A stretch of 64,000 nucleotides of DNA. It comes from Bacillota bacterium. Its GTDB lineage: Bacteria; Bacillota; UBA4882; UBA10575. The DNA lies in contig DUQR01000027.1 of NCBI GenBank assembly GCA_012837715.1, forward strand, positions 1 to 64,000, given 5' to 3'. The position numbers were made by a program, and so were the translations under genes. How positions within the stretch are numbered: the stretch's first letter is position 1; every line of letters begins with the position of its first letter. Positions 1 to 64,000 of this stretch are shown here, in pieces. The notes beneath the pieces are model-generated. The model was not told the DNA's origin and ran no database searches. It saw nothing but the letters and a program-made list of their open reading frames with translations.

Positions 1-473
1 ATAGCCAGGTCAAAGCCAAACAAACGTATTTCATCTTTTTTTCGGGCAGCAAAATTATAAGAACAAATGACAACCTTTTTATTGTCAAACGGATTACGCC
101 CAATGCGGACATATTCGTTGTAATTTTTTGAATCAAGGATTTCATTATCAATACCAAACTTTTCTGTCAGTTCAAAACTCCATTGTTTTCGGAGGGCAGC
201 AGGACAAACAACAATTATCTTCCGCTTACCAATAGCCCAGTATTGGCACAGCACTAATCCGGCCTCTATGGTTTTTCCCAAACCAACCTCGTCGGCAAGA
301 ATAATGCCTTTGGAGAGCGGAGAACGAAACGCAAATAAAGCCGCCTCAATTTGGTGTGGATTTATATCAACAGCGGCATTTAATAATGATTGTGACAAAC
401 TGTCTATATTATCACCTATTGCTCTTTGCGCAAGAACACGTGCATAGTACATCGCATGATACCTTGTAATCAT
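1..473 (-). CDS. SNF2-family DEAD/DEAH helicase, N-terminal part (runs off the left edge)
   Basis: This frame is open from an ATG at 473 to the window edge and gives about 157 residues. A strong AAAGGAG ribosome site lies just upstream. Near residue 60 it reads ILADEVGLGKTIEAGL, the Walker A motif of SNF2/HepA-type helicases, followed by a motif Ia-like VVCPAALRKQW. The Q-motif-like segment PHQIEAALFAF precedes it. The protein should be an ATP-dependent DNA translocase. It starts 28 bases after the stop of a small XRE regulator and the two probably form one operon. G+C is near 35%, far below the rest of the window, which suggests transfer. Helicases paired with XRE regulators are common in phage-defence and restriction loci, but the rest of this locus is outside the window. 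Confidence 0.85.
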   Translation of the reverse strand, partial: MITRYHAMYYARVLAQRAIGDNIDSLSQSLLNAAVDINPHQIEAALFAFRSPLSKGIILADEVGLGKTIEAGLVLCQYWAIGKRKIIVVCPAALRKQWSFELTEKFGIDNEILDSKNYNEYVRIGRNPFDNKKVVICSYNFAARKKDEIRLFGFDLA

Positions 474-500
474 TGCTTCTCCTTTAGTTTTTAATCATTT

Positions 501-710
501 TTATTTATTATCTGGTATAAATTCCATAATATTACTTATATCACATTCCAAAGCCCTACATATTTTTTCTAATACTTCAGTATTCACATTTTCGTTTTTG
601 CCAAGCTTTGTTATTGTTGCAGAACTTATACCTGCAAGCTTTTGCAGGTCTTTTTTCTTCATATCTCTATCAATCAATAGTTTCCAAAGCTTTTTATAAC
701 TGATTGCCAT
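501..710 (-). CDS. Small XRE/Cro-C1 family HTH transcriptional regulator
   Basis: The 69-residue protein is essentially one helix-turn-helix domain. It has a segment KKKDLQKLAGISSATITKLG typical of Cro/C1 repressors, followed by an LEKICRALECDISNIMEF tail as in YozG-like regulators. I chose the ATG at 710 because AGGTG lies 6 bases upstream. A GTG at 719 would sit inside that ribosome site. It should bind DNA as a dimer, and a 6-2-6 inverted repeat lies between its -10 box and its start, so autoregulation is likely. It is cotranscribed with the helicase downstream. AT-rich codon use matches the helicase and not the genes to the right. Confidence 0.85.
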   Translation of the reverse strand: MAISYKKLWKLLIDRDMKKKDLQKLAGISSATITKLGKNENVNTEVLEKICRALECDISNIMEFIPDNK

Positions 711-723
711 GATAATCACCTAT

Positions 724-737
724 AGTTATTTATAACT
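724..737. promoter_or_regulatory. Candidate operator of the XRE regulator
   Basis: The perfect inverted repeat AGTTAT-TT-ATAACT lies between the -10 box and the ribosome site of the XRE gene. Cro/C1 regulators often repress their own promoter from such a site. Binding is inferred. Confidence 0.5.
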
Positions 738-739
738 GT

Positions 740-768
740 ATAATATCATTCGTTTCATAATAATGCAA
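740..768 (-). promoter_or_regulatory. Sigma-A-type promoter of the XRE-helicase operon
   Basis: On the minus strand a TTGCAT -35 box is separated by 17 bases from a TATTAT -10 box, about 30 bases ahead of the XRE start. Confidence 0.6.
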
Positions 769-1033
769 ATAAATTCTTTACATTCGCATGATTTTTAAAT
801 TGGATTTAAATAAATATTATTCTAAATACAATATCGACAGATTTTATAAAAAGTACATCCATTCTGGCTACTCAATCCTATGTAAAAATGGGCATTATCT
901 AATGTGTTAACTCAACCCCATCAATCTTGGGGGATTAAATATGAGTTTTCGACATGTTCCCATATACGCATTTTACCCTTTCTCTCGAGTAGACTAGTTG
1001 AATGTAAACGCGAAAAGCCAGTAATATCAAAGG
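769..1033. other. AT-rich intergenic stretch, island boundary
   Basis: I see no gene here. The left part is AT-rich like the island. A small hairpin with CCCCA/TGGGG arms lies at 915-931 but has no T tract. The change to normal base composition comes at about 1030, where rlmD ends, so this is the likely junction between island and core chromosome. Confidence 0.5.
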
Positions 1034-2416
1034 TTAAGGCTTTGACATCAATGTGACGCACTCCACATGGTACGTGTGGGGGAACATGTCCACCGGTTGA
1101 ATCTCTTTCACCTCATAACCCCGGTTAACCAGGAACTTCAGATCCCGCGCCAGCGTGCTCGGGTTACAGCTAACATAGACAATCCGGGGCACCTTTAGCT
1201 TCGCAAAGGTCTGGAGGACCCGCTCTTCACAACCGCTACGGGGCGGATCGACCACCGCCACGTCAAAATCAATCCCGATCCGCACCAGCTTGGGTAGGAC
1301 CTCTTCGGTGGCCCCCATCACAAAGACCACGTTATCAGCATTGTTCCGGATGGCATTCTCCTTGGCATCCTCGATCGCTTCGGGGATCACTTCTATTCCG
1401 TAGACTTCTTTCGCCTTACTAGCCATAAATAAGGTGAGGGTGCCGACACCACAGTAGGCATCAAGGACCCGCTCCTCTCCGGTCAATTGTGCATACTCTA
1501 AGGCCTTAGCGTACAAGATTTCGGTTTGGGCCGGGTTGACTTGGAAAAACGAATTGGCCGAGATTTTAAACTCCAGTTCCCCCAGGCGGTCAATAATTCC
1601 TTCTTCCCCGTATAAAACCTTGTTTTTCTCCCCTAACACCACATTGCCAGTGCTGGTATTGATATTCTGGACGACGCTCTTCAGGGCAGGAAAATCCGAA
1701 GCCAAGAGCCTCCCCAGTTCTTTTCCTTCGGGAAAATCCGGCCCGTTGGTGACTAAAACCACCATTGCCTCGCCGGACTCAAAACCGTTCTTGACCAAGA
1801 CATAACGGAGAAGACCCTGCCCGGTTCTTTCGTCGTAAATCGAGATCCCCATCCCTTGTACCAATTCCCGGATCCGGTTCATAATCCGGCTGTTTAAATC
1901 ATGTTGGATCAAACATTCCCGGGTATCAACCACATTATGGGTCCCTTGCTGGTAGCAACCAATCACTACTTTCCCCTGTTCATCAAGGGCAAAGGGATAC
2001 TGGACTTTATTCCGGTAGCGCCACGGCTCGGGCATGCCGATTACCGGGTGGACCGTAATCTCCTTTAATCCACCCAGCCGCTCCATCACCTCGATTACCC
2101 GCCGACGCTTAAATTCCAATTGGCCGGGATAATCCAGATGCAAAAGCTGGCAACCGCCACATTGGGCATAAAGACTACAACCCGGCGCCACCCGGTGGGG
2201 TGACGCCCGAAGCACCTCTATGAGCTCCCCTCGGGCATAATTCTTCTTCACCAACTCGATTCTGGTCCGCACCGTCTCCCCATCCAGGCAATTGGGTACA
2301 AAGACGGTAAAACCCTGAAAACGCCCAACCCCCTCGCCTTGGGTCGCGTAGCCGTTAATCTCCACGGTTATTTCGTCCCCTACTTTAACCGGAACCTGTT
2401 CTGTATTGATCATCAT
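1034..2416 (-). CDS. rlmD: 23S rRNA (uracil-C5)-methyltransferase, RumA/RlmD family
   Basis: The enzyme transfers methyl from SAM to C5 of a uridine in 23S rRNA. An N-terminal TRAM domain (EITVEINGYATQGEGVGR) comes first. An iron-sulfur cluster motif CSLYAQCGGC follows, with a fourth cysteine in TRECL. The C-terminal Rossmann domain has DAYCGVGTLTL, VDPPRSGC and the catalytic-cysteine loop VSCNPSTLARD. I chose the ATG-ATG pair at 2416/2413, 4 to 7 bases after GGAGGGG. The longer open frame to 2581 has no ribosome site and adds a basic stretch foreign to the family. The resulting 460 residues fit. RlmC, RlmD and RlmCD specificities cannot be told apart here. Confidence 0.93.
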   Translation of the reverse strand: MMINTEQVPVKVGDEITVEINGYATQGEGVGRFQGFTVFVPNCLDGETVRTRIELVKKNYARGELIEVLRASPHRVAPGCSLYAQCGGCQLLHLDYPGQLEFKRRRVIEVMERLGGLKEITVHPVIGMPEPWRYRNKVQYPFALDEQGKVVIGCYQQGTHNVVDTRECLIQHDLNSRIMNRIRELVQGMGISIYDERTGQGLLRYVLVKNGFESGEAMVVLVTNGPDFPEGKELGRLLASDFPALKSVVQNINTSTGNVVLGEKNKVLYGEEGIIDRLGELEFKISANSFFQVNPAQTEILYAKALEYAQLTGEERVLDAYCGVGTLTLFMASKAKEVYGIEVIPEAIEDAKENAIRNNADNVVFVMGATEEVLPKLVRIGIDFDVAVVDPPRSGCEERVLQTFAKLKVPRIVYVSCNPSTLARDLKFLVNRGYEVKEIQPVDMFPHTYHVECVTLMSKP

Positions 2417-2613
2417 GACCCCTCCAACCCCTAATCTAAACCGGGACAACAGTCTATAGATAAAGATTATCATAAATTTGGAGGAAAGAAAACGGGAAAC
2501 CCGTTTGGCAAAATTATCGCTGTATTTTATGGCCGCGGAAGGGTTCCTCCTTTCCCTGCGGAATAAAAAATGATAAGACATAAATTTTACAACCTATAAC
2601 CGGGGGTGTTGAT

Positions 2614-3207
2614 ATGTCCCAGGAAATAATCGCCCAACTGGATGCTCTGGAGAAAGAAGTATTAACCTGCCGACGGTGCGGATTACGGGCCGGTTGCCAA
2701 CAGGTGGTCTTCGGTGAAGGCCGCCCCGGACTATTGGTCATCGGGGAAGGACCGGGCGCCGACGAGGACCGGCTGGGGCGCCCCTTTGTCGGGGCTGCTG
2801 GCCAGTTGCTCGATAAAATACTGGCCGCCGGGGGGTTCGACCGAAAGACCAATGCCTACATTGCCAATGTGGTGAAATGCCGCCCACCCGCCAACCGGAT
2901 CCCCACCGCGCAGGAGTGCGCGACCTGTCTACCCCATTTAGAGGCACAGATGAAAATCCTCAAGCCCAAAATTGTTCTTTTGTTGGGAGCCACCGCCTTA
3001 CACGCCGTTTTGCAATCTCCCCATGGGATCACCCGTGCCCGGGGAACTTGGCAGGAAAGAGACGGCATCTACTATATGCCCACTTTTCACCCAGCGGCTT
3101 TGTTACGGGACCCCCGCCGAAAAGTTGAAGTTTGGCAGGATATCCAAAAGCTGGTCGCTAAATACCGGGAAATAGTTGATCCGGACCATGCCTCTCCTTT
3201 TTGTTGA
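2614..3207 (+). CDS. Family 4 uracil-DNA glycosylase (iron-sulfur type)
   Basis: This 197-residue protein removes uracil from DNA in base excision repair. It has the family 4 signatures GEGPGADEDRLGRPFVGAAG near residue 45 and the C-terminal active-site motif HPAALLRDP. Four cysteines fit the [4Fe-4S] cluster: CRRC near residue 14 and a later pair in KCRPP and ECATC. Length is normal. A GGGGGTG ribosome site precedes the ATG. It is one of the few plus-strand genes in the left half and is divergent from rlmD. It ends shortly before the promoter of the zinc-ribbon gene. Confidence 0.95.
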   Translation: MSQEIIAQLDALEKEVLTCRRCGLRAGCQQVVFGEGRPGLLVIGEGPGADEDRLGRPFVGAAGQLLDKILAAGGFDRKTNAYIANVVKCRPPANRIPTAQECATCLPHLEAQMKILKPKIVLLLGATALHAVLQSPHGITRARGTWQERDGIYYMPTFHPAALLRDPRRKVEVWQDIQKLVAKYREIVDPDHASPFC

Positions 3208-3245
3208 TTATCACCGGAAATGTTGCTTTCATGGTCGGTTAACGC

Positions 3246-3274
3246 TTTACATTTTTCCCGTCAAGTGTTATACT
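3246..3274 (+). promoter_or_regulatory. Sigma-A promoter of the zinc-ribbon gene
   Basis: TTTACA and TATACT are separated by exactly 17 bases, and the start codon at 3406 lies about 130 bases downstream. The long leader of this transcript holds no obvious structure. Confidence 0.75.
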
Positions 3275-3405
3275 ACAAGTGCGCCAGAAAAAGTTTAGTG
3301 ATTACATTATTTCCCTTCTCATTGTTTATTGCTCCTAGTCAGGGAAATTAAGTGTTTTGTCCTAAACCGTTCCGGGCAATAAAAATGAGGAGGATTCCAA
3401 TTTTA

Positions 3406-3696
3406 ATGTACCAAGACAAAACCCTAGTCTGCCGCGATTGTGGTGCGGAGTTTGTGTTTTCCGCTTCTGAACAAGAGTTCTACGCGGAAAAAGGATTTAC
3501 CAATGAGCCAGGCCGTTGTCCTACGTGCCGCGCCGAGCGGAAGCAAAGAAACAGTGGTGGACGCTTCGGTTCCCGCGAAATGCACGAAGCGGTCTGTGCC
3601 GACTGTGGCACTACCACTCAAGTGCCCTTTAAACCCAGTGGTGACCGGCCCGTCTATTGCCGTGATTGTTACGCGCAGCGCCGAGAAAGATATTAA
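3406..3696 (+). CDS. Small double zinc-ribbon protein
   Basis: The 96-residue product opens with MYQDKTLVCRDCGAEF, a start seen in a conserved family of bacterial zinc-ribbon proteins, so I use the ATG at 3406 although AGGAGG lies 12 bases away. Two zinc ribbons are visible. The first is CRDC paired with CPTC, with the conserved stretch SEQEFYAEKGFTNEP between them. The second is CADC paired with CRDC. The molecular role of the family is not known; a nucleic-acid-binding or regulatory role is a guess from the fold. The gene has its own promoter and terminator and so is monocistronic. Confidence 0.85.
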   Translation: MYQDKTLVCRDCGAEFVFSASEQEFYAEKGFTNEPGRCPTCRAERKQRNSGGRFGSREMHEAVCADCGTTTQVPFKPSGDRPVYCRDCYAQRRERY

Positions 3697-3722
3697 TTAG
3701 CTTTCCAACCACCAGAAAAACA

Positions 3723-3752
3723 AACTCCTTCACGTCCGTGAAGGAGTTTTTT
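3723..3752 (+). terminator. Rho-independent terminator of the zinc-ribbon gene
   Basis: An 11-bp perfect stem (AACTCCTTCAC with GTGAAGGAGTT) with a 4-base loop is followed by a T run. It also lies at the 3' end of the convergent DUF368 gene. Confidence 0.92.
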
Positions 3753-3778
3753 GTACTTAATTGAACTGGCTGCAGCTC

Positions 3779-4612
3779 TTACGATTTGGTTTTTAAACGC
3801 ATCAAGGCAAAACTAAGGGCCGCACTGGCCATCAGCAACATTAGATCCAGGATCAACGGAAGACCTTCCCGAAAGCCGGGAAAGATCATTACCATCGAAC
3901 CAAGAAGGAACCCCATGACCCCATAATAAGCAAAACCCCGGTAGCGTTGGAAAAGGAGATCCACCAGCTTCAGCAGGAGCAAAGCGGTGATCCCGAACCC
4001 GACCGCCATGATGGTTAGCACGTATAGATCAAACCCGGTAAAAGCCGCCAGCAATCGCTCGTAAACGCCGAGGTACATCAGGATTAAAGAGGAACTGATC
4101 CCTGGAATAATCGTCCCAAAGGCCAGAATGGCGCCCCCGAGCACAGCGGTAGCCCCATCGAGTTCCCCGGTAAGGCTTTGCTGTGGAGACGAACGTAGCA
4201 GTGAACCGGTGCTCAGCACAAGACCAAAGGCGATTACTACCGCCCATAAAAAACTTTTCCGAAAACCCCGGCGGTTGGCTTCTTTAAATAAAGCAGGAAT
4301 ACTCCCGGCCACCAAACCTAAGAAAATATAGATTACCTGAAATTTCGCGATGGAGATCAACCTTTCCATCACTCGGCTAAAGACCAAAACCCCGATCCCG
4401 GCGCCAAACCCTAGCGGGAAGAGAAAAACAATACTCTTCCGGTATTCCTTTGGGAAATTAACCAGGGCATGCACCACCGGTTCATAAAGACCGGCCGCGG
4501 CGGCAATAACCCCCGCGCTAAGGCCGGGCGTAATTGCGGCCACCCCGATTGCTAACCCGATCAAAATTTTTTTGATAAAATCTTTGTACAACCCGCGCTC
4601 TCTTCTCTCCAT
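3779..4612 (-). CDS. DUF368 family membrane protein, likely polyprenyl-phosphate transporter (PopT-like)
   Basis: The 277-residue protein has about eight hydrophobic helices. Both repeat signatures of DUF368 are visible: ITPGLSAGVIAAAAGLYE near residue 25 and TIIPGISSSLILMYLGVYE in the second half. Members of this family (PopT) return undecaprenyl phosphate across the cytoplasmic membrane for wall synthesis, so that function is likely here by family. It is convergent with the zinc-ribbon gene and follows uxaC, from which a terminator separates it. An independent promoter is therefore expected. Confidence 0.87.
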   Translation of the reverse strand: MERRERGLYKDFIKKILIGLAIGVAAITPGLSAGVIAAAAGLYEPVVHALVNFPKEYRKSIVFLFPLGFGAGIGVLVFSRVMERLISIAKFQVIYIFLGLVAGSIPALFKEANRRGFRKSFLWAVVIAFGLVLSTGSLLRSSPQQSLTGELDGATAVLGGAILAFGTIIPGISSSLILMYLGVYERLLAAFTGFDLYVLTIMAVGFGITALLLLKLVDLLFQRYRGFAYYGVMGFLLGSMVMIFPGFREGLPLILDLMLLMASAALSFALMRLKTKS

Positions 4613-4710
4613 GTTTCTTCCACCTTATTTAATCCCTTCATCCGGCTACAAAGAGATAGACCGTCACCTTTTGTTCTTAATTATACCAGACCTTGATCAA
4701 AATATCTTAC

Positions 4711-4747
4711 TAAAAACTGAAGAAGCAAGTGTGGATCCTTGCTTCTT
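4711..4747 (-). terminator. Rho-independent terminator of uxaC
   Basis: On the minus strand AAGAAGCAAG pairs with CTTGCTTCTT across an 8-base loop and is followed by CAGTTTTTA. It lies 35 bases past the uxaC stop. Confidence 0.85.
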
Positions 4748-4781
4748 ATTTGCTTTCAGCTCCTTTTTCTCCCAAACTGCC

Positions 4782-6206
4782 TCATCCAAAGACTATACCC
4801 TTAGCCCTCAGCCCAAAATAGCGTTCGGCGTTTTTGTAACAGATATCCTCGACCATGCCACCCAGGAGGTTAAGATCGGCCGGGGCTTCGCCACGTTCAA
4901 CCCACTCTCCCAGGAGATTACAGAGGATCCGCCGGAAATATTCATGCCGGGTGTAAGATAGGAAACTACGGGAATCGGTTAGCATCCCCACAAATTGACT
5001 TAAAAGGCCGATATTTGCCAGCGCTACCATCTGCCGGATCATCCCGTCAATTTGGTCGTTAAACCACCAGCCCGAACCGAGCTGCATTTTACCGGGGATC
5101 CCCCCTCCTTGGAAGGAACCGGCTATGGTGGCCAGCAACTCGTTGTCCCGCGGGTTCAAGGAATAGAAAATGGTCTTCGGCAATTCATTAGTGAGGTCCA
5201 ATTGATCCAGAAACTTAATTAATGCTTCGGCGATGGGATAATCCGCCATGGCGTCAAAACCAGTGTTAGCGCCGAGTAGTTTAAACATCCGTGTGCTGTT
5301 GTTTCGGATCGTATTTAGATGCAACTGCATGACCCAACCTTTAGCCGCGTAGGCCCGGCCAAAAAAGAGTAATACTTTAGTCTTATATTTGGCGATCTCC
5401 TCCGAATTCAAATGCTCTCCGCGGAGCGCCTTCTGGAAGATAACCTCCACTTCCTGGTCGGTTCCTTCCTGGTAAACAATGGGCTCTAAGGCATGATCCG
5501 AAACGCAACAGCCCATATCATGGAAAAAGTCAATTCTCTGCTGTAAAGCGGTCTTAAAATCCGCAAAGGTGGTAATCGCCATACCGCTAACGGCGGCTAA
5601 TTTGGCAACCCACTGGTTAAAACCAGGCCTTTCTATATAATAACCTTGATCTGGACGAAAAGTCGGGAGCACTTTTACTTTAAAACCAGGATCCTTGGCC
5701 AAAACCGCATGATCCTCCAAAGAAGCGGTGGGATCATCGGTGGTGCAGAGCGCCGTCACGTTTGAACGTTCAATTAACCCCCGGGCACGGAACTCATCCT
5801 GTTTTAAGAGCCCGTTGCAATGGCGCCAGATCTCTTCCGCCGTCTCTGGAGTAAGCAGTTGATCGACACCAAAATATCGCTTCAGTTCTAAATGGGTCCA
5901 ATGGAAAAGGGGGTTACCGATGCAGTTCGGCATGGTCTCTGCCCATTTCGCAAACTTCTCGCCATCGCTGGCCGAACCGGTTATATATTTCTCCTCAATG
6001 CCGTTCGCCCGCATCGCCCGCCATTTATAGTGGTCCCCACCAAGCCATAGTTCGGTAATGTTCCGGTATTGTTTATTCTCCGCAATTTCTTTCGGATTAA
6101 GATGACAATGATAATCAAAGATCGGCATGTTCGCGGCATATCCGTGATAAAGCTCTTTTCCTACTTGGTTGGTGAGTAAAAAATCGTCATGGATAAAGGA
6201 TTTCAT
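4782..6206 (-). CDS. uxaC: Glucuronate (uronate) isomerase
   Basis: UxaC interconverts D-glucuronate and D-fructuronate, and D-galacturonate and D-tagaturonate, the first step of hexuronate breakdown. The 474-residue length is normal. Family stretches include DYHCHLNPKEIAENKQY (metal-binding HxH near residue 32), WLGGDHYKWRAMRANGI and TDDPTASL. GGGGA precedes the ATG. It stands alone here: no uxuA, uxuB, kdgK or sugar transporter is adjacent, so the rest of the pathway must lie elsewhere. Presence of the gene suggests growth on pectin or glucuronoxylan breakdown products, which is inference. Confidence 0.96.
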   Translation of the reverse strand: MKSFIHDDFLLTNQVGKELYHGYAANMPIFDYHCHLNPKEIAENKQYRNITELWLGGDHYKWRAMRANGIEEKYITGSASDGEKFAKWAETMPNCIGNPLFHWTHLELKRYFGVDQLLTPETAEEIWRHCNGLLKQDEFRARGLIERSNVTALCTTDDPTASLEDHAVLAKDPGFKVKVLPTFRPDQGYYIERPGFNQWVAKLAAVSGMAITTFADFKTALQQRIDFFHDMGCCVSDHALEPIVYQEGTDQEVEVIFQKALRGEHLNSEEIAKYKTKVLLFFGRAYAAKGWVMQLHLNTIRNNSTRMFKLLGANTGFDAMADYPIAEALIKFLDQLDLTNELPKTIFYSLNPRDNELLATIAGSFQGGGIPGKMQLGSGWWFNDQIDGMIRQMVALANIGLLSQFVGMLTDSRSFLSYTRHEYFRRILCNLLGEWVERGEAPADLNLLGGMVEDICYKNAERYFGLRAKGIVFG

Positions 6207-6382
6207 TACAAGTCCCCCATCATTCGTTTTCCCCTTATTTAATGGGAATCCGGTTTTTCCCGGCGTTCCGGTAAATAAGTAACCGACGGTTGCTGCTTGC
6301 TAAGTCCTTCTTTCCCTGGTCAATCCGGGCTGTGCCTTCCATATGCCCAATCCGGTCCATAACCGGACCACGGTTCCTCCTT

Positions 6383-8923
6383 TTATTCTTCTTCTTTCCT
6401 TTCTTCTTCGCTCTCCCCCGGCTCTTCTTCTTTTAAGCTTTCTTCTCCTCCGCTTTCCCCTCGCTCAGCGTTCGCTTCCCATCCGTCAACTACCCTTGCT
6501 TCTACTTCTGTTTCCATCCGGAGTCCTGCTTCAGCGGTTTCTTCCGCTTCAGTCGCCGCCTCCTTTTCTCCTTCAGCTCCGTCTTCCCCTGCTTCCTCCT
6601 GCCCGGCGGCCACTTTTTCTTCTTCCCCTGCTTCCGTCCAGAATTCTACTTCAGCGGTCTCTTCCGCTTCAATCGCCGCCTCCTCTTCTCCTTCAGTTCC
6701 ATCTTCCCCATCTGCTTTTATGCCTTTAGCTCCCTGGTCAGCGCCGACTCCCACCCCGACCCGGCTTTGGGCTTCTCTCCCTGTCTCCTTTTTCTCTTCG
6801 AAGACAAAATGGCTAATGGTTTCAACCAACAAGTCGGCCATCTGGTGTAATGCTTCCGCCGCATTTCTAGTCGTTTCGGCCATCCCGGTCTGCTGTTCGG
6901 ACGAAGCGGAAACCTCTTCGGCAAAGGCGGCTGTTTCCTCGGAAATCGCGCTAATATTGATAATCGCCTTGATGGTCTGCTCTTTAAAGTCGTTGATGGA
7001 GCTGATATTTTCGGTCATGACACTCATTTGCTTGACCACATTATCCATGGCCACCACCACCTGTTCTAAGGCTCCCCTGGTCATGGTGACGGCCGAGTTT
7101 TGCTCATCAACTACCTTATAAACTTCTTCAGCGGTCACTTTCGATACCTTGGTGTGACCTTCAATCGTTTTTAGAATCCCTTCAATCATCCGCACGGCCT
7201 CTTGGGTCTGGGCGGCTAGTTTATTTACTTCATTAGCCACAACAGCAAAACCCCGTCCCGCTTCCCCGGCGCGGGCGGCCTCGATGGCCGCGTTCAAGGC
7301 GAGGAGATTGGTCTGTTCGGCAATATTCGTAATCACCTCGGTAATTTTACTAATCTGCCGGGCACTGGTATCCAACTGATCAATATTTCCCACAATCGTT
7401 TGGGTAATCTCCTCCGCCAATTTTGCCTTCTCAATTAATCCTTTAATCGCTTCTTGGGTATTCACACTTAACGACCGGGTTGAACTGGTAATCCTCTTAA
7501 CTTCACCGGTTTTACCGATCGTGTCGTCAATTAGCGAAGCCAAATCCGCCATCAGTTTGGAAGCCTTTTCCGCTTCGGTTGTTTGTTCCATCGTCCCCTT
7601 ACTAATCTCAGTCATGGCAGCAGCCACATGGTGAGCCGCTTCCACCGTCTGCACCGAATTACTTTCCATAATGCCGGATCGGTCCTTCACATCACTAATG
7701 GCTTCTTTAGTCGCTACCAGTAAAGCGGCGACCCTTTCCACCATCCTGTTGAAGCCTTTGGCGAGCAGGCCCAGTTCATCTTCGGTTTCTACATCCACTC
7801 GAACTGTCAAATCCCCTTCTTCCATTCTCCCCATCCCGCGCACTACCTTATCTAGGGCATCGGAGATGGTAATGGAAACATACAGCGAGATCAAAACGGC
7901 GATTATCCCCGCCACTACCACTAAAACCGCGGTAATCAGCCCCACCATCCGCGTCTCTCGATACAGGTAGGATGTGGGCGCGATTCCCAACAGATACCAG
8001 TTCTGTCCGAATTCTTTAACGGTAATTTGCACATGTTCACCGGCCAGCACATCATTAAAACTGGGAGCCAACTCTTCCCCTTCCATCAAAGCCCGGAGAT
8101 GTTTCTTCGTTTTTAATAAATCAAAAACGTTCTGGTTAATCTGGTCTTTATACGGACTGGAAACAATCAGGCCTTCTTGATCGATTAACATCGTATAACT
8201 GACCGATATTTTCTCTTCCGTAACCCCGCCAATGCTATAGAAATATTCGTTTAAATATTGATCAATGCTCGCTTCAGCAATGAAGAAAAAGACATTCCCC
8301 AAAACTTCCCCCGTCCTGGGGTTACGAATCATTCTGCCCATGACGAGCAGATATTCTTCCCGGGTCGTACTGGCCTTTATCGGTGAAAACCAAACTATAC
8401 GGCCTTGGGCTTTCGAGACTGTCTCGTTGGACTCGGCTTCTGGAAAAACTGTGGTAAAGAGGTCTGTAAATCTCTTCCCGACATTGATGGTGGCCCCTTC
8501 CGTACTAGTAAACCTCACCGTCACCAGGTTTTTATCGCCCTGACATAAACTGGTGAGGTAATTTTCCAGTTCTTTCATGGCAACAAAACGTTCATAATCA
8601 TCGGCCGTGCCTATATTGATAAACAGCTGGTTAATATCATTTACCGCCATAAAATTATAAGACAGATCCTCATATTTTTTGATCACCAACTCCATATGTT
8701 GCTTACTCTTGGTCAGACTGTCAATGGAATAGTCGGTAATTTTATTCTTAATCGCTTGACGGGAAGTAGAATAGACAATTGAACCAATGATGAGGATTGG
8801 TCCTAAAGAGACCAACAGAAAGAAGAAGATTAGTTTGCGTCTGAAAGAAACGTGTCGTATAATGCGGCCAAATAATCGATCCACAAGCACAAAGATCCAT
8901 TTGATCCGTCCAAACTGCTCCAT
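6383..8923 (-). CDS. Methyl-accepting chemotaxis protein with acidic repeat tail
   Basis: This 846-residue transducer has a transmembrane helix near residues 30-50 and a long extracellular sensor that looks like a Cache domain (about 55-325). A second transmembrane helix lies near 335-360, followed by a HAMP domain. The cytoplasmic signalling domain contains the hairpin tip [21 protein letters not shown]. After the usual end of such proteins (near residue 690) comes about 150 residues of glutamate- and alanine-rich sequence. It contains an internal 40-residue repeat (AEETAE units) and ends in EEERKEEE. No CheW/CheR-binding pentapeptide is visible at the C-terminus. The ligand is unknown. A family I repeat lies directly upstream of its start. 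Confidence 0.93.
6509..6713. repeat. In-frame 120-bp tandem duplication inside the chemoreceptor tail
   Basis: The stretch CTTCAGCGGT(T/C)TCTTCCGC and its surroundings occur at about 6529 and again at about 6649. The exact 120-base offset preserves the frame and yields a 40-residue protein repeat. Confidence 0.8.
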
Positions 8924-9437
8924 TACTCACACCTCACATTTATCTTATTTAATAAATACATCTTGCCGTTCGTGGGAACGATTGCCTTTATCCGCCTTTA
9001 ACCAGCCGGGCCGGATGGTGTTCTCCGTATGACTAGATTTCCTAGCAAAGTATTCCTCGTGAAGCGGAGGTTGAAAACGGGTCAAGTAATCTGGAGGTCA
9101 CAAACAGCCAGTTAAGAAGGGGAAGTGGGAGATGAGAGGTGGGAAGTAGAATGATTCTGTCCTAATCATACTTTAATTTTCGCTAAGATCTCCCTTCTTA
9201 AGCGGCTGCCCGCTTTCAAACGGAGCTGAGCTCTAGAATACGCCAAGAAATTCACCGGAAGAAGGAAAAACCCTTTGGTTCCGGCAGAGACTGTCGCTAC
9301 CATTTTTTTATCTTCATCTTACAGCTATATATTATTAACATCGGTATAATAACAAGAGAAAATAATACTAAATTCGACAGGAAAGAACAATCGTTGGGAT
9401 AGAGATGGAAAAGAGGAAGCATGGGGTATGGTTAAAG
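8924..9437. other. Long intergenic region between rsuA and the chemoreceptor gene
   Basis: No convincing gene is seen in 514 bases. Most of it (about 8960-9290) is a member of repeat family I. The right part (9300-9400) is AT-rich with several -10-like sequences on the minus strand and probably holds the chemoreceptor promoter. That would give a leader of 300 bases or more. Confidence 0.6.
8960..9290 (-). repeat. Interspersed repeat family I, copy A (upstream of the chemoreceptor gene)
   Basis: Read on the minus strand it shares CTTCTTCCGGTGAATTTCTT with copy B near 18690. It also shares CCGGCCCGGCTGG followed by AAAGGCGGATAAAGGCAATC with copies B and C. A part around 9040-9085 matches copy C (CTCCG and CGGAG arms). 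It ends about 40 bases before the start codon. Confidence 0.6.
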
Positions 9438-10175
9438 CTACCGTACCGGCCTGGTCCATGCTTTTAAGCACTTGATCTCTTCCTCCGTTAAGGGGCGGCA
9501 TTCCCCCGAAGCCAGGCCGGGATCAAGGGTTAAGTTCCCCATTGATCTTCTCTGTAGGTAGATCACCTCTTTCCCCACCGCATGTAGCATCCTTTTCACC
9601 TGATGGAATTTGCCTTCGTAAATGGTCAATAACAACTCCGAAACTTCACCGCTGGTCAGAATATGTACCTCCGCCGGCAAAGTGCGATACCCGTCGTCAA
9701 GAAGAACACCCGCCGCCAACACCGCTTGCTCGGCCGGGGTCACCTTCCCGTCCACCCGGAGAAAATAGGTCTTGGGTACCCGCGAATTGGGAGCAAGGAG
9801 ACGGTGGGCTAAAGGACCATCGTTGGTCAAGAGGAGCAACCCTTCCGTATCCTTATCTAAGCGACCCACTGGGGATAGATCCCGCACCCGCAAGTCCGCG
9901 GGGATCAGATCCAAAACAGTCGGAGCAAAGCGGTCCTTGGTCGCGCTTAAATACCCCGCTGGTTTATTCAGCATCAGATAATAAAATTCCTGATATTTTA
10001 CGTTCCGGTCGTCCACCTTCACTTGATCCCGTTCCGGGTCGATCTTAAGTTCACCGGCAGTGACCCTTTGGCCATTAAGGACAACCCGTCTCTGCCGGAG
10101 TAAGGTTTTTACTTCCCGGCGAGTGCCAAAACCCATGTGCGCCAGGAACTTATCGAGCCGTTGCCCCTTCCCCAT
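9438..10175 (-). CDS. rsuA: 16S rRNA pseudouridine synthase, RsuA family
   Basis: The 245-residue enzyme isomerises a uridine in rRNA to pseudouridine. An N-terminal S4 domain (RLDKFLAHMGFGTRREVKTL) is followed by the synthase core. The catalytic aspartate lies in GRLDKDTEGLLLLTNDG and a second family motif is EGKFHQVKRML. GGAG precedes the ATG. It starts 9 bases after the rsmF stop, so the two rRNA modification genes are cotranscribed. Position 516 of 16S rRNA is the expected target by family, but RluB or RluF-like specificity cannot be excluded. Confidence 0.92.
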   Translation of the reverse strand: MGKGQRLDKFLAHMGFGTRREVKTLLRQRRVVLNGQRVTAGELKIDPERDQVKVDDRNVKYQEFYYLMLNKPAGYLSATKDRFAPTVLDLIPADLRVRDLSPVGRLDKDTEGLLLLTNDGPLAHRLLAPNSRVPKTYFLRVDGKVTPAEQAVLAAGVLLDDGYRTLPAEVHILTSGEVSELLLTIYEGKFHQVKRMLHAVGKEVIYLQRRSMGNLTLDPGLASGECRPLTEEEIKCLKAWTRPVR

Positions 10176-10184
10176 CTTCCGCTC

Positions 10185-11564
10185 CTACTTCATCCGCCAT
10201 GCAGGCGGATAATTATTTTTCACCAAATTACCGACCCGCTTCGCCCAACCCAGTGGAAATCCCCCCGTTGTCACCAAAAGCCATCCGTTGCCCCGGGGAG
10301 TGGCTGCGGTCGCGAGCAGGGTCTCTCCCTTCAAATATTTGATCACCTCCGGACTATCGGGCGCTAACGCCAACTCCCGCCTGGCCTCCTGCCGTTCCAA
10401 AGCCAAAGCAAAGGGATGGGAAGGAAGAAAACGATTATAACGCAGTTCACCGAGGAAAAGACCACACCGGACCGGATTTAATCCGGTTAGGTCCGGAAGT
10501 TCCGTTGGTAATAGGAATAAATCATCCCCTTCCCGGAAAAGACGGCCGGACGGTGGGGCAATCCCAACTTCACGGCAAAAATCCCAAAATGGCTCTAGGC
10601 TCGAAGCTGCCGGTTGGGGCGGGCTAAAAACCGACCGTTCCGGCTGTTCCCCGCTGGTAGTCCGTTCTAAAACAGCAGCAAATTGTCCTTCCCCGCGCGC
10701 GCGATGGGGCCAAATCCGGGCCGTCTTCCTAAGTTGAACATCTCCTGCCCACTCTGCCCGGCCTAGACTGACGCCTTCCCGGTCAATCCCCACCAAACGA
10801 AAATCAGGATGCTGCGCCAAAAACTCTTTTACCTGTAGTTCATTCTCTTCCGGCGAAAAGGTACAGGTGGAATAGACAAGGCGTCCGCCGGGGGCCACCA
10901 TCTGAGCGGCATCCTTCAGTAGCTCCGCCTGGATCGGGACGCAAACCCGCGGGTGATAGTCCCGGCGCCAAGCAATCATCAGTCGCGGTTCCCGCCGGAA
11001 CATCCCTTCCCCCGAACAGGGGGCGTCAACTAACACCCGGTCGAAAAAGGCTGGAAAAGCCGCCGCCAGTTCCCGGGGTTGGTTATTGGTCACCACTATA
11101 TTTTTCAGTCCAAAATTCTCCACATTTTTCAAAAGGGCTTTGGTCCGTTTTGGGTTAATATCATTAAGCCAAAGCAAACCCTGATCATTCGTGGCCGCCC
11201 CGATCTGGGTCGCCTTTCCTCCCGGCGCCGAACAAAGATCCAGAATCCTTTCCCCCGGTTGTGGCGCCAGCACCACTACGGGTAGCATGGCGCTGGGATC
11301 TTGCAAATAATAGAGGCCGGCGTAATAATATGGGTGCTTGGATAATTTAACACCCTTCGGATAATAAAAACCTTCCGCACACCAGGGGACCGGCGTCAGC
11401 TCATAGGGAAAGATCCGACGGAACTCGGCTACGGAAATTTTCTTCGTATTCACACGCAAGCTATGGATCATTATTTTCCGTTTTAATTCCGTAATAAAGG
11501 TGTGGTATTCTTCCGGTTCCATCAATCTCTCCATCTTAGTCAGAAACTCTTCCGGTATCTTCAT
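10185..11564 (-). CDS. rsmF: rRNA cytosine-C5 methyltransferase, RsmF/NOL1-NOP2-sun family
   Basis: This 459-residue protein methylates C5 of cytosine in rRNA using SAM. Visible motifs are LDLCSAPGGKATQIGA (SAM binding), VLVDAPCSGEGMFRREPRL with one active-site cysteine, and VYSTCTFSPEENE with the second. The C-terminal 160 residues, including GLFLGELRYNRFLPSHPFALAL, match the RsmF-type PUA-like extension, which distinguishes it from RsmB. AAAGGAG lies 7 bases before the ATG. It heads an operon with rsuA. Confidence 0.93.
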   Translation of the reverse strand: MKIPEEFLTKMERLMEPEEYHTFITELKRKIMIHSLRVNTKKISVAEFRRIFPYELTPVPWCAEGFYYPKGVKLSKHPYYYAGLYYLQDPSAMLPVVVLAPQPGERILDLCSAPGGKATQIGAATNDQGLLWLNDINPKRTKALLKNVENFGLKNIVVTNNQPRELAAAFPAFFDRVLVDAPCSGEGMFRREPRLMIAWRRDYHPRVCVPIQAELLKDAAQMVAPGGRLVYSTCTFSPEENELQVKEFLAQHPDFRLVGIDREGVSLGRAEWAGDVQLRKTARIWPHRARGEGQFAAVLERTTSGEQPERSVFSPPQPAASSLEPFWDFCREVGIAPPSGRLFREGDDLFLLPTELPDLTGLNPVRCGLFLGELRYNRFLPSHPFALALERQEARRELALAPDSPEVIKYLKGETLLATAATPRGNGWLLVTTGGFPLGWAKRVGNLVKNNYPPAWRMK

Positions 11565-11696
11565 TTGGCTACTCCTTTATTTCTTTCCACCGCCGTAAGG
11601 TACGACCAATCTCCTGTTAGTTTCTCCATAAACTCGTCTGCTCCTTCAAAAGAAAGACCGCGCGCTAATCCCCACTGTTCTTTTTTGGGCGCGCAT

Positions 11697-11729
11697 AGAA
11701 AAAACCGGCTTCTCTTCAGGAAGCCGGTT
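11697..11729 (-). terminator. Rho-independent terminator of tRNA-Ala
   Basis: On the minus strand AACCGGCTTC pairs perfectly with GAAGCCGGTT and runs into TTTTTTC, 12 bases after the tRNA 3' end. Confidence 0.9.
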
Positions 11730-11740
11730 GGTCTTTAAGT

Positions 11741-11816
11741 TGGTGGACCTGGAGGGATTCGAACCCTTGACCTCTGCGATGCGAACGCAGCGCTCTCCCA
11801 GCTGAGCTACAGGCCC
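11741..11816 (-). tRNA. tRNA-Ala(CGC)
   Basis: The 76-base sequence folds into a cloverleaf with acceptor GGGCCTG/CAGGTCC, discriminator A and encoded CCA. The anticodon stem CTGCG/CGCAG encloses loop TTCGCAT, giving anticodon CGC, which reads the alanine codon GCG. Confidence 0.95.
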
Positions 11817-11853
11817 GTATTATTTGTCAGAGAAAAAAGCAGCCCTTGACGGG

Positions 11854-12030
11854 CTATCCACGAAAGAGACATTTGTTTCCAAAGTGGTTATCCCATTTTT
11901 TGCACGTCCGCACTAGTTTCAAGTCCCGGGGCGACTCTTTATCCGCTTCACATGCATCTTTAATCCGATTATATGAACTACATTCATTGCAAACTTCCAG
12001 GACCTCTTCTCTAGATAGTTGAAAGACCAT
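11854..12030 (-). CDS. Small cysteine-containing protein of unknown function
   Basis: The predicted 58-residue protein starts MVFQLSREEVLEVCNEC and has five cysteines (CNEC, DAC, RTC and NKC). The spacing suggests metal or cluster binding. I chose the ATG at 12030, 8 bases after GGTGG; a GTG at 12042 is possible. A good promoter (12084-12111) precedes it, which supports it being real. It stands between tRNA-Ala and a DNA methylase gene. I do not recognise the family. Confidence 0.65.
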   Translation of the reverse strand: MVFQLSREEVLEVCNECSSYNRIKDACEADKESPRDLKLVRTCKKWDNHFGNKCLFRG

Positions 12031-12083
12031 AACCTTCACCACCTATCGAAGTTTTCTCCTTTTTGTTTGCACTTTACAGCTTT

Positions 12084-12111
12084 ATTATATCATAATCATG
12101 CCAGATTGCAA
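12084..12111 (-). promoter_or_regulatory. Sigma-A-type promoter upstream of the small cysteine protein
   Basis: On the minus strand TTGCAA and TATAAT are separated by 16 bases, about 50 bases ahead of the start codon. Confidence 0.65.
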
Positions 12112-12161
12112 CCCCGACCTAAACAAAACAAACAAAGCAAGACCAGGGAATAGTGGGTCCG

Positions 12162-12980
12162 TCATCCTTTCCGGAAAATGAGTATATTCTGGTGGGTGAT
12201 GTTCGAAACATAACAACGTTTAACCGCGTAAGGGCGTAACGGCCGTTGCGTCGCCTGGTTCCACCAAATCCGCATCCCTTTCCATTTAAAACCGGCTTGC
12301 TGCATCACTTGGGCCACCTTAGCGCTTAAGGGATAATACTCTCCGTTAGCGTAACGATCACCAATTAAAATTACCAAGTAACGACGGGGAAGGAGAATCC
12401 GGAAAGCTTCTTGGGCAAAGATGGCCATCAACGCCAGATATTCGTCAAAACCGGCCGCGTTCCCCAGATCCTTCTTTTCTCCCGGGTTGTACATAGCAAA
12501 ATTGGTTTCTTCGCGGAAAGCCACCCGGTGGCGGCAACCATAGGGCGGGTCGGTGATGATCGCAGCCACCTGCCCGGCGGGGATTTTTTTAAGCTCTTCA
12601 AGGCAATCCCCTTGCCTAATAAAACCCTTGATTTCCCGTCCGCTTTTTCCCCGGATGATCCCTTTTTCGCCAATACTGAAATTGGTGGTGATTTCCTGAA
12701 AAACCCGGATCCATTCCGCGTTCAATTCGATACCAACCGCTCTCCGTCGGACTAGGGCCGCGCCTAAAAGCGTACTCCCGACCCCGGCAAAGGGATCCAG
12801 CACCAATTCGCCCTCTTTAGTAAAGAAAGAGATAATTTCGGCCATTAATTCCGGGGGTTTGATCGCCCCGTGTTTTTTGCGCAACGGGTGGGTGACATCG
12901 GGCGGAAAAGACGTCGGGTAAAGAGAATTTGTCCAGTAGAGCCACTCCGAGCCTGATAAATGGTTTAAGGGGTTATCCAC
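12162..12980 (-). CDS. DNA methyltransferase with permuted motif order
   Basis: The 272-residue protein has both hallmarks of amino-methyltransferases. The SAM-binding motif DPFAGVGSTLLGA lies near residue 60 and the catalytic TDPPYG near residue 140. The segment before the SAM motif (KPPELMAEIISFF) and the one after it (AVGIEL) look like the C-terminal half of beta-class enzymes. Here they come first, followed by the part that is normally N-terminal (GDCLEELKKIPAGQVAAIITDPPYG). The start is a GTG 7 bases after GGAGG. No restriction gene is adjacent, so it appears to be an orphan. Whether it acts on DNA or RNA, and on which base, cannot be said. Confidence 0.82.
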   Translation of the reverse strand: MDNPLNHLSGSEWLYWTNSLYPTSFPPDVTHPLRKKHGAIKPPELMAEIISFFTKEGELVLDPFAGVGSTLLGAALVRRRAVGIELNAEWIRVFQEITTNFSIGEKGIIRGKSGREIKGFIRQGDCLEELKKIPAGQVAAIITDPPYGCRHRVAFREETNFAMYNPGEKKDLGNAAGFDEYLALMAIFAQEAFRILLPRRYLVILIGDRYANGEYYPLSAKVAQVMQQAGFKWKGMRIWWNQATQRPLRPYAVKRCYVSNITHQNILIFRKG

Positions 12981-13070
12981 ACTTCATCCTCCATTGCTCA
13001 TCCCTTTTACGTATTCTACGTCCGGAGGGTTTGATTTATGTGTTAACCCCTTGTTCTTTTCAAAACCCTT

Positions 13071-14360
13071 TTACCAATTAAAGCCGAAATTTAAACTATA
13101 GCTCTCGTCCAGCAAATCATAGCCTAGATCCACCTTGAAACAATGGAGGTCTTTGACCAGTTTAACCGTTTTCTCAACCCAGAGGGGCTCGATCCCCTTC
13201 TGCCACCGGGTTTCACCGGCGGTCTCAATCCGTAAAGTCCGGGCGATATTGATCCCCCCCGACCAGGTGGTTCTCAGATGCCAACCATTTAGACTATTCT
13301 TTTTTAAATCACCGGCGCCATAATAAAGACCGGCGCCCAAGGTGAAACCTGGCAGCCAGCGGCCTGTTAAGCGCAGGCCGGAGTCTTTCCGCCGGTGCAT
13401 TCCCCTGGTTCTCTCGTTAAAACTTGAGGTATGGGAAAGGGCCAAAGTACTCTTCTTACTAAGGGGCCCCTGTACCGTCAAGGAATGTTCTCCGGAAACC
13501 AATTTGGCCCAGTTACGATTGACTGCTGTGGTCACTTGTAACGGCGCGTGTTTATAGGTCAGACTGGCGCTCCCTCGCAGGTAATCTTCCCAGGTGAACG
13601 TCGAATTAAAAATCAAATTGGAAGTTAAGTTCCACCTAAGTCCGGCCTGGGCATTCCACCATTCCTTAGTGCCCACCCCACCGCCGTAGCTCAAAGTGGC
13701 GCCCTTCGTAATTTGATGGGTTAGTTTTCCCGTCACATATGCGCCCCGCGTATTATTGGCCCCCACTTGCAACTGGGGCCAGTCTTCAAATTGGTCGGTG
13801 GCAAAAGTCAACGGTGGTAGCGGCAGCACCGGCAGGTTCTTCAGGCATAACCATCCCCGCTTCACCTGGACCTTATCGTTGACCAGCCGCACCTGTCCGG
13901 CTTTGATCTTGAGACAAGGAATGGCCAGTTCACATGGGGTAAAAGTAGCCCCTTCCACCAAAATTTCTTCCCCGTTGAATTCGCCCGTCTTTCCGGAAAG
14001 ATAGTATTGGCCGCCCTGGCCGGTAAGAGCGGTCATTTTTCCCTGTTGGTCACGGAAAGAATATACCAAGTTTTCCCCTTCCCAATTCCCCTCGGCCGTC
14101 TGGACTTTAACCCTTTGCTCAGCCGTGACGAGATCGGTTTCTTGGTAATAGATCACCGTATCCGCCTGCAGCCGGAAATCACCGCTAATAAAATGGACAC
14201 CCCCGGTGGCTTTATAAATCTTGGTCGCCGGATCAAACTCCACCAAGCGGGCCTCGATCTCAACAGCCCGGGGTTGGACCGCTAAAACAGGGGTATTTTC
14301 CATCATCAGGAGTAAAAATAAGATGCTCAAAATGGTGAGCGCCGTTTTTCCAAATCGCAT
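13071..14360 (-). CDS. LptD/OstA-like outer-membrane protein
   Basis: A signal peptide (MRFGKTALTILSILFLLLMM, cleavage after VLA) is followed by an OstA/LptA-like domain of about 170 residues. The end of this domain, with TPCELAIPCLKIKAGQVRL and a later LKNLPVLPLPPLTF, resembles the LptD N-terminal domain. The last 230 residues alternate polar and hydrophobic residues, are rich in aromatic residues, and end in NFGFNW with a terminal aromatic, as outer-membrane barrels do. At 429 residues it is much shorter than proteobacterial LptD. It should act in lipid export to, or assembly of, an outer membrane. I use the ATG at 14360. A longer frame to 14402 has no ribosome site and would place residues before the signal peptide. 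Confidence 0.82.
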   Translation of the reverse strand: MRFGKTALTILSILFLLLMMENTPVLAVQPRAVEIEARLVEFDPATKIYKATGGVHFISGDFRLQADTVIYYQETDLVTAEQRVKVQTAEGNWEGENLVYSFRDQQGKMTALTGQGGQYYLSGKTGEFNGEEILVEGATFTPCELAIPCLKIKAGQVRLVNDKVQVKRGWLCLKNLPVLPLPPLTFATDQFEDWPQLQVGANNTRGAYVTGKLTHQITKGATLSYGGGVGTKEWWNAQAGLRWNLTSNLIFNSTFTWEDYLRGSASLTYKHAPLQVTTAVNRNWAKLVSGEHSLTVQGPLSKKSTLALSHTSSFNERTRGMHRRKDSGLRLTGRWLPGFTLGAGLYYGAGDLKKNSLNGWHLRTTWSGGINIARTLRIETAGETRWQKGIEPLWVEKTVKLVKDLHCFKVDLGYDLLDESYSLNFGFNW

Positions 14361-14505
14361 GAAGATTGCTACCCTTTCCTTTCCAACAATAAAATGGGGC
14401 ATAAAACCAACCGCTGTGGACTGGTCTCCGCTGCCTTCTCACTTCTCCTCCGCCTTAGAAAAATCCTTTTCTTCCTTGGCAGAAGATTCTGTCAACCCTT
14501 GTTTT

Positions 14506-16092
14506 TTAATCCATTTTTCGCGCCTTTTGGAACAGCGGGTAGCCTTGAGGCGTATAAGTTAGTCCCGTTAACTTCGGTGAAACCAAGTAAGGTTTGACAC
14601 TAAAATATAAGGGAATCACGGGTAAGTCGGAAAGGAGCCGTTCTTCCAGTTGATGATAGATTTTGAACCGGCTGATACTGTCCGTCGTCTTCCGCGCCAC
14701 CGCCAACCAATAGTCATACTCCATGTTTTGGTAACAAGCAAAATTTTCTGGCGCTTGCGACTGAAACAGTTGCAGAAAGGTCATCGGATCCGGATAATCG
14801 CCGGTCCAACCCTGCCGGGCCGTATAAAAGCGGTTACTGGCCGCCAAGGCCAGAAAATCATTGTAACTGACTGCTTTCACCTCTGTTTTAAGGCCGAGGT
14901 TGACTTCCCACATCTCAGCGATGGTCTTGGCCATCTCATTGGGGACTAAACTATCCACTACTAAAATCTCAAGCGGAGGATAACCATCCTCGTTGGGATA
15001 ACCGGCTTGGTACAATAAGTCCAAACTTTTTTTCCCATCGGCCGGCCCAATCAAGTCCCCACCGGTCTGCCGGAAATCACTTCCGCTTTTACTATCAGCC
15101 ATTCCCGGCGGGATCAGACCGGTAGCCGGCACCCCTGCGTAACCCAAAGTCTTCGCGACTAAGAGATCCCGGTTTAAAGCCAGGGAAAGAGCTTTCCGAA
15201 AAAGGACGTTGTTTAAAGGCGGCCGGCGCGTATTTAGATAAAGGAAGCCTGTCCCCATGGTTGATGCTTGAACCAAACGGTCTGTATACTCGCCGAACAT
15301 CGAAAAGGGCGGATCTTCCAGTAAATCGAGCATTCCCGCGCCAAAAAGCGTCACGCCGGTTTTCGGTTGAAGAAAGGTTACTCTAATCTCACGAATATTA
15401 CCCCTTGCCCCCCGGTAGTATTCATTAGCAAGCAATATCGCATGGTTGCCGGCTTCCATTTCCCCAATCCGGAAAGGACCGTTGCTACAAAAACCGGGGG
15501 CATAATTGAGGTTTTTTTCCTGAAGGTATTTTGCATGGACGGGCATAAATGCGGGAAAAGTTAGAAGATTCAAAAAATAACTGCACGGTTCTTCCAGCAC
15601 CACCTGAAGAACCCGTTTGTCTAAGGCCTTGACCCCCACTTCCTCTCCACTGGCCAGTTTCCCCTCACCATAAGCCCGAGCGTTTTTAATTACCGCTAGC
15701 AACTCCCCGGGGGCGGTCCCCAGTTCCGTGCTAAGAATACGTTTCCAGGATAACTCAAAATCCTCTGCGGTTAACTGGTCCCCATTGGACCAATAAGCCT
15801 CCTTCAAATGGAAGGTATAGGTTTTCGCATCGGCCGAAATATACCAGCGCTCCGCCATCCCCGGCGCCAACACCCCCTGGTCCCAAAGGACCAACCCTTC
15901 GTGGCAATTAGCCAGAAGGATCTTCTCCGCATCAATCATCGCAAACAAAGGATCAAAGGACAGAGGATTAGCAGCCAGGTTAATCGCGATACTTTTGCTG
16001 GCTTCCGCCATGTTTAACTGTAGAGGGGCAATGGCGGTGACCATAAAAAGGAGGATGGTGGCTAATAATAACTTCCTGCCGTTAGTTTTCAT
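14506..16092 (-). CDS. Oligopeptide-type ABC transporter substrate-binding protein
   Basis: This 528-residue protein belongs to the SBP_bac_5 (OppA/DppA) family. Recognisable stretches are NPLSFDPLFAMIDAEKILLANCHEGLV, split here as NPLSFDPLF and CHEGLVLWD, with YWSNGDQLTAEDF near residue 100 and LYFSVKPYLVSPKLTGL at the end. The signal peptide ends in AEA-SKS with no lipobox cysteine, so the protein is free in the space outside the membrane, as in diderms. No permease or ATPase gene is adjacent, so it is an orphan. The substrate could be peptides or another small ligand. GGGAG precedes the ATG. Confidence 0.9.
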   Translation of the reverse strand: MKTNGRKLLLATILLFMVTAIAPLQLNMAEASKSIAINLAANPLSFDPLFAMIDAEKILLANCHEGLVLWDQGVLAPGMAERWYISADAKTYTFHLKEAYWSNGDQLTAEDFELSWKRILSTELGTAPGELLAVIKNARAYGEGKLASGEEVGVKALDKRVLQVVLEEPCSYFLNLLTFPAFMPVHAKYLQEKNLNYAPGFCSNGPFRIGEMEAGNHAILLANEYYRGARGNIREIRVTFLQPKTGVTLFGAGMLDLLEDPPFSMFGEYTDRLVQASTMGTGFLYLNTRRPPLNNVLFRKALSLALNRDLLVAKTLGYAGVPATGLIPPGMADSKSGSDFRQTGGDLIGPADGKKSLDLLYQAGYPNEDGYPPLEILVVDSLVPNEMAKTIAEMWEVNLGLKTEVKAVSYNDFLALAASNRFYTARQGWTGDYPDPMTFLQLFQSQAPENFACYQNMEYDYWLAVARKTTDSISRFKIYHQLEERLLSDLPVIPLYFSVKPYLVSPKLTGLTYTPQGYPLFQKARKMD

Positions 16093-16222
16093 TTTAAAAC
16101 TTCTCCCATATGCCTTTTTGTCTATTTTATCAGAATCAGAAGGGGATTTAAATGAGGGAATTACATAAATAGCAATACGTTTATTGGGAATAAAAATATT
16201 CGGTGCTTCCCACTATTCCCCC

Positions 16223-16261
16223 ACACAGCAAAAAAACGGGTAAGACCCGTTTTTGCTGTGT
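16223..16261. terminator. Strong bidirectional hairpin terminator
   Basis: ACACAGC and a run of A pair with TTTTT and GCTGTGT around ACGGGT/ACCCGT and a 3-base loop. The A/T runs lie in the stem, so it can act in both directions. It lies between dapA and the substrate-binding protein gene. Confidence 0.8.
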
Positions 16262-16277
16262 TCTCCCGTTTAATGGG

Positions 16278-16337
16278 CTTTTTACGTAGCCCCTTGCTTT
16301 AACCATCCCAATACAATCTGTTGAGCAATTTCAAAGG
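16278..16337. repeat. Interspersed repeat family II, copy a (half element)
   Basis: CTTTTTACGTAGCCCCTTGC continuing into TTTAACCATCCCAATACAAT matches the left half of copy b at 26180. The right inverted end is missing or too degraded to see. Confidence 0.6.
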
Positions 16338-16365
16338 TTACACCGGAAAAGCTTTGTGAGTGCAG

Positions 16366-17247
16366 TTACCTTAACCCAAGCTGTTGAAGGATATCCTTTA
16401 GTTGCTCTAACTCTTCCGGTTGGGGTCCCGCCAAAGGTAACCGGGTCGTCCCCACCGGGAGCCCCAGCATATTGAGGGCGGCTTTCACCATAATCGGATT
16501 GGTCGTAATAAACAGCACTTTAAAGAGGGGCAGCAGTTCTTGGTGTAGTTTAGTCGCCTCGTCAACATCTCCCTCTTTAAAAGCTTCAATCATGGTTTCC
16601 ATTCTTCTCCCCACCAAGTGAGAAGCAACACTGACGACTCCGGTAGCGCCCACGGAGAGCATGGGCAAGGTCATACTATCATCCCCGCTGTAAACCAGAA
16701 AGTCCTTAGGTAAGACCCGCACCATCTCCGCCGCCTGGTTTAGATCGCCCGCCGCTTCCTTCAAGGCGACAATATTGTCAATCTCCGCCAGCCGACTCAT
16801 GGTGGCCGGTAAAATATTCACCCCGGTCCGGCCGGGTATATTATAAATCATCAACGGTAAGGTCGTTGCTTCCGCTACCTTTTTAAAGTGCTGATATAAC
16901 CCCTCCTGTGGTGGCTTGTTGTAATAGGGGGCTACCAGTAAAACACCGTCGATCCCGGTACGCTCCGCTTCTTTGGTAAACTCCACCGTTGCTTTGGTAT
17001 TATTTGTGCCTGTCCCCGCAACCACAGTGGCGCGGCCACCTACCGCTTCGACCACCGTTGAAAAGAGCGTCAACTTTTCTTCCATTGTTAAAGTTGGTGC
17101 TTCCCCTGTTGTTCCAGCGATCACCAACCCATCAGATCCATTCTCCACTAGCTTCACGGCTAGATTTTTGGCGGCTTGGTAGTCCACCTCACCTTCTTCG
17201 TTAAAGGGCGTTACCATTGCTGTTAGTATATTCCCAAATTCCACCAT
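16366..17247 (-). CDS. dapA: 4-hydroxy-tetrahydrodipicolinate synthase
   Basis: DapA condenses pyruvate with aspartate semialdehyde, the first committed step to diaminopimelate, lysine and dipicolinate. The 293-residue length is normal. Family motifs are GTTGEAPTLTMEEK, YYNKPPQEGLYQHF, the Tyr of the catalytic triad in IYNIPGRTG, and the Schiff-base lysine in ALKEAAGD. The ATG at 17247 lies 8 bases after GGAGG and aligns with the usual start. It follows dapG by 63 bases and is the last gene of the dipicolinate/lysine cluster. Confidence 0.97.
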   Translation of the reverse strand: MVEFGNILTAMVTPFNEEGEVDYQAAKNLAVKLVENGSDGLVIAGTTGEAPTLTMEEKLTLFSTVVEAVGGRATVVAGTGTNNTKATVEFTKEAERTGIDGVLLVAPYYNKPPQEGLYQHFKKVAEATTLPLMIYNIPGRTGVNILPATMSRLAEIDNIVALKEAAGDLNQAAEMVRVLPKDFLVYSGDDSMTLPMLSVGATGVVSVASHLVGRRMETMIEAFKEGDVDEATKLHQELLPLFKVLFITTNPIMVKAALNMLGLPVGTTRLPLAGPQPEELEQLKDILQQLGLR

Positions 17248-17310
17248 ATTCTTAACCTCCCTTTCTTCAGGGAATTTGTGTTTCACTTTCTGTTTTCCAC
17301 TCATCCCCCC

Positions 17311-18531
17311 TTATTCTCCTAACCCAAACTCCTCATGTAAGGCGCGAAGCGCCGTTGTCATGTCGTCTTTCTTGACCAAGCAAGCAATATTCGTATGGGA
17401 ATCGGTCGTTTGAAACAAAGGCACCTCCGCCTTGTATAAACCTTGGACGACCCGGGCCATGACCCCGGGGACCCCCCGGATCCCCGCACCGACAATCGCA
17501 ACTTTCGCAAAACCCTTCGCTCCTTCAAATTTCAACCCGGTCGCTGCCAAAACAGAAGAAGCCCGGTCAAACAGATTTTCCTGCACCGTAAAGGTAATCT
17601 GCCGGGGTGAGACCTGAATCATATCCAAACTAATCCCGGCTTCCGCCAGACGGGCAAAGACTTCCAACGCTTTTCCACTGGCATTAACGTCATGCGGACA
17701 GAACAGATTGAATTGGGCTAAATCCGGAATATGGGTAAGCCCGGTGACCATGCGGTCGGTCTTCAGTTCCAACCCGGGGGTAGGAGCTTCATCGGAAATG
17801 AAGGTGCCTTCCTGGTCGGAAAAGATCGACCGGATCATTAAGGGGATTCTTCCTTTCATGGCGATCTCCACCGCCCGGGGATGAATGACCTTCGCGCCTA
17901 AATGGGCCATTTCACAGAGTTCTGTATAGGTCATCGCCTTCAGTAATTTAGCCTGGGGCACCAAGTTCGGATCGGTAGTCATCACGCCATTAACATCAGT
18001 ATAGATCTCCACCGCTTCCGCCTGCAAAGCCACCCCCAGGGCGGCGGCGGTTGTATCACTCCCGCCCCGCCCTAAGGTGGTTATCTCCCCGTCCTGCGTC
18101 TGCCCTTGAAAACCGGCAACCACCGCCAGTTGTTTTCTGTTTAAGCAAGCGAGAATTTTTTCCGGATTAACCTCGATAATGTGGGCATCCCCAAAATCAC
18201 GGTCAGTAATAATTCCCGCCATTCCGCCGGTAAAAGCCTGTGCTTCAAGCCCGTATGCCTTTAAAGTCTGCGCCATCATGACGGCGGAAATTATTTCGCC
18301 ACAAGAAAGTAATAAATCCATTTCCCGAGGGCTACATTGGGGGCAAACCTCCCGGACCATGGCCATCAGCGTATCCGTGGCATAAGGTTGGCCGTAGCGC
18401 CCCATGGCGGAAACGACAACCACCGGCATGGCATCCCGGTTCACTGCTTCTTTAATCCGAGCAACCGCCTTTTCGCGTAGCTCAGCGGTGGCCAGTGAAG
18501 TCCCGCCGAATTTTTGGACCACTATTTTAAT
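17311..18531 (-). CDS. dapG: Aspartate kinase (dapG type), apparently starting at ATT
   Basis: The enzyme phosphorylates aspartate, opening the pathway to lysine and dipicolinate. KIVVQKFGGTSLATAELR starts the kinase domain, GRGGSDTTAAALG is the substrate-binding loop, and two C-terminal ACT domains follow. The family normally begins M-K-I-V-V-Q-K-F. Here the codon in that first position is ATT at 18531, exactly 8 bases after AGGAG. The only upstream in-frame candidate, GTG at 18540, overlaps the ribosome site. The further open frame to 18630 is translation of repeat family I. I therefore call 406 residues starting at ATT. It lies between spoVFB and dapA. Confidence 0.9.
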   Translation of the reverse strand: MKIVVQKFGGTSLATAELREKAVARIKEAVNRDAMPVVVVSAMGRYGQPYATDTLMAMVREVCPQCSPREMDLLLSCGEIISAVMMAQTLKAYGLEAQAFTGGMAGIITDRDFGDAHIIEVNPEKILACLNRKQLAVVAGFQGQTQDGEITTLGRGGSDTTAAALGVALQAEAVEIYTDVNGVMTTDPNLVPQAKLLKAMTYTELCEMAHLGAKVIHPRAVEIAMKGRIPLMIRSIFSDQEGTFISDEAPTPGLELKTDRMVTGLTHIPDLAQFNLFCPHDVNASGKALEVFARLAEAGISLDMIQVSPRQITFTVQENLFDRASSVLAATGLKFEGAKGFAKVAIVGAGIRGVPGVMARVVQGLYKAEVPLFQTTDSHTNIACLVKKDDMTTALRALHEEFGLGE

Positions 18532-18549
18532 GGAGCTCACTCCTTTTAT

Positions 18550-18730
18550 TACTCGCTCGTCGCTCGTATCTCTGATTGCCTTTGCCCGCCTTTTTCCAGC
18601 CGGGGCCGGAGACGCTCGCCACATGACCATAATTTCTTACTACCCGCTTGCCGGCGGAACCAAGCTTCAAAATCCGCCAAGAAATTCACCGGAAGAAGAA
18701 AAGACCATTTAGCCTCGGTGAGATTCGAAC
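18550..18730 (-). repeat. Interspersed repeat family I, copy B (upstream of dapG)
   Basis: On the minus strand it carries CTTCTTCCGGTGAATTTCTT, then CCGGCCCCGGCTGG and AAAGGCGGGCAAAGGCAATC, the same order as copy A. It fills most of the 283-base gap between spoVFB and dapG and ends next to the dapG ribosome site. Confidence 0.65.
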
Positions 18731-18814
18731 TGGCTTTTACTTTTCCACAATTGCTTACTTAAAGTTTTACCAGTTTTCTTTGGAGATTTCAACCTTATTT
18801 TTTCCACCCTATGC

Positions 18815-19393
18815 TCAAAGAAGAACCGGTTGCAGTTGTTCCCCTTGTAAAGCCTGAATGATCGTGGGTGTTAACAATTCTAAATCAGCCACTAAGGACT
18901 TGGGTTTTCTTTCCGGATCATCCTGCCGAAAAGGAACAAAATAGATGGAACGCCGGTTCATAATTAAAGCCAGGTTCATCAGAGTGGCGCCGAGACCATC
19001 ATTGGTGGCAATGGCCAGTACTACCGGACTGTTATTCCGTAACTGCGCCTTACAGGCCAAAGTGACCGGTGTACTGGAAAGCCCCAGGGCTAAACGGGCC
19101 AGCGTCGTTCCAGTGCACGGCGCGACCACCATCACATCGAGGAGCTTTTTCGGACCAATCGGTTCGACCTCCACTAAACTTTGCCAGGGTTCGCGCCCGG
19201 CAATCTCCACCACCTGCTTATAGACGTCCTCCCCCTTTCCAAACCGGGTGTCGGTCCGAAAGATCACTGGAGAGACAATGGGGAAGAGCTCAGCCCCTTC
19301 GGCGCGGAGTTTTTTCATCTGGGGGAGCACATCCGGAATCGTACAGTAGGAACCGGTCAGACCCAAGCCAATACGCATACCTGCTAATTGCAT
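18815..19393 (-). CDS. spoVFB: Dipicolinate synthase subunit B (flavoprotein)
   Basis: The 192-residue flavoprotein is the second subunit of dipicolinate synthase, which makes the spore-core chelator in the mother cell. It begins GMRIGLGLTGSYC, the flavin-binding fold, and has VVAPCTGTTLARLALGLSSTP in two close motifs of the family. NDGLGATLMNLALIMNRR lies near the end. The ATG at 19393 lies 7 bases after GGAGG; frames further upstream lack a site. It follows spoVFA by 35 bases. Confidence 0.95.
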   Translation of the reverse strand: MQLAGMRIGLGLTGSYCTIPDVLPQMKKLRAEGAELFPIVSPVIFRTDTRFGKGEDVYKQVVEIAGREPWQSLVEVEPIGPKKLLDVMVVAPCTGTTLARLALGLSSTPVTLACKAQLRNNSPVVLAIATNDGLGATLMNLALIMNRRSIYFVPFRQDDPERKPKSLVADLELLTPTIIQALQGEQLQPVLL

Positions 19394-19428
19394 TTTCACC
19401 CCTCCAAGCTTATCTCTAAGCATTTCCC

Positions 19429-20325
19429 TCAAAGCTGTCGGCTGAGTTCCTGTTTAATTAAGCCTGGAAGTTTAGTGGCGAGGATCCGCCCTGCCGTAAG
19501 TGGCGCTACTTTTCCCGGAAGTCCCAAAGCTAAAACCGCCCTGATCCGGAAGCGTTCAGCGGCTTCAAAATCAACCCCCCCTGGCGCCGAAGCCAGATCA
19601 ATAATGAGCGTTTCCGGCGCCATCTTTTGGAGCAAGGCGGCGGGAAGCACCAAAGCTGGAATGGTATTAAAGACTACTGCTACTTGGTTGAGCTGCTCGG
19701 CGAGCCGGGTAAGGGTTAACGGCTCACAACCCATTTGCGCGGCCTCCGCCAGTTGCTCCGGATTGCGCGCGGCCACTGTCACCGTCGCCCCCAGCGCTAA
19801 TAAGCGGGGTGCCAAAGCCCGGGCCACCCGGCCGAATCCCAGAACCAGACAGGAAGAACCATCCACGGTAAACGGGGTTTTTTCCATCATTAATTGAATT
19901 GCCCCTTCCGCGGTGGGAATCGCGTTCGGGATGGCAATCCCGTCCTGTTCGGCATATTCGCAGACGCGGATCCCCCTTTCTGTAGCCATCGGTTTCAAGG
20001 AGGAGGGTAGTTTTCCGGTCACAAGCAACGCGCCGCTTTCCATCAAGTCAAAAAAGGCGGCATCAACCTTAATCCGAACCGCCGAATCACTGGTTCGAAC
20101 TATTCCTCTATCATCAGCTCCACTGATCGGGAGGATTACCACTTCCGCTCCAGTCAGCGCCTCTTTAAGACCGGGAGCCGGAATTAATCGGGGTAACTGG
20201 GGGAGACCGGTTAAGCCCAGCGTTTTTACGGTAGCCGCCAACGCCAGTAACGCCTCAGCCACCATCACCTGCCGGTGGTCGCCACCTAATACGGCCACTT
20301 CATTTAAAGCAAAGTTTTTTTCCAA
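19429..20325 (-). CDS. spoVFA: Dipicolinate synthase subunit A
   Basis: This 298-residue NAD(P)-dependent dehydrogenase-like subunit oxidises dihydrodipicolinate to dipicolinate. VAVLGGDHRQVMVAEAL near the N-terminus, GIAIPNAIPTAEGAIQLMM in the middle, and the Rossmann motif LVLGFGRVARALAPRL are characteristic. It begins with TTG a few bases after GGGAGGG. It is preceded by a 155-base gap after dapB that contains only a weak hairpin (20460-20473), so a separate mother-cell promoter is possible. Confidence 0.95.
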   Translation of the reverse strand: MEKNFALNEVAVLGGDHRQVMVAEALLALAATVKTLGLTGLPQLPRLIPAPGLKEALTGAEVVILPISGADDRGIVRTSDSAVRIKVDAAFFDLMESGALLVTGKLPSSLKPMATERGIRVCEYAEQDGIAIPNAIPTAEGAIQLMMEKTPFTVDGSSCLVLGFGRVARALAPRLLALGATVTVAARNPEQLAEAAQMGCEPLTLTRLAEQLNQVAVVFNTIPALVLPAALLQKMAPETLIIDLASAPGGVDFEAAERFRIRAVLALGLPGKVAPLTAGRILATKLPGLIKQELSRQL

Positions 20326-20480
20326 TAAAAGACCCTCCCTTTCCTTATACTACCGGGCGGAGCAGTTTATCCCTCGTTCCACTAAGCCATAAACTTTTGA
20401 AACAGGCGCCGTTCAATAGTAATATATTCTTTGCGGAAAGGAGAGGTGCCAAAAATCCGACCAACACTGGTCAGTTCAGA

Positions 20481-21281
20481 CTAATCGATCAGGGCGTCCA
20501 ACCCGTAGACCAAGCCCTTTATTTCTGGAGCTTTCCGGACCGCCAGGATCACCCCGGGCATAAAAGAAGAACGGTCTAAAGAATCATGGCGGATGGTTAG
20601 CGTTTGACCTTGGGCCCCGAAGATCACCTCCTGGTGGGCAATCAAGCCGGGCAAGCGCAGACTATGGATCTTGGTGCCCAAATACTCGCCCCCGCGTGCG
20701 CCGTTAATCTTCTCCAGCGGCGCCGGTTTGGTCCCCGGTTCCGCCACTCGCCCGGCGGCAATCAGTTCCGCCGTTTTCAAGGCGGTCCCGGAAGGCGCAT
20801 CAATCTTTCGATCATGGTGTAATTCAATGATCTCCACGTCCGGGAAATAGCGCGCCGCCTCTTGGGCAAAACGCATCATTAAAACGGCGCCCAGTGCAAA
20901 ATTGGGGGCAACAATGATTCCTTTCCCCATCCCGACTGCTAACTCAGCAATCTCTTCCAGGTTTTCACTGGTTAACCCGGTGGTCCCGACCACAGCGGCC
21001 ACTCCCGCTTCTAAAGTTGCTTTAATATTATCCATCACCGTCAAAGGGGTGGTAAAATCCACCACCACGGTCGGCGTCGTGTTCCTTAACGCGGCCGCCA
21101 AATCCCTTTCCACGGTAATCCCTAAATCACCAAGGCCGCAAACCTGGCCGATTTCTTGTCCTTGGCCCACCTTATCAACAGCTCCGACCAACTCCAGGTC
21201 AGCTTGGGCAACAACTGCTTTGACTACTTCCCGCCCCATGCGTCCACAGGCGCCGTTAACAAGAACCCGTATATTGTCCAT
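20481..21281 (-). CDS. dapB: 4-hydroxy-tetrahydrodipicolinate reductase
   Basis: DapB reduces the DapA product with NAD(P)H. The 266 residues contain the dinucleotide motif VLVNGACGRMGREV at the start, DFTTPLTV, GTTGLTSENL, the substrate-binding ELHHDRKIDAPSGTAL and the conserved HDSLDRSSFMPGV. The ATG at 21281 lies 6 bases after GAGGTGG. In transcription order it precedes spoVFA, spoVFB, dapG and dapA, so dipicolinate and lysine synthesis are grouped. A family I repeat lies just upstream. Confidence 0.96.
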   Translation of the reverse strand: MDNIRVLVNGACGRMGREVVKAVVAQADLELVGAVDKVGQGQEIGQVCGLGDLGITVERDLAAALRNTTPTVVVDFTTPLTVMDNIKATLEAGVAAVVGTTGLTSENLEEIAELAVGMGKGIIVAPNFALGAVLMMRFAQEAARYFPDVEIIELHHDRKIDAPSGTALKTAELIAAGRVAEPGTKPAPLEKINGARGGEYLGTKIHSLRLPGLIAHQEVIFGAQGQTLTIRHDSLDRSSFMPGVILAVRKAPEIKGLVYGLDALID

Positions 21282-21319
21282 CTTTAGCCACCTCACTAGT
21301 TACTGCTGTAACTTCGAAA

Positions 21320-21470
21320 ATACTCTCGTCGCGCGTATGATGATTCATGATTGCTTTTACCCACATTTACCCCGCCGGGGCGAAGGGTCTTCTCCGTAGG
21401 GTTTGAATTTCCGGGCGAAGTATGCTTCGCGAAACGGAGGGCGCAAGCGGGTCCAGCGACTATTCGGGCT
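21320..21470 (-). repeat. Interspersed repeat family I, copy C (upstream of dapB)
   Basis: On the minus strand it has CCCCGGCGGGGTAAATGTGG then GTAAAAGCAATC and, like copy B, GCGCGACGAG. Its upstream part forms nested hairpins: CTCCGT/ACGGAG enclosing CGAAGTATGCTTCG. It ends about 40 bases before the dapB start. Confidence 0.6.
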
Positions 21471-21506
21471 TCTCTGGGTAGAAAACAGCGCTAAGTTTAT
21501 ACCTTT

Positions 21507-21752
21507 CTATTTTTCCCCGGTGGAAGCCTCGGCTTCATACAGAATTAAATCTGCACTAATCTTTTTCACCGCCGCCCAAGGGATTTCCTGCTCTTTGCGG
21601 GAAATATAACCTTTTCCCGGTAGGAGAAGCTTGACCACCTTTCCCTCCTCCGTGTTAATGACTAAATCAAGCCTCAGATCAGGTCCTTTTTTACTCCCAT
21701 CCACCAAATTAACCAGCTCTTTCCGGGCCAGTTCCGTCCAACGCACACCCAT
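21507..21752 (-). CDS. YlmC/YmxH family PRC-barrel sporulation protein
   Basis: The 81-residue protein is a single PRC-barrel-like domain of the YlmC/YmxH family. It shows WTELARKELVNLVDGSKKG at the start and LLLPGKGYISRKEQEIPWAAVKKI in two family segments, then GADLILYE-like ending. Its exact role is unknown; members are expressed in sporulation or stationary phase. GGGGGG precedes the ATG. It lies between sigK and dapB, as ymxH lies near dipicolinate genes in Bacillus. Confidence 0.88.
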   Translation of the reverse strand: MGVRWTELARKELVNLVDGSKKGPDLRLDLVINTEEGKVVKLLLPGKGYISRKEQEIPWAAVKKISADLILYEAEASTGEK

Positions 21753-21818
21753 CCCCCCAAGAGGCGAGGGAACCCCATTATTCAGTTATATTGATATTTG
21801 GGGGAAAGGCAAAAAATA

Positions 21819-22535
21819 CTATTTCTGAACATTCTCTTGCCCGGAAAAATCTTTAAACAGTTTCTTAAGGGCTTTCTTTTCGATCCGGGAGACATAGGAA
21901 CGGGAAATCCCCAGGATGCGGGCGATCTCCCGCTGGGTTTTGCTTAATCCGTCTTGGAGCCCATACCGTAATTCGAGCACCTTTTTCTCCCGTTTACTTA
22001 AAATACTCAATTTCTGGCGGAGCGTTTCTTCCTCTAGTTTACTCTCGACTAGCTCGGGGACCAAGTCGGTTCCGGTATCCAAAATATCCAACAGGGTAAT
22101 TTCATTTCCTTCTTTATCGGCGCCAATCGGGTCTTGCAAAAAAAGATCATTCTTCAGTTTTTTCGTTGACCGTAAATGCATCAAAATTTCATTTTCGATG
22201 CACCGCGCAGCGTAGGTAGCCAACCGGGTATTATATTTTCGTTTATAAGTGTTAATCCCCTTAATTAACCCAATCGTGCCAATGGAAATCAAATCATCAT
22301 TATCCTCACCGGTATTATCAAATTTTTTGACAATATGGGCGACTAAGCGTAGGTTCCGTTCGATTAATGTATTCCGGGCTTCCTTGTCTCCTTCCTCCAT
22401 CCGCAGGATCAAAGCCCGTTCCTCTTCTTCACTGAGCGGCATCGGAAATACATTATTATTGGAGATATAGGAGAACAACAAAGCCAACTGCTGAAAGATG
22501 AGATCAAACAGCATCCCGAGCCAAGGAAGGAACAT
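21819..22535 (-). CDS. sigK: RNA polymerase sporulation sigma factor sigma-K
   Basis: Sigma-K directs late mother-cell transcription. The 238 residues include region 2 ([44 protein letters not shown]) and region 4 ([36 protein letters not shown]). A hydrophobic N-terminus ([20 protein letters not shown]) precedes [10 protein letters not shown], as expected for a pro-sequence removed at the membrane. The gene is intact, with no skin-type insertion. The ATG at 22535 lies 8 bases after GAGGAGG. It is placed directly upstream of ylmC and the dipicolinate genes that sigma-K normally controls. Confidence 0.95.
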
Positions 22536-22761
22536 CGGCCGTACCTCCTCATCAGTAGGGCTTTTCAAAGCTTAAGTAAACTACGGTGTGTTTATTGATA
22601 TGTGGGAGGCCTTTGTCCTGTGCCAGTCCGTCCTGGTCGGCCAGGGGGTAAAAAAAACCATCGCTTTCGGACTCTAGCTTTTCCGTTGTTCGCTAGGTCA
22701 AAAACAATGGCCAAAAATGTCCCTAGTAAAAAGGTTACGGCTCAGGCAAGACCGGAAGCGC

Positions 22762-24330
22762 TCAAGCTCCTTCCATAATGGAAGCAAAGAGGACCGCCGC
22801 TTGCTCCGCTCCCGCCGGATCATCCTCCAGGAAGACCACGCCCACCAAACGCGGGTCGTGGGCTGGCGCGTACCCGGCAAACCAACTATACAAGCGCGGT
22901 TCTTCACCGCCCAAACCGGCTTGGATCGCTCCCCCGACGCCGGCTGCCCCTTGTCGCACCTGGGCTAATTGGCCTGTTCCGTAAAGAACAGTTGCCACCA
23001 ACATTTTCTGTAAAGCCCTCACCGTCGGTTCAGACAGGACCGGTTGGTTTGGCAGTGAGACCAAAGGCGGAGCGGACCAGCTTCCATCCGGTTCCTGCAG
23101 ACCTTCGACGACCACGGGCGGGTAATACCAACCGTTCCCGGCCACAATTTGCAGTAAGGCCGCCATTTGGACGGGGGTAACGGCTACCTCTTGCTCCCCG
23201 GTGCTCAAGTCCGTCTCGATCTTGCTCGCTTTTCCCGGGACAAGGCCGGTTCCTTCCCCGGGAAGACCAAGCCGGCCGCCTGCGCCCAAACCGCAGGTTT
23301 CTGCCAACGTCCAGAGTGAAGCGGGTTCCAAAGCAGCCGTCACTTCCTGGAAAACAGCAGGCACGCCGTAGGCAAAAGCGTGCGTCAAAGTAATCAGACC
23401 GTGGCCGGATTGTCGATCATAAAAGAACGCATCCGGTTGAACTTTTCCGCTTTCCAACGCCGCCGCCACAATGAGCAAGTTGAAGAGATGGCCCGAGGGA
23501 TAATACTGTAGCGCCCGGTTGAGCAGGGGACGATCCGGATGGTTCAGACTTTGTTGGGGCGCATAGGGGTCAAAAACGGGTCGGCTGGCCAGAGCCCGGA
23601 TCTTACCGGTCCCCACTTCCATGATGACAACCGCGCCCTTTGCGACCGGAATTTGGTCCAGCAGGGCCTCCACCTTTTTCTGTAAAACCAAATCAAGGGT
23701 TAAAACCAAGTTTTTTCCCGCCGGAACACCGCTCTCCTCTTGGTAGCGCCAACCTAAGCCGGGAATGGGGCGACGCAGGGCATCCGTCATAACCGTCAAC
23801 CTAACCATCCGCTCACTGTTCAACTGGCTTTCATAAACCGCTTCCAACCCGTCCAAACCTTGACCGGTAGTGGGATGAAGATACCCGAGCAAGTGATGGG
23901 CTATGGGTTGCCGACCGTAACGCAAAGGAATCGTGCAAAAGGTTACTCCCGTCCTCTTTTGGGCGTTAGCGAACCGCACCAATTCGGTACTGGGGTTAGC
24001 TATGATCAGCGGGGCTTTACCCTCCAACCGTCCAGCGTGGGGAGGCAAGAGGGAAGCAACCTCTTTCCTTTCTTCTGTAGTAAGCAGCACCGGGAAGATC
24101 GCAAGGTAAGTCCGGTGATCCCGACCGGTGATCCGGTTCCCGTGGCAATCCAGGATCTCTCCTCGCTGTCGATACAGAGCTTGACTATCGCTACGCTGGT
24201 TCACTGCTTGAATGGCCCAAGCAAGGTTTTCCGCCCCTTGAATCCGGTAAAGCCGGTAAGTAAGAAAACAGCCCCAAAGGAGAAAAAACAACCCTAATAT
24301 TAAGATCCGCCATCGGCATCGCTTTTCCAT
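22762..24330 (-). CDS. Class B PBP-like protein lacking transpeptidase catalytic residues
   Basis: The 522-residue protein has an N-terminal membrane anchor, a PBP dimerisation-type domain (QRGEILDCHGNRITG) and a transpeptidase-fold domain ending in YSWFAGYAPAHDP. The usual SxxK box (PGSxFK) is here PSGHLFN, so the nucleophilic serine and the lysine are replaced by His and Asn. The SxN position reads SLW, and the KTG box position reads VGGA. It cannot be a normal transpeptidase and may be a structural partner of a SEDS protein or MltG. It follows mltG, with an attenuator-like hairpin overlapping its ribosome site. Confidence 0.88.
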   Translation of the reverse strand: MEKRCRWRILILGLFFLLWGCFLTYRLYRIQGAENLAWAIQAVNQRSDSQALYRQRGEILDCHGNRITGRDHRTYLAIFPVLLTTEERKEVASLLPPHAGRLEGKAPLIIANPSTELVRFANAQKRTGVTFCTIPLRYGRQPIAHHLLGYLHPTTGQGLDGLEAVYESQLNSERMVRLTVMTDALRRPIPGLGWRYQEESGVPAGKNLVLTLDLVLQKKVEALLDQIPVAKGAVVIMEVGTGKIRALASRPVFDPYAPQQSLNHPDRPLLNRALQYYPSGHLFNLLIVAAALESGKVQPDAFFYDRQSGHGLITLTHAFAYGVPAVFQEVTAALEPASLWTLAETCGLGAGGRLGLPGEGTGLVPGKASKIETDLSTGEQEVAVTPVQMAALLQIVAGNGWYYPPVVVEGLQEPDGSWSAPPLVSLPNQPVLSEPTVRALQKMLVATVLYGTGQLAQVRQGAAGVGGAIQAGLGGEEPRLYSWFAGYAPAHDPRLVGVVFLEDDPAGAEQAAVLFASIMEGA

Positions 24331-24375
24331 AAAAAAACCCTCCTCCGGTTAATTTAACCAAAAGAGGAAGGGTTT
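24331..24375 (-). promoter_or_regulatory. Terminator/attenuator-like hairpin sequestering the PBP-like gene's ribosome site
   Basis: On the minus strand AAACCCTTCCTC pairs with GAGGAGGGTTT around an inner GGTTAA-T-TTAACC stem. Seven T follow, and then the ATG directly. The downstream arm is the Shine-Dalgarno sequence. The structure can stop transcription after mltG or block translation of the next gene. Confidence 0.75.
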
Positions 24376-24405
24376 ATCATAAACCTTCTTTTCCTTTAAT
24401 CAATC

Positions 24406-25533
24406 TCAATCATTATTCCGCGCCGCCAAGTTTTGGGCGTTTATATGCTCGCGGTAGGTACGGGAAAAAACATGGGTTCCATCGGATTTGGCAAAAAAGT
24501 AAAGATAATCGGTGTCTGCCGGCGCCAGCACCGCCTCCAGGGAAGCGCGGCCCGGATTACCGATGGGCGTCGGAGGTAACCCTTTATATAGATAGGTGTT
24601 ATAAGGGGAATCAATCTGCAAATCCTTGTACAAAAGCCGTTGTTTCCTTTCCCCCAAAGCATACTGTACGGTAGCGCATGATTGCAAGAGTTGTCCCCGG
24701 CGCAAACGGTTGAGAAAGATCCCGGCGATAATCGGGCGTTCAGCGGCTACTTTCGCCTCCCCTTCCACAATCGAAGCAAGGGTCACCAGTTCGGTCGGTG
24801 AGAGCCCACCAGGCTTCATCTGGTGGCTAACTTCCGACCAGACCTGGCGAAACCGTTGGAAGAAGGTAGCAAGAATCTCTTCCTCCTTGGCCCCTTTGGC
24901 AAATTCATAGGTGTCCGGAAAAAGGAATCCCTCGCCGGAAACGGGGGCAAAATCCACCAACTGCGAACGGAGAAAGACCCGATCGTGGAGAAGCTCCTGA
25001 AAACGCTGGTCATCAACCAAACCCCGCCCGCTCAACAAACGGCCAATTTCCGCGCAGGTATAACCTTCCGGAATGGTCACTTTATAGATGATTGGACGTC
25101 CTTTTTTTAATTCCCGTAATAATTGGCCAAAAGTAAACTGGGAACCAAAAGTATAATGACCAGCTTTGAGCGAATTTTGTTGGCCGGTAAGATAAAGATA
25201 CCACACAAAACTATCCCGGTTCTTAATGAGACCTTTCTCCTCCAGTAACGCCCCAATTTGAAAGACCGAGGACCCCATTGGAATATCAATGGTGCTACGG
25301 TTTGGGGCAAAGACCGCCCGGTTAATTTGGACCCCGTTATAAATCCAGATGGCTTGTCCCAACAAAAAAATGATTCCTAACCAGAAAAGAGGTTGGACTA
25401 TGGATTGAAAACGGGACCGGTCACGGAAGACCGGTCCGCGGAAACGAAAAACTCGACGGAACAAGGAACCAATGAATTTATAACCAGGGAGAACCCGAGC
25501 ATCAGATTGGGGTGTCATGTCACGTTTTCCCAC
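24406..25533 (-). CDS. mltG: Endolytic peptidoglycan transglycosylase MltG (YceG-like)
   Basis: MltG cleaves nascent glycan strands at the membrane. The 375-residue protein has a membrane helix near residues 45-65. A LysM-like segment (TIDIPMGSSVFQIGALLEEKG, seen as IDIPMGSSV then GLIKNRDSF) follows. The catalytic YceG domain contains PEGYTCAEIG, GFLFPDTYEF, the catalytic glutamate in LASIVEGEAK, and SPYNTYLYKGLPPTPIGNPG in two parts. I chose GTG at 25533, 7 bases after GGAGG, and discarded a very basic upstream extension. The order ruvX, DUF1292, mltG matches Bacillus yrrK-yrzB-yrrL. Confidence 0.94.
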   Translation of the reverse strand: MGKRDMTPQSDARVLPGYKFIGSLFRRVFRFRGPVFRDRSRFQSIVQPLFWLGIIFLLGQAIWIYNGVQINRAVFAPNRSTIDIPMGSSVFQIGALLEEKGLIKNRDSFVWYLYLTGQQNSLKAGHYTFGSQFTFGQLLRELKKGRPIIYKVTIPEGYTCAEIGRLLSGRGLVDDQRFQELLHDRVFLRSQLVDFAPVSGEGFLFPDTYEFAKGAKEEEILATFFQRFRQVWSEVSHQMKPGGLSPTELVTLASIVEGEAKVAAERPIIAGIFLNRLRRGQLLQSCATVQYALGERKQRLLYKDLQIDSPYNTYLYKGLPPTPIGNPGRASLEAVLAPADTDYLYFFAKSDGTHVFSRTYREHINAQNLAARNND

Positions 25534-25627
25534 GGGACCTCCTCCTCTGCTCCTAATTATACCGGATTTTCTCCCCGCATGCCATATACAGAAAATGCCC
25601 TTTGGATCCGATTTTTGCTTGTGCGCT

Positions 25628-26152
25628 TTATTCTTCCTCTGCTTCGTCCGCTCCTTCCTCCGCTTTCGACGCCGGCCCACTGCCGTCAACTTCCCCGGAG
25701 CCTTCCCCGGAGTCGCCCGGCTCAGCATTCAGCTTCGAATTAACGTAGTTGAGAAAGGCCTCAGCGCCAGCTTCCCCGGAGCCAAGCGGATCAACATTCA
25801 CGGCGTCGGTCTCTTCCAGCTCCGTAAGGTCCACTGCCTCATCGTCATGATCTTCTGCTGCCTCATCGCCCTCATCCTCAAAAGCATCCTGCTCACTTTG
25901 GGCTTCTAAAAAGGCTTGGATCTTCTCTAATTCGTCTTCTTCGATCTCAACTAGAATTTCGTCGTTGTTTTCATCATTCTCCAAGCGAAAAACATGGGCT
26001 TCTTCCGCATTGGGATCTTCCTGCAATTCGGGGATTAAAATAACATAGGTTTTATCATCCAACTCCAAGGTCCGCTCAAAACTATAACGATACTGTTGGT
26101 TATTCTCATCCTCAAGAATAATCCAATTGTCCTCTTCATGTTGGTGGGACAT
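25628..26152 (-). CDS. DUF1292 (YrzB-like) protein with long acidic tail
   Basis: The first 90 residues form a DUF1292 domain (WIILEDENNQQYRYSFERTL, YVILIPELQED, EILVEIEEDELEKI). The remaining 80 residues are dominated by Glu, Asp, Ala and Gly and end in EEGADEAEEE. Family members are small and of unknown function, always near ruvX and mltG; the acidic tail is longer than usual. AGGAGGG lies 5 bases before the ATG. Between it and ruvX lies a family II repeat of 114 bases. Confidence 0.88.
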   Translation of the reverse strand: MSHQHEEDNWIILEDENNQQYRYSFERTLELDDKTYVILIPELQEDPNAEEAHVFRLENDENNDEILVEIEEDELEKIQAFLEAQSEQDAFEDEGDEAAEDHDDEAVDLTELEETDAVNVDPLGSGEAGAEAFLNYVNSKLNAEPGDSGEGSGEVDGSGPASKAEEGADEAEEE

Positions 26153-26179
26153 ATTAACCCTCCTTTATTCTTCATTGAA

Positions 26180-26293
26180 CTTTTTGCGTTGTCCCTTGCT
26201 TTAATCATCCCAATTCAATATATTGACCGGGTGATTCAAACAAAACACTATCTTTTGAATTGGAAGCCTGTTTAATGGTTTCAACGCAAAAAG
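26180..26293. repeat. Interspersed repeat family II, copy b (most complete)
   Basis: The 114-base element begins CTTTTTGCGTTG and ends in its exact complement CAACGCAAAAAG. Inner parts CCAATTCAATATATTG and its weaker inverse near the right end (TCTTTTGAATTGG) extend the inverted repeat. It looks like a small MITE-type insertion between ruvX and the DUF1292 gene. Confidence 0.75.
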
Positions 26294-26395
26294 CTTTCCT
26301 TCAAGGAATTGCAAATTGTCGTTATACAATTCCTTTAATGAATATATTCTCCCCCAAACCAGCTCTAATTACAAGAAATATTTTACCGCTGGGAC

Positions 26396-26836
26396 TCATT
26401 CCTCTTTTTGCTGTAAAGCGCCAAAACGAAGATAGTTCTCCAAAAGTAAAACAGCGGCCAACTGATCGATCACCTGTCGCCGGCGGCGGCGACGCATATT
26501 CCCTTCCAGCAAAGCCCGTTCCGCCTGGACCGTAGTAAGCCGTTCATCCCAGAAGATCGGTTCCACCTGGCACGACTGGCCTAACCGCCGGCCAAAGGCC
26601 ATAATCTTCTTGGCTTCCGGACCGATCTCTCCATTCATATGCCGGGGTAGGCCGATTAATAACCCGTAACATTGATGTTTTTGGAAAAGGTCCGTCAAAT
26701 AAGCCACATCGCGCCCGACCGTTGTCCGCTGGTACACTTCCAAGCCTTGGGCCGTGATGCCCAAAGGATCGCTGAGGGCTACCCCAATCCTTTTTTCCCC
26801 CACATCCAAGGCCATAATTTTTTGGGTTTCTTTCAC
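26396..26836 (-). CDS. ruvX: RuvX/YqgF family Holliday-junction resolvase / pre-16S rRNA nuclease
   Basis: The 146-residue RNase H-like nuclease has the first catalytic Asp in MALDVGEKRIGVALSDP. GLPRHMNGEIGPEAKKI and FWDERLTTVQAERAL (second acidic site) follow, then the final Asp in VIDQLAAVLLLENYL. Known roles of the family are maturation of the 16S rRNA 5' end and Holliday-junction cleavage. The start is probably GTG at 26836 after AAGGAG; a longer frame is not needed. A basic run of six arginines (MRRRRRR) near residue 115 is longer than usual. Confidence 0.92.
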   Translation of the reverse strand: MKETQKIMALDVGEKRIGVALSDPLGITAQGLEVYQRTTVGRDVAYLTDLFQKHQCYGLLIGLPRHMNGEIGPEAKKIMAFGRRLGQSCQVEPIFWDERLTTVQAERALLEGNMRRRRRRQVIDQLAAVLLLENYLRFGALQQKEE

Positions 26837-26861
26837 CTCTGCACGTACTCCTTTTCCCGCC

Positions 26862-28421
26862 TTACTTTTCGGAAGGAACAATTAAACGCACCTGATAACT
26901 ATGTTTCGGAACCTCTTTCAGCGCCGGATCTCCGGTAAACTCCACCACACCCACCTCGGGCAAGGCCGTTAATGCCTCTTTGGCTTGTTGCAAAGACTTA
27001 CCAACCACCGTCCCCATAATCTTGTCCCGGTTAATTTCTCCGCGGATTTTCGCCACCGCCAGCACATTAACCTTGGCGGCTTCCAGGTTTCCTTCCGCCT
27101 TCACTTCCCGGCAGGCGATTTCATTGGTCACCGGACGAAACCCCGAAGGCAAGGTCTGATAAAGATTCTGTTCCAACCATTTGTAAAGATGGATTTTATT
27201 CAACAAAGGCGTCTTAATTTTATAAGCAACTTTTACCGTTAAAGAGGTACTCTCGGTGCCTAAAGGCTGTTCCGCCCGGAACTGACCGATCTCCGTCTCC
27301 GTTAACTCAGGCAGCAAGATATACCCCTCTTCAACCATACTTTTGACCTCTGATTCGGCTTTCACCGCCACCTGCCGTTTGGCTTCTTCTTCCGCCCGCC
27401 GGAGATCTTCTTCCTGCACCACCGGGACCAAACGGTCTTCTCCAGAGGTAAAACGGACCGAATTAACCACGTGTAAAGTATTGGCCAGATGTCCCTCGAT
27501 GATTGTGATCATTTGTTTCTCCACATTACCGATGGTCCCCTTGTCCACCGCTTCGACTTCCACTTCGGTCTGGCCGTAAATTTCCCCCATCGGCACCCCC
27601 AGTTCATAACGGGTGCTTTTCTTAGGCACCACCACCGGTTTGACGGTCAGAAACTTTACCCCTGTTTTGGTCGCGACAACAGTCCCTTTGGGGACAATAA
27701 TCGGGTTCGTTCCGCTATTAATGAAGACGACGGTTCCTTTGGCCGGTCGATGACCAACCCTTTTGCGTCCGCTGGTCGACAGGGAGACACTTAATTCATC
27801 CTGTTTCTCCCGGATTTTTAAAGGAAGATTCCCTTGAAGAACTTCCCGTTCCCCGAAGTTGACCCCAACAGTGGCCGCCGTCCGGAAGAGATGTTCTTTC
27901 GAAGCCGGGTGGACAATAATATTAAGCCGCGGGCGAAACAGAAAATAGACCGCCACCAATAGACTAAAGCAAGTGACACCTATAGCCAGGAAAAACCGTC
28001 CTCCACTCGAGGGACGGACCGGACTCACCGGACGGACTGGACGGACCGGCTGCACCACCAAGGGCGTTTCTTCTTCACGGACTGGCGCCATTTCTACGGT
28101 CATTTCTTCCAGCGCAATCGGGAGATGGTTCTGATAGACCTCGGGCTTTTCTGCTTTTTCCGGCTCCAACTTATCGACAACCTGAATCCCCAGACTGGCG
28201 GCCAGCTTTTTAACTCCTCGGTCATTTACCACTAAGATCAGTTCTTTACTCTCTTCTTCGCTGTAGTATTTTAATAGCCGCAGATTGATCTCATTGCGGA
28301 GAAAAGCAATCCGGGTCGGGGAAAAAATAATAATCCGCGGACTTGCGCTTTCCCGCATTTTCCGGATTAAGCCCTGAATTGTTTCATCCCTTTCCACCGG
28401 AATGACCTCAGTTCTTGCCAA
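26862..28421 (-). CDS. Membrane-anchored protein with baseplate J/gp47-like domain
   Basis: The roughly 519-residue protein has an N-terminal cytoplasmic domain (about 1-100, IQGLIRKMRESASPRIIIFSP cut here as IRKMRESASPRIIIFSP) and a proline/valine-rich linker. One transmembrane helix lies near residue 150, and the large external region shows the baseplate-J-like pattern: GTVVFINSGTNPIIVPKGTV split as GTVVFINSG and IIVPKGTVVATKTG, then MGEIYGQTEVEVEAVDKGT. Such proteins occur in Firmicutes envelopes without phage genes; the function is unknown. TTG at 28421 lies 8 bases after AGGGG; GTG at 28430 is less well placed. It overlaps the end of the upstream gene by 14 bases, so the two are coupled. 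Confidence 0.78.
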   Translation of the reverse strand: MARTEVIPVERDETIQGLIRKMRESASPRIIIFSPTRIAFLRNEINLRLLKYYSEEESKELILVVNDRGVKKLAASLGIQVVDKLEPEKAEKPEVYQNHLPIALEEMTVEMAPVREEETPLVVQPVRPVRPVSPVRPSSGGRFFLAIGVTCFSLLVAVYFLFRPRLNIIVHPASKEHLFRTAATVGVNFGEREVLQGNLPLKIREKQDELSVSLSTSGRKRVGHRPAKGTVVFINSGTNPIIVPKGTVVATKTGVKFLTVKPVVVPKKSTRYELGVPMGEIYGQTEVEVEAVDKGTIGNVEKQMITIIEGHLANTLHVVNSVRFTSGEDRLVPVVQEEDLRRAEEEAKRQVAVKAESEVKSMVEEGYILLPELTETEIGQFRAEQPLGTESTSLTVKVAYKIKTPLLNKIHLYKWLEQNLYQTLPSGFRPVTNEIACREVKAEGNLEAAKVNVLAVAKIRGEINRDKIMGTVVGKSLQQAKEALTALPEVGVVEFTGDPALKEVPKHSYQVRLIVPSEK

Positions 28422-30492
28422 TGCCCACACCCCTTTTTTCTCCCTGCTTGAAACGGGCGAAAAGATCAACTCCCTCCCGGGCCAGCCATTGTTCGGCCAG
28501 GAGGATTAGCGGATACAGAAGTAAAGGAGCAAGCACAACGATGCCCGAATCATTAACGAAAAAAGCCACTAATCCCGTCCGGACCGCAATCCTCCCGCCC
28601 AACCAGTACCATTCCTTCTCCTGGTTGCTGCGGGTGGTCCTTTCGGTGAGCTTGATCCCAACCATAAAAAAGATCAAAATAAGAAGCAAAACATACCCCC
28701 AGGGACTGTAGTTAATTAACTCCAAGTTCATCCGGAATTTACGCACCGCAATCGCCAGGAGTTGCTCCCAAGCTCCGGCGCGTAACAATTGTAACGCATT
28801 ATGCAGATGGGTTGTCCCGCTAGCGCCCGGCCATAAGGTGTGCAGACCAAACCCTACCCCCAAGCAGAGGGCAAAAAGAAGGAGATTCTTCCTCGCGGCG
28901 GGCGGAGGTTGAATACGCCGGCAGATGAGCCATGCCGCATAGGTTAAAGCCACCCCACCGCCAAAATTTGCTCCCCCGTCAGGGGAAAAGATCAGAAGCG
29001 CGATTACCCCCAACACCACGCCGGTCCATTGCCGTCCAGGCCAGCGAAGCAGAAAAGCGGCGGTCCCGAAGAGAAAAGCACCCAGGAAAACTCCGAGATA
29101 CTCGTTGCCAAGGCCATAAAAACGGAGACCCAAAACGGGACTGGGTCCTAAGAGCGAAGCCTGCATCAAACTAGACCCCAGCGCCAGATCGGTGATAATA
29201 AGGACCGCGGTGCCCAGGAGCAGCGCGCGGTAAGCCTGCAAACTGTTGGCAAAAAGCCGACAGGCCAAAGCCCAAAGCGCTCCCGTAACGGAAAGTAACA
29301 GCATTACCAGTAAAGGCCAATTTGTAATTTTCAAAACGGCAATCAAAAGAAAGGTTAAGGGCAAAAAGGCCAAAGCCGGCAGGATTTTCCGGATCAAGCC
29401 AGCCCACCGCCGTCCTGGCGTAAAAGGTAAAACCAACGCGAGCATGAGCATTATAATCAGCAAATATAGATAAACCCGGAGGATAATTTCCCTTTGCCGT
29501 AAATTGACGCTCCAATAGCGACTTTTCGCGGCCAACATCGGCCAGGTTCCCACGCTCGTGCCCAGGACCTCTGTTTCCCCCTGTTCTTGCCCAACTAGCG
29601 AGAGTAACAGCGCGGTCAGGTCACCAATGGTGATTAAACCTGGCTCCCGGGTTGAATGCGAAGCAAGTAAGCCCGGTCGCCCTTTCCTCTGATCCATAAG
29701 TAACGACGGAAAGGGGAGATCGTTCCCATCTCCGGTGCTGGAAGGCGTAGCAAGAAAGACGAGCAAATTGGTACCGGGCGGCGCAGTCGCCCTGAGACGG
29801 CCGAGGAAGGCATCGATCCGGATTAGACTTTCGGCGCGCAAGTACCGCCACCGTTCTTCCGTCAATAATCCGCGATATCCTTCCAACCGCTCCAGATCAC
29901 CGGTTTCAACCAGAATCAAGTCGGTGACCGGTAGCAACTCCAAGATGAGTTGCTCAAGTTTTTGATAATCGGTACGGAAACCGAAGGGGAACTCCGGATC
30001 CGCCGCCAGGATCCGCCGGTCGGTCACTGCCCAGTCCACTTCTCCCCGGTGGTCCCCGATCATGAGCTGGGCTCTCCGGTTGACTTGCCAGGGAAGATCC
30101 GCATTACCCAGAAAAGCGAGGCGTTTCCCCGCTTGCCGCAGGAGCGTGCCGATCCGCCCCTGCTCCGGGTAGAAACCTTGGTTTGGGTCAGACGCTCCCC
30201 TACTGACCGCTTGATAGATCTTTTCCGGGGTCAGCCTGCCCGTTACCCGGACGGAGACCAGTCCAAGCTGGCCTTCGGTTAGTAACTGTTGCAGATGGGG
30301 GTAATTCCCCGTGTCAAAATCGGCAAAAGCAACCCGGGTTAAGTTAACCAGGATCAGCTTCGCTCTGGGTGGCGGGCCGGCCCCGGCAACCGGTTGCACA
30401 GCAAGCACCAGAAGGAAAAGGATTAACCCTAAGCGCAAATCCGGTCTTTGCCAGTCGATCCGGTACCGTTTCTTTCCTTTACCCTTGATCAT
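28408..30492 (-). CDS. Alkaline-phosphatase-fold / polytopic membrane protein (paralogue of 55253-57448)
   Basis: The 694-residue protein has a signal/anchor near residues 20-40. An external domain of about 300 residues follows, with the layout of the alkaline phosphatase superfamily (LILVNLTRVAFADF, LILVETGDLERLEG, REPGLITIGDLTALLLSLV). About ten membrane helices make up the rest. Metal-binding residues of true phosphatases are not evident, so activity is doubtful. The membrane half has LRFYGLGNEYLGVFLGA, GGANFGGG and FFVNDSGIVVLAPLLLYP, all mirrored in the paralogue. Function is unknown; the setting suggests cell envelope. AAGGGG precedes the ATG. It is cotranscribed with the baseplate-J-like gene. 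Confidence 0.72.
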   Translation of the reverse strand: MIKGKGKKRYRIDWQRPDLRLGLILFLLVLAVQPVAGAGPPPRAKLILVNLTRVAFADFDTGNYPHLQQLLTEGQLGLVSVRVTGRLTPEKIYQAVSRGASDPNQGFYPEQGRIGTLLRQAGKRLAFLGNADLPWQVNRRAQLMIGDHRGEVDWAVTDRRILAADPEFPFGFRTDYQKLEQLILELLPVTDLILVETGDLERLEGYRGLLTEERWRYLRAESLIRIDAFLGRLRATAPPGTNLLVFLATPSSTGDGNDLPFPSLLMDQRKGRPGLLASHSTREPGLITIGDLTALLLSLVGQEQGETEVLGTSVGTWPMLAAKSRYWSVNLRQREIILRVYLYLLIIMLMLALVLPFTPGRRWAGLIRKILPALAFLPLTFLLIAVLKITNWPLLVMLLLSVTGALWALACRLFANSLQAYRALLLGTAVLIITDLALGSSLMQASLLGPSPVLGLRFYGLGNEYLGVFLGAFLFGTAAFLLRWPGRQWTGVVLGVIALLIFSPDGGANFGGGVALTYAAWLICRRIQPPPAARKNLLLFALCLGVGFGLHTLWPGASGTTHLHNALQLLRAGAWEQLLAIAVRKFRMNLELINYSPWGYVLLLILIFFMVGIKLTERTTRSNQEKEWYWLGGRIAVRTGLVAFFVNDSGIVVLAPLLLYPLILLAEQWLAREGVDLFARFKQGEKRGVGIGKN

Positions 30493-30519
30493 ATCTTAAC
30501 CCCTTATCCACTGTCAATC

Positions 30520-31548
30520 TTACAACCGGCTTATAAGCACTTTTTTCCAATAATATTTAATTATTACTTGTAAAACGGCGCCCACCGGAACGGCAAAAAC
30601 AATCCCGCCAAACCCAAACAACTCTCCACCAATGAGGATCATGAAGATCACCAGTAAAGGATGGAGGCCAACTCTGCCCCCGATCAGCCGGGGAATGATC
30701 ACAATGGACTCGATTTGATTAACGATGAAGAAAAGAAGAATTACGTAGGCGCCCCGCCATAAACTGGTCTGCGCCGCCAGCAAGACGGCGGGCAGAGCCC
30801 CAAACACCGGTCCGAAATAAGGAATTATATTAAAGATCCCGGCTAAAACCCCAATTAAAATAGCTAAATCCACCTTCAGAAACAAAAGGCCCAGCGTTAG
30901 CAAGAGGCCAACCAGGAGTGAAGAAAGGGCTTGCGCCCGAAGATAACCGGTAACCACCGCAATTACTTGGACGATTACTTCCTGTTCTTCGCTAAAAAGC
31001 CGTCTACTCCAGGTGAAAACCACTTCCTTTAGTTTTTCCATATCTTTACTAAAGTAAAAAGCGAGGACCGGCACAAGGAAAAAAAACAGGACCTGCGAAA
31101 CGAACGAAAGGAGCAAGGAAGCAAGGCGGAGCAGAAACTGGCGCAAGGACTCTTCACCCCGGTATAAAGCTTCGTCCACCACCTCCCGGACATTTTGGGG
31201 TAAAGTAAAACGCTTATACTCCTTATTTAAGCGTGTCAACCAGTTCTGAAGCTCCTTGACGTAGGTGGGCAATTTCGTCAGCGCCTGGTTTAAATCATCG
31301 ACGAGTCCGGGGAAGAAGCTCACTGCCAAAACCACACCGAAAATAAAGATTAAAAAAAAGACAGTAATCACCGCGGACAACCGCCCGGCCCCCTTCGATT
31401 GGAACCATTTGACCAACGGTTCGATGAGGAAAGCCAAGAAAAAGGCAAAAAAGAACGTGATTACCACCCGGGGAAAAAAGACCAAAGCGCCAATGAAGAG
31501 GGCTAAGATTATGGTCAGCAGCAAAACCGGATGGAATTTAAACCGCAT
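30520..31548 (-). CDS. AI-2E family transporter (PerM/YtvI-like)
   Basis: The 342-residue integral membrane protein has the family layout: paired N-terminal helices (FFFAFFLAFLIEPLVKWF), a soluble middle segment (about residues 85-160) and a C-terminal helix group. The C-terminal part carries GILAGIFNIIPYFGPVFGALPA-type sequence, seen as FNIIPYFGPVFGALPAV, and PRLIGGRVGLHPLLVIFMIL. Members export small molecules or ions by an unclear mechanism; the substrate here is unknown. The ATG at 31548 follows GGAG by 4 bases. It is downstream of a small basic membrane protein gene, with 108 bases between. Confidence 0.9.
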   Translation of the reverse strand: MRFKFHPVLLLTIILALFIGALVFFPRVVITFFFAFFLAFLIEPLVKWFQSKGAGRLSAVITVFFLIFIFGVVLAVSFFPGLVDDLNQALTKLPTYVKELQNWLTRLNKEYKRFTLPQNVREVVDEALYRGEESLRQFLLRLASLLLSFVSQVLFFFLVPVLAFYFSKDMEKLKEVVFTWSRRLFSEEQEVIVQVIAVVTGYLRAQALSSLLVGLLLTLGLLFLKVDLAILIGVLAGIFNIIPYFGPVFGALPAVLLAAQTSLWRGAYVILLFFIVNQIESIVIIPRLIGGRVGLHPLLVIFMILIGGELFGFGGIVFAVPVGAVLQVIIKYYWKKVLISRL

Positions 31549-31656
31549 TTTTCTCCAGCCCCATCCTCCCTCTTTTTTCTGCCGGGGAAAGGAAGAATAA
31601 AATGGCCGGATGGCCATTTTTTCTAAAATAACAAGCCCTCATTCCTAACCTGTTTC

Positions 31657-31866
31657 TTATTTAACCCGCCTCCGTAGAAAGAACAATTTCTGCCCCAAAC
31701 CTTCCTTCGCAAAAGCGCCTAAAAAGGAACGCACCATCGGCCCAACCTGTCGGCGGAGCCTTTTCTCCATGCTCAAGGCGGTCCGTTTCCGTCCCCGCCC
31801 CATCAGCATACTAACGGCGGCGCCAATGAGGCCCCCCGTCAACAGGCGACGCCAGCGACGATTCAT
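31657..31866 (-). CDS. Small basic protein with hydrophobic N-terminal segment
   Basis: The 69-residue product starts MNRRWRRLLTGGLIGAAVSM with a short glycine-rich hydrophobic stretch, then a very basic tail ending LRRRVK. The layout is like YtxH-type small envelope proteins. GGGAGGTGG lies 3 to 8 bases before the ATG, which supports expression. I do not recognise a named family. It precedes the AI-2E transporter gene on the same strand. Confidence 0.65.
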   Translation of the reverse strand: MNRRWRRLLTGGLIGAAVSMLMGRGRKRTALSMEKRLRRQVGPMVRSFLGAFAKEGLGQKLFFLRRRVK

Positions 31867-31999
31867 CCTGCCACCTCCCTTTTTGTGCCGACTCCCTTCT
31901 TCACCAGTAGTATCCCCGGTTAGGCGGAAAATTTAGCCCAAAAGATCTGGTAAACGCTTTTCACGTTATAACCAAAAAATGAGTTATAGTCAGATTGGG

Positions 32000-32048
32000 C
32001 GATCAATATGTTTTATTGGAATGATTGAAGCAAAGAACAACGCAAAAG
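32000..32048. repeat. Interspersed repeat family II, copy c (inverted, half element)
   Basis: On the minus strand it reads CTTTTGCGTTGTTCTTTGCT then TCAATCATTCCAATAAAACA, matching the left half of copy b. It lies between thpR and the small basic protein gene. Confidence 0.7.
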
Positions 32049-32066
32049 CCAAGTAAGGCCGGCGCA

Positions 32067-32636
32067 TTAAGGGCTTTCGTCAGAGGAAACAGAACCTAAC
32101 CTGTAAGTTATGAGTTCCCGGTAAAGAGGGCCTTGGGGCCTTAATTCACTGGCAAAGAAGGTAAAACGGTCCACCCGCATTGCTCCCGTCACGCCCTGCG
32201 CCAATAGCGCCCGGTCAACAACAACCGGGGGGGTTTTTACCCGGCCTAAAGTTAAATGGGGGGCAAAGGGCCGGTTCGGTTTTGGCAGACCGTGTTGGAC
32301 ACAAGCCGCCGTCACTTCGGCGGCTAACGCCTGCAACTCTTCCCGTCCCTGCTCCACGCCTAACCAGAGCACCCGCGGGTTCTTCCAGGATGGAAAGACA
32401 CCCCCTCCACCCAAGGAAAGGACAAAGGGACGATGGGCGGCGGCCACCTTTTTCAACTGGGGATCGATTTTAGCCACCAACGCCTGGGGCTGTTCACCTA
32501 AGAAAAAGAGGGTAAAATGGGCTTGACGGGAGTCAATCCATTTTACCCCTTTAATTATTGAAGAATACCGGATGAGCAAAGCACCCACTTTGTCCTGTAA
32601 TTCAGAAGCCAACCGCACTGCTAGAAACAACCGCAT
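32067..32636 (-). CDS. thpR: RNA 2',3'-cyclic phosphodiesterase (LigT/ThpR family)
   Basis: The 189-residue 2H phosphoesterase has both catalytic HxT motifs: HFTLFFLGE near residue 40 and HLTLGRVK near residue 130. It opens 2',3'-cyclic phosphate ends of RNA. The start MRLFLAVRLASELQDKV is typical of the family. It begins 6 bases after the stop of the metallophosphoesterase gene, so the two phosphoesterase genes are cotranscribed. The physiological substrate is uncertain. Confidence 0.92.
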   Translation of the reverse strand: MRLFLAVRLASELQDKVGALLIRYSSIIKGVKWIDSRQAHFTLFFLGEQPQALVAKIDPQLKKVAAAHRPFVLSLGGGGVFPSWKNPRVLWLGVEQGREELQALAAEVTAACVQHGLPKPNRPFAPHLTLGRVKTPPVVVDRALLAQGVTGAMRVDRFTFFASELRPQGPLYRELITYRLGSVSSDESP

Positions 32637-32642
32637 CCGCCT

Positions 32643-34088
32643 TCATTCCTCCCCTCTACTGTTTTCAACCCCTCCATGATTGGCAGGTTGATTGAGCACT
32701 GTCCGCTCCAGAATGAATTTACCGTTTAGGCTAAAAACCCGGATTAGATCGACCGCCGCCAAATGATACTCCCCCTGCTTTAAATTAAACCGGAGGAGGG
32801 CAACACTATGGGGGATAGTCTCATTCCCCCAGCCCCGAATGCCGGCGGCCCCGGTAGTTCCGGCATTAATATAGACCGTGCCTTCTTCAAGTGTAATCCC
32901 CGGTTGGTGGGTATGGCCGTGGATGACCAGGGGGATCCCCGGCGGCGCCGGGGTAGCAATCTTTCGGTTATGGACCGCTAGAAGGTGAATTTTGCCGTCG
33001 GCGGCTTCCACATAGGCCCGGAGGGCTTCCGCTTCTGCCATTAACTCCTCATCCCCCGGCATCAAACTGGTCGTGCCGGTACTGGCCGGGTCCGGCCAAC
33101 CCATAATCGTCAGGCCGTTCGTTTCATAGATCCGTTTCGTCATCACAATTACGTTTTTGTACCTTCGCAAGCGGGAGACTACCTCTTCCGAATCATGGTT
33201 TCCCGGGATGAACAGGTATTTAACCCCCAGGTTATTGATCTTCCGGTTCAACTCCGTTTCCAAAGAAGTTCCATAATCGGTTAGATCACCGGTATCGATC
33301 ACCAGATCAACCCCAAAACCGGCAATCACCTTTTCGATAAACTCAACCGCCGCCGGATTATTATGAATATCGGAGACATGGAGAACTTTCACTTCCCCCT
33401 CCACGTTGGCCAAAGGGGAAAGAGTATTAACTTTGGCGAAAACCGTATCTAAACTACCGGCTACCTCCGCCAGTTTGGCGCTGAATTCGGGGAGGCGGTC
33501 CAACCCTTGTTCGATCAGGCTTAGCGCCCAGGGCGCCACGGCTAAAACCCCCTCATAACGGGGATTTTGAAAGGCTTCCTGATCGAAACCGGCCAGCACG
33601 CCACCGATGATCAGCAAGACCGATAAAACACCGACCGCCGCCATCCGCCATAAATTAGCAAAGCGACGCCGCCCAAGGAGAAAGGCTCCAAATAATCCGG
33701 CGAGACCTCCGATCAGGCATAATTTAGCCAAAAACCAATAAAGATTCGTCCTTAATTCTATTAACAAACTTTCCAGGTAGAGGCTGGTATCGTTCACACC
33801 GATCAATTCATGTTGGAGTAGGGGGAGATCGATCCTTTCCAACGTAGCGGAAAGCACCACTGGCCACCGGTGGGAATAAACCTTAATCTCCCCCAGGGGC
33901 GGAATCACCAGTCGGCTTTCCCCCGGCCAGCCCCACGAAAAGTTCAAACGTAAACCAAAGGGTCCGGAGGCCATGTTTAGCTCACCGAAAAGATTCAGAC
34001 TCAAACCGACAATGAACAGCGTCAGTAAGAAGAGGCTGATCTGCTTTGCCCTTGGTCCGAACTGTATCCGCTTCCACCTTTGCTCCAT
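32643..34088 (-). CDS. Membrane-bound metallophosphoesterase
   Basis: The 481-residue protein has a membrane helix near residues 18-35 and another pair near 120-165, followed by a calcineurin-like phosphoesterase domain. All metal-binding motifs are present: VSDIHNN, DTGDLTD, PGNHDSEE, AVHNRK and IHGHTHQPG. An extracytoplasmic loop rich in beta-like sequence (about 35-115) lies between the helices. The substrate is unknown; phospholipid, nucleotide and sugar-phosphate substrates all occur in the superfamily. Only GGGG serves as ribosome site. It follows the FtsH-like gene by 46 bases. Confidence 0.88.
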   Translation of the reverse strand: MEQRWKRIQFGPRAKQISLFLLTLFIVGLSLNLFGELNMASGPFGLRLNFSWGWPGESRLVIPPLGEIKVYSHRWPVVLSATLERIDLPLLQHELIGVNDTSLYLESLLIELRTNLYWFLAKLCLIGGLAGLFGAFLLGRRRFANLWRMAAVGVLSVLLIIGGVLAGFDQEAFQNPRYEGVLAVAPWALSLIEQGLDRLPEFSAKLAEVAGSLDTVFAKVNTLSPLANVEGEVKVLHVSDIHNNPAAVEFIEKVIAGFGVDLVIDTGDLTDYGTSLETELNRKINNLGVKYLFIPGNHDSEEVVSRLRRYKNVIVMTKRIYETNGLTIMGWPDPASTGTTSLMPGDEELMAEAEALRAYVEAADGKIHLLAVHNRKIATPAPPGIPLVIHGHTHQPGITLEEGTVYINAGTTGAAGIRGWGNETIPHSVALLRFNLKQGEYHLAAVDLIRVFSLNGKFILERTVLNQPANHGGVENSRGEE

Positions 34089-34134
34089 TTTTGCCCCAAC
34101 TTTCTCTTTCCGTAACGTCAGCTTTCTTCCCGGG

Positions 34135-35619
34135 TTAGGCTGTTTGCTTCATCAAATTCCGGAACTCTTCCCCGGAGATCTTCTCGGCAGCCAATAGCCG
34201 CTCCGCCCCTTCTTCCAGAAGAGAGAGCTTTGCCGTAAGGATCTTCCTCACCCGTTCTTCCTGATGATGAATAATCTCAGTAAACGTCGAGTTAATCCGG
34301 TCTTTCGGTGTATATTCTTCGTCGACAATACCCAAGGGGGAGAGGCCGTTTTTAATAATCTCCCGGGTAATTTTCACCGTTTGTTCCAGGTCGTTCCTGG
34401 CGCCGGTGCTCCGGTCGCCGTAAACCAACTCTTCGGCGACCGCCCCCCCGAGAAAGACCGCAATCTGGTCTTCCAGATCTTCTCGGGTGTAGAGAAAGTG
34501 TTCGTTTTTTCCGTTTGGCCGGACAAATCCTAAAGCTTTACCCCGCGGCGCCACCGTTACATTACTCACCGAGTTAGGACGGACTGTCTCACTGATTAAG
34601 GCATGACCTGTTTCATGGATCGCAATCCGCCGCAACTCATCCCGTTGCGGTTTGCGTTCCAGTTTTTCCCCTAAAATCACCTTGTCGATCGCCTCTTCCA
34701 ACTCGTCCTTACCAATCTCCTTCTTTCCCTGTCGGAAAGCGAGAATAGCCGCTTCGTTTACCATTGCTTCCAAGTGGGCGCCAGAAAAACCGAAAGTGTC
34801 CTCCGCGATGGTTTCCAAATTAACCTCGGCGGCCAACGGTTTATTACGCGTATGAATCTGCAAGATTTTCAAGCGTCCATCCTTCTCCGGCAGATCCACC
34901 TGGACACGACGGTCGAACCGTCCCGGACGCATTAAAGCTTCATCCAATAGATCCGCCCGGTTGGTGGCGCCGACCACCAGGATTCTGGTCTCATCAGCCG
35001 CCTTGACCCCGTCCATTTCCACTAATAACTGGTTCAGGGTTTGGTCGTATTCCAAATGGGAACTATGCTTTCCTCTTTTCCCGCCCAGTACCTCCAACTC
35101 ATCCAGAAAGATAATGGCCTTTTGTTTTCCTGTTTTTTTCGCCAGTTTCCTGGCGCGGGCAAAAAGTTGGCGTACCCGTTGGGCCCCGACTCCGGCGTAC
35201 ATCTCGATAAACTCCGACCCCGATGCGGCCAAAAAAACGGAGTCGGTGTAAGCAGCAGCCGCTTTGGCCATCAGTGTTTTACCGGTGCCCGGTGGTCCGC
35301 TCAACAGAATGCCTTTCAATGGCCGAATTCCTAAATCTTTCACTTTTTCTTCATCTTTCAAGAAATTAAGGGCTTCCATCAACTCTCTTTTGGCCACCTC
35401 TTGGCCGCCAATATCGGCAAAGGTTACCGGAGGGGTAATCCCCTTCCCACCGGCGGTCTCGATTGTTTCGTAATTTTTCTCCAAACCCCGGCCCTGAAGA
35501 TAAAAACGGAGGATCAGGAAGAACCCGCCGAGCAGCAGAAAAGGCGCGGGATCAAAACCGCGGGTCACTAAAAAGAAGAACACACCGGCGGATATTCCGA
35601 TCAGTATCTCTTTGGTCAT
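34135..35619 (-). CDS. FtsH-like AAA+ zinc protease with minimal membrane part
   Basis: The 494-residue protein has two close membrane helices at the very N-terminus (residues 3-40) with only a few residues between them. The AAA domain (GPPGTGKTLMAKAAAA, IIFLDELEVLGGKRG, MRPGRFDRRVQVDLP) and an M41 peptidase domain follow, with HETGH and a distal metal ligand in TGARNDLEQ. FtsH normally has a 70-residue outer domain between its helices, so this is a second-type paralogue. The ATG overlaps the upstream stop codon by one base (TGATG). The upstream gene encodes a single-pass membrane protein, a likely adaptor. Confidence 0.9.
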   Translation of the reverse strand: MTKEILIGISAGVFFFLVTRGFDPAPFLLLGGFFLILRFYLQGRGLEKNYETIETAGGKGITPPVTFADIGGQEVAKRELMEALNFLKDEEKVKDLGIRPLKGILLSGPPGTGKTLMAKAAAAYTDSVFLAASGSEFIEMYAGVGAQRVRQLFARARKLAKKTGKQKAIIFLDELEVLGGKRGKHSSHLEYDQTLNQLLVEMDGVKAADETRILVVGATNRADLLDEALMRPGRFDRRVQVDLPEKDGRLKILQIHTRNKPLAAEVNLETIAEDTFGFSGAHLEAMVNEAAILAFRQGKKEIGKDELEEAIDKVILGEKLERKPQRDELRRIAIHETGHALISETVRPNSVSNVTVAPRGKALGFVRPNGKNEHFLYTREDLEDQIAVFLGGAVAEELVYGDRSTGARNDLEQTVKITREIIKNGLSPLGIVDEEYTPKDRINSTFTEIIHHQEERVRKILTAKLSLLEEGAERLLAAEKISGEEFRNLMKQTA

Positions 35620-36200
35620 CAACCTTCTCCTCCTTTCGCTCCTCCCGCCGCGGCCAGCCCTTTGATCCCTTCAGCCTTTCTGGGCAGCACCGCGTATAAG
35701 CTGTCTTTACCCTGTCTTAACTGAACATATAGAAAATCGGTACCGAGATAAACGCGGAAATCCGCTTCTCCTGTTTTCGCTTGTAGCCCTTGCAGCACTT
35801 GATAAAGGGTATTATACTCACCGGTGGCTTTGGCTTCTTCCAAAGCAAAACTTAATTGATAATAAATATCTCTCAAGGCGGGAGACGGTTCATTGACGAT
35901 CCTAACCTCCGTGACGGCCTTACCCTTTCTGGCCAGCACTTCCCGGAGGAACGGCTCAAGAAGGGTTTGTAAGTTTTCCACCTGGTCCGGATCAAGCTTT
36001 AGTTCCAAACTCAATCCTTCTCTTTGCTCCTGCAATTGAAAATCAATAACCGCCGGATTAGTCCGTACCCATTTCTGTAACGGATTGCGACGGAAGATCT
36101 TCTCGTACAAAAACCCGCCACCAAACAGGAGCCCGGTGGTGATGAAAAAAACAATCGCAATAACCAAAATCGTGCTCAGGCTCCAGTATTTCCGGGACAT
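35619..36200 (-). CDS. Single-pass membrane protein coupled to the FtsH-like protease
   Basis: The 193-residue protein has one membrane helix near residues 10-32 and then a soluble domain of mixed alpha/beta character with a glycine-rich end (AAAGGAKGGEG). No family is recognised. The stop codon overlaps the start of the FtsH-like protease gene by one base, so the two are translationally coupled and probably work together as adaptor or regulator and protease. AAGGAGA-like sequence precedes the ATG. Confidence 0.72.
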   Translation of the reverse strand: MSRKYWSLSTILVIAIVFFITTGLLFGGGFLYEKIFRRNPLQKWVRTNPAVIDFQLQEQREGLSLELKLDPDQVENLQTLLEPFLREVLARKGKAVTEVRIVNEPSPALRDIYYQLSFALEEAKATGEYNTLYQVLQGLQAKTGEADFRVYLGTDFLYVQLRQGKDSLYAVLPRKAEGIKGLAAAGGAKGGEG

Positions 36201-36244
36201 TGCAATCTCCTTCCTAAAATAAGTGTTATTAAATTCAGCGTAAG

Positions 36245-36295
36245 GGTTTTTGCGTTGTCCTTGGCTTTAACAATGTGAATAACAACGCAAAAACC
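36245..36295. repeat. Interspersed repeat family II, copy d (short form)
   Basis: A perfect 14-bp terminal inverted repeat, GGTTTTTGCGTTGT and ACAACGCAAAAACC, encloses 23 bases including CCTTGGCTTTAAC. It is the shortest member and could fold into a stable hairpin. It lies between the single-pass protein gene and a terminator. Confidence 0.8.
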
Positions 36296-36408
36296 TTTGT
36301 CATGAGCGCAGAGTTAATTAACATAACAAATTATAGCATAGAAAGGGATAACTTTCGAGTTAAAAACGGCGGTATATCTTGGATCGGGCTTGGATCGGCT
36401 TTATTACC

Positions 36409-36444
36409 CAAAAAAACCGCCTGCCTCCGTTGGAGGCGGCGGTT
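36409..36444 (-). terminator. Rho-independent terminator of the HD-GYP/CheX operon
   Basis: On the minus strand AACCGCC-GCCTCC pairs with GGAGGC-AGGCGGTT (one bulge) and leads into seven T, 25 bases past the HD-GYP stop. Confidence 0.9.
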
Positions 36445-36468
36445 CTTTCGTTCCTCTTCTTCTTAGCC

Positions 36469-37602
36469 TTAAATGGAATTGGGAAAAGTTTCAGCCACTT
36501 GTTTCGCCACTTTTTTGTGGTCAGTGGGCGGTAAAGTTTCTTTAATGTATAATAAATGATTCACATCCTGACTAAGGTCCAACCGGATCGGCTCGGGCAG
36601 CAATTCTCCTTTCCGGTCATAGTAGAGGGAGAGAACCGGACGGAAAGGTTGATTTTTAACAACCCGGATCACGCGGCCGACTTCCCCCGTATTCAAACGC
36701 ACATAAGAACCAATGGGATAAACGGCCATCGTCAAAAGGAAGATTTTTAATAATTGAGGATCAAAGCATTTTTGGTCGCCCACGATTAACCTGATTGCTT
36801 CCTGGGGCGTAAGCCGTTCCCGGTAAAGCCGTTCCGAGATACAGGCATCATAAACATCGGCAATAGCGACGATCCGGGCTTTGTAATTAATCTCACTACC
36901 CTTTAAGCCCTTCGGGTAACCGGAACCATCATGCCGTTCATGATGCTCCGCCGCTACCGCTTTAATGTCTTCATGCATATCGGCTAAATACTGAGCCCCA
37001 TAGGTCGGATGCTTCCTGACTTCTTTGTATTCGGTCGGGGTTAAAGTGCCGGTTTTCTTCCATGTAGCTACGGAAATCTTGAGCATGCCAATATCATGGA
37101 GAAGCCCGGCGATCCCGAGCAAATTCAATTCTTCTTCAGAGTAACCCAGCTGTTCACCGATTAAAATACTGATAATGCTGACATTCACCGCATGGGAGAA
37201 AAGGTAATTATCGTAACTCTTCATATGGGTGAGATTCAGCAGTAAGTCCGGATCCATTTTCACCTGTTCGAGCAGGTCACCAACCAGGCCATCGAGCACC
37301 GCCTTAGTATAGTCGGATTCTTCATAGTGATCAAAGTTGGTAATAAATTTTTCCACGACCGCGACCGATTTTTGGTGGGTTTCCGCCATGACCGGCGCTA
37401 AAATCTCTTCACTCTTCTCCTTGTCGCTCTTTTCGGACACTGAAATATAAACTTCTTCAATGTTAAAGTGACCAATCCGGCGGATCATCTCCATTGTCAA
37501 CAGCGTCGAACTTGGCAGTAAAGTCACCCCGGTTCTGGGAATCAAAACATCCTGAGCCAGGACCATCCCAGGGGTCAATTGGTCAACTTTAATCCTATAC
37601 AC
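36469..37602 (-). CDS. HD-GYP domain protein (putative c-di-GMP phosphodiesterase)
   Basis: The 377-residue protein has an N-terminal DUF3391-like segment (RIKVDQLTPGMVLAQDVLIP). An HD-GYP domain follows, with metal site HAVNVSIISILIGE, GLLHDIGMLKI, and HHERHDGSGYPKGLKG, the intact GYP motif, and IADVYDACISERLYR. The C-terminus (YPIGSYVRLNTGEVGRVI) is common in this class. It should hydrolyse cyclic di-GMP or a related nucleotide. GTG at 37602 lies 7 bases after GGAGG. It is 11 bases downstream of a cheX-type gene, linking nucleotide signalling with chemotaxis adaptation. Confidence 0.92.
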   Translation of the reverse strand: MYRIKVDQLTPGMVLAQDVLIPRTGVTLLPSSTLLTMEMIRRIGHFNIEEVYISVSEKSDKEKSEEILAPVMAETHQKSVAVVEKFITNFDHYEESDYTKAVLDGLVGDLLEQVKMDPDLLLNLTHMKSYDNYLFSHAVNVSIISILIGEQLGYSEEELNLLGIAGLLHDIGMLKISVATWKKTGTLTPTEYKEVRKHPTYGAQYLADMHEDIKAVAAEHHERHDGSGYPKGLKGSEINYKARIVAIADVYDACISERLYRERLTPQEAIRLIVGDQKCFDPQLLKIFLLTMAVYPIGSYVRLNTGEVGRVIRVVKNQPFRPVLSLYYDRKGELLPEPIRLDLSQDVNHLLYIKETLPPTDHKKVAKQVAETFPNSI

Positions 37603-37613
37603 GCTAATCCCTC

Positions 37614-38084
37614 CTACCCCCGATTTTCCTGTAAGGCTACATTAATGGTTAAACGGCCGTACTTTGTTTCCAATGGAATTACCAAGAATTTTAAGACCTG
37701 CGTCGAAACGACCACCTCTTTCCCGATCAACAACGCAGGGGGAGTTAAGGTGCAAAAGTAACCCCGCTCACTAAGGGCTGTCACCGCATTTCCTAGAATC
37801 ATATTGCCCATTTCACAGATGGCGCTTTTCGCCAACTCGTTTAAGGAATCCGTCGTTAAATTCATAAGCATCTTTGAAGAAAAAACTTGAGCAGTAGCTT
37901 CGGAAAGACAAAAAATAATCTGTCCGGTTAAATCCCCGGTGACCCCAATCACCACATTGACTTCGTCCCCACGGATAGGTGAGTTGGCTACCGCCAGTTC
38001 CCCTTTGGTCGCCTCAATTCCCGCTACTTTTTTAATCACATCGTACGCCGCACCGACAAAAGGATTGATAAATTCCGCTTTCAA
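37614..38084 (-). CDS. cheX: CheX-type CheY-phosphatase family protein
   Basis: The 156-residue protein starts with TTG (KAEFINPFVGAAYDVIKKV), 7 bases after AAGGGGG, as family alignments would predict. The catalytic ExxN pattern is in NELAKSAICEMGNMILGNA. CheX dephosphorylates CheY-P, and some members act on other response regulators. It is cotranscribed with the HD-GYP gene downstream, so its target may be a regulator of cyclic di-GMP behaviour and not only CheY. A perfect 11-bp inverted repeat lies in its leader. Confidence 0.87.
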   Translation of the reverse strand: MKAEFINPFVGAAYDVIKKVAGIEATKGELAVANSPIRGDEVNVVIGVTGDLTGQIIFCLSEATAQVFSSKMLMNLTTDSLNELAKSAICEMGNMILGNAVTALSERGYFCTLTPPALLIGKEVVVSTQVLKFLVIPLETKYGRLTINVALQENRG

Positions 38085-38111
38085 AAAAAAACCCCCTTCA
38101 ACGTTAGAGAA

Positions 38112-38137
38112 ATTGCCTAATTCGGTAATTAGGCAAT
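38112..38137. promoter_or_regulatory. Perfect 11-bp inverted repeat in the cheX leader
   Basis: ATTGCCTAATT and AATTAGGCAAT flank CGGT, about 28 bases upstream of the cheX start. No proper T run follows, so an operator or an RNA hairpin is more likely than a terminator. Confidence 0.5.
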
Positions 38138-38222
38138 AACTGCGACCAACTAGCATTCCGTCCGAAAAGAAAGGTATTTATTAGTTTATTCGGTCTATAT
38201 TGGTAAATTCCTTTTTTTCATT

Positions 38223-38247
38223 AAAAAAACCTCCCTTCCAGGGAGGT
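38223..38247 (-). terminator. Rho-independent terminator of the L,D-transpeptidase gene
   Basis: On the minus strand ACCTCCCT pairs with AGGGAGGT over a 3-base loop, followed by TTTTTT, just past the stop codon. Confidence 0.92.
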
Positions 38248-38254
38248 GAGAGCA

Positions 38255-39166
38255 TTATTCTTCACTTAGTAAACCCATGGCCACATACTCGCGCCATCCG
38301 ATCTGCCCGGTAACCGGCAACCGGTTTTGTTGCTGAAATTTCTTGACCGCCTGCTCGGTAGCATAACCATAGATCCCGTCGATCCCTTGATCATAGAGCC
38401 CTAACTGTTTGAGACGTTTTTGCAAATACATGACGTCCCCGCCTTTTTCCCCTTTAACCAAGCGACGGCGGCCCAAAAAGGGATCGCCAATGATATGAAC
38501 GGGAGTCCCGGTCTTCACCCAACGGTATAGCTGTTCCACATCCCGGTTGTACATCCGGACGCACCCGTGGCTTTCCAACCGCCCGATGGACCAAGGTTTG
38601 TTCGTTCCGTGAATCCCGTAAACCCCAAAAGGAATATTTAATCCGATCCAGCGGGTGCCAAACCCGCCGCTCCACACTCCTTTGTTCGTTACTTTCCAGT
38701 TGCCAACCGGGGTCGGGGTCTCCCGCTTACCGATGGCCACGGGAAAACGGGCAAAGACCTCTTGGTCAACCAGGACCAAAAGGGATAAATAAGTGGTGTC
38801 GACAATAATACATAAGTCGCCCGGCGGTGGCGTCGTGGCCACAGCCGTAGCCGTACTCTGCCCTAAGGCTTGCCAAGTAGGTAGATCCATATTACCGGTG
38901 ACCGTCAAGTGGTTTCTCCGTTGGAAAGCCTTGACCGCCTCCCTCGTCGCCCCATCGAAAACACCGGAAATTTCCTGAGCATAGAGTTTTTCGTTTCTTA
39001 AAAACCGCTGTAGTTCGGCGATGTCTTCCCCGACGGCGCCCAAGGTGATTTCGGTCTCTGGGGGGCAGCCACAACTATCCGGCGCCGCCCCACAAAGCAC
39101 TGTTGTTTGCCAGCTGAAAGCCAAAAGCAGCAGCAAACACCAGGTCCTCCCGATGAATAATCTCAT
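38255..39166 (-). CDS. L,D-transpeptidase flanked by two peptidoglycan-binding domains
   Basis: The 303-residue exported protein has a signal peptide (MRLFIGRTWCLLLLLAFSW). An N-terminal PG_binding_1 domain follows (VGEDIAELQRFLRNEKLY, then REAVKAFQRRNHLTVTG), then the YkuD catalytic domain with YGIHGTNKP and the active-site SHGCVRM. A second PG_binding_1 domain is at the C-terminus (GGDVMYLQKRLKQLGLYDQG). It forms 3-3 crosslinks or attaches proteins to peptidoglycan. It is followed upstream by a bactofilin-like envelope gene on the same strand, 94 bases away. I use the ATG at 39166 that opens the signal peptide. Confidence 0.93.
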   Translation of the reverse strand: MRLFIGRTWCLLLLLAFSWQTTVLCGAAPDSCGCPPETEITLGAVGEDIAELQRFLRNEKLYAQEISGVFDGATREAVKAFQRRNHLTVTGNMDLPTWQALGQSTATAVATTPPPGDLCIIVDTTYLSLLVLVDQEVFARFPVAIGKRETPTPVGNWKVTNKGVWSGGFGTRWIGLNIPFGVYGIHGTNKPWSIGRLESHGCVRMYNRDVEQLYRWVKTGTPVHIIGDPFLGRRRLVKGEKGGDVMYLQKRLKQLGLYDQGIDGIYGYATEQAVKKFQQQNRLPVTGQIGWREYVAMGLLSEE

Positions 39167-39260
39167 CCCGAAACTTGCCTCCTTCTCTAGGTCCGGAAAT
39201 AACAGGATTGCCATATACCTCTAGTATTCACGGACAGGAAGAAGCTTATGAAAAGAACGT

Positions 39261-40418
39261 TTAACCAAAAGAATTTCCTGAAGCCCCAACAGAGACCGTT
39301 GTTTGCCCGGTGTTCCCACGCCAGAAAAGATAGATAAGGAATAAACCATTCCCGACGATCCGGCCGGCAATGGCGAAAAAGACCCCCACGACGGGGAGGA
39401 GTTTAAGAAAGGCCAAAACAAACCCGCCGGCCAACAAGGATAAAACCGGATGAATGCTTTTGTTTCGGCGAATAAGTCCGCAAAACCAACGGCCGACCAG
39501 GAGATACGCGGGCAACTCCCCAAAAACCAATAAGACCAGGAATAACAGGAGAAGACCAATGCTCAACGGTAGTCCGAATAGGGTCAACCCCGTTAGAACG
39601 GAAAGAACAGGCAATAAAGTTAAACTACCAACACCTAAACCAATCAAGCGCCGCCAAGGAACTCTTATTTCTAGAATCTGATGCCAGCGACGCCTAAACA
39701 GGAGAAGCCAAACCACCCCGCAAAAGAGACTACCAACAAACCAGACTCCCCGGAGGCCCAGCCAAGCGGAAGAGGCGGCGGTAGCCACCGGTCGGCACTC
39801 ACCACCTACTTTAGCTCCGGGCTTAAAAACCGGAGTTGTCCCCTCTCGATAAACAAGATCTCCACCGACTAAGGCGTTGTTACCCAAGATAATCTGTCTG
39901 GCCGTGACTTGGAGATCACTATCCAGTTTACCGTCAACATAGACATGATTACCGTTTACGTCAGCGCGCTCAGCGATCTCCCCCAGGAGCTGAACTATGG
40001 TATACCTTGCCAGTAAAGAACCGACCCGGCTTTGATCGCCAAGGGCCAACTGGGAGCCAGCCGTGGATAGACTTCCCGACACGACCCCTTCTATCCGGTT
40101 ATCTACCACCAAGCCACGGAAATTTCCGGCAATCTTTCCGGAAACCGTTGCGCGGCCAATCAGCCCCAAGACATCACCATCCACCGTCCCCTTGAGGATC
40201 AGTTCTTCGGCGAAGATCAGCAAGTCCCCTTTGATCCGCCCCCTAATCTCCACCACGCCCCCGGTGACCCATAAATCACCACTGATCTCCTCTTCCGCCC
40301 GGAGGAGGATCTCACTTCCAGACAGCTTTTGCCAGGCCGCAACGGCTGGTTCAGCCCGGCAAAGAAGGAAAAGGGTTAAAAAGAGAATTAAGCCGTTCCT
40401 GAACACTTTCTTCATCAT
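39261..40418 (-). CDS. Exported bactofilin-like / membrane protein
   Basis: The 385-residue protein has a signal peptide (KVFRNGLILFLTLFLLCRA) and then about 190 residues of short repeats rich in Gly, Ile and Val. Examples are EISGDLWVTGGVVEIRGRIKG, cut here as ISGDLWVTGGVVEIRG, and VDGDVLGLIGRATVSGKIAG. This is the pattern of a bactofilin-type right-handed beta-helix. About five membrane helices follow (from WFVGSLFCGVVWLLLF on). Fusion of such a helix to a membrane domain is seen in several uncharacterised Firmicutes proteins; the function is unknown. The ATG pair at 40418 follows GGGAAGG. It is downstream of a helicase gene. Confidence 0.78.
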   Translation of the reverse strand: MMKKVFRNGLILFLTLFLLCRAEPAVAAWQKLSGSEILLRAEEEISGDLWVTGGVVEIRGRIKGDLLIFAEELILKGTVDGDVLGLIGRATVSGKIAGNFRGLVVDNRIEGVVSGSLSTAGSQLALGDQSRVGSLLARYTIVQLLGEIAERADVNGNHVYVDGKLDSDLQVTARQIILGNNALVGGDLVYREGTTPVFKPGAKVGGECRPVATAASSAWLGLRGVWFVGSLFCGVVWLLLFRRRWHQILEIRVPWRRLIGLGVGSLTLLPVLSVLTGLTLFGLPLSIGLLLLFLVLLVFGELPAYLLVGRWFCGLIRRNKSIHPVLSLLAGGFVLAFLKLLPVVGVFFAIAGRIVGNGLFLIYLFWRGNTGQTTVSVGASGNSFG

Positions 40419-40495
40419 AAGCCTTCCCATCTTTCCTAATCTGAGAGAACCCCACCAGTCGGCTCTCAATTCGTAATTATGCAATACCGTAACCG

Positions 40496-42781
40496 CTATA
40501 AATTAATCTTTACTAGATCCCGATCCATCTTATTCATACAGCTCTTCAATTTCGAAGCCAAACTCGGATCTTCCTCCAAGCAAGCGGCACGGACCTGCCG
40601 GAGAAGATCAATCGCCCGCCGGAAGGCGGAAACAATATCCCCTTCCTGTAAATCGGTCAGCTCAAGCAACTCAAAGAAGTCCCACCCTTGACTCCACCGG
40701 TATGCCAGCGGAGAAAGACTGGGGAAAAACCGGATTTCCCGTTCATCCACACCGTAACGGTAGATCAGTTCCCTGATTATACCCTTAATCGGTTTTTGCT
40801 CAAAGGGTAACAAACCGGGCCGTGGTGACCGTTCGTTCTTCCGGGGCTCATAATCCACCGCCACCATCACAGCGTTAATCTGATCCTCATCCCACTCGTG
40901 AAAGAAACCGGCAAAATAAAATTCGGTCAACAACAACTCCTGAGCGTAGATCTGGGCGCCAAATTCACCCCGGGGCAACAAAACCCCGTCCTCCAGATAA
41001 GCCATCTCCTCTAGGATACCGGCCTTCGCGGCCAGATCCTCCTCAAAACGACCAGCTACCTTTAGAGAAGACACCCTTTCTTCCAAACCCAGTTGCTCAT
41101 GGTAAAGATCCTCATAAAACTCAATCCGCCGGACGCAATGTTTTTGTTCTTCCGCCGAACAGGTACGGGCCGCTGTCTCGGCCAGGGCTGCTTTGAGCTG
41201 GTTAATTTCCCGGGCGGCCGCCGCTTTTCCCGCCCGGCCTTTGATAAAGCGCAACCGCCGCTCCTGTTTACGTAAGCGTTTTTTCGCCAAGGCTCGCGCC
41301 TGCGGACAGGACAGACTTCCCCACTCGGGACAGATCTCCCTCCGTAATTTACCCGTTTCCAACCGGACGGTGGACAAACGGTTTTCTAACTGGATTTTAT
41401 CGTTGCGGGCTTGAAAAGTAGCAAAGTTTTGGTTTAAAATTGCCGAAATCTGTGGTCGCTGATGGTTTTTGAAGAGATTGAGCACCGAGTTATAACTAAG
41501 GTTAAACCGGCTTGTTAACTCCTCAATCTCCGCCGGATCGTCGCTGGGAAATTCTTCCTGGCGATAGCGGTCCGGATCAGCCAGGATATAGACAAAACCC
41601 CGTTCATCAATCCCGCGACGGCCGGCCCGACCGGCCATTTGGAAATACTCCAGGGTGGTCAAGGGACGAAAAGAGAGCCCATCCCATTTGGTGGGGGCAT
41701 CGAAACAGACACTCCGTACCGGATAATTGATCCCGACGGCAAAGGTTTCCGTAGCATACATCACCTTCACCAGGTTCAACCCGAACAAGATCTCCACCAG
41801 TTCTTTAAGGGCGGGTAAAAGTCCGGCGTGGTGAAAGGCAATCCCCTGTCGAAAAAGGGGTTTCAAGCGGTGAATGGTCGGCCAATCCTCTAACCCGTAT
41901 TTGGCGATGATCTTGGTAATTACCTCATCTACCTGTTTCTGCTCGTCCCGGGAAAGGAAATTAGCCTTTTCACTTAGTTCAACCGCCTTAAGCTGACATT
42001 GCATCCGACTGAAAACAAAATAAAGGCAAGGTAAACCCTTCCGGCGCCGCACGGCTTGGACCAGATCTAGATGGGAAAGGTTCCGTTCCCGCCGGGACGT
42101 CGGCTGCTCCGTTTTGATCTCCGCTTGCCTCTTTTTTGCCCAATATTTGAAGAGTTGATCACGGGTGGTTATCCCGGTGAGGGGATGGAAAACCCGATGT
42201 TCCAACGGAACAATACGGTCGGTTTTCTCGACGACTTTAACTTCGTGCCCTTTGATCTCCCGGATCCAATCGGCCAATTCTTGCGCGTTGGGAATGGTAG
42301 CCGAAAGTCCTAAGAGGCGGATTCCCGGCGGCATAAATATAATTGACTCTTCCCAAACCGTGCCGCGGCTTTCATCGGAAAGATAGTGGATCTCGTCAAA
42401 TATAACATGGGAAAGTCCTTGCAGTTCCTCTTTCTCCTGTTGCAGCATGTTCCGGAAAATTTCAGTGGTCATAATAACCACTTCCGCCTCGGAGTTAATG
42501 ACCACATCCCCGGTGATAATCCCTACCTTCTCTTCTCCGTGCCACGCTTTAAATTCCTTATATTTTTGGTTGGAAAGGGCTTTAATCGGTGCGGTATAAA
42601 TCACCCTTTGCCCCTCTTCGATCGCCCGCGCGATGAGATAATCGGCGATTAAAGTTTTTCCCACCCCGGTCGGCGCCGAAACCAACACTGAATAACCGTC
42701 CAGTAAATAATCGATGGCTTCCTTCTGAAAATCATCCAACAGATAATTCCCAAATTTAATCTCGGTCCTTGCCCGCATCAT
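40496..42781 (-). CDS. Ski2-like superfamily 2 helicase with DSHCT domain
   Basis: The 761-residue helicase has Walker A SAPTGVGKTLIADYL, motif Ia YTAPIKALSNQKYKEF, the DEIH box in FDEIHYLSDESRG, LSATIPN, and the motif V/VI region ETFAVGINYP and QMAGRAGRRG. Then come a coiled region (residues 470-600) and a C-terminal DSHCT-like domain ending LQEGDIVSAFRRAIDLLRQV. Family relatives (Ski2, Mtr4, and actinobacterial HelY) unwind RNA for decay. It is an uncommon gene in Bacillota. GAGGAG lies 5 bases before the ATG-ATG start. Confidence 0.92.
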   Translation of the reverse strand: MMRARTEIKFGNYLLDDFQKEAIDYLLDGYSVLVSAPTGVGKTLIADYLIARAIEEGQRVIYTAPIKALSNQKYKEFKAWHGEEKVGIITGDVVINSEAEVVIMTTEIFRNMLQQEKEELQGLSHVIFDEIHYLSDESRGTVWEESIIFMPPGIRLLGLSATIPNAQELADWIREIKGHEVKVVEKTDRIVPLEHRVFHPLTGITTRDQLFKYWAKKRQAEIKTEQPTSRRERNLSHLDLVQAVRRRKGLPCLYFVFSRMQCQLKAVELSEKANFLSRDEQKQVDEVITKIIAKYGLEDWPTIHRLKPLFRQGIAFHHAGLLPALKELVEILFGLNLVKVMYATETFAVGINYPVRSVCFDAPTKWDGLSFRPLTTLEYFQMAGRAGRRGIDERGFVYILADPDRYRQEEFPSDDPAEIEELTSRFNLSYNSVLNLFKNHQRPQISAILNQNFATFQARNDKIQLENRLSTVRLETGKLRREICPEWGSLSCPQARALAKKRLRKQERRLRFIKGRAGKAAAAREINQLKAALAETAARTCSAEEQKHCVRRIEFYEDLYHEQLGLEERVSSLKVAGRFEEDLAAKAGILEEMAYLEDGVLLPRGEFGAQIYAQELLLTEFYFAGFFHEWDEDQINAVMVAVDYEPRKNERSPRPGLLPFEQKPIKGIIRELIYRYGVDEREIRFFPSLSPLAYRWSQGWDFFELLELTDLQEGDIVSAFRRAIDLLRQVRAACLEEDPSLASKLKSCMNKMDRDLVKINL

Positions 42782-43110
42782 CCGTACTCCTCAATCTAAA
42801 CTTTCCATCCGGTGTTCAGTCTTCCCCCAAATTGGCAGTCCCTTTCGTTTTCCGGTCGTGTATTCGATAGCCAAAACTGGACAATTCTAGGTCAAGCCAA
42901 AAGTGGCGTAAACTACACCAAGCTCTATTCTTCTTAATTATTCGCCGTTCCACGGTTAAATCCCTTTTTGCCCCTCTTCGGCCACCGATAAAAAAGCCTC
43001 TTCCATAAGAAAGAGGCTTTTGAAGCAAAGGTTGAAAGAAGGCCAAGCGACAAGAAGTCGCGAGCCGCTTTAGTTTCAGGAGGAACCAGAAAGCTGGCGG
43101 TCGCCAGGGC
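42782..43110. other. Intergenic region between hydA and the helicase gene
   Basis: In 329 bases I see no gene. It holds the hydA operon terminator (42990-43021). Closer to hydA there are two further hairpins, CTGGCG-GT-CGCCAG near 43091-43104 and GCGAC-AAGAA-GTCGC near 43046-43060. The remainder shows nothing recognisable. The helicase promoter should lie in the left part. Confidence 0.6.
42990..43021 (-). terminator. Rho-independent terminator of the hyd operon
   Basis: On the minus strand AAGCCTCTT pairs with AAGAGGCTT across an 8-base loop, followed by a T run, about 90 bases past the hydA stop. Confidence 0.88.
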
Positions 43111-45123
43111 CTACTTCAATTTCGTGCAAATCTTTTCCGTAAAGATCTTTTCTACCCGATCCGGCGTGACCCCATTGATGATCTCATCATCCACTTTGAT
43201 CACGGGGCCTTGCTCGCATTTTTCCAGACAGAAAGTGGCATGAAGATTGATGCGCTCTTTAAGCTCTGAATCTGCGGCCAATTTCATAAATTTCTGCAAC
43301 GTATCATAGGCCCCATTCAAATAACAGCAGGTCCCGACGCAAACGGCAATATCCAATTGGTCTGGCTCTTGGCTGGTCATTAACTTAATCTCTTCCCCGC
43401 TAATCCGCCCCCGGTTGGAGTAAGCCGTGTGGAGGGCATCATGGGCCGCGTCACTGTTGGGCTTCGCCAGCCACCGCTCATAGAATTTACCTACCACCGG
43501 ATTATCCTGGGCTTTCCGCAACTGGGAAAGTTTATCGGCATTATAGATTCCCTTGGCCCGTTCCTTTTTCGTCTCCATCGTCGGGGAGATCGGTTGTCCG
43601 GCGCCACCGACACAGCCACCGGGGCAAGCCATGACCTCAATAATATGGTAATCGGCCTTGCCTTCCTTGATCTCCTGGAGAAGAGCTTTAGCGTTTGCCA
43701 AACCATGGACCACCGCCACTTTAATCTCCTGACCGGCAATCTCCACCGTCGCTTCTTTCCGGTCGGCAAAACCCCGCACTGCTTCAAAGTTGATCTGGTC
43801 AATGGGTTGACCGGTTACAAACTCATGGGCGGCCCGAAGCACGGCTTCCGCCACCCCGCCGGTGGCGCCAAAGATGACACCGGCGCCGGTCGTAAAGCCA
43901 AAAGGCGTATCAAAAGATTCAATATCCAACTGGTCAAAGACCAGCCCCGCTTCGCGAATCATCCGGGCCAGTTCCTGGGTGGTCAGGACCAGATCCACAT
44001 CCGGAACCCCGTCGGTGGCAAACTGGGGCAAAGCCGCCTCATATTTCTTCGCGGTACAGGGCATGATCGAGACCACGATAATATCTTCGGGTTGCTTCCC
44101 GATCTCCTGCGCCCAGTATTTCTTCACCAGCGAACCGAACATCTGTTGGGGGGAACGGCAGGAAGAAAGGTTTTTCAAATATTCGGCGGCATTGTGCTCA
44201 GCATACTTAACCCAGGCCGGGCAGCAGGAAGTAAACTGGGGCATTTTTTCTCCCTTTTGCAACCGGGTGATAAATTCGTGGGTCTCCTCAATCACCGTCA
44301 AATCGGCGGTGATCGAAGTATCAAACACCTTATCAAAACCTAAGCGTTTTAGTGCCGCTACCACTTTCCCGGTAACGATCTCACCGGCCGGTAAACCGAA
44401 TTCTTCACCCAAAGCCACCCGCACCGCTGGCGCCACCTGCACAACCACCATCTTCTCCGGATCATGAATGGCCGCCCACGCCCGGTCGGTATCATCTTTG
44501 ACCACAATCGCCCCGGTCGGACAAACCGCACCGCACTGACCACAATTAACACATTCCACATCGGCCAGGTTTTTATGGAAAGCCGGCGTCACCACCGTAT
44601 TGGACCCCCGGCCGGAGAAATCCAGGACACCAATGCCTTGCACTTCGGCGCACATCCGGACACAATCGCCACAAAGGATACACTTGTTCGGATCCCGCAC
44701 CAGGGAGTGGCTGGAATGGTCCAGCGGCAGTTTGACATCCCGCTCCCCGAAGCGGATTTTTTTCACACCAAACCGGTTGGCCAACTCCTGCAGTTTACAA
44801 CTGCCGTTCCGGTCACAGGTTGTACACTCCCGGTCATGGTTGGCCAGTAACAGTTCAAGCACCGTCCGCCGGACCCGTTGCACCCGCGGACTGTTGGTCA
44901 GGATCTTCATACCCGGCGCCGGCGGGGTGGAACATGAAGCCATAATCCCCCGGCCTTCCACTTCCACTACACACATCCGGCAAGCCCCGTACAGGCTCAG
45001 CTCGGAATGATAACAGAAAGTGGGGATCTCAATCCCGATTTTTCTGGTTAATTCCAAAATATTCTTTTCCCCATTCAACTCCACCACTTGGCCGTCGATG
45101 AGTACCGTGTTTTTCTGTTCCAT
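43111..45123 (-). CDS. hydA: [FeFe] hydrogenase catalytic subunit HydA
   Basis: HydA makes H2 from protons and is the catalytic subunit of a trimeric, probably electron-bifurcating hydrogenase (ferredoxin plus NADH). An N-terminal [2Fe-2S] domain (C37, C48, C51, C64) comes first, then a His-ligated cluster (HDREC, TTCDRNGSC) and two [4Fe-4S] clusters (CILCGDCVRMC, CVNCGQCGAVC). The H-cluster motifs are TSCCPAW (298-304), MPCTAKKYE (354-362) and ACPGGCVGGAG (C500, C504). A C-terminal thioredoxin-like [2Fe-2S] domain (CVGTCC and CLEKC) makes 670 residues, as in Thermotoga-type HydA. It is the last gene of the Rex-controlled operon. Maturases are not in the window. Confidence 0.97.
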   Translation of the reverse strand: MEQKNTVLIDGQVVELNGEKNILELTRKIGIEIPTFCYHSELSLYGACRMCVVEVEGRGIMASCSTPPAPGMKILTNSPRVQRVRRTVLELLLANHDRECTTCDRNGSCKLQELANRFGVKKIRFGERDVKLPLDHSSHSLVRDPNKCILCGDCVRMCAEVQGIGVLDFSGRGSNTVVTPAFHKNLADVECVNCGQCGAVCPTGAIVVKDDTDRAWAAIHDPEKMVVVQVAPAVRVALGEEFGLPAGEIVTGKVVAALKRLGFDKVFDTSITADLTVIEETHEFITRLQKGEKMPQFTSCCPAWVKYAEHNAAEYLKNLSSCRSPQQMFGSLVKKYWAQEIGKQPEDIIVVSIMPCTAKKYEAALPQFATDGVPDVDLVLTTQELARMIREAGLVFDQLDIESFDTPFGFTTGAGVIFGATGGVAEAVLRAAHEFVTGQPIDQINFEAVRGFADRKEATVEIAGQEIKVAVVHGLANAKALLQEIKEGKADYHIIEVMACPGGCVGGAGQPISPTMETKKERAKGIYNADKLSQLRKAQDNPVVGKFYERWLAKPNSDAAHDALHTAYSNRGRISGEEIKLMTSQEPDQLDIAVCVGTCCYLNGAYDTLQKFMKLAADSELKERINLHATFCLEKCEQGPVIKVDDEIINGVTPDRVEKIFTEKICTKLK

Positions 45124-45125
45124 GC

Positions 45126-47009
45126 TTACCCCTCCTTAATGGCCTTAAACGGACAATTCTCAACACAAGCGCCGCACTTAATACACTTCGTCTGGTCAAT
45201 GGTATAAGGTTTTTTCAGTTCGCCGCTGATCGCCTGAACCGGACAGGCGCGGGCACACTTGCTACAGCCTTTGCATTTTTCCGGGTCGATTGTATACCCT
45301 TTCAGGGCGGAACAGACCCCGGCCGGACATCTTTTCTCCACCACATGGGCGATATATTCATCTTTAAAGTATTTTAGCATCGTTAACACCGGGTTCGGAG
45401 CGGTTTTCCCTAAACCGCACAACGATCCGTCCCGGACGGCCTCCGCCAGCTCTTGGAGGAGCTCCACATCTTCCGGCCGGCCCTCGCCATCCACCGCCCG
45501 TTGTAGGATCTCCAGCATCCGCTTGGTCCCTTCCCGGCAGGGCACACATTTCCCGCAGGATTCATTCTGGGTGAAATTCATGAAGAAACGGGCCACTTCC
45601 ACCATACAAGTGCTTTCATCCATGATCACCAAGCCACCAGAACCGATCATCGCCCCGGCTGCTTTTAATGAGTCAAAATCCAAGGGTAGATCCAGATGTT
45701 CCTCGGTCAGGCAACCGCCGGACGGTCCACCGATCTGGACTGCTTTAAACTTCTTACCACCCCGGATCCCACCGCCAATCTCAAAAACCACCTGGCGCAG
45801 GGTGGTCCCCAAAGGAACCTCAATCAAACCGGTATTGGCCACCTGGCCGGTGATGGCAAAAGTTTTCGTGCCGGTGTTTTGATCGGCGCCAATCTCACTA
45901 AACCAAGCGGCGCCCTTCACAATAATCTGGGCAATATTGGCAAAAGTCTCTACGTTATTGATCAAGGTCGGTTTACCCCAAAGCCCCGATTGGGCCGGAA
46001 AGGGCGGTTTCGGCGAAGGCATCCCCCGTCGACCTTCGATCGAAGCTAGAAGGGCGGTCTCTTCCCCACAGACAAAAGCGCCCGCGCCTTCTTTAATTTT
46101 CAGCTCAAAGTTAAATCCAGTGCCCAAAATGTTCTCGCCGAGCAGACCGTACTTCTTCGCTTCCGCAATTGCCGTTTTCAATCTTTGCACGGCCAGTGGA
46201 TACTCGGCCCGGACATAAATATAACCTTCATCGGCCCCAATGGCATAACCGGCGATGATCATGCCTTCCAAGACCCGGTGGGGATCCCCTTCCATTAGAC
46301 TCCGGTCCATAAAAGCGCCCGGGTCTCCTTCGTCACCATTACAAACCACATATTTTTTCGGCCCCTCTTCAATGCGGGTTAATTCCCATTTTCGTCCGGT
46401 AGGAAACCCGCCACCCCCCCGACCGCGCAGGCCGGAGTCGATAATTTCACGACAAACCTCCGCGGGCGTCATCTGGGTCAAGGCCCGTTTTAAACCTTCA
46501 TAGCCATCGTTGACCACATATTCGCGAATATCTTCCGGGTCAATCTGACCACAATGGGCTAACGCCGTGCGTTGTTGATGATGGTAAAAGGGAATCTGGT
46601 GTTCCTCCGCGTACACTTCTCCGGTCAATGGATGACGATACAACAGACGTTCGACCGGCTTTCCACCGCTGACCAAAGCTTCTACTATCTCCGCCGCATC
46701 TTCGGCTTTCACTTTTGTGTATAGAATCCCCGACGGTTCCAAGCGGACTAAAGGTCCCATCTCACAAAAACCATGGCAACCGCTTTTTACCACGGCAACG
46801 CCGGTCTTCTCCTCTTCAAGTAAGAGATCGACGGTGACATATTCGCCCCGCGCTTCCACTTCTTGCTTTAAAGCCGCATAGACCTCAAGGGATCCGTTGG
46901 CAACACAACCGGTCCCGGCGCAAACCAGAATCCGCGCCTTTTCCCGGTCAAAACCCTGACGCCACTGGTTTTTTCGTGCTTCCAATTGGTTTAGGGTCTC
47001 CTTATTCAT
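45126..47009 (-). CDS. hydB: Hydrogenase subunit HydB (NuoF-like flavoprotein)
   Basis: HydB binds FMN and NAD(H) and is the diaphorase part of the hydrogenase. Its N-terminal thioredoxin-like [2Fe-2S] domain has CAGTGC and CHGFCE. The NuoF core shows GRGGGGFPTGRKWE and CNGDEGDPGAFMDR (FMN/NADH), an SLBB part, and the cluster motif CGKCVPCREGTKRM. A C-terminal pair of [4Fe-4S] motifs follows: CKGCSKCARACP and CIKCGACVENCP. I use ATG at 47009, 9 bases after AAAGGAGG. It overlaps the hydC stop by 8 bases (ATGAATAA), so it is translationally coupled. Only 2 bases separate it from hydA. Confidence 0.97.
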   Translation of the reverse strand: MNKETLNQLEARKNQWRQGFDREKARILVCAGTGCVANGSLEVYAALKQEVEARGEYVTVDLLLEEEKTGVAVVKSGCHGFCEMGPLVRLEPSGILYTKVKAEDAAEIVEALVSGGKPVERLLYRHPLTGEVYAEEHQIPFYHHQQRTALAHCGQIDPEDIREYVVNDGYEGLKRALTQMTPAEVCREIIDSGLRGRGGGGFPTGRKWELTRIEEGPKKYVVCNGDEGDPGAFMDRSLMEGDPHRVLEGMIIAGYAIGADEGYIYVRAEYPLAVQRLKTAIAEAKKYGLLGENILGTGFNFELKIKEGAGAFVCGEETALLASIEGRRGMPSPKPPFPAQSGLWGKPTLINNVETFANIAQIIVKGAAWFSEIGADQNTGTKTFAITGQVANTGLIEVPLGTTLRQVVFEIGGGIRGGKKFKAVQIGGPSGGCLTEEHLDLPLDFDSLKAAGAMIGSGGLVIMDESTCMVEVARFFMNFTQNESCGKCVPCREGTKRMLEILQRAVDGEGRPEDVELLQELAEAVRDGSLCGLGKTAPNPVLTMLKYFKDEYIAHVVEKRCPAGVCSALKGYTIDPEKCKGCSKCARACPVQAISGELKKPYTIDQTKCIKCGACVENCPFKAIKEG

Positions 47010-47532
47010 CTGCTGCATCCTCCTTTTCCAACTGATCAAGGATAATCGTAATTGCCTCCGGCGTCATTTGCCCGTATATTTTGTCATTGATCATCACAAC
47101 CGGGGCTAAACCACAAGCGCCAAGGCATGAAACAGTCTCGACAGTGTAACGGAGATCATCGGTGGTTTTTTTCTTTCCTGATAAATTAACCCGTTTCTTA
47201 ATGGCTTCCAACACCGGCTCGGACCCCCGGACATGACAAGCAGTCCCGTCACAAACCTTAATCACATATTTCCCCTTAGCTTCTAAAGAAAATTGGGCGT
47301 AAAAGGTAGCCACCCCGAATACACTGGCTGGTGAAAGCCCCAGGGCTGTTGCAATATAGGTTAGAATCTCCTCCGGTAAATACCTGTACTCTTCCTGGAC
47401 TTCCTGCAGGATGGGGATGAGAGCCGATTGGGAACGGCCTAAACGGTTGATAATTTCATTGACTTTTTCAAACTTCCGTTGATAGTTGGTGTTACGTTCC
47501 TCCTTCGGCGCCCCGTTTACTTCTTGTTTCAT
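47002..47532 (-). CDS. hydC: Hydrogenase subunit HydC (NuoE-like)
   Basis: The 176-residue subunit carries one [2Fe-2S] cluster in a thioredoxin-like fold, with ligands in CDGTACHVRG and CLGACGLAP. The preceding helical part (IINRLGRSQSALIPILQEVQ, then YLPEEILTYIATALGLSPASVFGVATFYAQF in pieces) is typical of NuoE. It passes electrons between HydB and HydA. AAGGAGA lies about 9 bases before the ATG. It overlaps hydB. About 39 bases separate it from the SpoIIE-type phosphatase gene upstream. Confidence 0.95.
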   Translation of the reverse strand: MKQEVNGAPKEERNTNYQRKFEKVNEIINRLGRSQSALIPILQEVQEEYRYLPEEILTYIATALGLSPASVFGVATFYAQFSLEAKGKYVIKVCDGTACHVRGSEPVLEAIKKRVNLSGKKKTTDDLRYTVETVSCLGACGLAPVVMINDKIYGQMTPEAITIILDQLEKEDAADE

Positions 47533-47571
47533 CGCGCATTATCTCCTTTCCCTATGCTTGAAATAGTATCT

Positions 47572-48723
47572 CTAAAAATAAACCATCTCCACTTTTTTCC
47601 CCTTCTCTTCCAGGGTCTCGGCGATCTCCTTGACCACTTGCATTTTCAGGGCTAAATTCAGAGGCAAATCCGGGTTCTGATGAGCCGGGTTAAGCGCCTT
47701 CCCCACTAAAAATTTGATGCGATCACTCTCTAAAAAAATCTGGGCCAAAAGGGAAACGGCATTTTTCCGCCCCAAGTACTTTTTGCGGGCTTCTTCATCC
47801 TTCAACGCCTCTAAAGTCTTGCTTAAAGTGATAATTCCTTCGGTTACTAAATCCGCCCCCCGTAACCGGCCATAAGGGGGAACCTCTGGATCCAAGTTCT
47901 TCAGATCCACTTTAATATCGCTTCCCCACTCCCGGGCGATAATTGAACCGGTGGTTCCGCCACAAATTACTTTACTCCCCGGTTCCTCCCGGATAATCCG
48001 GGCAACTTTAGCGTCATCGGCCTTGTTTTGTGGCGGGCCTACCGCCACCGTCAAAGTCCGGGGCGTGCGGATTTTTAAAATTAAAGCGGTGGTGTCATCC
48101 CCCGGTCGCGAAGCATATAATTGGCCACAGGCGGTAATCAACCACTTACTCAAGGTTTGGGCATCGGGGTGTAGATTAACCAATTTTTCAATATAGGCGC
48201 TTACTTCTTCCCAACGCCACCCCAGATTTAAAACCCCCCCGATTCCGGCATGGATCACCCCGTCGGAAACAGTCACTAAAACATCACCAGGGGCTACTTG
48301 GAAACGGCTCTCCCGGATCGTCCGTCCGGCAATTTCCCGTTCGGACCAATTAAGGGAGAAAAGTTTGCCCGCCCGGATAAAGATGAGCGCCGGGTTATCA
48401 AACTCCGCCACATATCCCTGGCCCTCCCGGTCGATCCGGATAATCGTAAAAGTAGCATAGGCCAGATTCCTTTTTTGGCAGACCGGCAGGGTATTTGAGA
48501 CGGTTTCAATGGTCTCCTCCAAGGTGGCGCCGTTCTTCACCATCGTTGCGATGATCTTCGCCGTTAACGTGGCGAGGATATTGGCTTTCACCCCACTTCC
48601 TAAACCGTCGGCCAGGACGGCCACTACCGTTTCGGGGGTACGGACCACCTCCACATGGTCGCCGCATAATTCTTCACCGAATTTAGCCAGGCTTGCCCAT
48701 TCGGTATCGATGTAAATACTCAT
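47572..48723 (-). CDS. SpoIIE-type PP2C phosphatase with an uncharacterised C-terminal domain
   Basis: The first 220 residues form a PP2C/SpoIIE serine phosphatase domain: metal sites in LADGLGSGVKAN and VSDGVIHAG, and the last Asp pair in GDDTTALI. The C-terminal 165 residues are a second domain with the motif SKVICGGTTGSIIAREWG and ending in EMVYF; I do not recognise it. SpoIIE-type phosphatases reverse phosphorylation of STAS-domain proteins or other serine-phosphorylated regulators; no partner kinase or STAS gene is in the window. It overlaps the PAS/hydrogenase-like gene by 4 bases (ATGA), implying coupled synthesis and joint function in hydrogen or redox signalling. Confidence 0.9.
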   Translation of the reverse strand: MSIYIDTEWASLAKFGEELCGDHVEVVRTPETVVAVLADGLGSGVKANILATLTAKIIATMVKNGATLEETIETVSNTLPVCQKRNLAYATFTIIRIDREGQGYVAEFDNPALIFIRAGKLFSLNWSEREIAGRTIRESRFQVAPGDVLVTVSDGVIHAGIGGVLNLGWRWEEVSAYIEKLVNLHPDAQTLSKWLITACGQLYASRPGDDTTALILKIRTPRTLTVAVGPPQNKADDAKVARIIREEPGSKVICGGTTGSIIAREWGSDIKVDLKNLDPEVPPYGRLRGADLVTEGIITLSKTLEALKDEEARKKYLGRKNAVSLLAQIFLESDRIKFLVGKALNPAHQNPDLPLNLALKMQVVKEIAETLEEKGKKVEMVYF

Positions 48724-50462
48724 TGGATGCTCCCATCCCCGTTTTTAATTAGTTTAATTAGTTTTGAAAGGAGGACTTTGGTTTCCGCCGTCGTTTCCCC
48801 AAGCAACCCGGCGATCTCTTGCGCCACGCGCATCTGTTTATCGATAACTTCCTGCGCCTTCGTCAAAGTTTCACCTTTCATCAGCGCCAACTTCTCCCGT
48901 TGTTCATGTTCTTTCGTAATATCAACAAAGATCCCAATCAGGACATCGTCGGCTTCCGCATAGAAAATCGCTTGCCAAGTAACAATCCCATAAGCCGGAT
49001 AGGCCACCTCACCGCAGACCAATTCTTTGGTCCGTAATGCTTCTTTAAAGGAGGTCGGATCAATTAATAGGTCTAAGTTCTTCCCCACCACCTGGTCTTG
49101 ACGGCAGAGGAATTTCTGTTCAGCGGCGGGATTAACCTCTAAAATCTGTAAACTACTATCCACCACTAAAATAGCATTGGGAGTCATACTACAAATCAAG
49201 TTCGCCCGGGATTCGGCTTTAGCCCGCATATAAGGGATACACATATCAAGCTCGGCCATTCCTTCTAGCACGGCAATGGCTTTCTCCCGGCAGGAATTAT
49301 AGCCGCAGGCCCCACAGTTGAGTTCATCTTCCGGTTTGGACTTACCGGTTTTACTTAGCACCCGGCGGATTGCTTCTTCGCTATGGGTTGTGGCCTTTAA
49401 CTTCCGCTTGGCATAGGTGGTGAAAAGGGAAGGAACCGGTGGATAGTCTTTATCCGCTGGAGTTTGCGCACCGGAGTCCGTTCCGTCGGCGCTCTCCCGC
49501 CGGCTCCGGGTATAAGCTAACAAGCGTTGCCGCCGGCGATAAAGGCTTAGACCGCTCTCCAACCCCGGCCCCATTAAACACCCGCCCCGGCAGGCTAAAA
49601 GCTCGACCAAACGGAGACCGGCTTTGACTTCATCGAAACGGGCCAAAAAATCAATCACCGCTTCCAGACCGTCGATGGTTATGACTTCTTCGGCCAGTAA
49701 ATCCGTATTCAGCCGTGCCGTCTTGGCTAAACCACCGGGGGTGGGGAAAATCCGGGCGGTCCCGCCACTGCGATCAAACTTCCCGGCCGTCTCCCGGGCC
49801 GGATCAATCCCTTCCTCCGCCAACATGGCTTTTAGTTCCTGGAAAGTCAAGACGGCATCAATACTTCCTTGAAGTTCCGCCCGGCTATACTCATCCTTTT
49901 TCCCAATACAAGGTCCGATAAAAACCACCTTTAAATCGGCGCCGTAAACGCTTTTCAAGAGCCGGCCATGGGCAATCATCGGCGAAACCACTGGCGCCAG
50001 GTATTGAATAAGCTGGGGATAATACCGTTCAATCAGGTTGACCACCACCGGACAGCAACTGGCGATTACCGCTCTTCCTTGCTGCTCCTCTACCAGTTTC
50101 TGATGCTCCCCCGCCACCAACTCCGCTGCTTCCGCCGTCTCGGTCACATAGGCAAAACCCAGCTTGTGAAGGGCGGAGACCAACCGGCCATAGTCGGAAA
50201 ACTCGTCCAAGGCCACGAAGGAAGGAGCCAGACTAACCGCCAGCTTCTGTTTGGCGAGGAGAAAGTCACGGACTAACCCTTTTCCATCCTGCACCTTCTT
50301 GGCCTGTTGCGGACAGACCAGTACACAATGGCCATCGGCGATACAATGGCTCTCCACTACTTCCGCATGTCCACCGGTAACCCTAATGGCTTTAACCGGA
50401 CAGGAACGGACACACTTGTAGCAGTCACGGCAACTAGCCTCAATGGTCGAGATGATCCCCAT
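48720..50462 (-). CDS. Hydrogenase-like PAS-domain sensor (HydS type)
   Basis: The 580-residue protein has two N-terminal [4Fe-4S] motifs (CRDCYKCVRSC, C40-C50) and a hydrogenase H-cluster-like domain. Its motifs are SCCPVVV (135-141), GPCIGKKDEY (183-192) and ACRGGCLMGPG (290-300). A four-cysteine cluster domain (CGACGYNSC, C383-C391, plus C408) and a PAS domain (about 412-530) follow. The cysteines for an H-cluster are kept, but the usual Met of the second motif is Gly, as expected for sensory hydrogenases. There is no kinase domain, so its output probably runs through the coupled SpoIIE phosphatase. ATG at 50462; it overlaps the upstream [2Fe-2S] gene by 23 bases. Confidence 0.9.
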   Translation of the reverse strand: MGIISTIEASCRDCYKCVRSCPVKAIRVTGGHAEVVESHCIADGHCVLVCPQQAKKVQDGKGLVRDFLLAKQKLAVSLAPSFVALDEFSDYGRLVSALHKLGFAYVTETAEAAELVAGEHQKLVEEQQGRAVIASCCPVVVNLIERYYPQLIQYLAPVVSPMIAHGRLLKSVYGADLKVVFIGPCIGKKDEYSRAELQGSIDAVLTFQELKAMLAEEGIDPARETAGKFDRSGGTARIFPTPGGLAKTARLNTDLLAEEVITIDGLEAVIDFLARFDEVKAGLRLVELLACRGGCLMGPGLESGLSLYRRRQRLLAYTRSRRESADGTDSGAQTPADKDYPPVPSLFTTYAKRKLKATTHSEEAIRRVLSKTGKSKPEDELNCGACGYNSCREKAIAVLEGMAELDMCIPYMRAKAESRANLICSMTPNAILVVDSSLQILEVNPAAEQKFLCRQDQVVGKNLDLLIDPTSFKEALRTKELVCGEVAYPAYGIVTWQAIFYAEADDVLIGIFVDITKEHEQREKLALMKGETLTKAQEVIDKQMRVAQEIAGLLGETTAETKVLLSKLIKLIKNGDGSIQ

Positions 50463-50733
50463 CACGCTTCCCCTTCCTCCCGGCTTCGTCTACGTCGGCC
50501 AGGACATGTTGGTAAAAAAAGGCGTCAATATTCTCTTCCGTCAGGGCCGTATAAAGACACCCTTCGAAAGAAACCGTAACCCCGGCCTGACACTGACCCA
50601 AACAAAAACTGGCTTTCAGTTCCACCCGGTCGGTAAGCCGATGTTCTGCCAAAAGCTGTTGTAATCTTTTAATGACGGCGTAAGATCCGAGTAGATGGCA
50701 AGAACTCCCCACACAAACCGCGAGTGTTTTCAT
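50440..50733 (-). CDS. Small thioredoxin-like [2Fe-2S] ferredoxin (NuoE-like domain)
   Basis: The 97-residue protein has the four cysteines of a thioredoxin-like [2Fe-2S] protein in CVGSSC near residue 7 and CLGQCQAG near residue 45. Domains of this kind feed electrons into HydA/NuoF-type complexes, and here one is free-standing as the first gene of the hydrogenase operon. AAGGAGGGG lies 4 to 8 bases before the ATG. A Rex operator lies 26 bases upstream of the start. It overlaps the PAS/hydrogenase-like gene and may supply that sensor with electrons. Confidence 0.92.
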   Translation of the reverse strand: MKTLAVCVGSSCHLLGSYAVIKRLQQLLAEHRLTDRVELKASFCLGQCQAGVTVSFEGCLYTALTEENIDAFFYQHVLADVDEAGRKGKRDGDHLDH

Positions 50734-50758
50734 ATAACCCCTCCTTGCCAGGACCTTT

Positions 50759-50780
50759 ACATGTGAAATATTTCACATGT
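50759..50780. promoter_or_regulatory. Rex operator in front of the hydrogenase operon
   Basis: The centre CATGTGAAATATTTCACATG (50760-50779) is a perfect palindrome that extends by one base on each side. It closely matches the Rex consensus TTGTGAAATATTTCACAA. It lies between the rex stop and the first gene of the hyd operon, so NADH/NAD+-dependent repression of hydrogenase is expected. Confidence 0.88.
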
Positions 50781-50793
50781 CGGGATGAAAAAA

Positions 50794-51432
50794 TTACCCG
50801 AACTTCCTTGCTAAATGATGGGAAAGGGTTAAAATCCCCACCACCAGGTCTTCGTACTGCACAATAACATTTTTGGGGACCACCAACCGCACCGGGGCGA
50901 AATTCCAAAGGGCTTTAAACCCTGCTTGAACCGCCATGTTGGCCACCGTCTGCGCCACCGCGCCCGGAACGGTCAACACCGCGATTTCCATCCCCAATTC
51001 TTCTTTCTGACTAGCCAATGCGGTTAGCGGAAAGACGGTTAATTGCCCACTAGTTGTTCCCCATTTGGATTGGTCAATATCGAAAAGGGCTGCCACTTCC
51101 AGACCGTGCTGTTTTAAACCGGTATAGCCGGCTAAAGCCAGCCCCAGCTTTCCGGCGCCAATAATCGCTAACCGGCGTTTTTTGTCCATCCCCAGAATCT
51201 CTTTGATTTTGGCCAGGAGATAGGCAACGTCATAACCGGCCCCGCGAATCCCCAGACTACCAAAGTAGGAGAGATCCTTCCGAATTTGACTGGAAGTAAC
51301 CCCAACCTTCCGCGCCATCTCCTCCGAGGAAACCAGCGCAATGTTTTGGTGGTTATACTCGGTTAACACCCGAAAATACATGGGAAAACGGGAAATAGTC
51401 GCTTTCGGAAACATCACTAGTCCTTCTGGCAT
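50794..51432 (-). CDS. rex: Redox-sensing transcriptional repressor Rex (copy 1)
   Basis: Rex releases DNA when NADH rises. The 212-residue protein has an N-terminal winged helix (VSSEEMARKVGVTSSQIRKDLSYFG) given here as VTSSQIRKDLSYFG, and a Rossmann domain with IIGAGKLGLALAGY. The C-terminal part has WNFAPVRLVVPKNVIVQ. I chose ATG at 51432 because a sigma-A promoter and a Rex site lie between it and the longer open frame's start at 51483. The gene sits directly upstream of the hydrogenase operon and has an operator in its own leader. A second, divergent Rex is encoded 1.2 kb away. Confidence 0.95.
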   Translation of the reverse strand: MPEGLVMFPKATISRFPMYFRVLTEYNHQNIALVSSEEMARKVGVTSSQIRKDLSYFGSLGIRGAGYDVAYLLAKIKEILGMDKKRRLAIIGAGKLGLALAGYTGLKQHGLEVAALFDIDQSKWGTTSGQLTVFPLTALASQKEELGMEIAVLTVPGAVAQTVANMAVQAGFKALWNFAPVRLVVPKNVIVQYEDLVVGILTLSHHLARKFG

Positions 51433-51443
51433 CGGTATACCCC

Positions 51444-51461
51444 TTGTGATTATTTTCACAA
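51444..51461. promoter_or_regulatory. Rex operator in the rex leader (autoregulation)
   Basis: TTGTGATTATTTTCACAA matches the Rex consensus half sites TTGTGA and TCACAA with 6 bases between. It lies 10 bases downstream of the -10 box and 11 bases before the rex start codon. Confidence 0.88.
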
Positions 51462-51471
51462 TCTCAAATTC

Positions 51472-51500
51472 ATTGTAACCCATGATCGCAACTTTGCCAA
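51472..51500 (-). promoter_or_regulatory. Sigma-A promoter of rex (copy 1)
   Basis: On the minus strand TTGGCA and TACAAT are separated by 17 bases. The start point would be near 51465, so the Rex operator covers the first transcribed bases. Confidence 0.75.
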
Positions 51501-51526
51501 GAAAACCTTTGTTAATTGTGGGTAAA

Positions 51527-51562
51527 GAGAAAAGAACCGCGGTCCAAACACCGGGTTCTTTT
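51527..51562 (-). terminator. Probable terminator of the small cysteine-rich protein gene
   Basis: On the minus strand AAGAACCCGG pairs with CCGCGGTTCTT (one bulge) across an 8-base loop, ending in TTTTC. It separates this gene from rex. Confidence 0.7.
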
Positions 51563-51652
51563 CCCTCACCATCTTTTCTACGGATTTTCCCAGATAATTA
51601 ATTCATCCAATCAGATTAACCGAAAAAGGGCATCCTCTCCCTACCCCATACT

Positions 51653-51877
51653 TTACCGGCCTTTGTTTTGGATAATGGTTTCCGCCCTTTCCCTTTGATT
51701 AGGAAAGAGATCGGCGGGCACATGCTCACCGCCCATGGTATTACGCACAAGAAAACGGGCACAGTAGGTATAATCCCCTTGACAATAATTGCGCTTGTAA
51801 ATTGTGGAGGTAGCCGGCATATTCTTCATTTGATCATTGAAAAAAACACAACCGGCAATCATTGGACAATTTGCCAT
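51653..51877 (-). CDS. Small cysteine-containing conserved protein
   Basis: The 74-residue protein begins MANCPMIAGCVFFNDQM and has NYCQGDYTYCARFLVR, giving four cysteines in a CPxxxxC and YCxxxxxxCAR arrangement. Small proteins with this CP-x-C and YC-CAR pattern occur in anaerobic Firmicutes and Deltaproteobacteria; the function is unknown, and metal or cluster binding is a guess. AAAGGAG lies 6 to 8 bases before the ATG, and a terminator follows. It lies between rex and the tRNA cluster. Confidence 0.8.
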   Translation of the reverse strand: MANCPMIAGCVFFNDQMKNMPATSTIYKRNYCQGDYTYCARFLVRNTMGGEHVPADLFPNQRERAETIIQNKGR

Positions 51878-52008
51878 CTCTCTGCTCCTTTCCCTGTTGT
51901 GTCCGGAATTGCTTAGTTTGATTTGACAAGCCCTATAAAATGGATTTGTTTAGTCGTTAGCAATTCCCAATGCTGTAACCGGCCGTAGAAAAGACGGGCA
52001 AACGACAC

Positions 52009-52029
52009 AAAAAAACCCCCGAATGGGGT
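52009..52029 (-). terminator. Terminator of the Val-Asp-Phe tRNA transcript
   Basis: On the minus strand ACCCC and GGGGGT pair across ATTC and lead into seven T. Confidence 0.82.
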
Positions 52030-52046
52030 ATTAGCTGCTTTAATAG

Positions 52047-52122
52047 TGGTGCCAAGGGACGGAATCGAACCGCCGACACGGGGATTTTCAGTCCCCTGCT
52101 CTACCGACTGAGCTACCTTGGC
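52047..52122 (-). tRNA. tRNA-Phe(GAA)
   Basis: A 76-base cloverleaf with acceptor GCCAAGG/CCTTGGC and encoded CCA. The anticodon stem GGGGA/TCCCC encloses CTGAAAA, anticodon GAA. Confidence 0.96.
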
Positions 52123-52139
52123 ACGAATTGATTTACAGA

Positions 52140-52216
52140 TGGCGGAGCCGACGGGGCTCGAACCCGCGATCTCCAGCGTGACAGGCTGGCATGTTAGCCG
52201 ACTACACTACGGCTCC
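52140..52216 (-). tRNA. tRNA-Asp(GTC)
   Basis: A 77-base cloverleaf with acceptor GGAGCCG/CGGCTCC, discriminator G and encoded CCA. The anticodon stem CCAGC/GCTGG encloses CTGTCAC, anticodon GTC. Confidence 0.96.
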
Positions 52217-52226
52217 ATTCGTTAAA

Positions 52227-52303
52227 TGGTGGTCGCGACTGGACTCGAACCAGTGACCTCTGCGATGTGAACGCAGCGCTCTAACCAACTGAGCCACGCG
52301 ACC
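52227..52303 (-). tRNA. tRNA-Val(CAC)
   Basis: A 77-base cloverleaf with acceptor GGTCGCG/CGCGACC and encoded CCA. The anticodon stem CTGCG/CGCAG encloses TTCACAT, anticodon CAC. Confidence 0.95.
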
Positions 52304-52313
52304 GGTACTAGAG

Positions 52314-52342
52314 ATTATAACATGATTCCGGTTGAGAGTCAA
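52314..52342 (-). promoter_or_regulatory. Sigma-A promoter of the Val-Asp-Phe tRNA genes
   Basis: On the minus strand TTGACT and TATAAT are separated by 17 bases, 11 bases ahead of tRNA-Val. Confidence 0.88.
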
Positions 52343-52351
52343 TGACTTCGG

Positions 52352-52378
52352 TAAAAACCTGCCGGTTGACCGGCAGGT
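52352..52378 (-). terminator. Terminator of the Lys-Glu tRNA transcript
   Basis: On the minus strand ACCTGCCGG and CCGGCAGGT pair perfectly across 4 bases, followed by TTTTT. Confidence 0.9.
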
Positions 52379-52390
52379 GTAATTACATAT

Positions 52391-52465
52391 TGGTAGTCCC
52401 AAGGGGATTCGAACCCCTGCCGCCGCCGTGAAAGGGCGGTGTCCTAACCCCTAGACGATGGGACC
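52391..52465 (-). tRNA. tRNA-Glu(TTC)
   Basis: A 75-base cloverleaf with acceptor GGTCCCA/TGGGACT (a G-T pair at the end) and encoded CCA. The anticodon stem CCGCC/GGCGG encloses CTTTCAC, anticodon TTC. Confidence 0.95.
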
Positions 52466-52468
52466 AAA

Positions 52469-52544
52469 TGGTGGGTCATCGGCGACTCGAACGCCGGACA
52501 CCCTGATTAAAAGTCAGGTGCTCTACCGCCTGAGCTAATGACCC
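52469..52544 (-). tRNA. tRNA-Lys(TTT)
   Basis: A 76-base cloverleaf with acceptor GGGTCAT/ATGACCC and encoded CCA. The anticodon stem CCTGA/TCAGG encloses CTTTTAA, anticodon TTT. Confidence 0.96.
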
Positions 52545-52562
52545 AAAAAACAACGCTTACTT

Positions 52563-52591
52563 ATAATACAATATTTTATCTTTGCTGTCAA
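52563..52591 (-). promoter_or_regulatory. Sigma-A promoter of the Lys-Glu tRNA genes
   Basis: On the minus strand a consensus TTGACA and TATTAT are separated by 17 bases. The -35 box overlaps the last codons of the second rex gene. Confidence 0.85.
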
Positions 52592-53271
52592 CAGTTGTTT
52601 TGTAATTTTTTTTGGATCTTTGATGCTTCTTCCCCCTGTTTAAGCTGGAAAGACAGAATCATCAGACTCTCCCCAAGGTGAACATGTTCTACACAAACGT
52701 TCGCGGGAACCTTGAGGGAGACCGGCGCAAAATTCCAGATCCCTTTGACCCCATGCCGGACCAGGAGATCGGCAATTTCCTGGGCCACCACCGCTGGTGT
52801 ACAGATGATTCCGATCTCGGCTGGGGCCGTTGTCAAGTAAGCCCCGAGCTCCCGAACATCTTTAACCGTCAAGTTATTAATGGTCTTCCCGATCACCTGC
52901 GGGTTTTGATCAAAAAGGGCTTCAATAATAAACCCCCGCCTCGCAAAATTATGATAGTTGGCGATGGCCCGTCCCAGATGACCGGCGCCGACCAACACCA
53001 TTTTCGTTTCGGTATTAATTCCTAAAATTTTGTTGATCTCCGCTAAAAGATAACTAACCCGATACCCATAGCCCTGCTGACCAAAGGAACCAAACAGGCT
53101 CAAATCTTGGCGCACCTGGGAAGCATTGATCTTCATCTTCGCCGCCAATTCCCGGGAAGAGATCCGTTCTACTTCTTTCGCGGCCAGATCCGACAATAAG
53201 CGCTGATAGCCGGGTAATCTTTTGACCACGGTTAAAGGAATCCCTTTGCACCTCGTCTTTTCTGTAGACAA
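52588..53271 (-). CDS. rex: Rex-family redox repressor (copy 2)
   Basis: The 227-residue protein has the Rex winged helix (ELAAKMKINASQVRQDLSLFG, visible as INASQVRQDLSLFGSFG) and Rossmann motif LVGAGHLGRAIANY. It also has WNFAPVSLKVPANVCVEHVH in two family segments. It starts with TTG 6 bases after GGGGGTGG. Compared with copy 1 it is only moderately similar in the wing and C-terminal region. Its own leader holds a palindrome with TTGTTA half sites, unlike the TTGTGA sites near copy 1, so the two probably have different targets. Confidence 0.93.
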   Translation of the reverse strand: MSTEKTRCKGIPLTVVKRLPGYQRLLSDLAAKEVERISSRELAAKMKINASQVRQDLSLFGSFGQQGYGYRVSYLLAEINKILGINTETKMVLVGAGHLGRAIANYHNFARRGFIIEALFDQNPQVIGKTINNLTVKDVRELGAYLTTAPAEIGIICTPAVVAQEIADLLVRHGVKGIWNFAPVSLKVPANVCVEHVHLGESLMILSFQLKQGEEASKIQKKLQNNC

Positions 53272-53317
53272 ACTAAGCCACCCCCTTCTTTATTTTCCCC
53301 TTTTATTTTGGCATACT

Positions 53318-53336
53318 TTGTTATAATCTATAACAA
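53318..53336. promoter_or_regulatory. Palindromic operator in the leader of the second rex
   Basis: TTGTTATA and TATAACAA flank ATC, just downstream of the -10 box. The half sites resemble the clostridial Rex motif TTGTTAA/TTAACAA, but the centre is 3 bases, so the assignment is tentative. Confidence 0.6.
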
Positions 53337-53346
53337 TTCTGTTTTC

Positions 53347-53375
53347 ATTATAACGTTTTTTACCCGATCCGTAAA
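53347..53375 (-). promoter_or_regulatory. Sigma-A promoter of the second rex gene
   Basis: On the minus strand TTTACG and TATAAT are separated by 17 bases. Transcription would start near 53340, just before the palindrome. Confidence 0.8.
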
Positions 53376-53380
53376 GATAA

Positions 53381-53421
53381 AAGAAAAGAACAAGGCAAGA
53401 AGTGAATCCTTGCCTTATTCT
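53381..53421 (-). terminator. Terminator of the SPOCS-domain gene
   Basis: On the minus strand AAGGCAAG pairs with CTTGCCTT, extended by flanking AGAA/TTCT, and is followed by TTCTTTTC. Confidence 0.8.
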
Positions 53422-53500
53422 TGACGTTTTTTCCCCAAATTCCTGTTTAAAAGAATCTGGTGTTGAAAGCCTAGTTTTTTGCGATCGTCAATTCCCTTTC

Positions 53501-54070
53501 CTACATCACGATATTGACCAGATTGTGTTTTTTATGGCAGAACGAACGCTGCATCGAGTTTATTTTGGGGAAAAGCTGGACACCGGTGACCACGTCGACT
53601 TGGGCCCATTCCGAAGCCTTGACTAGAATGTGGGCGACCACTTTTTGGCGCAGGATGAACCGGGCAGCCGCGTCGACATCCTTATCTTCACTAAGTGGCT
53701 GTGGCCGGCGGGGAACTAATTGATAGTCGGTGTCAATATCCACTAAGTGGTTTTGGATTTCGATAAAATCCGAAGGTTTAACCCCCGGAATCTCTACCGT
53801 CAACATATAGGGGATATCTTCCGCGATATGACGGACAAAATTTTTGGTGTCTACATAGAAGACCTGTTTATGAATGATTCCTTGTTTTACCACTTTGTTT
53901 TCGAAAACATGATCCTCAAAGGGTCCGAGGCGGGCATCGATCTTATCAATTTTAATCGCATTAATCGGGATTTCGCTTTCCACCACGACCTGAGCAACCT
54001 TTTCACCGATCACCCGCAAAACCTTTAGCCGTTCCGTCGTCAACGCTAAATTCTGTTTATGAATAATCAA
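53501..54070 (-). CDS. SPOCS-domain (DUF3794) protein
   Basis: The 189-residue protein carries one SPOCS domain, recognised by KVVKQGIIHKQVFYVDTKN and FVRHIAEDIPYMLTVEIPGVKP (read in two pieces). The same domain occurs in SipL, SafA partners and other spore-envelope proteins, where it makes protein contacts on the forespore surface. Here there is no LysM domain, so it is a single-domain member of unknown partner. It starts with TTG 7 bases after GGGGGG. It stands alone with its own terminator. Confidence 0.87.
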   Translation of the reverse strand: MIIHKQNLALTTERLKVLRVIGEKVAQVVVESEIPINAIKIDKIDARLGPFEDHVFENKVVKQGIIHKQVFYVDTKNFVRHIAEDIPYMLTVEIPGVKPSDFIEIQNHLVDIDTDYQLVPRRPQPLSEDKDVDAAARFILRQKVVAHILVKASEWAQVDVVTGVQLFPKINSMQRSFCHKKHNLVNIVM

Positions 54071-54240
54071 TGATTCACCCCCCTTTCGGGAAGAGCTGAG
54101 GTGGATCTCTTCCTCTAACGTATCTTATGAAAGAGCCTTCCCCGGTGAACTGTTAAGAAGGTATGATTTATTGTTCAACTAGTCCGCTGTTACTAGTGGT
54201 AATCATATGTTACAATAGTCAAGTGACCATCTGAAGAAAG

Positions 54241-54320
54241 CCTTTTGCGTTGTAACCGCTAAAAATGATTCCAATCCAATCTATGGTGGTTTCTGTTAAA
54301 GCCAAGGGCAACGCAAATAG
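54241..54320. repeat. Interspersed repeat family II, copy e
   Basis: An 80-base element with ends CTTTTGCGTTG and CAACGCAAATAG and the inner family stretch GATTCCAATCCAAT. The right end read inverted gives GCCCTTGGCTTTAAC, shared with copies b and d. It lies in the leader region of the plus-strand transporter gene. Confidence 0.75.
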
Positions 54321-54343
54321 CCCAATGAAAATGGGGGTTTATC

Positions 54344-55231
54344 ATGCCAACCAACTACTATTCTGCGCTTTTACTATTTTTTATTGCCTTGATCTGGGGG
54401 GGATCCTTTATCATCGTCAAGGAGTCCTTGACCGTTCTCTCCCCGCTCGCCGTCATTGCTCTCCGCTTCACCCTCGCCTTTTGTTTCTTGTTTTTGGTCT
54501 ACCGCCGGACGGTAGGGCGCCATTGGCGGACTACGCTTCGGCCGGGTTTCGGTTTAGGGATCATTTTAACCTTGGCCTTTGCCACCCAGACCATCGGTTT
54601 AAAATTCACGACTCCTTCCGTCTCGGCCCTGCTTACGGGAATGAACGGGATCTTTGTCGCTCTGCTCGAGGCCTTTTTTTACCAAAAAAAACCGGCGCTC
54701 CTTTCCCTGCTGGGTTTAATCACCGCCACTTTTGGACTGGCCTTAATTACCTGGCCCTCATCGGCCCGGCAACTTCAGCTGAACCCGGGCGTTCTTCTAA
54801 CCTTAGCCTGCGCTCTGTTCTTTGCTTGGCATATTGTCGCCACTAGCCGGGCGGTAACCCGCTATAATCCCCAAACCTTGACCGTAATTCAATTTGCCGT
54901 TGTCGCCCTAACCGCCTGGTGCTTTGCTCCTCCCGGAATTCCCTCGCTCCATCTTAAGCTTCAAACTTGGGGCGCCCTCTTCTACCTAGGCCTCCTTGCC
55001 ACCGCCATCGCCTTCCTCTGCCAGTCGGTGGCGCAACGCCGGATCACCCCCGTCATGACGGCAGTAATTCTTGCCACCGAACCAGCCTTTGCCACCCTTT
55101 TTTCCATTGTCTTCGGCTATGAGCCCCTAACCTGGAAATTGGTGCTCGGGGCGTTCTTCATGATCAGCGGTATCATTTTAAGCGCGGTGGGAGAATCTTT
55201 CCGCGGGGAAGTGGGTAAAATGATCCCATGA
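54344..55231 (+). CDS. EamA/DMT-family transporter
   Basis: The 295-residue protein has about ten membrane helices in two EamA repeats. The first opens LFFIALIWGGSFIIVKESL with the usual small-residue pattern. The second ends in TEPAFATLFSIVFGYEPLTW and a final helix. Such proteins export amino acids, metabolites or drugs; the substrate is not predictable. GGGGG lies 6 bases before the ATG. It begins the only plus-strand transcription unit of the right half, together with an alkaline-phosphatase-fold protein 21 bases downstream. Confidence 0.93.
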   Translation: MPTNYYSALLLFFIALIWGGSFIIVKESLTVLSPLAVIALRFTLAFCFLFLVYRRTVGRHWRTTLRPGFGLGIILTLAFATQTIGLKFTTPSVSALLTGMNGIFVALLEAFFYQKKPALLSLLGLITATFGLALITWPSSARQLQLNPGVLLTLACALFFAWHIVATSRAVTRYNPQTLTVIQFAVVALTAWCFAPPGIPSLHLKLQTWGALFYLGLLATAIAFLCQSVAQRRITPVMTAVILATEPAFATLFSIVFGYEPLTWKLVLGAFFMISGIILSAVGESFRGEVGKMIP

Positions 55232-55252
55232 GTTCTGTGCACGAGGTTAAAG

Positions 55253-57448
55253 ATGAACCGTCAGCAGACAATAACCCTTCTTCTCCTAACCACCGGCCTA
55301 TTGCTCTTTTCTTCCTTACCCACGCGGGGAGCCGTCCCCGGAAAAATTACCCTCCTCCTGCTGGACCGGGTTTCCCTCACTGAGTTATTCACCGAAGCCG
55401 GTCCTTTTTTAAAGGAAAAACTACAGACCAGCGCCGGGGCCTTGATCACTACCAATACGGCAGGAACGCGCAACCCCGGTAATACCCATGCCACTTTAGG
55501 GGCAGGAGCGCCCGCGCTTAGTGATCAAGCGGGGGGCTTGGCTTTGACCCTTGATGAGAACTGGATGGGAGTTGAAGCCGACCAGCTCTACCAGCAGCTT
55601 ACCGGCCTACCGGCTACCGGGAACGTAATCATGCCCCGTCTCCCCGAAGCCCACCGGCTGAACTTTGCACCAACCCGGGCTGCTGTCCCCTGTTTATTGG
55701 GGACGGTCCTGAAGGAAAACCACCTGACCACTGCCGTCTTGGGTAATAGCGACCCGGCTCCGCCACCCGCCGGCACGACCAGCGCCTATTACCGCTTCGG
55801 TCCTTGGTTGGCCGCCAACCAACAAGGACAGGTTGATTACGGTGACGTTGGTCCCCGCACCTTACAGCGGGCGGAGGGCATAATCCCCTGGGAAGCAAAC
55901 TACCGCTATCTAGCTGAACAATACCGGATTTTACGGGAAAAGGCCGACTTCCTTCTCCTGGAGCTAGGCGATTTCGCCCGCCTGGATGCTTTAAACTCCT
56001 ATCTTTATGACCGGCGCATCCAAGAAGAAAAGCCCCGTTTATTTGAACGTTTGGACCAATTTCTCCGCACCCTTTGGCCCTTACTCGATTGGGACCAAGA
56101 TCTGCTCATCTTATTGGCGCCTACCCCTCCGCAGGTGAATTTAAAGCAAGGCGCCTATCTTACACCCTGCCTCTTCTGGGGGAAGGCCTTTCCCCCCGGA
56201 CTCCTTTTCTCGCCAACCACCCGCCAACCGGGTCTCGTCGCCAATGTCGACTTGGCCCCGACCATTCTCCACTTTTTTAACCTGCAGACCCCGGCGGCGG
56301 TCACCGGTCGTTTGGTCTCCCCGCTTCCCGGTAAGGACCTCTCCACTTTGCTTGGGATGGAAAAAAAGATCAACACGATCAGCCTCTTCCGGCGGAAAAC
56401 CCTCCCTGTCTTTGTGAACACCACCGCCTTCCTCCTCCTCGGACTTTTACTGGGCGCCATGGCGCTGAAGAAATACGCCCGGACGGGGGAAATACCCTTT
56501 CTTACGCAGACCCCTTTGCTCTCCTTTGTTTTCTTCCTCTCCACTCTCCCGCTGGCCTTACATGTAGCCTCTCTCCTCCCCCTCTTCTCCTTATGGGGGT
56601 TTGTTGGCGCCGTGGGCGGCTTCGCCCTTTTCTTCACTTTTGCCGGTTTGAGGTGGAAAAAGAGAAAAAGCTTCGGTCCTTGGCCACTGATTCTTCCCTT
56701 AGTCCTTTTCTCCCTCTTGCTCCCCAGCGACCTTTTCGCCGACGCCCCGTTGACCAAAACTTCGGTTCTCGGCTATGACCCGATGCTTGGCGCCCGCTAT
56801 TATGGAATCGGTAATGAACTAGCCGGTTTGTTCCTCGGCAGTATCCTGGGGATCCTGCTTTGGCTTGGGCGACAGCCGAAGAATAAACCTTTCTGGTCTC
56901 GGGCTGATCTGCTTTTTTTCGCCACCGTTGTGCTCTTAGCCCTCCCCGGATTGGGAGCCAATTTTGGGGCGGGCCTGACCGCGGTGGCGATCGCCCTGAT
57001 CCTTTTTATTAGTCAAAGGCCGACTGTTCAATGGTCCCGCCAATTACTCATCGGCCTTTTGGTCTTCGTCCTTTTTGTGGCAGTACTCCTGGTCAGTGAT
57101 TATTTACTCGGCTGTCCGGAGAACCAGTCCCATTTTGGCCGGTTGATCCAGGATTACCAGAAACGGGGCTTAATCGCCATCGGCCAGATCGTTTTACGTA
57201 AACTTCAAGTCAACCTACGCTTGCTTTCTTCCCGTTGGACTTGGCTTCTTCTTTCCTCTCTGTTCAGCTTTGTCCTTGCGGCCTTAACCGACGACCACCG
57301 TTCTTCCCGTCTCCTCCTCCGCGCCGCCCTGGGCGGTGGTTTGGTCGGACTCCTCTTTAACGATTCCGGTCTGGTTTTTACCGCTTTTTTCTTTTACCCA
57401 TTGGCCACCACTGGTCTTCTCACCTTGCTAGTGGGAGAGGAGCATTAA
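55253..57448 (+). CDS. Alkaline-phosphatase-fold / polytopic membrane protein (paralogue of 28408-30492)
   Basis: The 731-residue protein has a signal peptide and an external domain of about 370 residues with alkaline phosphatase superfamily traits. These are LLLLDRVSLTELFTEAG, a threonine-rich TRNPGNTHATLGAGAPAL at the expected nucleophile region, and GLVANVDLAPTILHFFNL at the end. The membrane half has about ten helices with ARYYGIGNELAGLFLGS, GLGANFGAGLT and LLFNDSGLVFTAFFFYPL, matching the paralogue. Activity is unproven; possible metal ligands are better kept here than in the paralogue. GAGG precedes the ATG. Confidence 0.72.
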   Translation: MNRQQTITLLLLTTGLLLFSSLPTRGAVPGKITLLLLDRVSLTELFTEAGPFLKEKLQTSAGALITTNTAGTRNPGNTHATLGAGAPALSDQAGGLALTLDENWMGVEADQLYQQLTGLPATGNVIMPRLPEAHRLNFAPTRAAVPCLLGTVLKENHLTTAVLGNSDPAPPPAGTTSAYYRFGPWLAANQQGQVDYGDVGPRTLQRAEGIIPWEANYRYLAEQYRILREKADFLLLELGDFARLDALNSYLYDRRIQEEKPRLFERLDQFLRTLWPLLDWDQDLLILLAPTPPQVNLKQGAYLTPCLFWGKAFPPGLLFSPTTRQPGLVANVDLAPTILHFFNLQTPAAVTGRLVSPLPGKDLSTLLGMEKKINTISLFRRKTLPVFVNTTAFLLLGLLLGAMALKKYARTGEIPFLTQTPLLSFVFFLSTLPLALHVASLLPLFSLWGFVGAVGGFALFFTFAGLRWKKRKSFGPWPLILPLVLFSLLLPSDLFADAPLTKTSVLGYDPMLGARYYGIGNELAGLFLGSILGILLWLGRQPKNKPFWSRADLLFFATVVLLALPGLGANFGAGLTAVAIALILFISQRPTVQWSRQLLIGLLVFVLFVAVLLVSDYLLGCPENQSHFGRLIQDYQKRGLIAIGQIVLRKLQVNLRLLSSRWTWLLLSSLFSFVLAALTDDHRSSRLLLRAALGGGLVGLLFNDSGLVFTAFFFYPLATTGLLTLLVGEEH

Positions 57449-57475
57449 ACAACGGAGGCAAAATGCCTCCGTTGT
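57449..57475. terminator. Hairpin between convergent genes
   Basis: ACAACGGAGGCA and TGCCTCCGTTGT form a perfect 12-bp stem with a 3-base loop, right after one stop codon and just before the other. There is no T run, so termination efficiency is uncertain. Confidence 0.65.
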
Positions 57476-57481
57476 CACTCC

Positions 57482-57838
57482 TTACTGCTGCTGTTGGGGT
57501 TGAGTAGTGAAACCAGGAATCGAGCTTAAGACCGATGGCCCCCCTGGACCCACACTGAGGTTCTGGTTGGGCTGAGGCGTATTAACCGTCTGTCGGAAGG
57601 CCGACGTTGCCTGGTAGGCAGCCTGATCCGCCAACGACCGTTGGGCAGCCTCGATCATTCTTTTCACCATATGACCGCCAACGGCCCCACAATCACGGGC
57701 GGTCATGTACCCCCAATAGTCGCCCTGAATCGGCTGGGTATTGATGTTCAACTCATTGGCCACTTCGTACTTAAATTGCTCCATCGCTTGGGCGGCCTCT
57801 TTGACCATTAAGGTATTGCTTCTTTGTCCGGCACCCAT
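57482..57838 (-). CDS. Alpha/beta-type small acid-soluble spore protein with C-terminal extension
   Basis: SASPs coat and protect spore DNA. The 118-residue protein contains the GPR protease cleavage region FKYEVANELNI near residue 30 and the second conserved block YWGYMTARDCGAVGGHMVKRM in two parts near residue 55. Family members normally read SRENGSVGG here; the cysteine in RDCGAVGG is unusual. They are usually 60-90 residues long. This one has a 40-residue tail rich in Gln, Asn, Pro and Gly, ending QPQQQQ. The ATG at 57838 lies 7 bases after GGGAGGTG. Sigma-G control is expected, but no clear promoter was found. Confidence 0.9.
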   Translation of the reverse strand: MGAGQRSNTLMVKEAAQAMEQFKYEVANELNINTQPIQGDYWGYMTARDCGAVGGHMVKRMIEAAQRSLADQAAYQATSAFRQTVNTPQPNQNLSVGPGGPSVLSSIPGFTTQPQQQQ

Positions 57839-57940
57839 ATGTAGCACCTCCCTTCGATCATTATCTTTCCCAAGCTTAGGGAGGTAAAACTAGTTTTCCT
57901 TTGGGGGTTTTGGCGATTATAAACAAGGAAAACAGGGCAA

Positions 57941-59212
57941 TTATTTTTCCCTTTCTCTGTTTCTTCCTGCTCTCTGCTTTCCAGTTGCTTTCTGATCCAG
58001 CCGGACCAAGCGGTAACGGGATAAAAAACGGAGGCCGAGTCCGGCGACGAACAAGAGACCGGTGACGAATAATAACTGGGCAGCCGACAGATACCACCGG
58101 CGGAAGAAACCACCGGTGACCAGGGAGCGGACGGGAAGGCTTCCTCCAGTTATTTTTACCGTTCCTAACAAGAGATAAGTGTAGCCACCGGCAATGACGG
58201 CATGGAGCACCCGGGCAACAATGAAGGGGCGGATCCTTAAATCGGTACCATGGATCACACTCATCACCTGCCCCAGCACAGATAACCCGCTCCAGGCGAT
58301 CACCGCGGAAGCCACAATTAACCGGTCCCCTAAAACCGCCGCCGACTTCGCCGCCGCCATTGTCCCTAAATCAATTTCAAAAAAACCTTTTACCACGGCT
58401 GCACCTAAGGCCGGGTCCAAACCAAACAGTTTCAGTCCTCCTTCAACTCCCGGTAAAAGATAGCGGAGAAGCTGGACCTCTTCCAACACCTGGTACAAAA
58501 CGGCAAAAAGAACAATAAACCCGCCAATCATCAGAAGGGTGGAGATGGAATCCTTGACCGCATCGGCTAAAAGCTGACCAAAAGGACGGTTATCTTCCCG
58601 ACGGGCTTTATTCATCTCCGCCAACGCCCGTTGGAGGATATTTCCTTCCTTCCGTTCTTCAACCGTAGAGGACTGGTCCGCACGCCCATAAAACCGAAAA
58701 ATAAATCCGACCGAAAAAGCGGCAAGATAATGCGCAATGGCGATGGTGACCCCTAATTCAGGGTAGCCAAACATCCCGACCGCCACTGCACCAAACATAA
58801 AAAGGGGATCAGCCGTATTCGTGAAGGCCAACAAACGTTCGCCTTCAATTTTGGAACACAATTTTAAACGCCGGAATTTCCCGGTGATCACCGCATCCAT
58901 CGGGTAACCGGCGGCCAAACCCATGGATAAAGCAAAGGCGCCCACTCCCGGCACATTGAAGACCGGTCTCATCAGTGGTTCCAGAAAAACCCCAATGAAA
59001 TGAACCACCCCAAGCCCAAGTAGGATTTCGGAGAGGATAAAGAAAGGCAGAAGGGAAGGCAGCACGATTTCGCCAAAGATGGCCAGCCCCTCTTTGGCTG
59101 CAGTCAGTCCCTCTTTAGGATAAATTGCCAAAGATAAAGTAATCAGCGTGAAACATAATGCCGTAAAATACAAAAGGCCTTTCCGCCCTGAAATTGTGAT
59201 CCGGCCCATCAA
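57941..59212 (-). CDS. ylbJ: Sporulation integral membrane protein YlbJ
   Basis: The 423-residue protein has about eight helices and nucleoside-recognition (Gate) domains typical of YlbJ: LPSLLPFFILSEILLGLGVV in part, GLAAGYPMDAVITGKFRR, FTNTADPLFMFGAVAVGMFG in part. YlbJ is a sigma-E-dependent mother-cell protein needed for spore heat resistance. The start is TTG at 59212, 9 bases after AAGGAG, or ATG three bases on. The C-terminal 30 residues are basic. It lies downstream of yqhV, another spore-related gene. Confidence 0.93.
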   Translation of the reverse strand: MMGRITISGRKGLLYFTALCFTLITLSLAIYPKEGLTAAKEGLAIFGEIVLPSLLPFFILSEILLGLGVVHFIGVFLEPLMRPVFNVPGVGAFALSMGLAAGYPMDAVITGKFRRLKLCSKIEGERLLAFTNTADPLFMFGAVAVGMFGYPELGVTIAIAHYLAAFSVGFIFRFYGRADQSSTVEERKEGNILQRALAEMNKARREDNRPFGQLLADAVKDSISTLLMIGGFIVLFAVLYQVLEEVQLLRYLLPGVEGGLKLFGLDPALGAAVVKGFFEIDLGTMAAAKSAAVLGDRLIVASAVIAWSGLSVLGQVMSVIHGTDLRIRPFIVARVLHAVIAGGYTYLLLGTVKITGGSLPVRSLVTGGFFRRWYLSAAQLLFVTGLLFVAGLGLRFLSRYRLVRLDQKATGKQRAGRNREREK

Positions 59213-59278
59213 TATTTTTCTCTCCTTTCAGCCTTACTCCAGCCCCTTGTTGGTTCTTCCCAACAGAAAACACTGCAC

Positions 59279-59551
59279 CTAATTCCTACTGCCCACCACA
59301 ATCAAGATTACTCCTAAAGCAATCAGACCAACCTTGAACGGGGAGATTTTTACGGCCACGGAGATCAAGCCTAATCCGCTGACCAGTAAAAAGATGATTG
59401 GTCCCAGGAGACCGAGGATGGCATTGAGCTGAAGCGCAGTTTCCATTTTTTTTAGGCGCAAAAATAAAAAGGCGGCGCCAATCTCCAAACAGCCCGAGAG
59501 GATCCGGAGCACCGACATTCCCAATAAATTACGGCTTTCGATCGCAGACAC
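59279..59551 (-). CDS. yqhV: YqhV family (DUF2619) small membrane protein
   Basis: The 90-residue protein has two or three helices with SVLRILSGCLEIGAAFLFLR and NAILGLLGPIIFLLVSGLGL, which correspond well to Bacillus YqhV. YqhV is encoded next to spoIIIA genes in Bacillus and is sporulation-associated, with unknown function; here no spoIIIA genes are adjacent. The start is GTG at 59551, one base after the stop of the DUF441 gene, so translation is coupled. Confidence 0.85.
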   Translation of the reverse strand: MSAIESRNLLGMSVLRILSGCLEIGAAFLFLRLKKMETALQLNAILGLLGPIIFLLVSGLGLISVAVKISPFKVGLIALGVILIVVGSRN

Positions 59552-59552
59552 C

Positions 59553-60032
59553 TCACTTCGTGACTAAACCCAGCAGTTTTAGGAGAACAGCTGTTAAGCC
59601 GGCGGCGGCTAACGGACCGACCGGAACGCCTTTGAAAAAGGAGACCCCCAAAACGGTCCCGATGACCAGCCCCACCATGACTTCGGGTTTGATGTGTAAA
59701 AGACCCAAGCCTTGGCCACAAAGATAAGCGGCGGCAATACCGCCGATGATCGCGACTAAACCGGCAGGGGTGGCTATTATTTGTAAAAGTTCTTTCCCTC
59801 CAATCTTCTCTTTAGTTAAAGGAACCATCACCGCAATCAGTAAAAACAGCAACCCCCACTGTAAAGCATGTCTTTCCACGATTTTCATCAGCATTGAACT
59901 GTTCAGCAGCTTCATCACCAGCAAAGATCCGGCGCTGGCCGCCACCAGACTATTGCCAAAGACCAGTCCTACCACTAAAAAAACCAAGAGGAGCAGGTTC
60001 GCCTTGAACAATTTTTTCACCCCGCCCCCCAT
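59553..60032 (-). CDS. DUF441 family membrane protein
   Basis: The protein (up to 159 residues) has four helices and the DUF441 pattern, including HALQWGLLFLLIAVMVPLTK, GLVAIIGGIAAAYLCGQGLG and VGLVIGTVLGVSFFKGVPVG. Function is unknown. The ATG at 60032 has no ribosome site. A start a few codons later, using GGGGTG as the site and TTG as start (MFKANLLLL), is also reasonable. It is coupled to yqhV downstream. Confidence 0.85.
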   Translation of the reverse strand: MGGGVKKLFKANLLLLVFLVVGLVFGNSLVAASAGSLLVMKLLNSSMLMKIVERHALQWGLLFLLIAVMVPLTKEKIGGKELLQIIATPAGLVAIIGGIAAAYLCGQGLGLLHIKPEVMVGLVIGTVLGVSFFKGVPVGPLAAAGLTAVLLKLLGLVTK

Positions 60033-60085
60033 TTTTATGTTGGAACTTTGTCATTTATGACTCCCCGTCCGACCGGAAAAGTCCA

Positions 60086-60110
60086 TAAAAAAACCGCCCA
60101 CTGGACGGTT
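60086..60110 (-). terminator. Rho-independent terminator of murA
   Basis: On the minus strand AACCGTCC pairs with GGGCGGTT (one G-T pair) over AGT, followed by seven T. Confidence 0.9.
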
Positions 60111-60117
60111 TCCTTAA

Positions 60118-61398
60118 TCAAACTACCTCTTGACAATTTTCAACATCCCGGAGTCGTTCGATGTTGGCTCCGGCCTTCCTTAGCTTCTCAACCATTCTCT
60201 CATAACCGCGGTCAATAACTTCGGCCCCGGAGACCAGGGTCACTCCTTCCGCCGCTAACCCGGCAATCACCAAGGCAGCACCAGCCCGCAAATCCGTAGT
60301 TTCCACCGGCGCCCCGCTCAACGTAGGAACGCCTTTAATAATTGCCCGGTCCCGGTCGACACGGACATCGGCGCCCATCCGCGTTAGTTCGTCCAAATAA
60401 CGAAAACGGTTATCAAAGATGGTCTCCCGGATGATACTGGTCCCCTCCGCAATGGACATCAACACCCCAAAGGGCTGTTGTAAATCGGTAGCAAAACCCG
60501 GGTAGGGCGCAGTCTCCAGATCGGTGCTCATTAAAGGACCCTGCGCCGCCACGCGGATCGTGGTTTCTCCCTCTTCCACCAAGGTTCCGGTCTCCCGCAA
60601 TTTCATAATCGGCGTCCGCAGGTGATCGGACATCACATTCTCCAGGATCACATCGCCCCCGGTGGCGGCCACGGCAATCATATAAGTGCCAGCCTCAATC
60701 CGGTCGGGAATAATTGGGTGTTCCGCCCCTTGCAGTCTTTTCACCCCTTGGATCCGGATCACCTCGGTCCCAGCTCCCCGGATGCGGGCGCCCATTGAAT
60801 TTAGAAGCACAGCCAGATCCACAATCTCCGGCTCTTTCGCCGCATTTTCCAAGGTAAAAACCCCCGGAGTCAGGCTGGCCAAATACATCAGGTTAACGGT
60901 GGCGCCGACACTACTCCGGTTGATAAAAAATCGGTTCTCCACCGGTGTTCCCATTTTTGCTTTCATTAATCCGTGTTCAATATTGACCTCCGCTCCCAAA
61001 GCCTGGAAACCCTTGATATGAAAATCAACAGGACGGGGGCCGAGAAAACATCCACCTGGGAGGGGGATCTCAGCGGCCTTCAGCCGGGCGAGCATCAACC
61101 CTGCCACATAAAACGATCCCCTTAATTTCCTTGCCAATTCATAGGGGATCGCTTTCATCCGTAGTCCGGAACCGTTAATCAACACCTTCCCGGGGGCTTG
61201 TTCCTCAACCTTAACGCCAACCTCCCGTAAAATCTCCGCCAGGACAACCGCATCCAAATCTTGAGGAAAGTTCGTCAGGATCACATCTTCTTCGCCCAAC
61301 GCGGCGCCCACCATCAAAGCCAGACTACTATTTTTGGAACCACTGATCCGAATCGAGCCTTTTAATCTATTACCCCCTTCAATCCGAAAAAAGGACAT
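60118..61398 (-). CDS. murA: UDP-N-acetylglucosamine 1-carboxyvinyltransferase
   Basis: MurA adds enolpyruvate to UDP-GlcNAc, the first committed step of peptidoglycan synthesis. The 426-residue length is normal. SGSKNSSLALM starts the first domain. The active-site loop PLPGGCFLGPRPVDFH has the catalytic, fosfomycin-reactive Cys117. PIIPDRIEAGTYMIAVAAT and FATDLQQPFGVLMSIAEGTS (in pieces) are also present. The ATG follows the ireB stop codon directly (TAAATG), so it is coupled to its likely regulator. A terminator follows. Confidence 0.97.
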   Translation of the reverse strand: MSFFRIEGGNRLKGSIRISGSKNSSLALMVGAALGEEDVILTNFPQDLDAVVLAEILREVGVKVEEQAPGKVLINGSGLRMKAIPYELARKLRGSFYVAGLMLARLKAAEIPLPGGCFLGPRPVDFHIKGFQALGAEVNIEHGLMKAKMGTPVENRFFINRSSVGATVNLMYLASLTPGVFTLENAAKEPEIVDLAVLLNSMGARIRGAGTEVIRIQGVKRLQGAEHPIIPDRIEAGTYMIAVAATGGDVILENVMSDHLRTPIMKLRETGTLVEEGETTIRVAAQGPLMSTDLETAPYPGFATDLQQPFGVLMSIAEGTSIIRETIFDNRFRYLDELTRMGADVRVDRDRAIIKGVPTLSGAPVETTDLRAGAALVIAGLAAEGVTLVSGAEVIDRGYERMVEKLRKAGANIERLRDVENCQEVV

Positions 61399-61653
61399 TT
61401 AAACCCCCTCGCTTTCCAGATAATACCGGACTAGTTCCTCAAGAATCTGATCCCGATCCAATTTCCTAATCAAAACACGGGCGTTTTTATGGCTGGTTAT
61501 ATAAGCCGGATCTCCGGAGAGCAGGTAGCCGACGATCTGATCAAGGGGGTCATAACCCTTTTCCGTTAAGGCGTGACATACTTCTTTCAGAATCTTTCTG
61601 ACCTCCAACCGGTCCTCATCCTTTGCGGAAAAACGGATGGTTTGGTCATTCAC
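61399..61653 (-). CDS. ireB: IreB/ReoM family regulator of MurA stability
   Basis: The 84-residue protein begins with GTG (VNDQTIRFS), 8 bases after AAGGAGG, and contains EKGYDPLDQIVGYLLSGDPAY and LIRKLDRDQILEELVRYYL, nearly invariant in the family. In Listeria and Enterococcus this protein is phosphorylated by the PASTA kinase on an N-terminal threonine and controls degradation of MurA by ClpCP. The threonine is present here as T5 in NDQT. In most Bacilli the gene is next to ruvX and yrzB; here it sits directly before murA and 2.2 kb from prkC. Confidence 0.95.
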   Translation of the reverse strand: MNDQTIRFSAKDEDRLEVRKILKEVCHALTEKGYDPLDQIVGYLLSGDPAYITSHKNARVLIRKLDRDQILEELVRYYLESEGV

Positions 61654-61754
61654 TGGCTTTACCTCCTTAACACCAGGATACAAAAGATGTATGGTATCCC
61701 AGCCTAAAATTGGCTACGCAAATATTATTTGTCTTTTTACAAAATAAACCCGTC

Positions 61755-62231
61755 TTAGGAAGCAAGTTCATCTTTTTTCAAAAAAAGGTTAAGTTCCACT
61801 TGCCCGGAGAAAATGGAAATCGGCACAGTTAAGGTCGTCGTGATGTGTTTGAGGAAATCGGGCACATTTCCATCCATCAAAAGCAAGGGGGGAGTAATAT
61901 TACATCGGTATCCCACCTCTGACAGGTTGGTACTGGCTGTACCGACAATAATATTCTTCAGTTCGCACAAGGCGCTCTTTCCCATCTCATCAATGGTTGG
62001 TTCCTCCACACCCAGCATACGACCGATGATCTTTTTGGCCGTCTCCCGGTCCATCCCGCAAATAACCTGACCCTGCAAGTCGCCCAGGACACCTACTAAA
62101 ACAGCTAATTCATACTTGTGCAAGGGATCCTCGGAGAAAAAAGGTTTGCCTGTTTCGACGTCCGGATCCAACATCGTAGCCATGACAGTATGCACGGCAC
62201 GGACAAATGAATCAATATGTTGAAAAGTCAT
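61755..62231 (-). CDS. CheX-like phosphatase family protein (second copy)
   Basis: The 158-residue protein has the CheC/CheX pattern E-x2-x-N in IDEMGKSALCELKNIIVG, with a similar fold to the cheX at 37614, including GYRCNITPPLLL against GYFCTLTPPALL in the other. It starts HIDSFVRAVHTVMATML, typical of CheX-like proteins encoded away from chemotaxis operons. Its target response regulator is unknown. It lies 11 bases after rpe and 101 bases before ireB, inside the kinase/MurA gene group, but a functional link is not shown. Confidence 0.82.
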   Translation of the reverse strand: MTFQHIDSFVRAVHTVMATMLDPDVETGKPFFSEDPLHKYELAVLVGVLGDLQGQVICGMDRETAKKIIGRMLGVEEPTIDEMGKSALCELKNIIVGTASTNLSEVGYRCNITPPLLLMDGNVPDFLKHITTTLTVPISIFSGQVELNLFLKKDELAS

Positions 62232-62242
62232 GTTTTCTCCCC

Positions 62243-62926
62243 CTATTCTGTGCTCATTTTCGCGTTGCCCAGCTGCTTCAGGTCGGCAATCACCTGAGCG
62301 GGGTCATCCCGATTTTTAAAAATATATGTTCCAGCGACTAGAAAATCAGCGCCAGCGGCCACCACCTCCGTGGCAGTTTCCCGGTTAATGCCACCATCAA
62401 CGGCAATCCGGCAGTCAAGGCCGTCTGCGACGATCTTCTGCCGTAGTTCCCGGATCTTCGCTAAAACACCCGGGATCAAAGTCTGTCCTCCAAAACCCGG
62501 ATTTACCGTCATTAAGAGGACAACCTTCAGTTCTGGGAGAACCAAATCGATGGTATTGAGGGGGGTAGCCGGATTTAAAGCAACCCCGGCTTCTTGACCC
62601 GAGGCTTTGATCATTTGCACTAAACGGTGGAGATGAACCGTGGATTCCACATGCACAATCACCCGGGAAGTACCGGCTGCACGAAATGTTTCTATATGAA
62701 ACTCCGGATTATCCACCATCAGGTGGGCTTCAAAGGGCAGGCGGGAATGGGCTTTTAATGCTTTGGCCACCGCCGGGCCGAAGGAAAGGTTAGGAACAAA
62801 ATGTCCATCCATAATATCCAAATGGAGCCAATCGGCAGAGGCTACTTTCTCCACTTCGGAACGGAGATTCGCAAAATCGGCGTTGAGAATCGAAGGGGCG
62901 ACTTGAATTCCACTGATCGTGATCAA
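62243..62926 (-). CDS. rpe: Ribulose-phosphate 3-epimerase
   Basis: Rpe interconverts ribulose 5-phosphate and xylulose 5-phosphate. The 227 residues contain VAPSILNADFANLRSEV, LHLDIMDGHFVPNLSFGP (metal-binding His and catalytic Asp), MTVNPGFGGQ and AVDGGINRET. The open frame begins with TTG at 62926, which overlaps the rsgA stop codon, but AGGAG lies immediately before it with no spacing. An ATC codon 9 bases from AGGAG is an alternative, so the start is uncertain by a few codons. The order prkC-rsgA-rpe is the same as in Bacillus. Confidence 0.95.
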   Translation of the reverse strand: MITISGIQVAPSILNADFANLRSEVEKVASADWLHLDIMDGHFVPNLSFGPAVAKALKAHSRLPFEAHLMVDNPEFHIETFRAAGTSRVIVHVESTVHLHRLVQMIKASGQEAGVALNPATPLNTIDLVLPELKVVLLMTVNPGFGGQTLIPGVLAKIRELRQKIVADGLDCRIAVDGGINRETATEVVAAGADFLVAGTYIFKNRDDPAQVIADLKQLGNAKMSTE

Positions 62927-63840
62927 CTCCTTTGTTGCTTCCGATTATGTCCTGTTCGTTGGTATTTCTGTTCCTCCCATTTTTTCAACTCCGCAAGAAA
63001 GATTAAATAATGTTCATAGCGCCAGGGATAGATGGCGCCAGCTTGTACTGCCGCTTTTACACCGCAATCCGGTTCCTGCTCATGTCTACATCCTTGAAAC
63101 CGGCAATTCTCCGCCGGGCTGGTAAATTCGGGAAAACAACCAGCCAGATCCGACCGGGAGATAAAATCCAAATCCAATCGGGTAAAACCGGGGGTATCGA
63201 AAATATAACCATCCCCTTCCGGGAGCGGGATCAACCTTACTTCGCGGGTTGTATGGCGTCCGCGACCAATTTTCGCGCTGACCGCTCCGGTCTGTTGGTT
63301 CAAACCCGGAATCGCCATGTTAAGCAAAGCCGACTTTCCGACGCCCGAAGGGCCAGCCAGAGTCGTGGTCTCACCGTGTAAAGCGCTGAGCAAATCCGCT
63401 TTCCCCTGTCCGTTTTTGGTGCTGGTACAAAGGGTGGTATATCCAATTCTTCGGTAAGGTTCAGCGTTTTCTTCAGCAGTCTTTGCATCGACCAGATCGG
63501 ATTTATTTAAGATAATTACGGTGGGAAGCTGGTAAGCTTCTAACATCACCAAAAAACGGTCCATTAATAAATAGTTGTAATCGGGGTTTTTATGCGCAAA
63601 AACCAAGGCCACCTGGGTAACATTAGCCACAAAAGGCCTTTTCAGCAGGTTAGTCCGGGGAATTACCCCTTCAATCACAGCCTGGTCGGGAGGGATTAAT
63701 TCATAATCAACCCAATCACCGACGACGATTCCATCGGTCTGCCGCAGTTTGCCCCGGGGCGCCGCCGTAATCATCGCTCCGTCTTCAGTGCTAAGATAGT
63801 AAAAACCACCAATAATGCGCATAATCCGCCCGACCGGCAA
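62923..63840 (-). CDS. rsgA: Ribosome small-subunit-dependent GTPase A
   Basis: RsgA helps late 30S assembly. It has an N-terminal OB domain, a circularly permuted GTPase with motif order LNKSDLV, then GPSGVGKSALLN, then FDTPGFTRL, and a C-terminal zinc finger (CRFQGCRHEQEPDCGV). Length is 305 residues. The start is TTG at 63840, 7 bases after GGAGG; an ATG six codons later is another choice. It overlaps rpe at its stop codon and is 33 bases after prkC. Confidence 0.95.
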   Translation of the reverse strand: MPVGRIMRIIGGFYYLSTEDGAMITAAPRGKLRQTDGIVVGDWVDYELIPPDQAVIEGVIPRTNLLKRPFVANVTQVALVFAHKNPDYNYLLMDRFLVMLEAYQLPTVIILNKSDLVDAKTAEENAEPYRRIGYTTLCTSTKNGQGKADLLSALHGETTTLAGPSGVGKSALLNMAIPGLNQQTGAVSAKIGRGRHTTREVRLIPLPEGDGYIFDTPGFTRLDLDFISRSDLAGCFPEFTSPAENCRFQGCRHEQEPDCGVKAAVQAGAIYPWRYEHYLIFLAELKKWEEQKYQRTGHNRKQQRS

Positions 63841-63873
63841 TCAAACTCCTCCCGCTTCTTGGCTTACCCCATA

Positions 63874-64000
63874 TTACTCATCCCGTTCCGGCGTAAAAAG
63901 ATACTCGGAGGTTGCCCCCTGATAAGTCCCGTTTTCCTCCGCCATTGGTTCTGAATTGACCCCAGCCGGACCGGAACTAACGACAAAACTCATCTCGGTA
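63874..64000 (-). CDS. prkC: C-terminal end of PASTA-domain Ser/Thr kinase PrkC (runs off the right edge)
   Basis: Only about 41 codons are in the window. The sequence TEMSFVVSSGPAG matches the end of a PASTA domain, and a polar tail to ...FTPERDE follows. Its position directly upstream of rsgA-rpe matches prkC in Bacillus and many other Firmicutes. PrkC senses muropeptides or lipid II through PASTA domains and phosphorylates targets including IreB, which is encoded 2.2 kb downstream. The identification rests on this short stretch and gene order. Confidence 0.8.
   Translation of the reverse strand, partial: TEMSFVVSSGPAGVNSEPMAEENGTYQGATSEYLFTPERDE

Follow-up and report, generated by a model that had tools for sequence, protein, structure and literature searches.

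The question raised by this locus is why three related stretches of DNA, which we call family I, stand on the minus strand before three minus-strand genes, two of which belong to the lysine/dipicolinate operon, in a 64,000-nucleotide stretch of a Bacillota genome (hereafter the window, meaning this whole stretch). The initial annotation offered two answers, a structured leader RNA common to the three genes or a mobile repeat, and its statement that all three copies have the same orientation relative to the gene is correct. The genes are dapG for aspartate kinase (17311-18540, minus strand; NCBIfam NF006068, 546.9 bits against a cut-off of 474), dapB (20481-21281, minus strand; TIGR00036, 275.5 bits, cut-off 122) and a gene for a chemoreceptor-like protein (6383-8923, minus strand), which matched several methyl-accepting chemotaxis models, all far under their equivalog cut-offs. 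The gene for dipicolinate synthase subunit B, dpaB, lies at 18815-19432 on the minus strand (TIGR02852, 244.3 bits, cut-off 229). Since the most likely start of dapG is the GTG at 18540, the second copy lies inside the operon, between dpaB and dapG. We consider it very probable that two related genera share family I as a mobile palindromic element, non-autonomous and MITE- or REPIN-like, which has spread through their genomes by copying, and that its copies close to dapG, dapB and the chemoreceptor gene were inserted there and are not conserved regulatory leaders.

The copies in the window differ in completeness. Copy A (8972-9292, minus strand; downstream of it lies the chemoreceptor-like gene) is a complete element with an altered, enlarged central loop, in which one apical hairpin is replaced; the right-arm profile R1 matches it at 8972-9048, the left-arm profile R2 at 9209-9286, and R3, a structural model derived from 17 copies of family I, at 9033-9255 on the plus strand with 77.7 bits. 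Copy B (18550-18752, minus strand, with approximate ends) is a lineage-specific insertion in the dpaB/dapG gap that has both arms (R1 at 18565-18641, R2 at 18643-18720), its apical hairpins being deleted. Copy C (21325-21461, minus strand), with the ends GTCGCT...GCGACGAG, is a solo right arm located 5' of dapB (R1 at 21342-21420). R3 requires the apical tips, and copies B and C are unmatched by it. A fourth copy, D (43041-43102), is a fragment of the apical two-hairpin part, which has its GGA-loop strand on the plus strand between two minus-strand genes and matches model positions 48-109 of R3 (33 bits, E 3.1e-6).

The similarity of A, B and C is far beyond chance. In genome searches, B as a query found A (E=1.2e-10, 79% over 71 bases) and nine other places, A found 16 other places, and C found only itself; C is linked to A and B through the right-arm profile. 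The additional string reported as common to A and B, CTTCTTCCGGTGAATTTCTT, is indeed identical in both. The string described as common to the right ends is exact in B, while A has CCGGCCC-GGCTGG TTAAAGGCGGATAAAGGCAATC and C has TCGCCCCGGCGGGG TAAATGTGGGTAAAAGCAATC. A family of three copies was a large underestimate: the right-arm profile has 52 matches at E<=0.1 (41 at E<=1e-4) and the left-arm profile 18 matches at E<=0.05 in this genome. The part common to A and B is the left arm, and the main feature had been overlooked: this arm repeats the right arm in inverted and diverged form, so that the unit is a long palindrome.

In complete copies, which were found in several genomes, the order in gene direction is the left arm, two short hairpins and the right arm. 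The left-arm consensus in this direction is CCGGGGCC.AATGGT..TTCC..GTGAATTTCTTGG.GTATTCTA.. and that of the right arm is ..AGAATACT.T.CCAAGAAATTCAAGTC.CGGAGAACACCATTCGGCCCCGGCTGG. The core measures about 240 nt, and the outer extensions are less conserved, often having GTCGCYC at the left end and GAGCGAC at the right end. The complete form is a long imperfect stem, with about 70-77 consensus pairs in all, carrying two short apical hairpins, whose loops A(N)GGA(N) and AGGAGG are on the strand opposite to the genes; GGA is kept in the first loop in 16 of the 17 complete copies, and in the second loop likewise in 16 of 17. Folded as single-stranded DNA, a canonical copy reaches -79.9 kcal/mol (z -12.6). 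When the window copies were folded as RNA and compared with shuffled sequences, A and C were slightly better (z -1.21 and -1.91, respectively) and B was worse than the mean of its shuffles (z +0.90).

Compensatory changes, for which the initial annotation advised looking, are present among the complete copies. Of 19 near-complete copies, the core alignment excluded L047, and the pair counts excluded both L047 and L067; in the 17 complete copies, 12 of 51 consensus pairs have changed on both sides with pairing kept, compared with 4.5 in shuffles and at most 6 with the partners slid. For 70 pairs common to the folds of both strands, G-U (34) and A-C (38) show no clear strand preference, and thus the covariation does not prove RNA function. 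This count leaves out the pairs that occur in the fold of one strand only, some of which favour the GGA strand (for example U-G 9, C-G 5, U-A 2), and for this reason it is not decisive on the strand.

The sites of family I are polymorphic between close relatives. A DapG ortholog is present in all eight genomes of the genus, and the element stands before dapG in the own genome only, being absent in 7 of 7 congeners. In the congener G005, whose DapG is 89% identical, AACTTTAAGTAAGC runs straight into GACAAAGGGGTGAGC, where the own genome has about 200 bases extra, which marks B as a recent insertion. At the dapB site the element is found in the own genome and in one congener (G001), and is absent in the other six of the seven: G002, G003, G004, G006 and G007 are without it and G005 has a different insert. 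The consistent placement before the same genes that a leader would call for has therefore not been found (dapG 0/7, dapB 1/7). The site of copy A is occupied in G005 too. Other pairs, occupied/empty or complete/partial, are the own locus L004 and locus L007, each against G005, G001 locus L066 against G005, and G004 locus L115 against window positions 40434-40525. These pairs vary in clarity, and some alignments are poor at the junctions; they have yielded no exact element ends, and no target-site duplication has been established, B included. At two places complete and partial copies share the same site, namely complete L061 (G007) against right-only L122 (G004), and complete L121 (G013) against partial L209/L260 (G012), and partial copies accordingly fit as remnants. 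A glmS ribozyme (L064 1832-1985, L060 1036-1188) adjoins an orthologous element pair in G005 and G003.

Gene context was classified for 138 right arms, which remained from 145 matches after removal of six opposite-arm self-matches and one match at a locus edge. Of these, 80 are tandem and co-oriented with the genes, 8 tandem and anti-oriented, 24 convergent, 15 divergent and 11 other. When the next gene is co-oriented, its start codon is at a median distance of 95 bases, and many copies are less than 100 bases from a start. Using GC skew on the element strand for the 110 of 138 copies outside long ORFs and with both neighbours of at least 100 aa, we classified 104 (6 were unclear), and 91 are on the leading strand and 13 on the lagging strand (p 1.4e-15). 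This skew was taken from 3-kb loci and partly reflects the coding strand; moreover, since some copies are orthologous, the orientation and context counts are not fully independent. In convergent regions the ratio is 16 leading to 4 lagging. Divergent regions, at 6 to 3, depart from a strict rule, and so do four anti-gene copies found in leading-strand regions. Only five copies lie beside tandem genes on the lagging strand, three following replication and two following the genes, so that replication and gene direction are poorly separated. In larger windows, mainly taken for odd contexts, the skew is positive in most convergent cases, and no trend is seen in divergent or anti-gene contexts. On the whole, replication direction explains the orientation bias better than gene function does, and A, B and C share their orientation relative to the genes because right arms follow the leading strand.

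Random orientation of further copies had been named as the sign that would favour a mobile repeat, and the strong bias is contrary to it. The mobile repeat is nevertheless supported by the dozens of copies, some of them truncated or in convergent intergenic regions, and by sites that are empty in close relatives. A structured leader RNA that acted in cis on all three genes, as an attenuator or a riboswitch, would agree with the 80 tandem co-oriented right arms, with the short distance to the next start and with the covariation. This reading is, however, largely refuted by the empty sites before dapG and dapB, and the 24 convergent copies, where orientation bias persists with no gene to lead, speak against it, as do the poor RNA fold of B, the only slightly better folds of A and C and an Rfam scan of the window and the A-C region, in which only tRNAs were found at the gathering level and no match fell over the window copies; at E<=1 the one additional match overlapped a tRNA. 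A scan for promoters and terminators flanking B and C gave results near the shuffled expectation. We thus regard a leader as very unlikely, and a tempting but wrong leader-RNA annotation is removed from the lysine/dipicolinate operon. We also find it unlikely that family I is a repeat, mobile now or in the past, whose bias reflects selection against one of the orientations (as would arise, for instance, if one strand stopped transcription) and not an insertion preference. Although harm to operons by anti-oriented insertions would also produce the tandem bias of 80 to 8, the bias persists at 16 to 4 in convergent regions, where both orientations are equivalent to the two genes.

For the preferred reading, mobility of a palindromic element with an insertion preference, we infer the following mechanism. 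The complete form, a branched DNA hairpin, would probably be the active form, and a putative trans-acting enzyme would recognise this hairpin in single-stranded DNA form, the replication fork being the most likely place. Insertion would occur into intergenic DNA in a preferred orientation relative to the fork, and decay after insertion, by loss of an arm or a tip, would then leave fragments such as B, C and D.

Family I is dispersed within a limited group of genomes. The right-arm profile at E<=1e-4 detected it in 9 of 17 genomes of the order, belonging to 2 of 7 genera, and the left-arm profile at E<=0.05 in all eight genomes of genus g1; combining both profiles, the carriers are 10 of the 17 genomes, consisting of 8/8 of g1 and 2/2 of g4. 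An exact-pattern scan of a species-genome collection gave 25 stretches, 18 of which were confirmed by the element profile at E<=1e-3 and come from six MAGs labelled Bacillota or Hydrogenispora sp., and the remaining seven had no profile match at that threshold. A pattern match in a viral contig was at chance level and was dismissed.

ERIC and Correia-type MITEs are imperfect palindromes of roughly 100-300 nt located in intergenic regions. By description, which is the level of this comparison, family I is like them as an intergenic imperfect palindrome and is set apart by its branched tip with two conserved loops. REPINs, or REP doublets associated with the tyrosine transposase RAYT, are likewise presented in one account as inverted pairs that form a hairpin as the presumed replicating form, being non-autonomous and extragenic and leaving single halves as remnants (PMC3116915). 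Family I has this organization of an inverted doublet forming a hairpin with solo units as remnants, whereas a REPIN in that account consists of two short REPs (PMC3116915) and the core of family I is about 240 nt. A RAYT was rejected as the enzyme for family I, since a search with PF01797 (Y1_Tnp) found this transposase in none of the 10 carrier genomes. GTAG repeats are, in the source at hand, reported from other phyla (PMC3733652).

The closest known structure is TwoAYGGAY (RF01731). Like family I, it has several copies per genome and a long basal stem on which two apical hairpins with NGGA loops stand side by side, and the consensus of the 17 complete family I copies shows the same arrangement of two adjacent apical hairpins on a long stem. 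The loops are AGGAGG and A(N)GGA(N) in family I and AYGGAY in TwoAYGGAY, the flanking letters being different. A canonical copy from G005 matched RF01731 over its full length (model 1-168) on the GGA strand with 34.6 bits, the gathering threshold being 43. None of the 17 genomes of the order has a match at or above the cut-off, and the own genome has none at E<=0.01; sub-threshold matches are found in three of the 17, namely G005 (family I) and two g3 genomes. A scan of 11 sources together with stricter filters gave no match, while one canonical copy matches when scanned alone, which amounts to weak evidence. Judged by the curated threshold and by the letters of its loops, family I falls outside TwoAYGGAY; judged by design, the two structures are of one kind.

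In the reverse direction, we searched with R3 in 60 windows of other Bacillota containing TwoAYGGAY matches over the cut-off, picked for contig size and spread across genomes. There were 21 matches at E<=0.01, of which 20 are at the RF01731 place, all 20 on the same strand, and one elsewhere; at the RF01731 place three more windows have E 0.036-0.1 and the remaining 37 have none. Against four copies of the g3 element, R3 gave E 3e-18 to 8e-16, which are rough E-values. This g3 element (L137, L139, L140 and L141, in G009 and G010) is a separate, highly similar, multi-copy long hairpin with the tips GCCGC-AGGAG-GCGGC and GGGAC-ATGGAG-GTCCC. In a survey that scored only six candidates per genome, TwoAYGGAY was found in 50 of 398 sampled genomes of the phylum, 33 of them over the cut-off, and in 17 of the 50 five or six of the six scored candidates match. 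Of the 60 sampled copies, 2 are inside a called ORF. In G255, longer palindromes enclose the copies at L310-L313; the outer arms of these palindromes vary from locus to locus and yet stay complementary, and the near-identical copies at L310 and L311 have compensating differences.

TwoAYGGAY appears in a 2010 table as a probable RNA whose role is probably not cis-regulatory (PMC2864571), and the parts of the TwoAYGGAY literature consulted here hold no description of it as mobile. Because it is itself multi-copy in many genomes, TwoAYGGAY may be a class of mobile hairpins. Family I, having the same design, shows site turnover and strand bias and so bears on its nature. Tentatively, TwoAYGGAY and family I could be two branches of a single class of mobile branched-hairpin elements that extends across the phylum and would be moved by a putative enzyme recognising paired GGA-loop hairpins; the structure would then be conserved as a copying substrate and not as a regulatory RNA. 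This is possible but doubtful. The prediction that TwoAYGGAY copies share the strand bias did not hold: in contrast to the strong bias of family I, the 60 sampled copies are 21 leading, 32 lagging and 7 unclear (p 0.17).

Another rival is that family I is a transcribed TwoAYGGAY-like RNA, the GGA loops of which bind and titrate CsrA. TwoAYGGAY has been proposed to bind CsrA (PMC4333381), each loop has GGA in 16 of the 17 complete copies, and a CsrA gene is present in the own genome and in 9 of the 10 carriers. Against this, in 91 of 104 copies the GGA loops lie on the strand that runs counter to the leading strand, and hence to most transcription nearby, so that read-through transcripts would show UCC loops. 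CsrA is also found in 4 of 7 non-carriers. In addition, no CsrA was found in the three genomes of g3, and this genus has its own dispersed element with two GGA loops, detected by RF01731 in two of the three genomes; the tip-requiring model does not match B and C. The CsrA sponge is therefore, in our judgement, very unlikely.

The window also contains repeats of other kinds. A second dispersed repeat, with the sequence TTTTTGCGTTGTCCCTTGCTTTAA.., occurs in both orientations with copies about 76-92% alike, at 16269-16324, 26171-26229 and 36244-36282 on the plus strand and at 32000-32050 and 54294-54322 on the minus strand, and locus L173 contains something similar with its halves inverted. Within the C-terminal coding part of the chemoreceptor-like gene, there is a 107-nt direct repeat at 6483-6709 (80%, spacing 120).

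Follow-up and report, generated by a model that had tools for sequence, protein, structure and literature searches.

To what a sensory [FeFe] hydrogenase passes its signal has been a question since H2 sensors of this type were proposed. The locus described here raises that question in a particular form. Within the 64,000-nucleotide stretch of a Bacillota contig that we analysed (DUQR01000027.1, positions 1 to 64,000; hereafter the window), the gene for a PAS-bearing hydrogenase, hydS, lies between those for a [2Fe-2S] thioredoxin-like protein and a SpoIIE-type PP2C phosphatase. If the three products form one signalling unit, we need to ask by which parts sensor and phosphatase would communicate, what the sensor would read and on what the phosphatase would act.

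A phosphatase-linked, sensory-type hydrogenase and its relatives

The order in the window is rex, a Rex-type palindrome, the [2Fe-2S] gene, hydS, the phosphatase gene and hydCBA (Table 1). Adjacent genes of the unit overlap: the [2Fe-2S] gene shares 26 bases with hydS, which in turn shares four (ATGA) with the phosphatase gene. Open reading frames and Pfam/NCBIfam assignments confirm the overlapping tandem upstream of hydCBA that the first-pass annotation had described, and the arrangement is not a matter of chance because the identical order recurs in relatives. The [2Fe-2S] gene is directly 5' of hydS in 90 of 96 related loci, and rex is found at the equivalent position in most relatives of the family. 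The four-base overlap had also been taken to imply a fixed ratio of sensor to phosphatase; this was an over-reading, since the gap between the two genes ranges from -50 to about +150 bases in relatives, -4 being the commonest value. HydA scores 815 bits against a cut-off of 765 with NF040763, the NCBIfam model for the group A6/NADH-dependent type.

Table 1. Positions of genes, domains and sites at the locus, in window coordinates
Feature	Position	Strand	Basis and remarks
rex, redox-sensing repressor, first copy	50794..51483	-	NCBIfam/Pfam; directly 5' of cassette
Perfect palindrome ATGTGAAATATTTCACAT, Rex-operator-like	50761..50778	.	consensus match; between rex and cassette
[2Fe-2S] thioredoxin-like protein gene (HfsA position)	50440..50733	-	PF01257, 3.9e-7
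hydS, PAS-bearing sensory-type [FeFe] hydrogenase	48720..50465	-	GTG start (alternative ATG 50462)
HydS H-cluster domain, residues 74-300	49566..50246	-	PF02906, 1e-54
HydS C-terminal 4Fe-4S domain, residues 382-411	49233..49322	-	PF04060
HydS PAS domain, about residues 428-517	48915..49184	-	PF00989/PF13426; AF2 strands 431-515
HydS C-terminal helical module, 43 residues, VIxKQMRVAQEIAxLLGETTAETK	48744..48872	-	conservation, co-occurrence
SpoIIE-type PP2C phosphatase gene	47572..48723	-	Pfam SpoIIE, 4.4e-18
PP2C/SpoIIE catalytic domain, residues 1-221	48061..48723	-	PF07228, 4.4e-18
Phosphatase C-terminal domain, residues 222-383	47575..48060	-	no Pfam family; motifs GPP..DD, CGGTT, DLVTEG, NPAHQ
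hydC, NuoE-like, bifurcating-type hydrogenase	47002..47532	-	Pfam/NCBIfam
hydB, NuoF-like	45126..47039	-	Pfam/NCBIfam
hydA, catalytic [FeFe] hydrogenase, NADH-dependent group	43111..45123	-	NF040763, 2.9e-245

HydS has the features of a group C hydrogenase, namely an H-cluster domain, a C-terminal 4Fe-4S domain and a PAS domain; the Pfam matches comprise 4Fe-4S repeats (two sites), Fe_hyd_lg_C (1e-54), PF04060 (2.6e-10) and PAS (6.8e-6). Pfam and NCBIfam reveal no kinase domain, in agreement with its initial description as a sensor that lacks one. Counted from the GTG start, the H-cluster cysteines are C137, C138, C186, C292 and C296; their retention had been reported under numbers one lower, which count from the next codon, an ATG. 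The usual methionine of the second motif (L2) is indeed glycine, Gly184, and the L3 methionine, absent from the earlier description, is likewise replaced (Leu290). Among 91 HydS homologues, the four cluster-ligand cysteines are kept in 89-90 and all four cysteines of the C-terminal 4Fe-4S domain in 90, while the Met353 position shows the replacement typical of sensory enzymes, with Gly in 86 and Met not among the residues listed. Sensory [FeFe] hydrogenases are generally described as losing Cys299 (PMC8163306, PMC10055695), as in TmHydS and TamHydS, but the window HydS has not lost it. Cysteine is kept at this position (C137) in the window protein and in 52 of the 91 homologues, with Ala in 19 and Ser in 14, and in all 25 window-class members compared by cassette type. 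We also considered selenocysteine encoded by an in-frame TGA in hydS of three genomes; no TGA lies inside the coding match, the sole internal stop in that check being a single TAG codon (residue 70, L167), and we rejected the idea.

The phosphatase contains the metal-binding aspartates and DG(L/M)G motif of PF07228, as aligned to SpoIIE structure 3t91, and D22, D39, G40, D154, D209 and D210 are invariant. It is not a sporulation SpoIIE, with the membrane and regulatory domains of that protein: TIGR02865 gives 37.9 bits against a cut-off of 490.8, and the catalytic part alone is matched. Its structural model begins directly with the catalytic fold, an N-terminal regulatory domain being absent, and after the catalytic domain there follows a further domain of residues 222-383. 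Pfam gave no match to this C-terminal domain up to E = 10, and the PDB no credible sequence match; an 'Interferon' match in the PDB (E 0.028) we judged to be due to chance. In a fold search aimed at this domain, the best 50 PDB matches were all PP2C enzymes. Its model is alpha/beta and mostly confident, with the invariant motifs placed mostly after strands, in what would resemble a ligand pocket.

Judged from architecture and gene partners, the window unit is of the HydDB [FeFe] group C3 kind, of which a linked serine/threonine phosphatase is a feature. Group C3, in which a HydS with PAS likewise adjoins such a phosphatase, is listed by HydDB as phosphatase-linked (putative) and 'may sense H2 and regulate processes via serine/threonine phosphatases' (PMC5037454). 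The portion of that source dealing with the group offers no mechanism and mentions neither a C-terminal module, nor an extra phosphatase domain, nor near-obligate pairing. The hfsABC(D) genes of Thermoanaerobacterium and C. thermocellum have an equal order of small hydrogenase-related protein, PAS hydrogenase and serine phosphatase, but there hfsABC is followed by the ferredoxin hydrogenase gene hfsD, whereas NADH/bifurcating-type hydCBA comes next in the window (PMC5707799, PMC11837493); HfsC is described as a serine phosphatase homologue (PMC11837493). In R. albus, too, a sensory group C hydrogenase, HydS, and a putative Ser/Thr phosphatase stand in a hydrogenase operon, although the partners there are a ferredoxin hydrogenase and an alcohol dehydrogenase, and a phosphatase-linked H2-sensing scheme like that of HydDB has been proposed for them (PMC6776011). 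HydS of T. maritima shares with the window protein the H-domain, the C-terminal 4Fe-4S domain, the PAS domain, a place in the operon of another hydrogenase and the change from Met to Gly in L2. It differs in lacking C299, whose equivalent is kept here as C137, and in having Ser rather than Leu in place of the L3 Met (PMC10055695). The signalling output through a PP2C phosphatase, which the first-pass annotation had called not well described, had therefore been proposed as a scheme by HydDB in 2016 and in the R. albus and Thermoanaerobacterium papers; the remark stands in so far as that literature contains no biochemical test of it.

Sensor-phosphatase pairing and the C-terminal module of HydS

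HydS is 5' of the phosphatase in all 29 window-class copies (window and second copies counted), most commonly with the four-base overlap. A scan of species genomes yielded at least 584 relatives, of which we examined the best 80 loci; these are mostly from Firmicutes, and also from records titled Planctomycetota, Desulfomonilaceae, Calditrichales and Flexilinea. HydS is directly 5' in 80/80 of these public loci, gaps in ORF calling having been checked by tblastn. Six loci that seemed unpaired (L077, L102, L126, L138, L144 and L147) all contain HydS by tblastn, and an apparent HydS-phosphatase fusion in L114 (a 575-aa frame) is an out-of-frame reading of separate genes. In 299 genomes of the phylum, the phosphatase is present in 91, as 107 copies, and HydS adjoins 106 of these, one pair being split over two contigs. 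The sole orphan (L179) has lost about 10 residues just after DGLG, in the switch-helix region.

Six window-class genomes carry two cassettes. For both genes, each second-type copy is most closely related to second-type copies from other genomes, and no exchange of partners has therefore taken place. What adjoins the pair varies: it may be hydABC, the gene for an HfsD-like hydrogenase or only rex, and some pairs have none of these. HydS and the phosphatase are nearly inseparable, and this near-obligate pairing is the conserved co-occurrence that had been put forward as a check on the proposal that a sensory hydrogenase is coupled to a phosphatase. That proposal is supported by the pairing, by the kept cysteines and invariant catalytic aspartates, and by the hfsA and hfsB phenotypes considered below.

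In the 91 complete pairs, conservation within HydS is highest in the last helical stretch, residues 536-572. Positions conserved at 90% or more make up 51% of the module, compared with 13% of the H-domain and 1% of the PAS domain. We then searched 299 genomes spread over the phylum with a profile of the 43-residue module, and used raw counts because P values are inflated by species relatedness. The module occurs in 105 copies, 104 of which are followed by the phosphatase within 100 bases and one of which is at a contig end; in this profile search none of the 299 genomes had a module without a phosphatase. A phosphatase without a detectable module was found in two genomes, one being that of the orphan.

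SpoIIE and RsbP resemble the window system in the PP2C catalytic domain, the metal ligands and the control exerted by a neighbouring regulatory helix or PAS domain. They carry the regulatory part on their own chain, whereas in the window it would be provided by another protein; the window phosphatase differs further in its additional C-terminal domain (PMC5468089, PMC3183031). SpoIIE is activated when its long regulatory helix packs on two switch helices (PMC5468089). Because SpoIIE needs such a helix, and the window phosphatase has no N-terminal regulatory domain, we infer that the HydS module acts as a helix in trans. It probably contacts the phosphatase as the equivalent of the SpoIIE regulatory helix, a reading for which we draw on its conservation, its strict co-occurrence with the phosphatase and the SpoIIE structures. 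Conservation of the module could alternatively reflect dimerisation of HydS.

The AF2 model of the HydS monomer has pLDDT below 50 over most of the module, with the remainder mostly well predicted. Low confidence of this kind is compatible with folding on a partner and is no proof of it.

The C-terminal domain of the phosphatase has a distribution of its own. It occurs as a stand-alone protein of 156-159 residues directly 3' of hydC-hydB-hydA in three species of one genus (L194-L196), with neither HydS nor the phosphatase alongside. We saw no further clear stand-alone copies in 398 genomes; other short frames with the domain seem to be pieces cut off at contig ends, or phosphatase genes that have been split. 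Since the stand-alone copy sits behind hydCBA in that genus, the domain appears to be tied to the bifurcating hydrogenase itself, and would be either a docking part or a ligand sensor. To our knowledge, the literature on this class describes neither the near-obligate pairing, nor the module confined to these pairs, nor the stand-alone copy of the domain that is linked to the hydrogenase.

Control of the unit, its signal and its target

The explanation that best accounts for the locus as a whole, and that we consider fairly probable, is a signalling unit of the group C3 kind in which a module in trans controls a PP2C phosphatase. The [2Fe-2S] protein, HydS and the phosphatase would work as one. 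HydS would bind an H-cluster and read H2 or a coupled electron state, and the resulting change would travel through the C-terminal 4Fe-4S/PAS part to the 43-residue module. The module would contact the separately encoded PP2C and shift its switch helices, as the fused helix of SpoIIE does, and the C-terminal domain of the phosphatase would bring in a substrate or a second ligand. H2 as the signal, the contact between HydS and the phosphatase, the sign of the control and the target are the parts of this scheme that we infer.

The quantity of the unit is presumably set separately. The palindrome ATGTGAAATATTTCACAT is the sole Rex-consensus match in the window, with two mismatches to TTGTGAAATATTTCACAA and 0.02 such matches expected by chance, and Rex-like sites are found 5' of 28 of 89 related cassettes, against about 1% by chance. 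As the operon lies behind this predicted Rex-type site, the NADH/NAD signal probably sets the amount of the unit made, and the signal read by HydS would set its action.

Genetic data on homologues bear on the scheme in two ways. In T. saccharolyticum, deletion of hfsA or hfsB leads to more ethanol and adhE transcript, whereas deletion of hfsC or hfsD leads to more lactate (PMC5707799); HfsA and HfsB therefore act together, and HfsC differently, which speaks for the scheme. A strain deleted for hfsABCD in which hfsD alone is overexpressed also makes high ethanol (PMC11837493). Because hfsD suffices for this without hfsABC, the phosphatase is dispensable for the high-ethanol end point, which counts against our preferred explanation.

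As to the target, the phosphatase may act on the products of its own operon, with HydA/B/C, HfsD or Rex being switched by Ser/Thr phosphorylation. We regard this as a real possibility, though we lean against it. The genes most often found beside the pair are hydABC, that of an HfsD-like hydrogenase, or rex; some cassettes (L060, L057) consist of HydS, PP2C and rex alone in tight tandem; and the stand-alone C-terminal domain lies directly behind hydCBA in L194-L196. Nevertheless, the neighbours differ between cassettes while the pair persists, so no single neighbour can be the universal target, and the genome has only one clear Hanks-type kinase, encoded beside a PrpC-like phosphatase just outside the window.

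Another reading concerns the signal: HydS would sense electron pressure (ferredoxin/NADH through the [2Fe-2S] protein) rather than H2, and the H-cluster site would be a redox element. The 90 of 96 loci with a [2Fe-2S] gene, the resemblance of hfsA to hfsB deletion (PMC5707799) and a Planctomycetota locus (L114) that keeps the module despite altered residues beside the cluster all point this way. We find it rather doubtful, given that 89-90 of 91 homologues retain every H-cluster ligand and that relatives from groups C and D both bind H2 and turn it over (PMC10055695, PMC8163306).

Returning to the group C3 unit, it can be taken a step further, to a SpoIIE-type phosphatase whose helix is carried in trans by an H2-binding sensor and whose C-terminal domain docks on the bifurcating hydrogenase; reversible phosphorylation would then act on the hydrogenase or on one of its bound partner proteins. 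This version in full is speculative, and we would be somewhat surprised if all of it were to hold.

A SpoIIE-type catalytic domain also brings to mind partner switching, as with SpoIIE, RsbU and RsbP, in which the phosphatase would dephosphorylate a STAS anti-anti-sigma factor and so free a sigma factor for hydrogenase or fermentation genes. An RsbW-like ATPase gene is indeed found beside a second, group-D-like HydS in the window's own genome (L065 9364-9867). The first-pass annotation had suggested a search for nearby STAS or anti-sigma genes, but among the recurrent neighbours of the pair in 75 loci there is no STAS, anti-sigma or kinase gene, and the partners typical of RsbU/V/W systems, a STAS protein and an anti-sigma kinase, are thus no recurrent part of the neighbourhood. 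The only free STAS gene of the genome is of the SpoIIAA type and adjoins a SpoIIAB-type kinase gene. For the phosphatase's role in partner switching, the genome also encodes a separate large SpoIIE homologue. For these reasons dedicated partner switching is less likely, and we hold it to be improbable here.

That the genes are merely co-transcribed, with no joint function, is very hard to credit: a shared operon alone is no proof of interaction, but across several phyla the pair persists whatever the hydrogenase context, and also where there is none, and nothing else has the conserved module.

Implications for H2 sensing in fermentative bacteria

Within the phylum of the window, phosphatase-linked systems are widespread, being present in 91 of the 299 genomes that we sampled, and their homologues affect the split between ethanol, acetate and H2 in biofuel and rumen bacteria. 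Two short segments with clear limits, the HydS module and the phosphatase's C-terminal domain, allow direct tests of the steps from sensor to phosphatase and from phosphatase to target.

Atypical phosphatase genes

Among the 107 copies of the phosphatase, only that of L179, a relative's locus, lacks an adjoining HydS. It carries a deletion after the DGLG motif, in the switch-helix region, as if the enzyme were decaying or had been released from control. In two further genomes (L168 and L170) the phosphatase appears as two overlapping frames that diverge near residue 240, the boundary of the catalytic and C-terminal domains; this reflects either gene splitting or a sequencing error.

Genes around the HydS–phosphatase pair

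The two rex genes of the window lie within 2.5 kb of each other and share ∼39% identity; in two relatives (L057 and L060), a gene for a relative of the second copy directly follows the HydS–phosphatase pair. The PrkC-like kinase just past the window is the only clear Hanks-type kinase in this genome.

In three distant genomes the phosphatase is followed by a TnpB-like gene of ∼500 codons, of which no close homologue was found among the 199 phylum genomes searched. The first RuvC Asp is substituted in all three proteins and the Glu in two, which makes them look nuclease-dead. The gene may have been domesticated to regulate the operon in an RNA-guided manner.

Features discussed in the text
Feature	Position	Location
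rex, first copy	50794-51483	window
rex, second copy	52588-53271	window
PrkC-like kinase, with adjoining PrpC-like phosphatase	C10:64825-66348	own genome, just past window
Phosphatase without HydS	L179 2587-3726	
TnpB-like gene, Cas12f-type zinc finger	L073 9160-10716	directly 3' of phosphatase
TnpB-like gene, Cas12f-type zinc finger	L076 7110-8603	directly 3' of phosphatase
TnpB-like gene, Cas12f-type zinc finger	L098 9170-10690	directly 3' of phosphatase
Second HydS and gene run	L065 9026-12309	own genome, contig C52
Sensory hydrogenase–MCP fusion	L064 8519-10462	own genome, contig C20

Other putative H2 sensors of the genome

Genes for an RsbW-like ATPase, two DRTGG proteins and a PHP protein, together with hydC/hydB, share a gene run with that of a second HydS, which is group-D-like and lacks PAS. 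Here the HydS-type sensor adjoins a kinase-like protein, whereas in the window it adjoins a phosphatase. A third putative sensory hydrogenase carries a fused MCP domain for chemotaxis signalling, like HydDB group C2. With these two besides the HydS of the window, the genome therefore encodes putative H2 sensors of three kinds.
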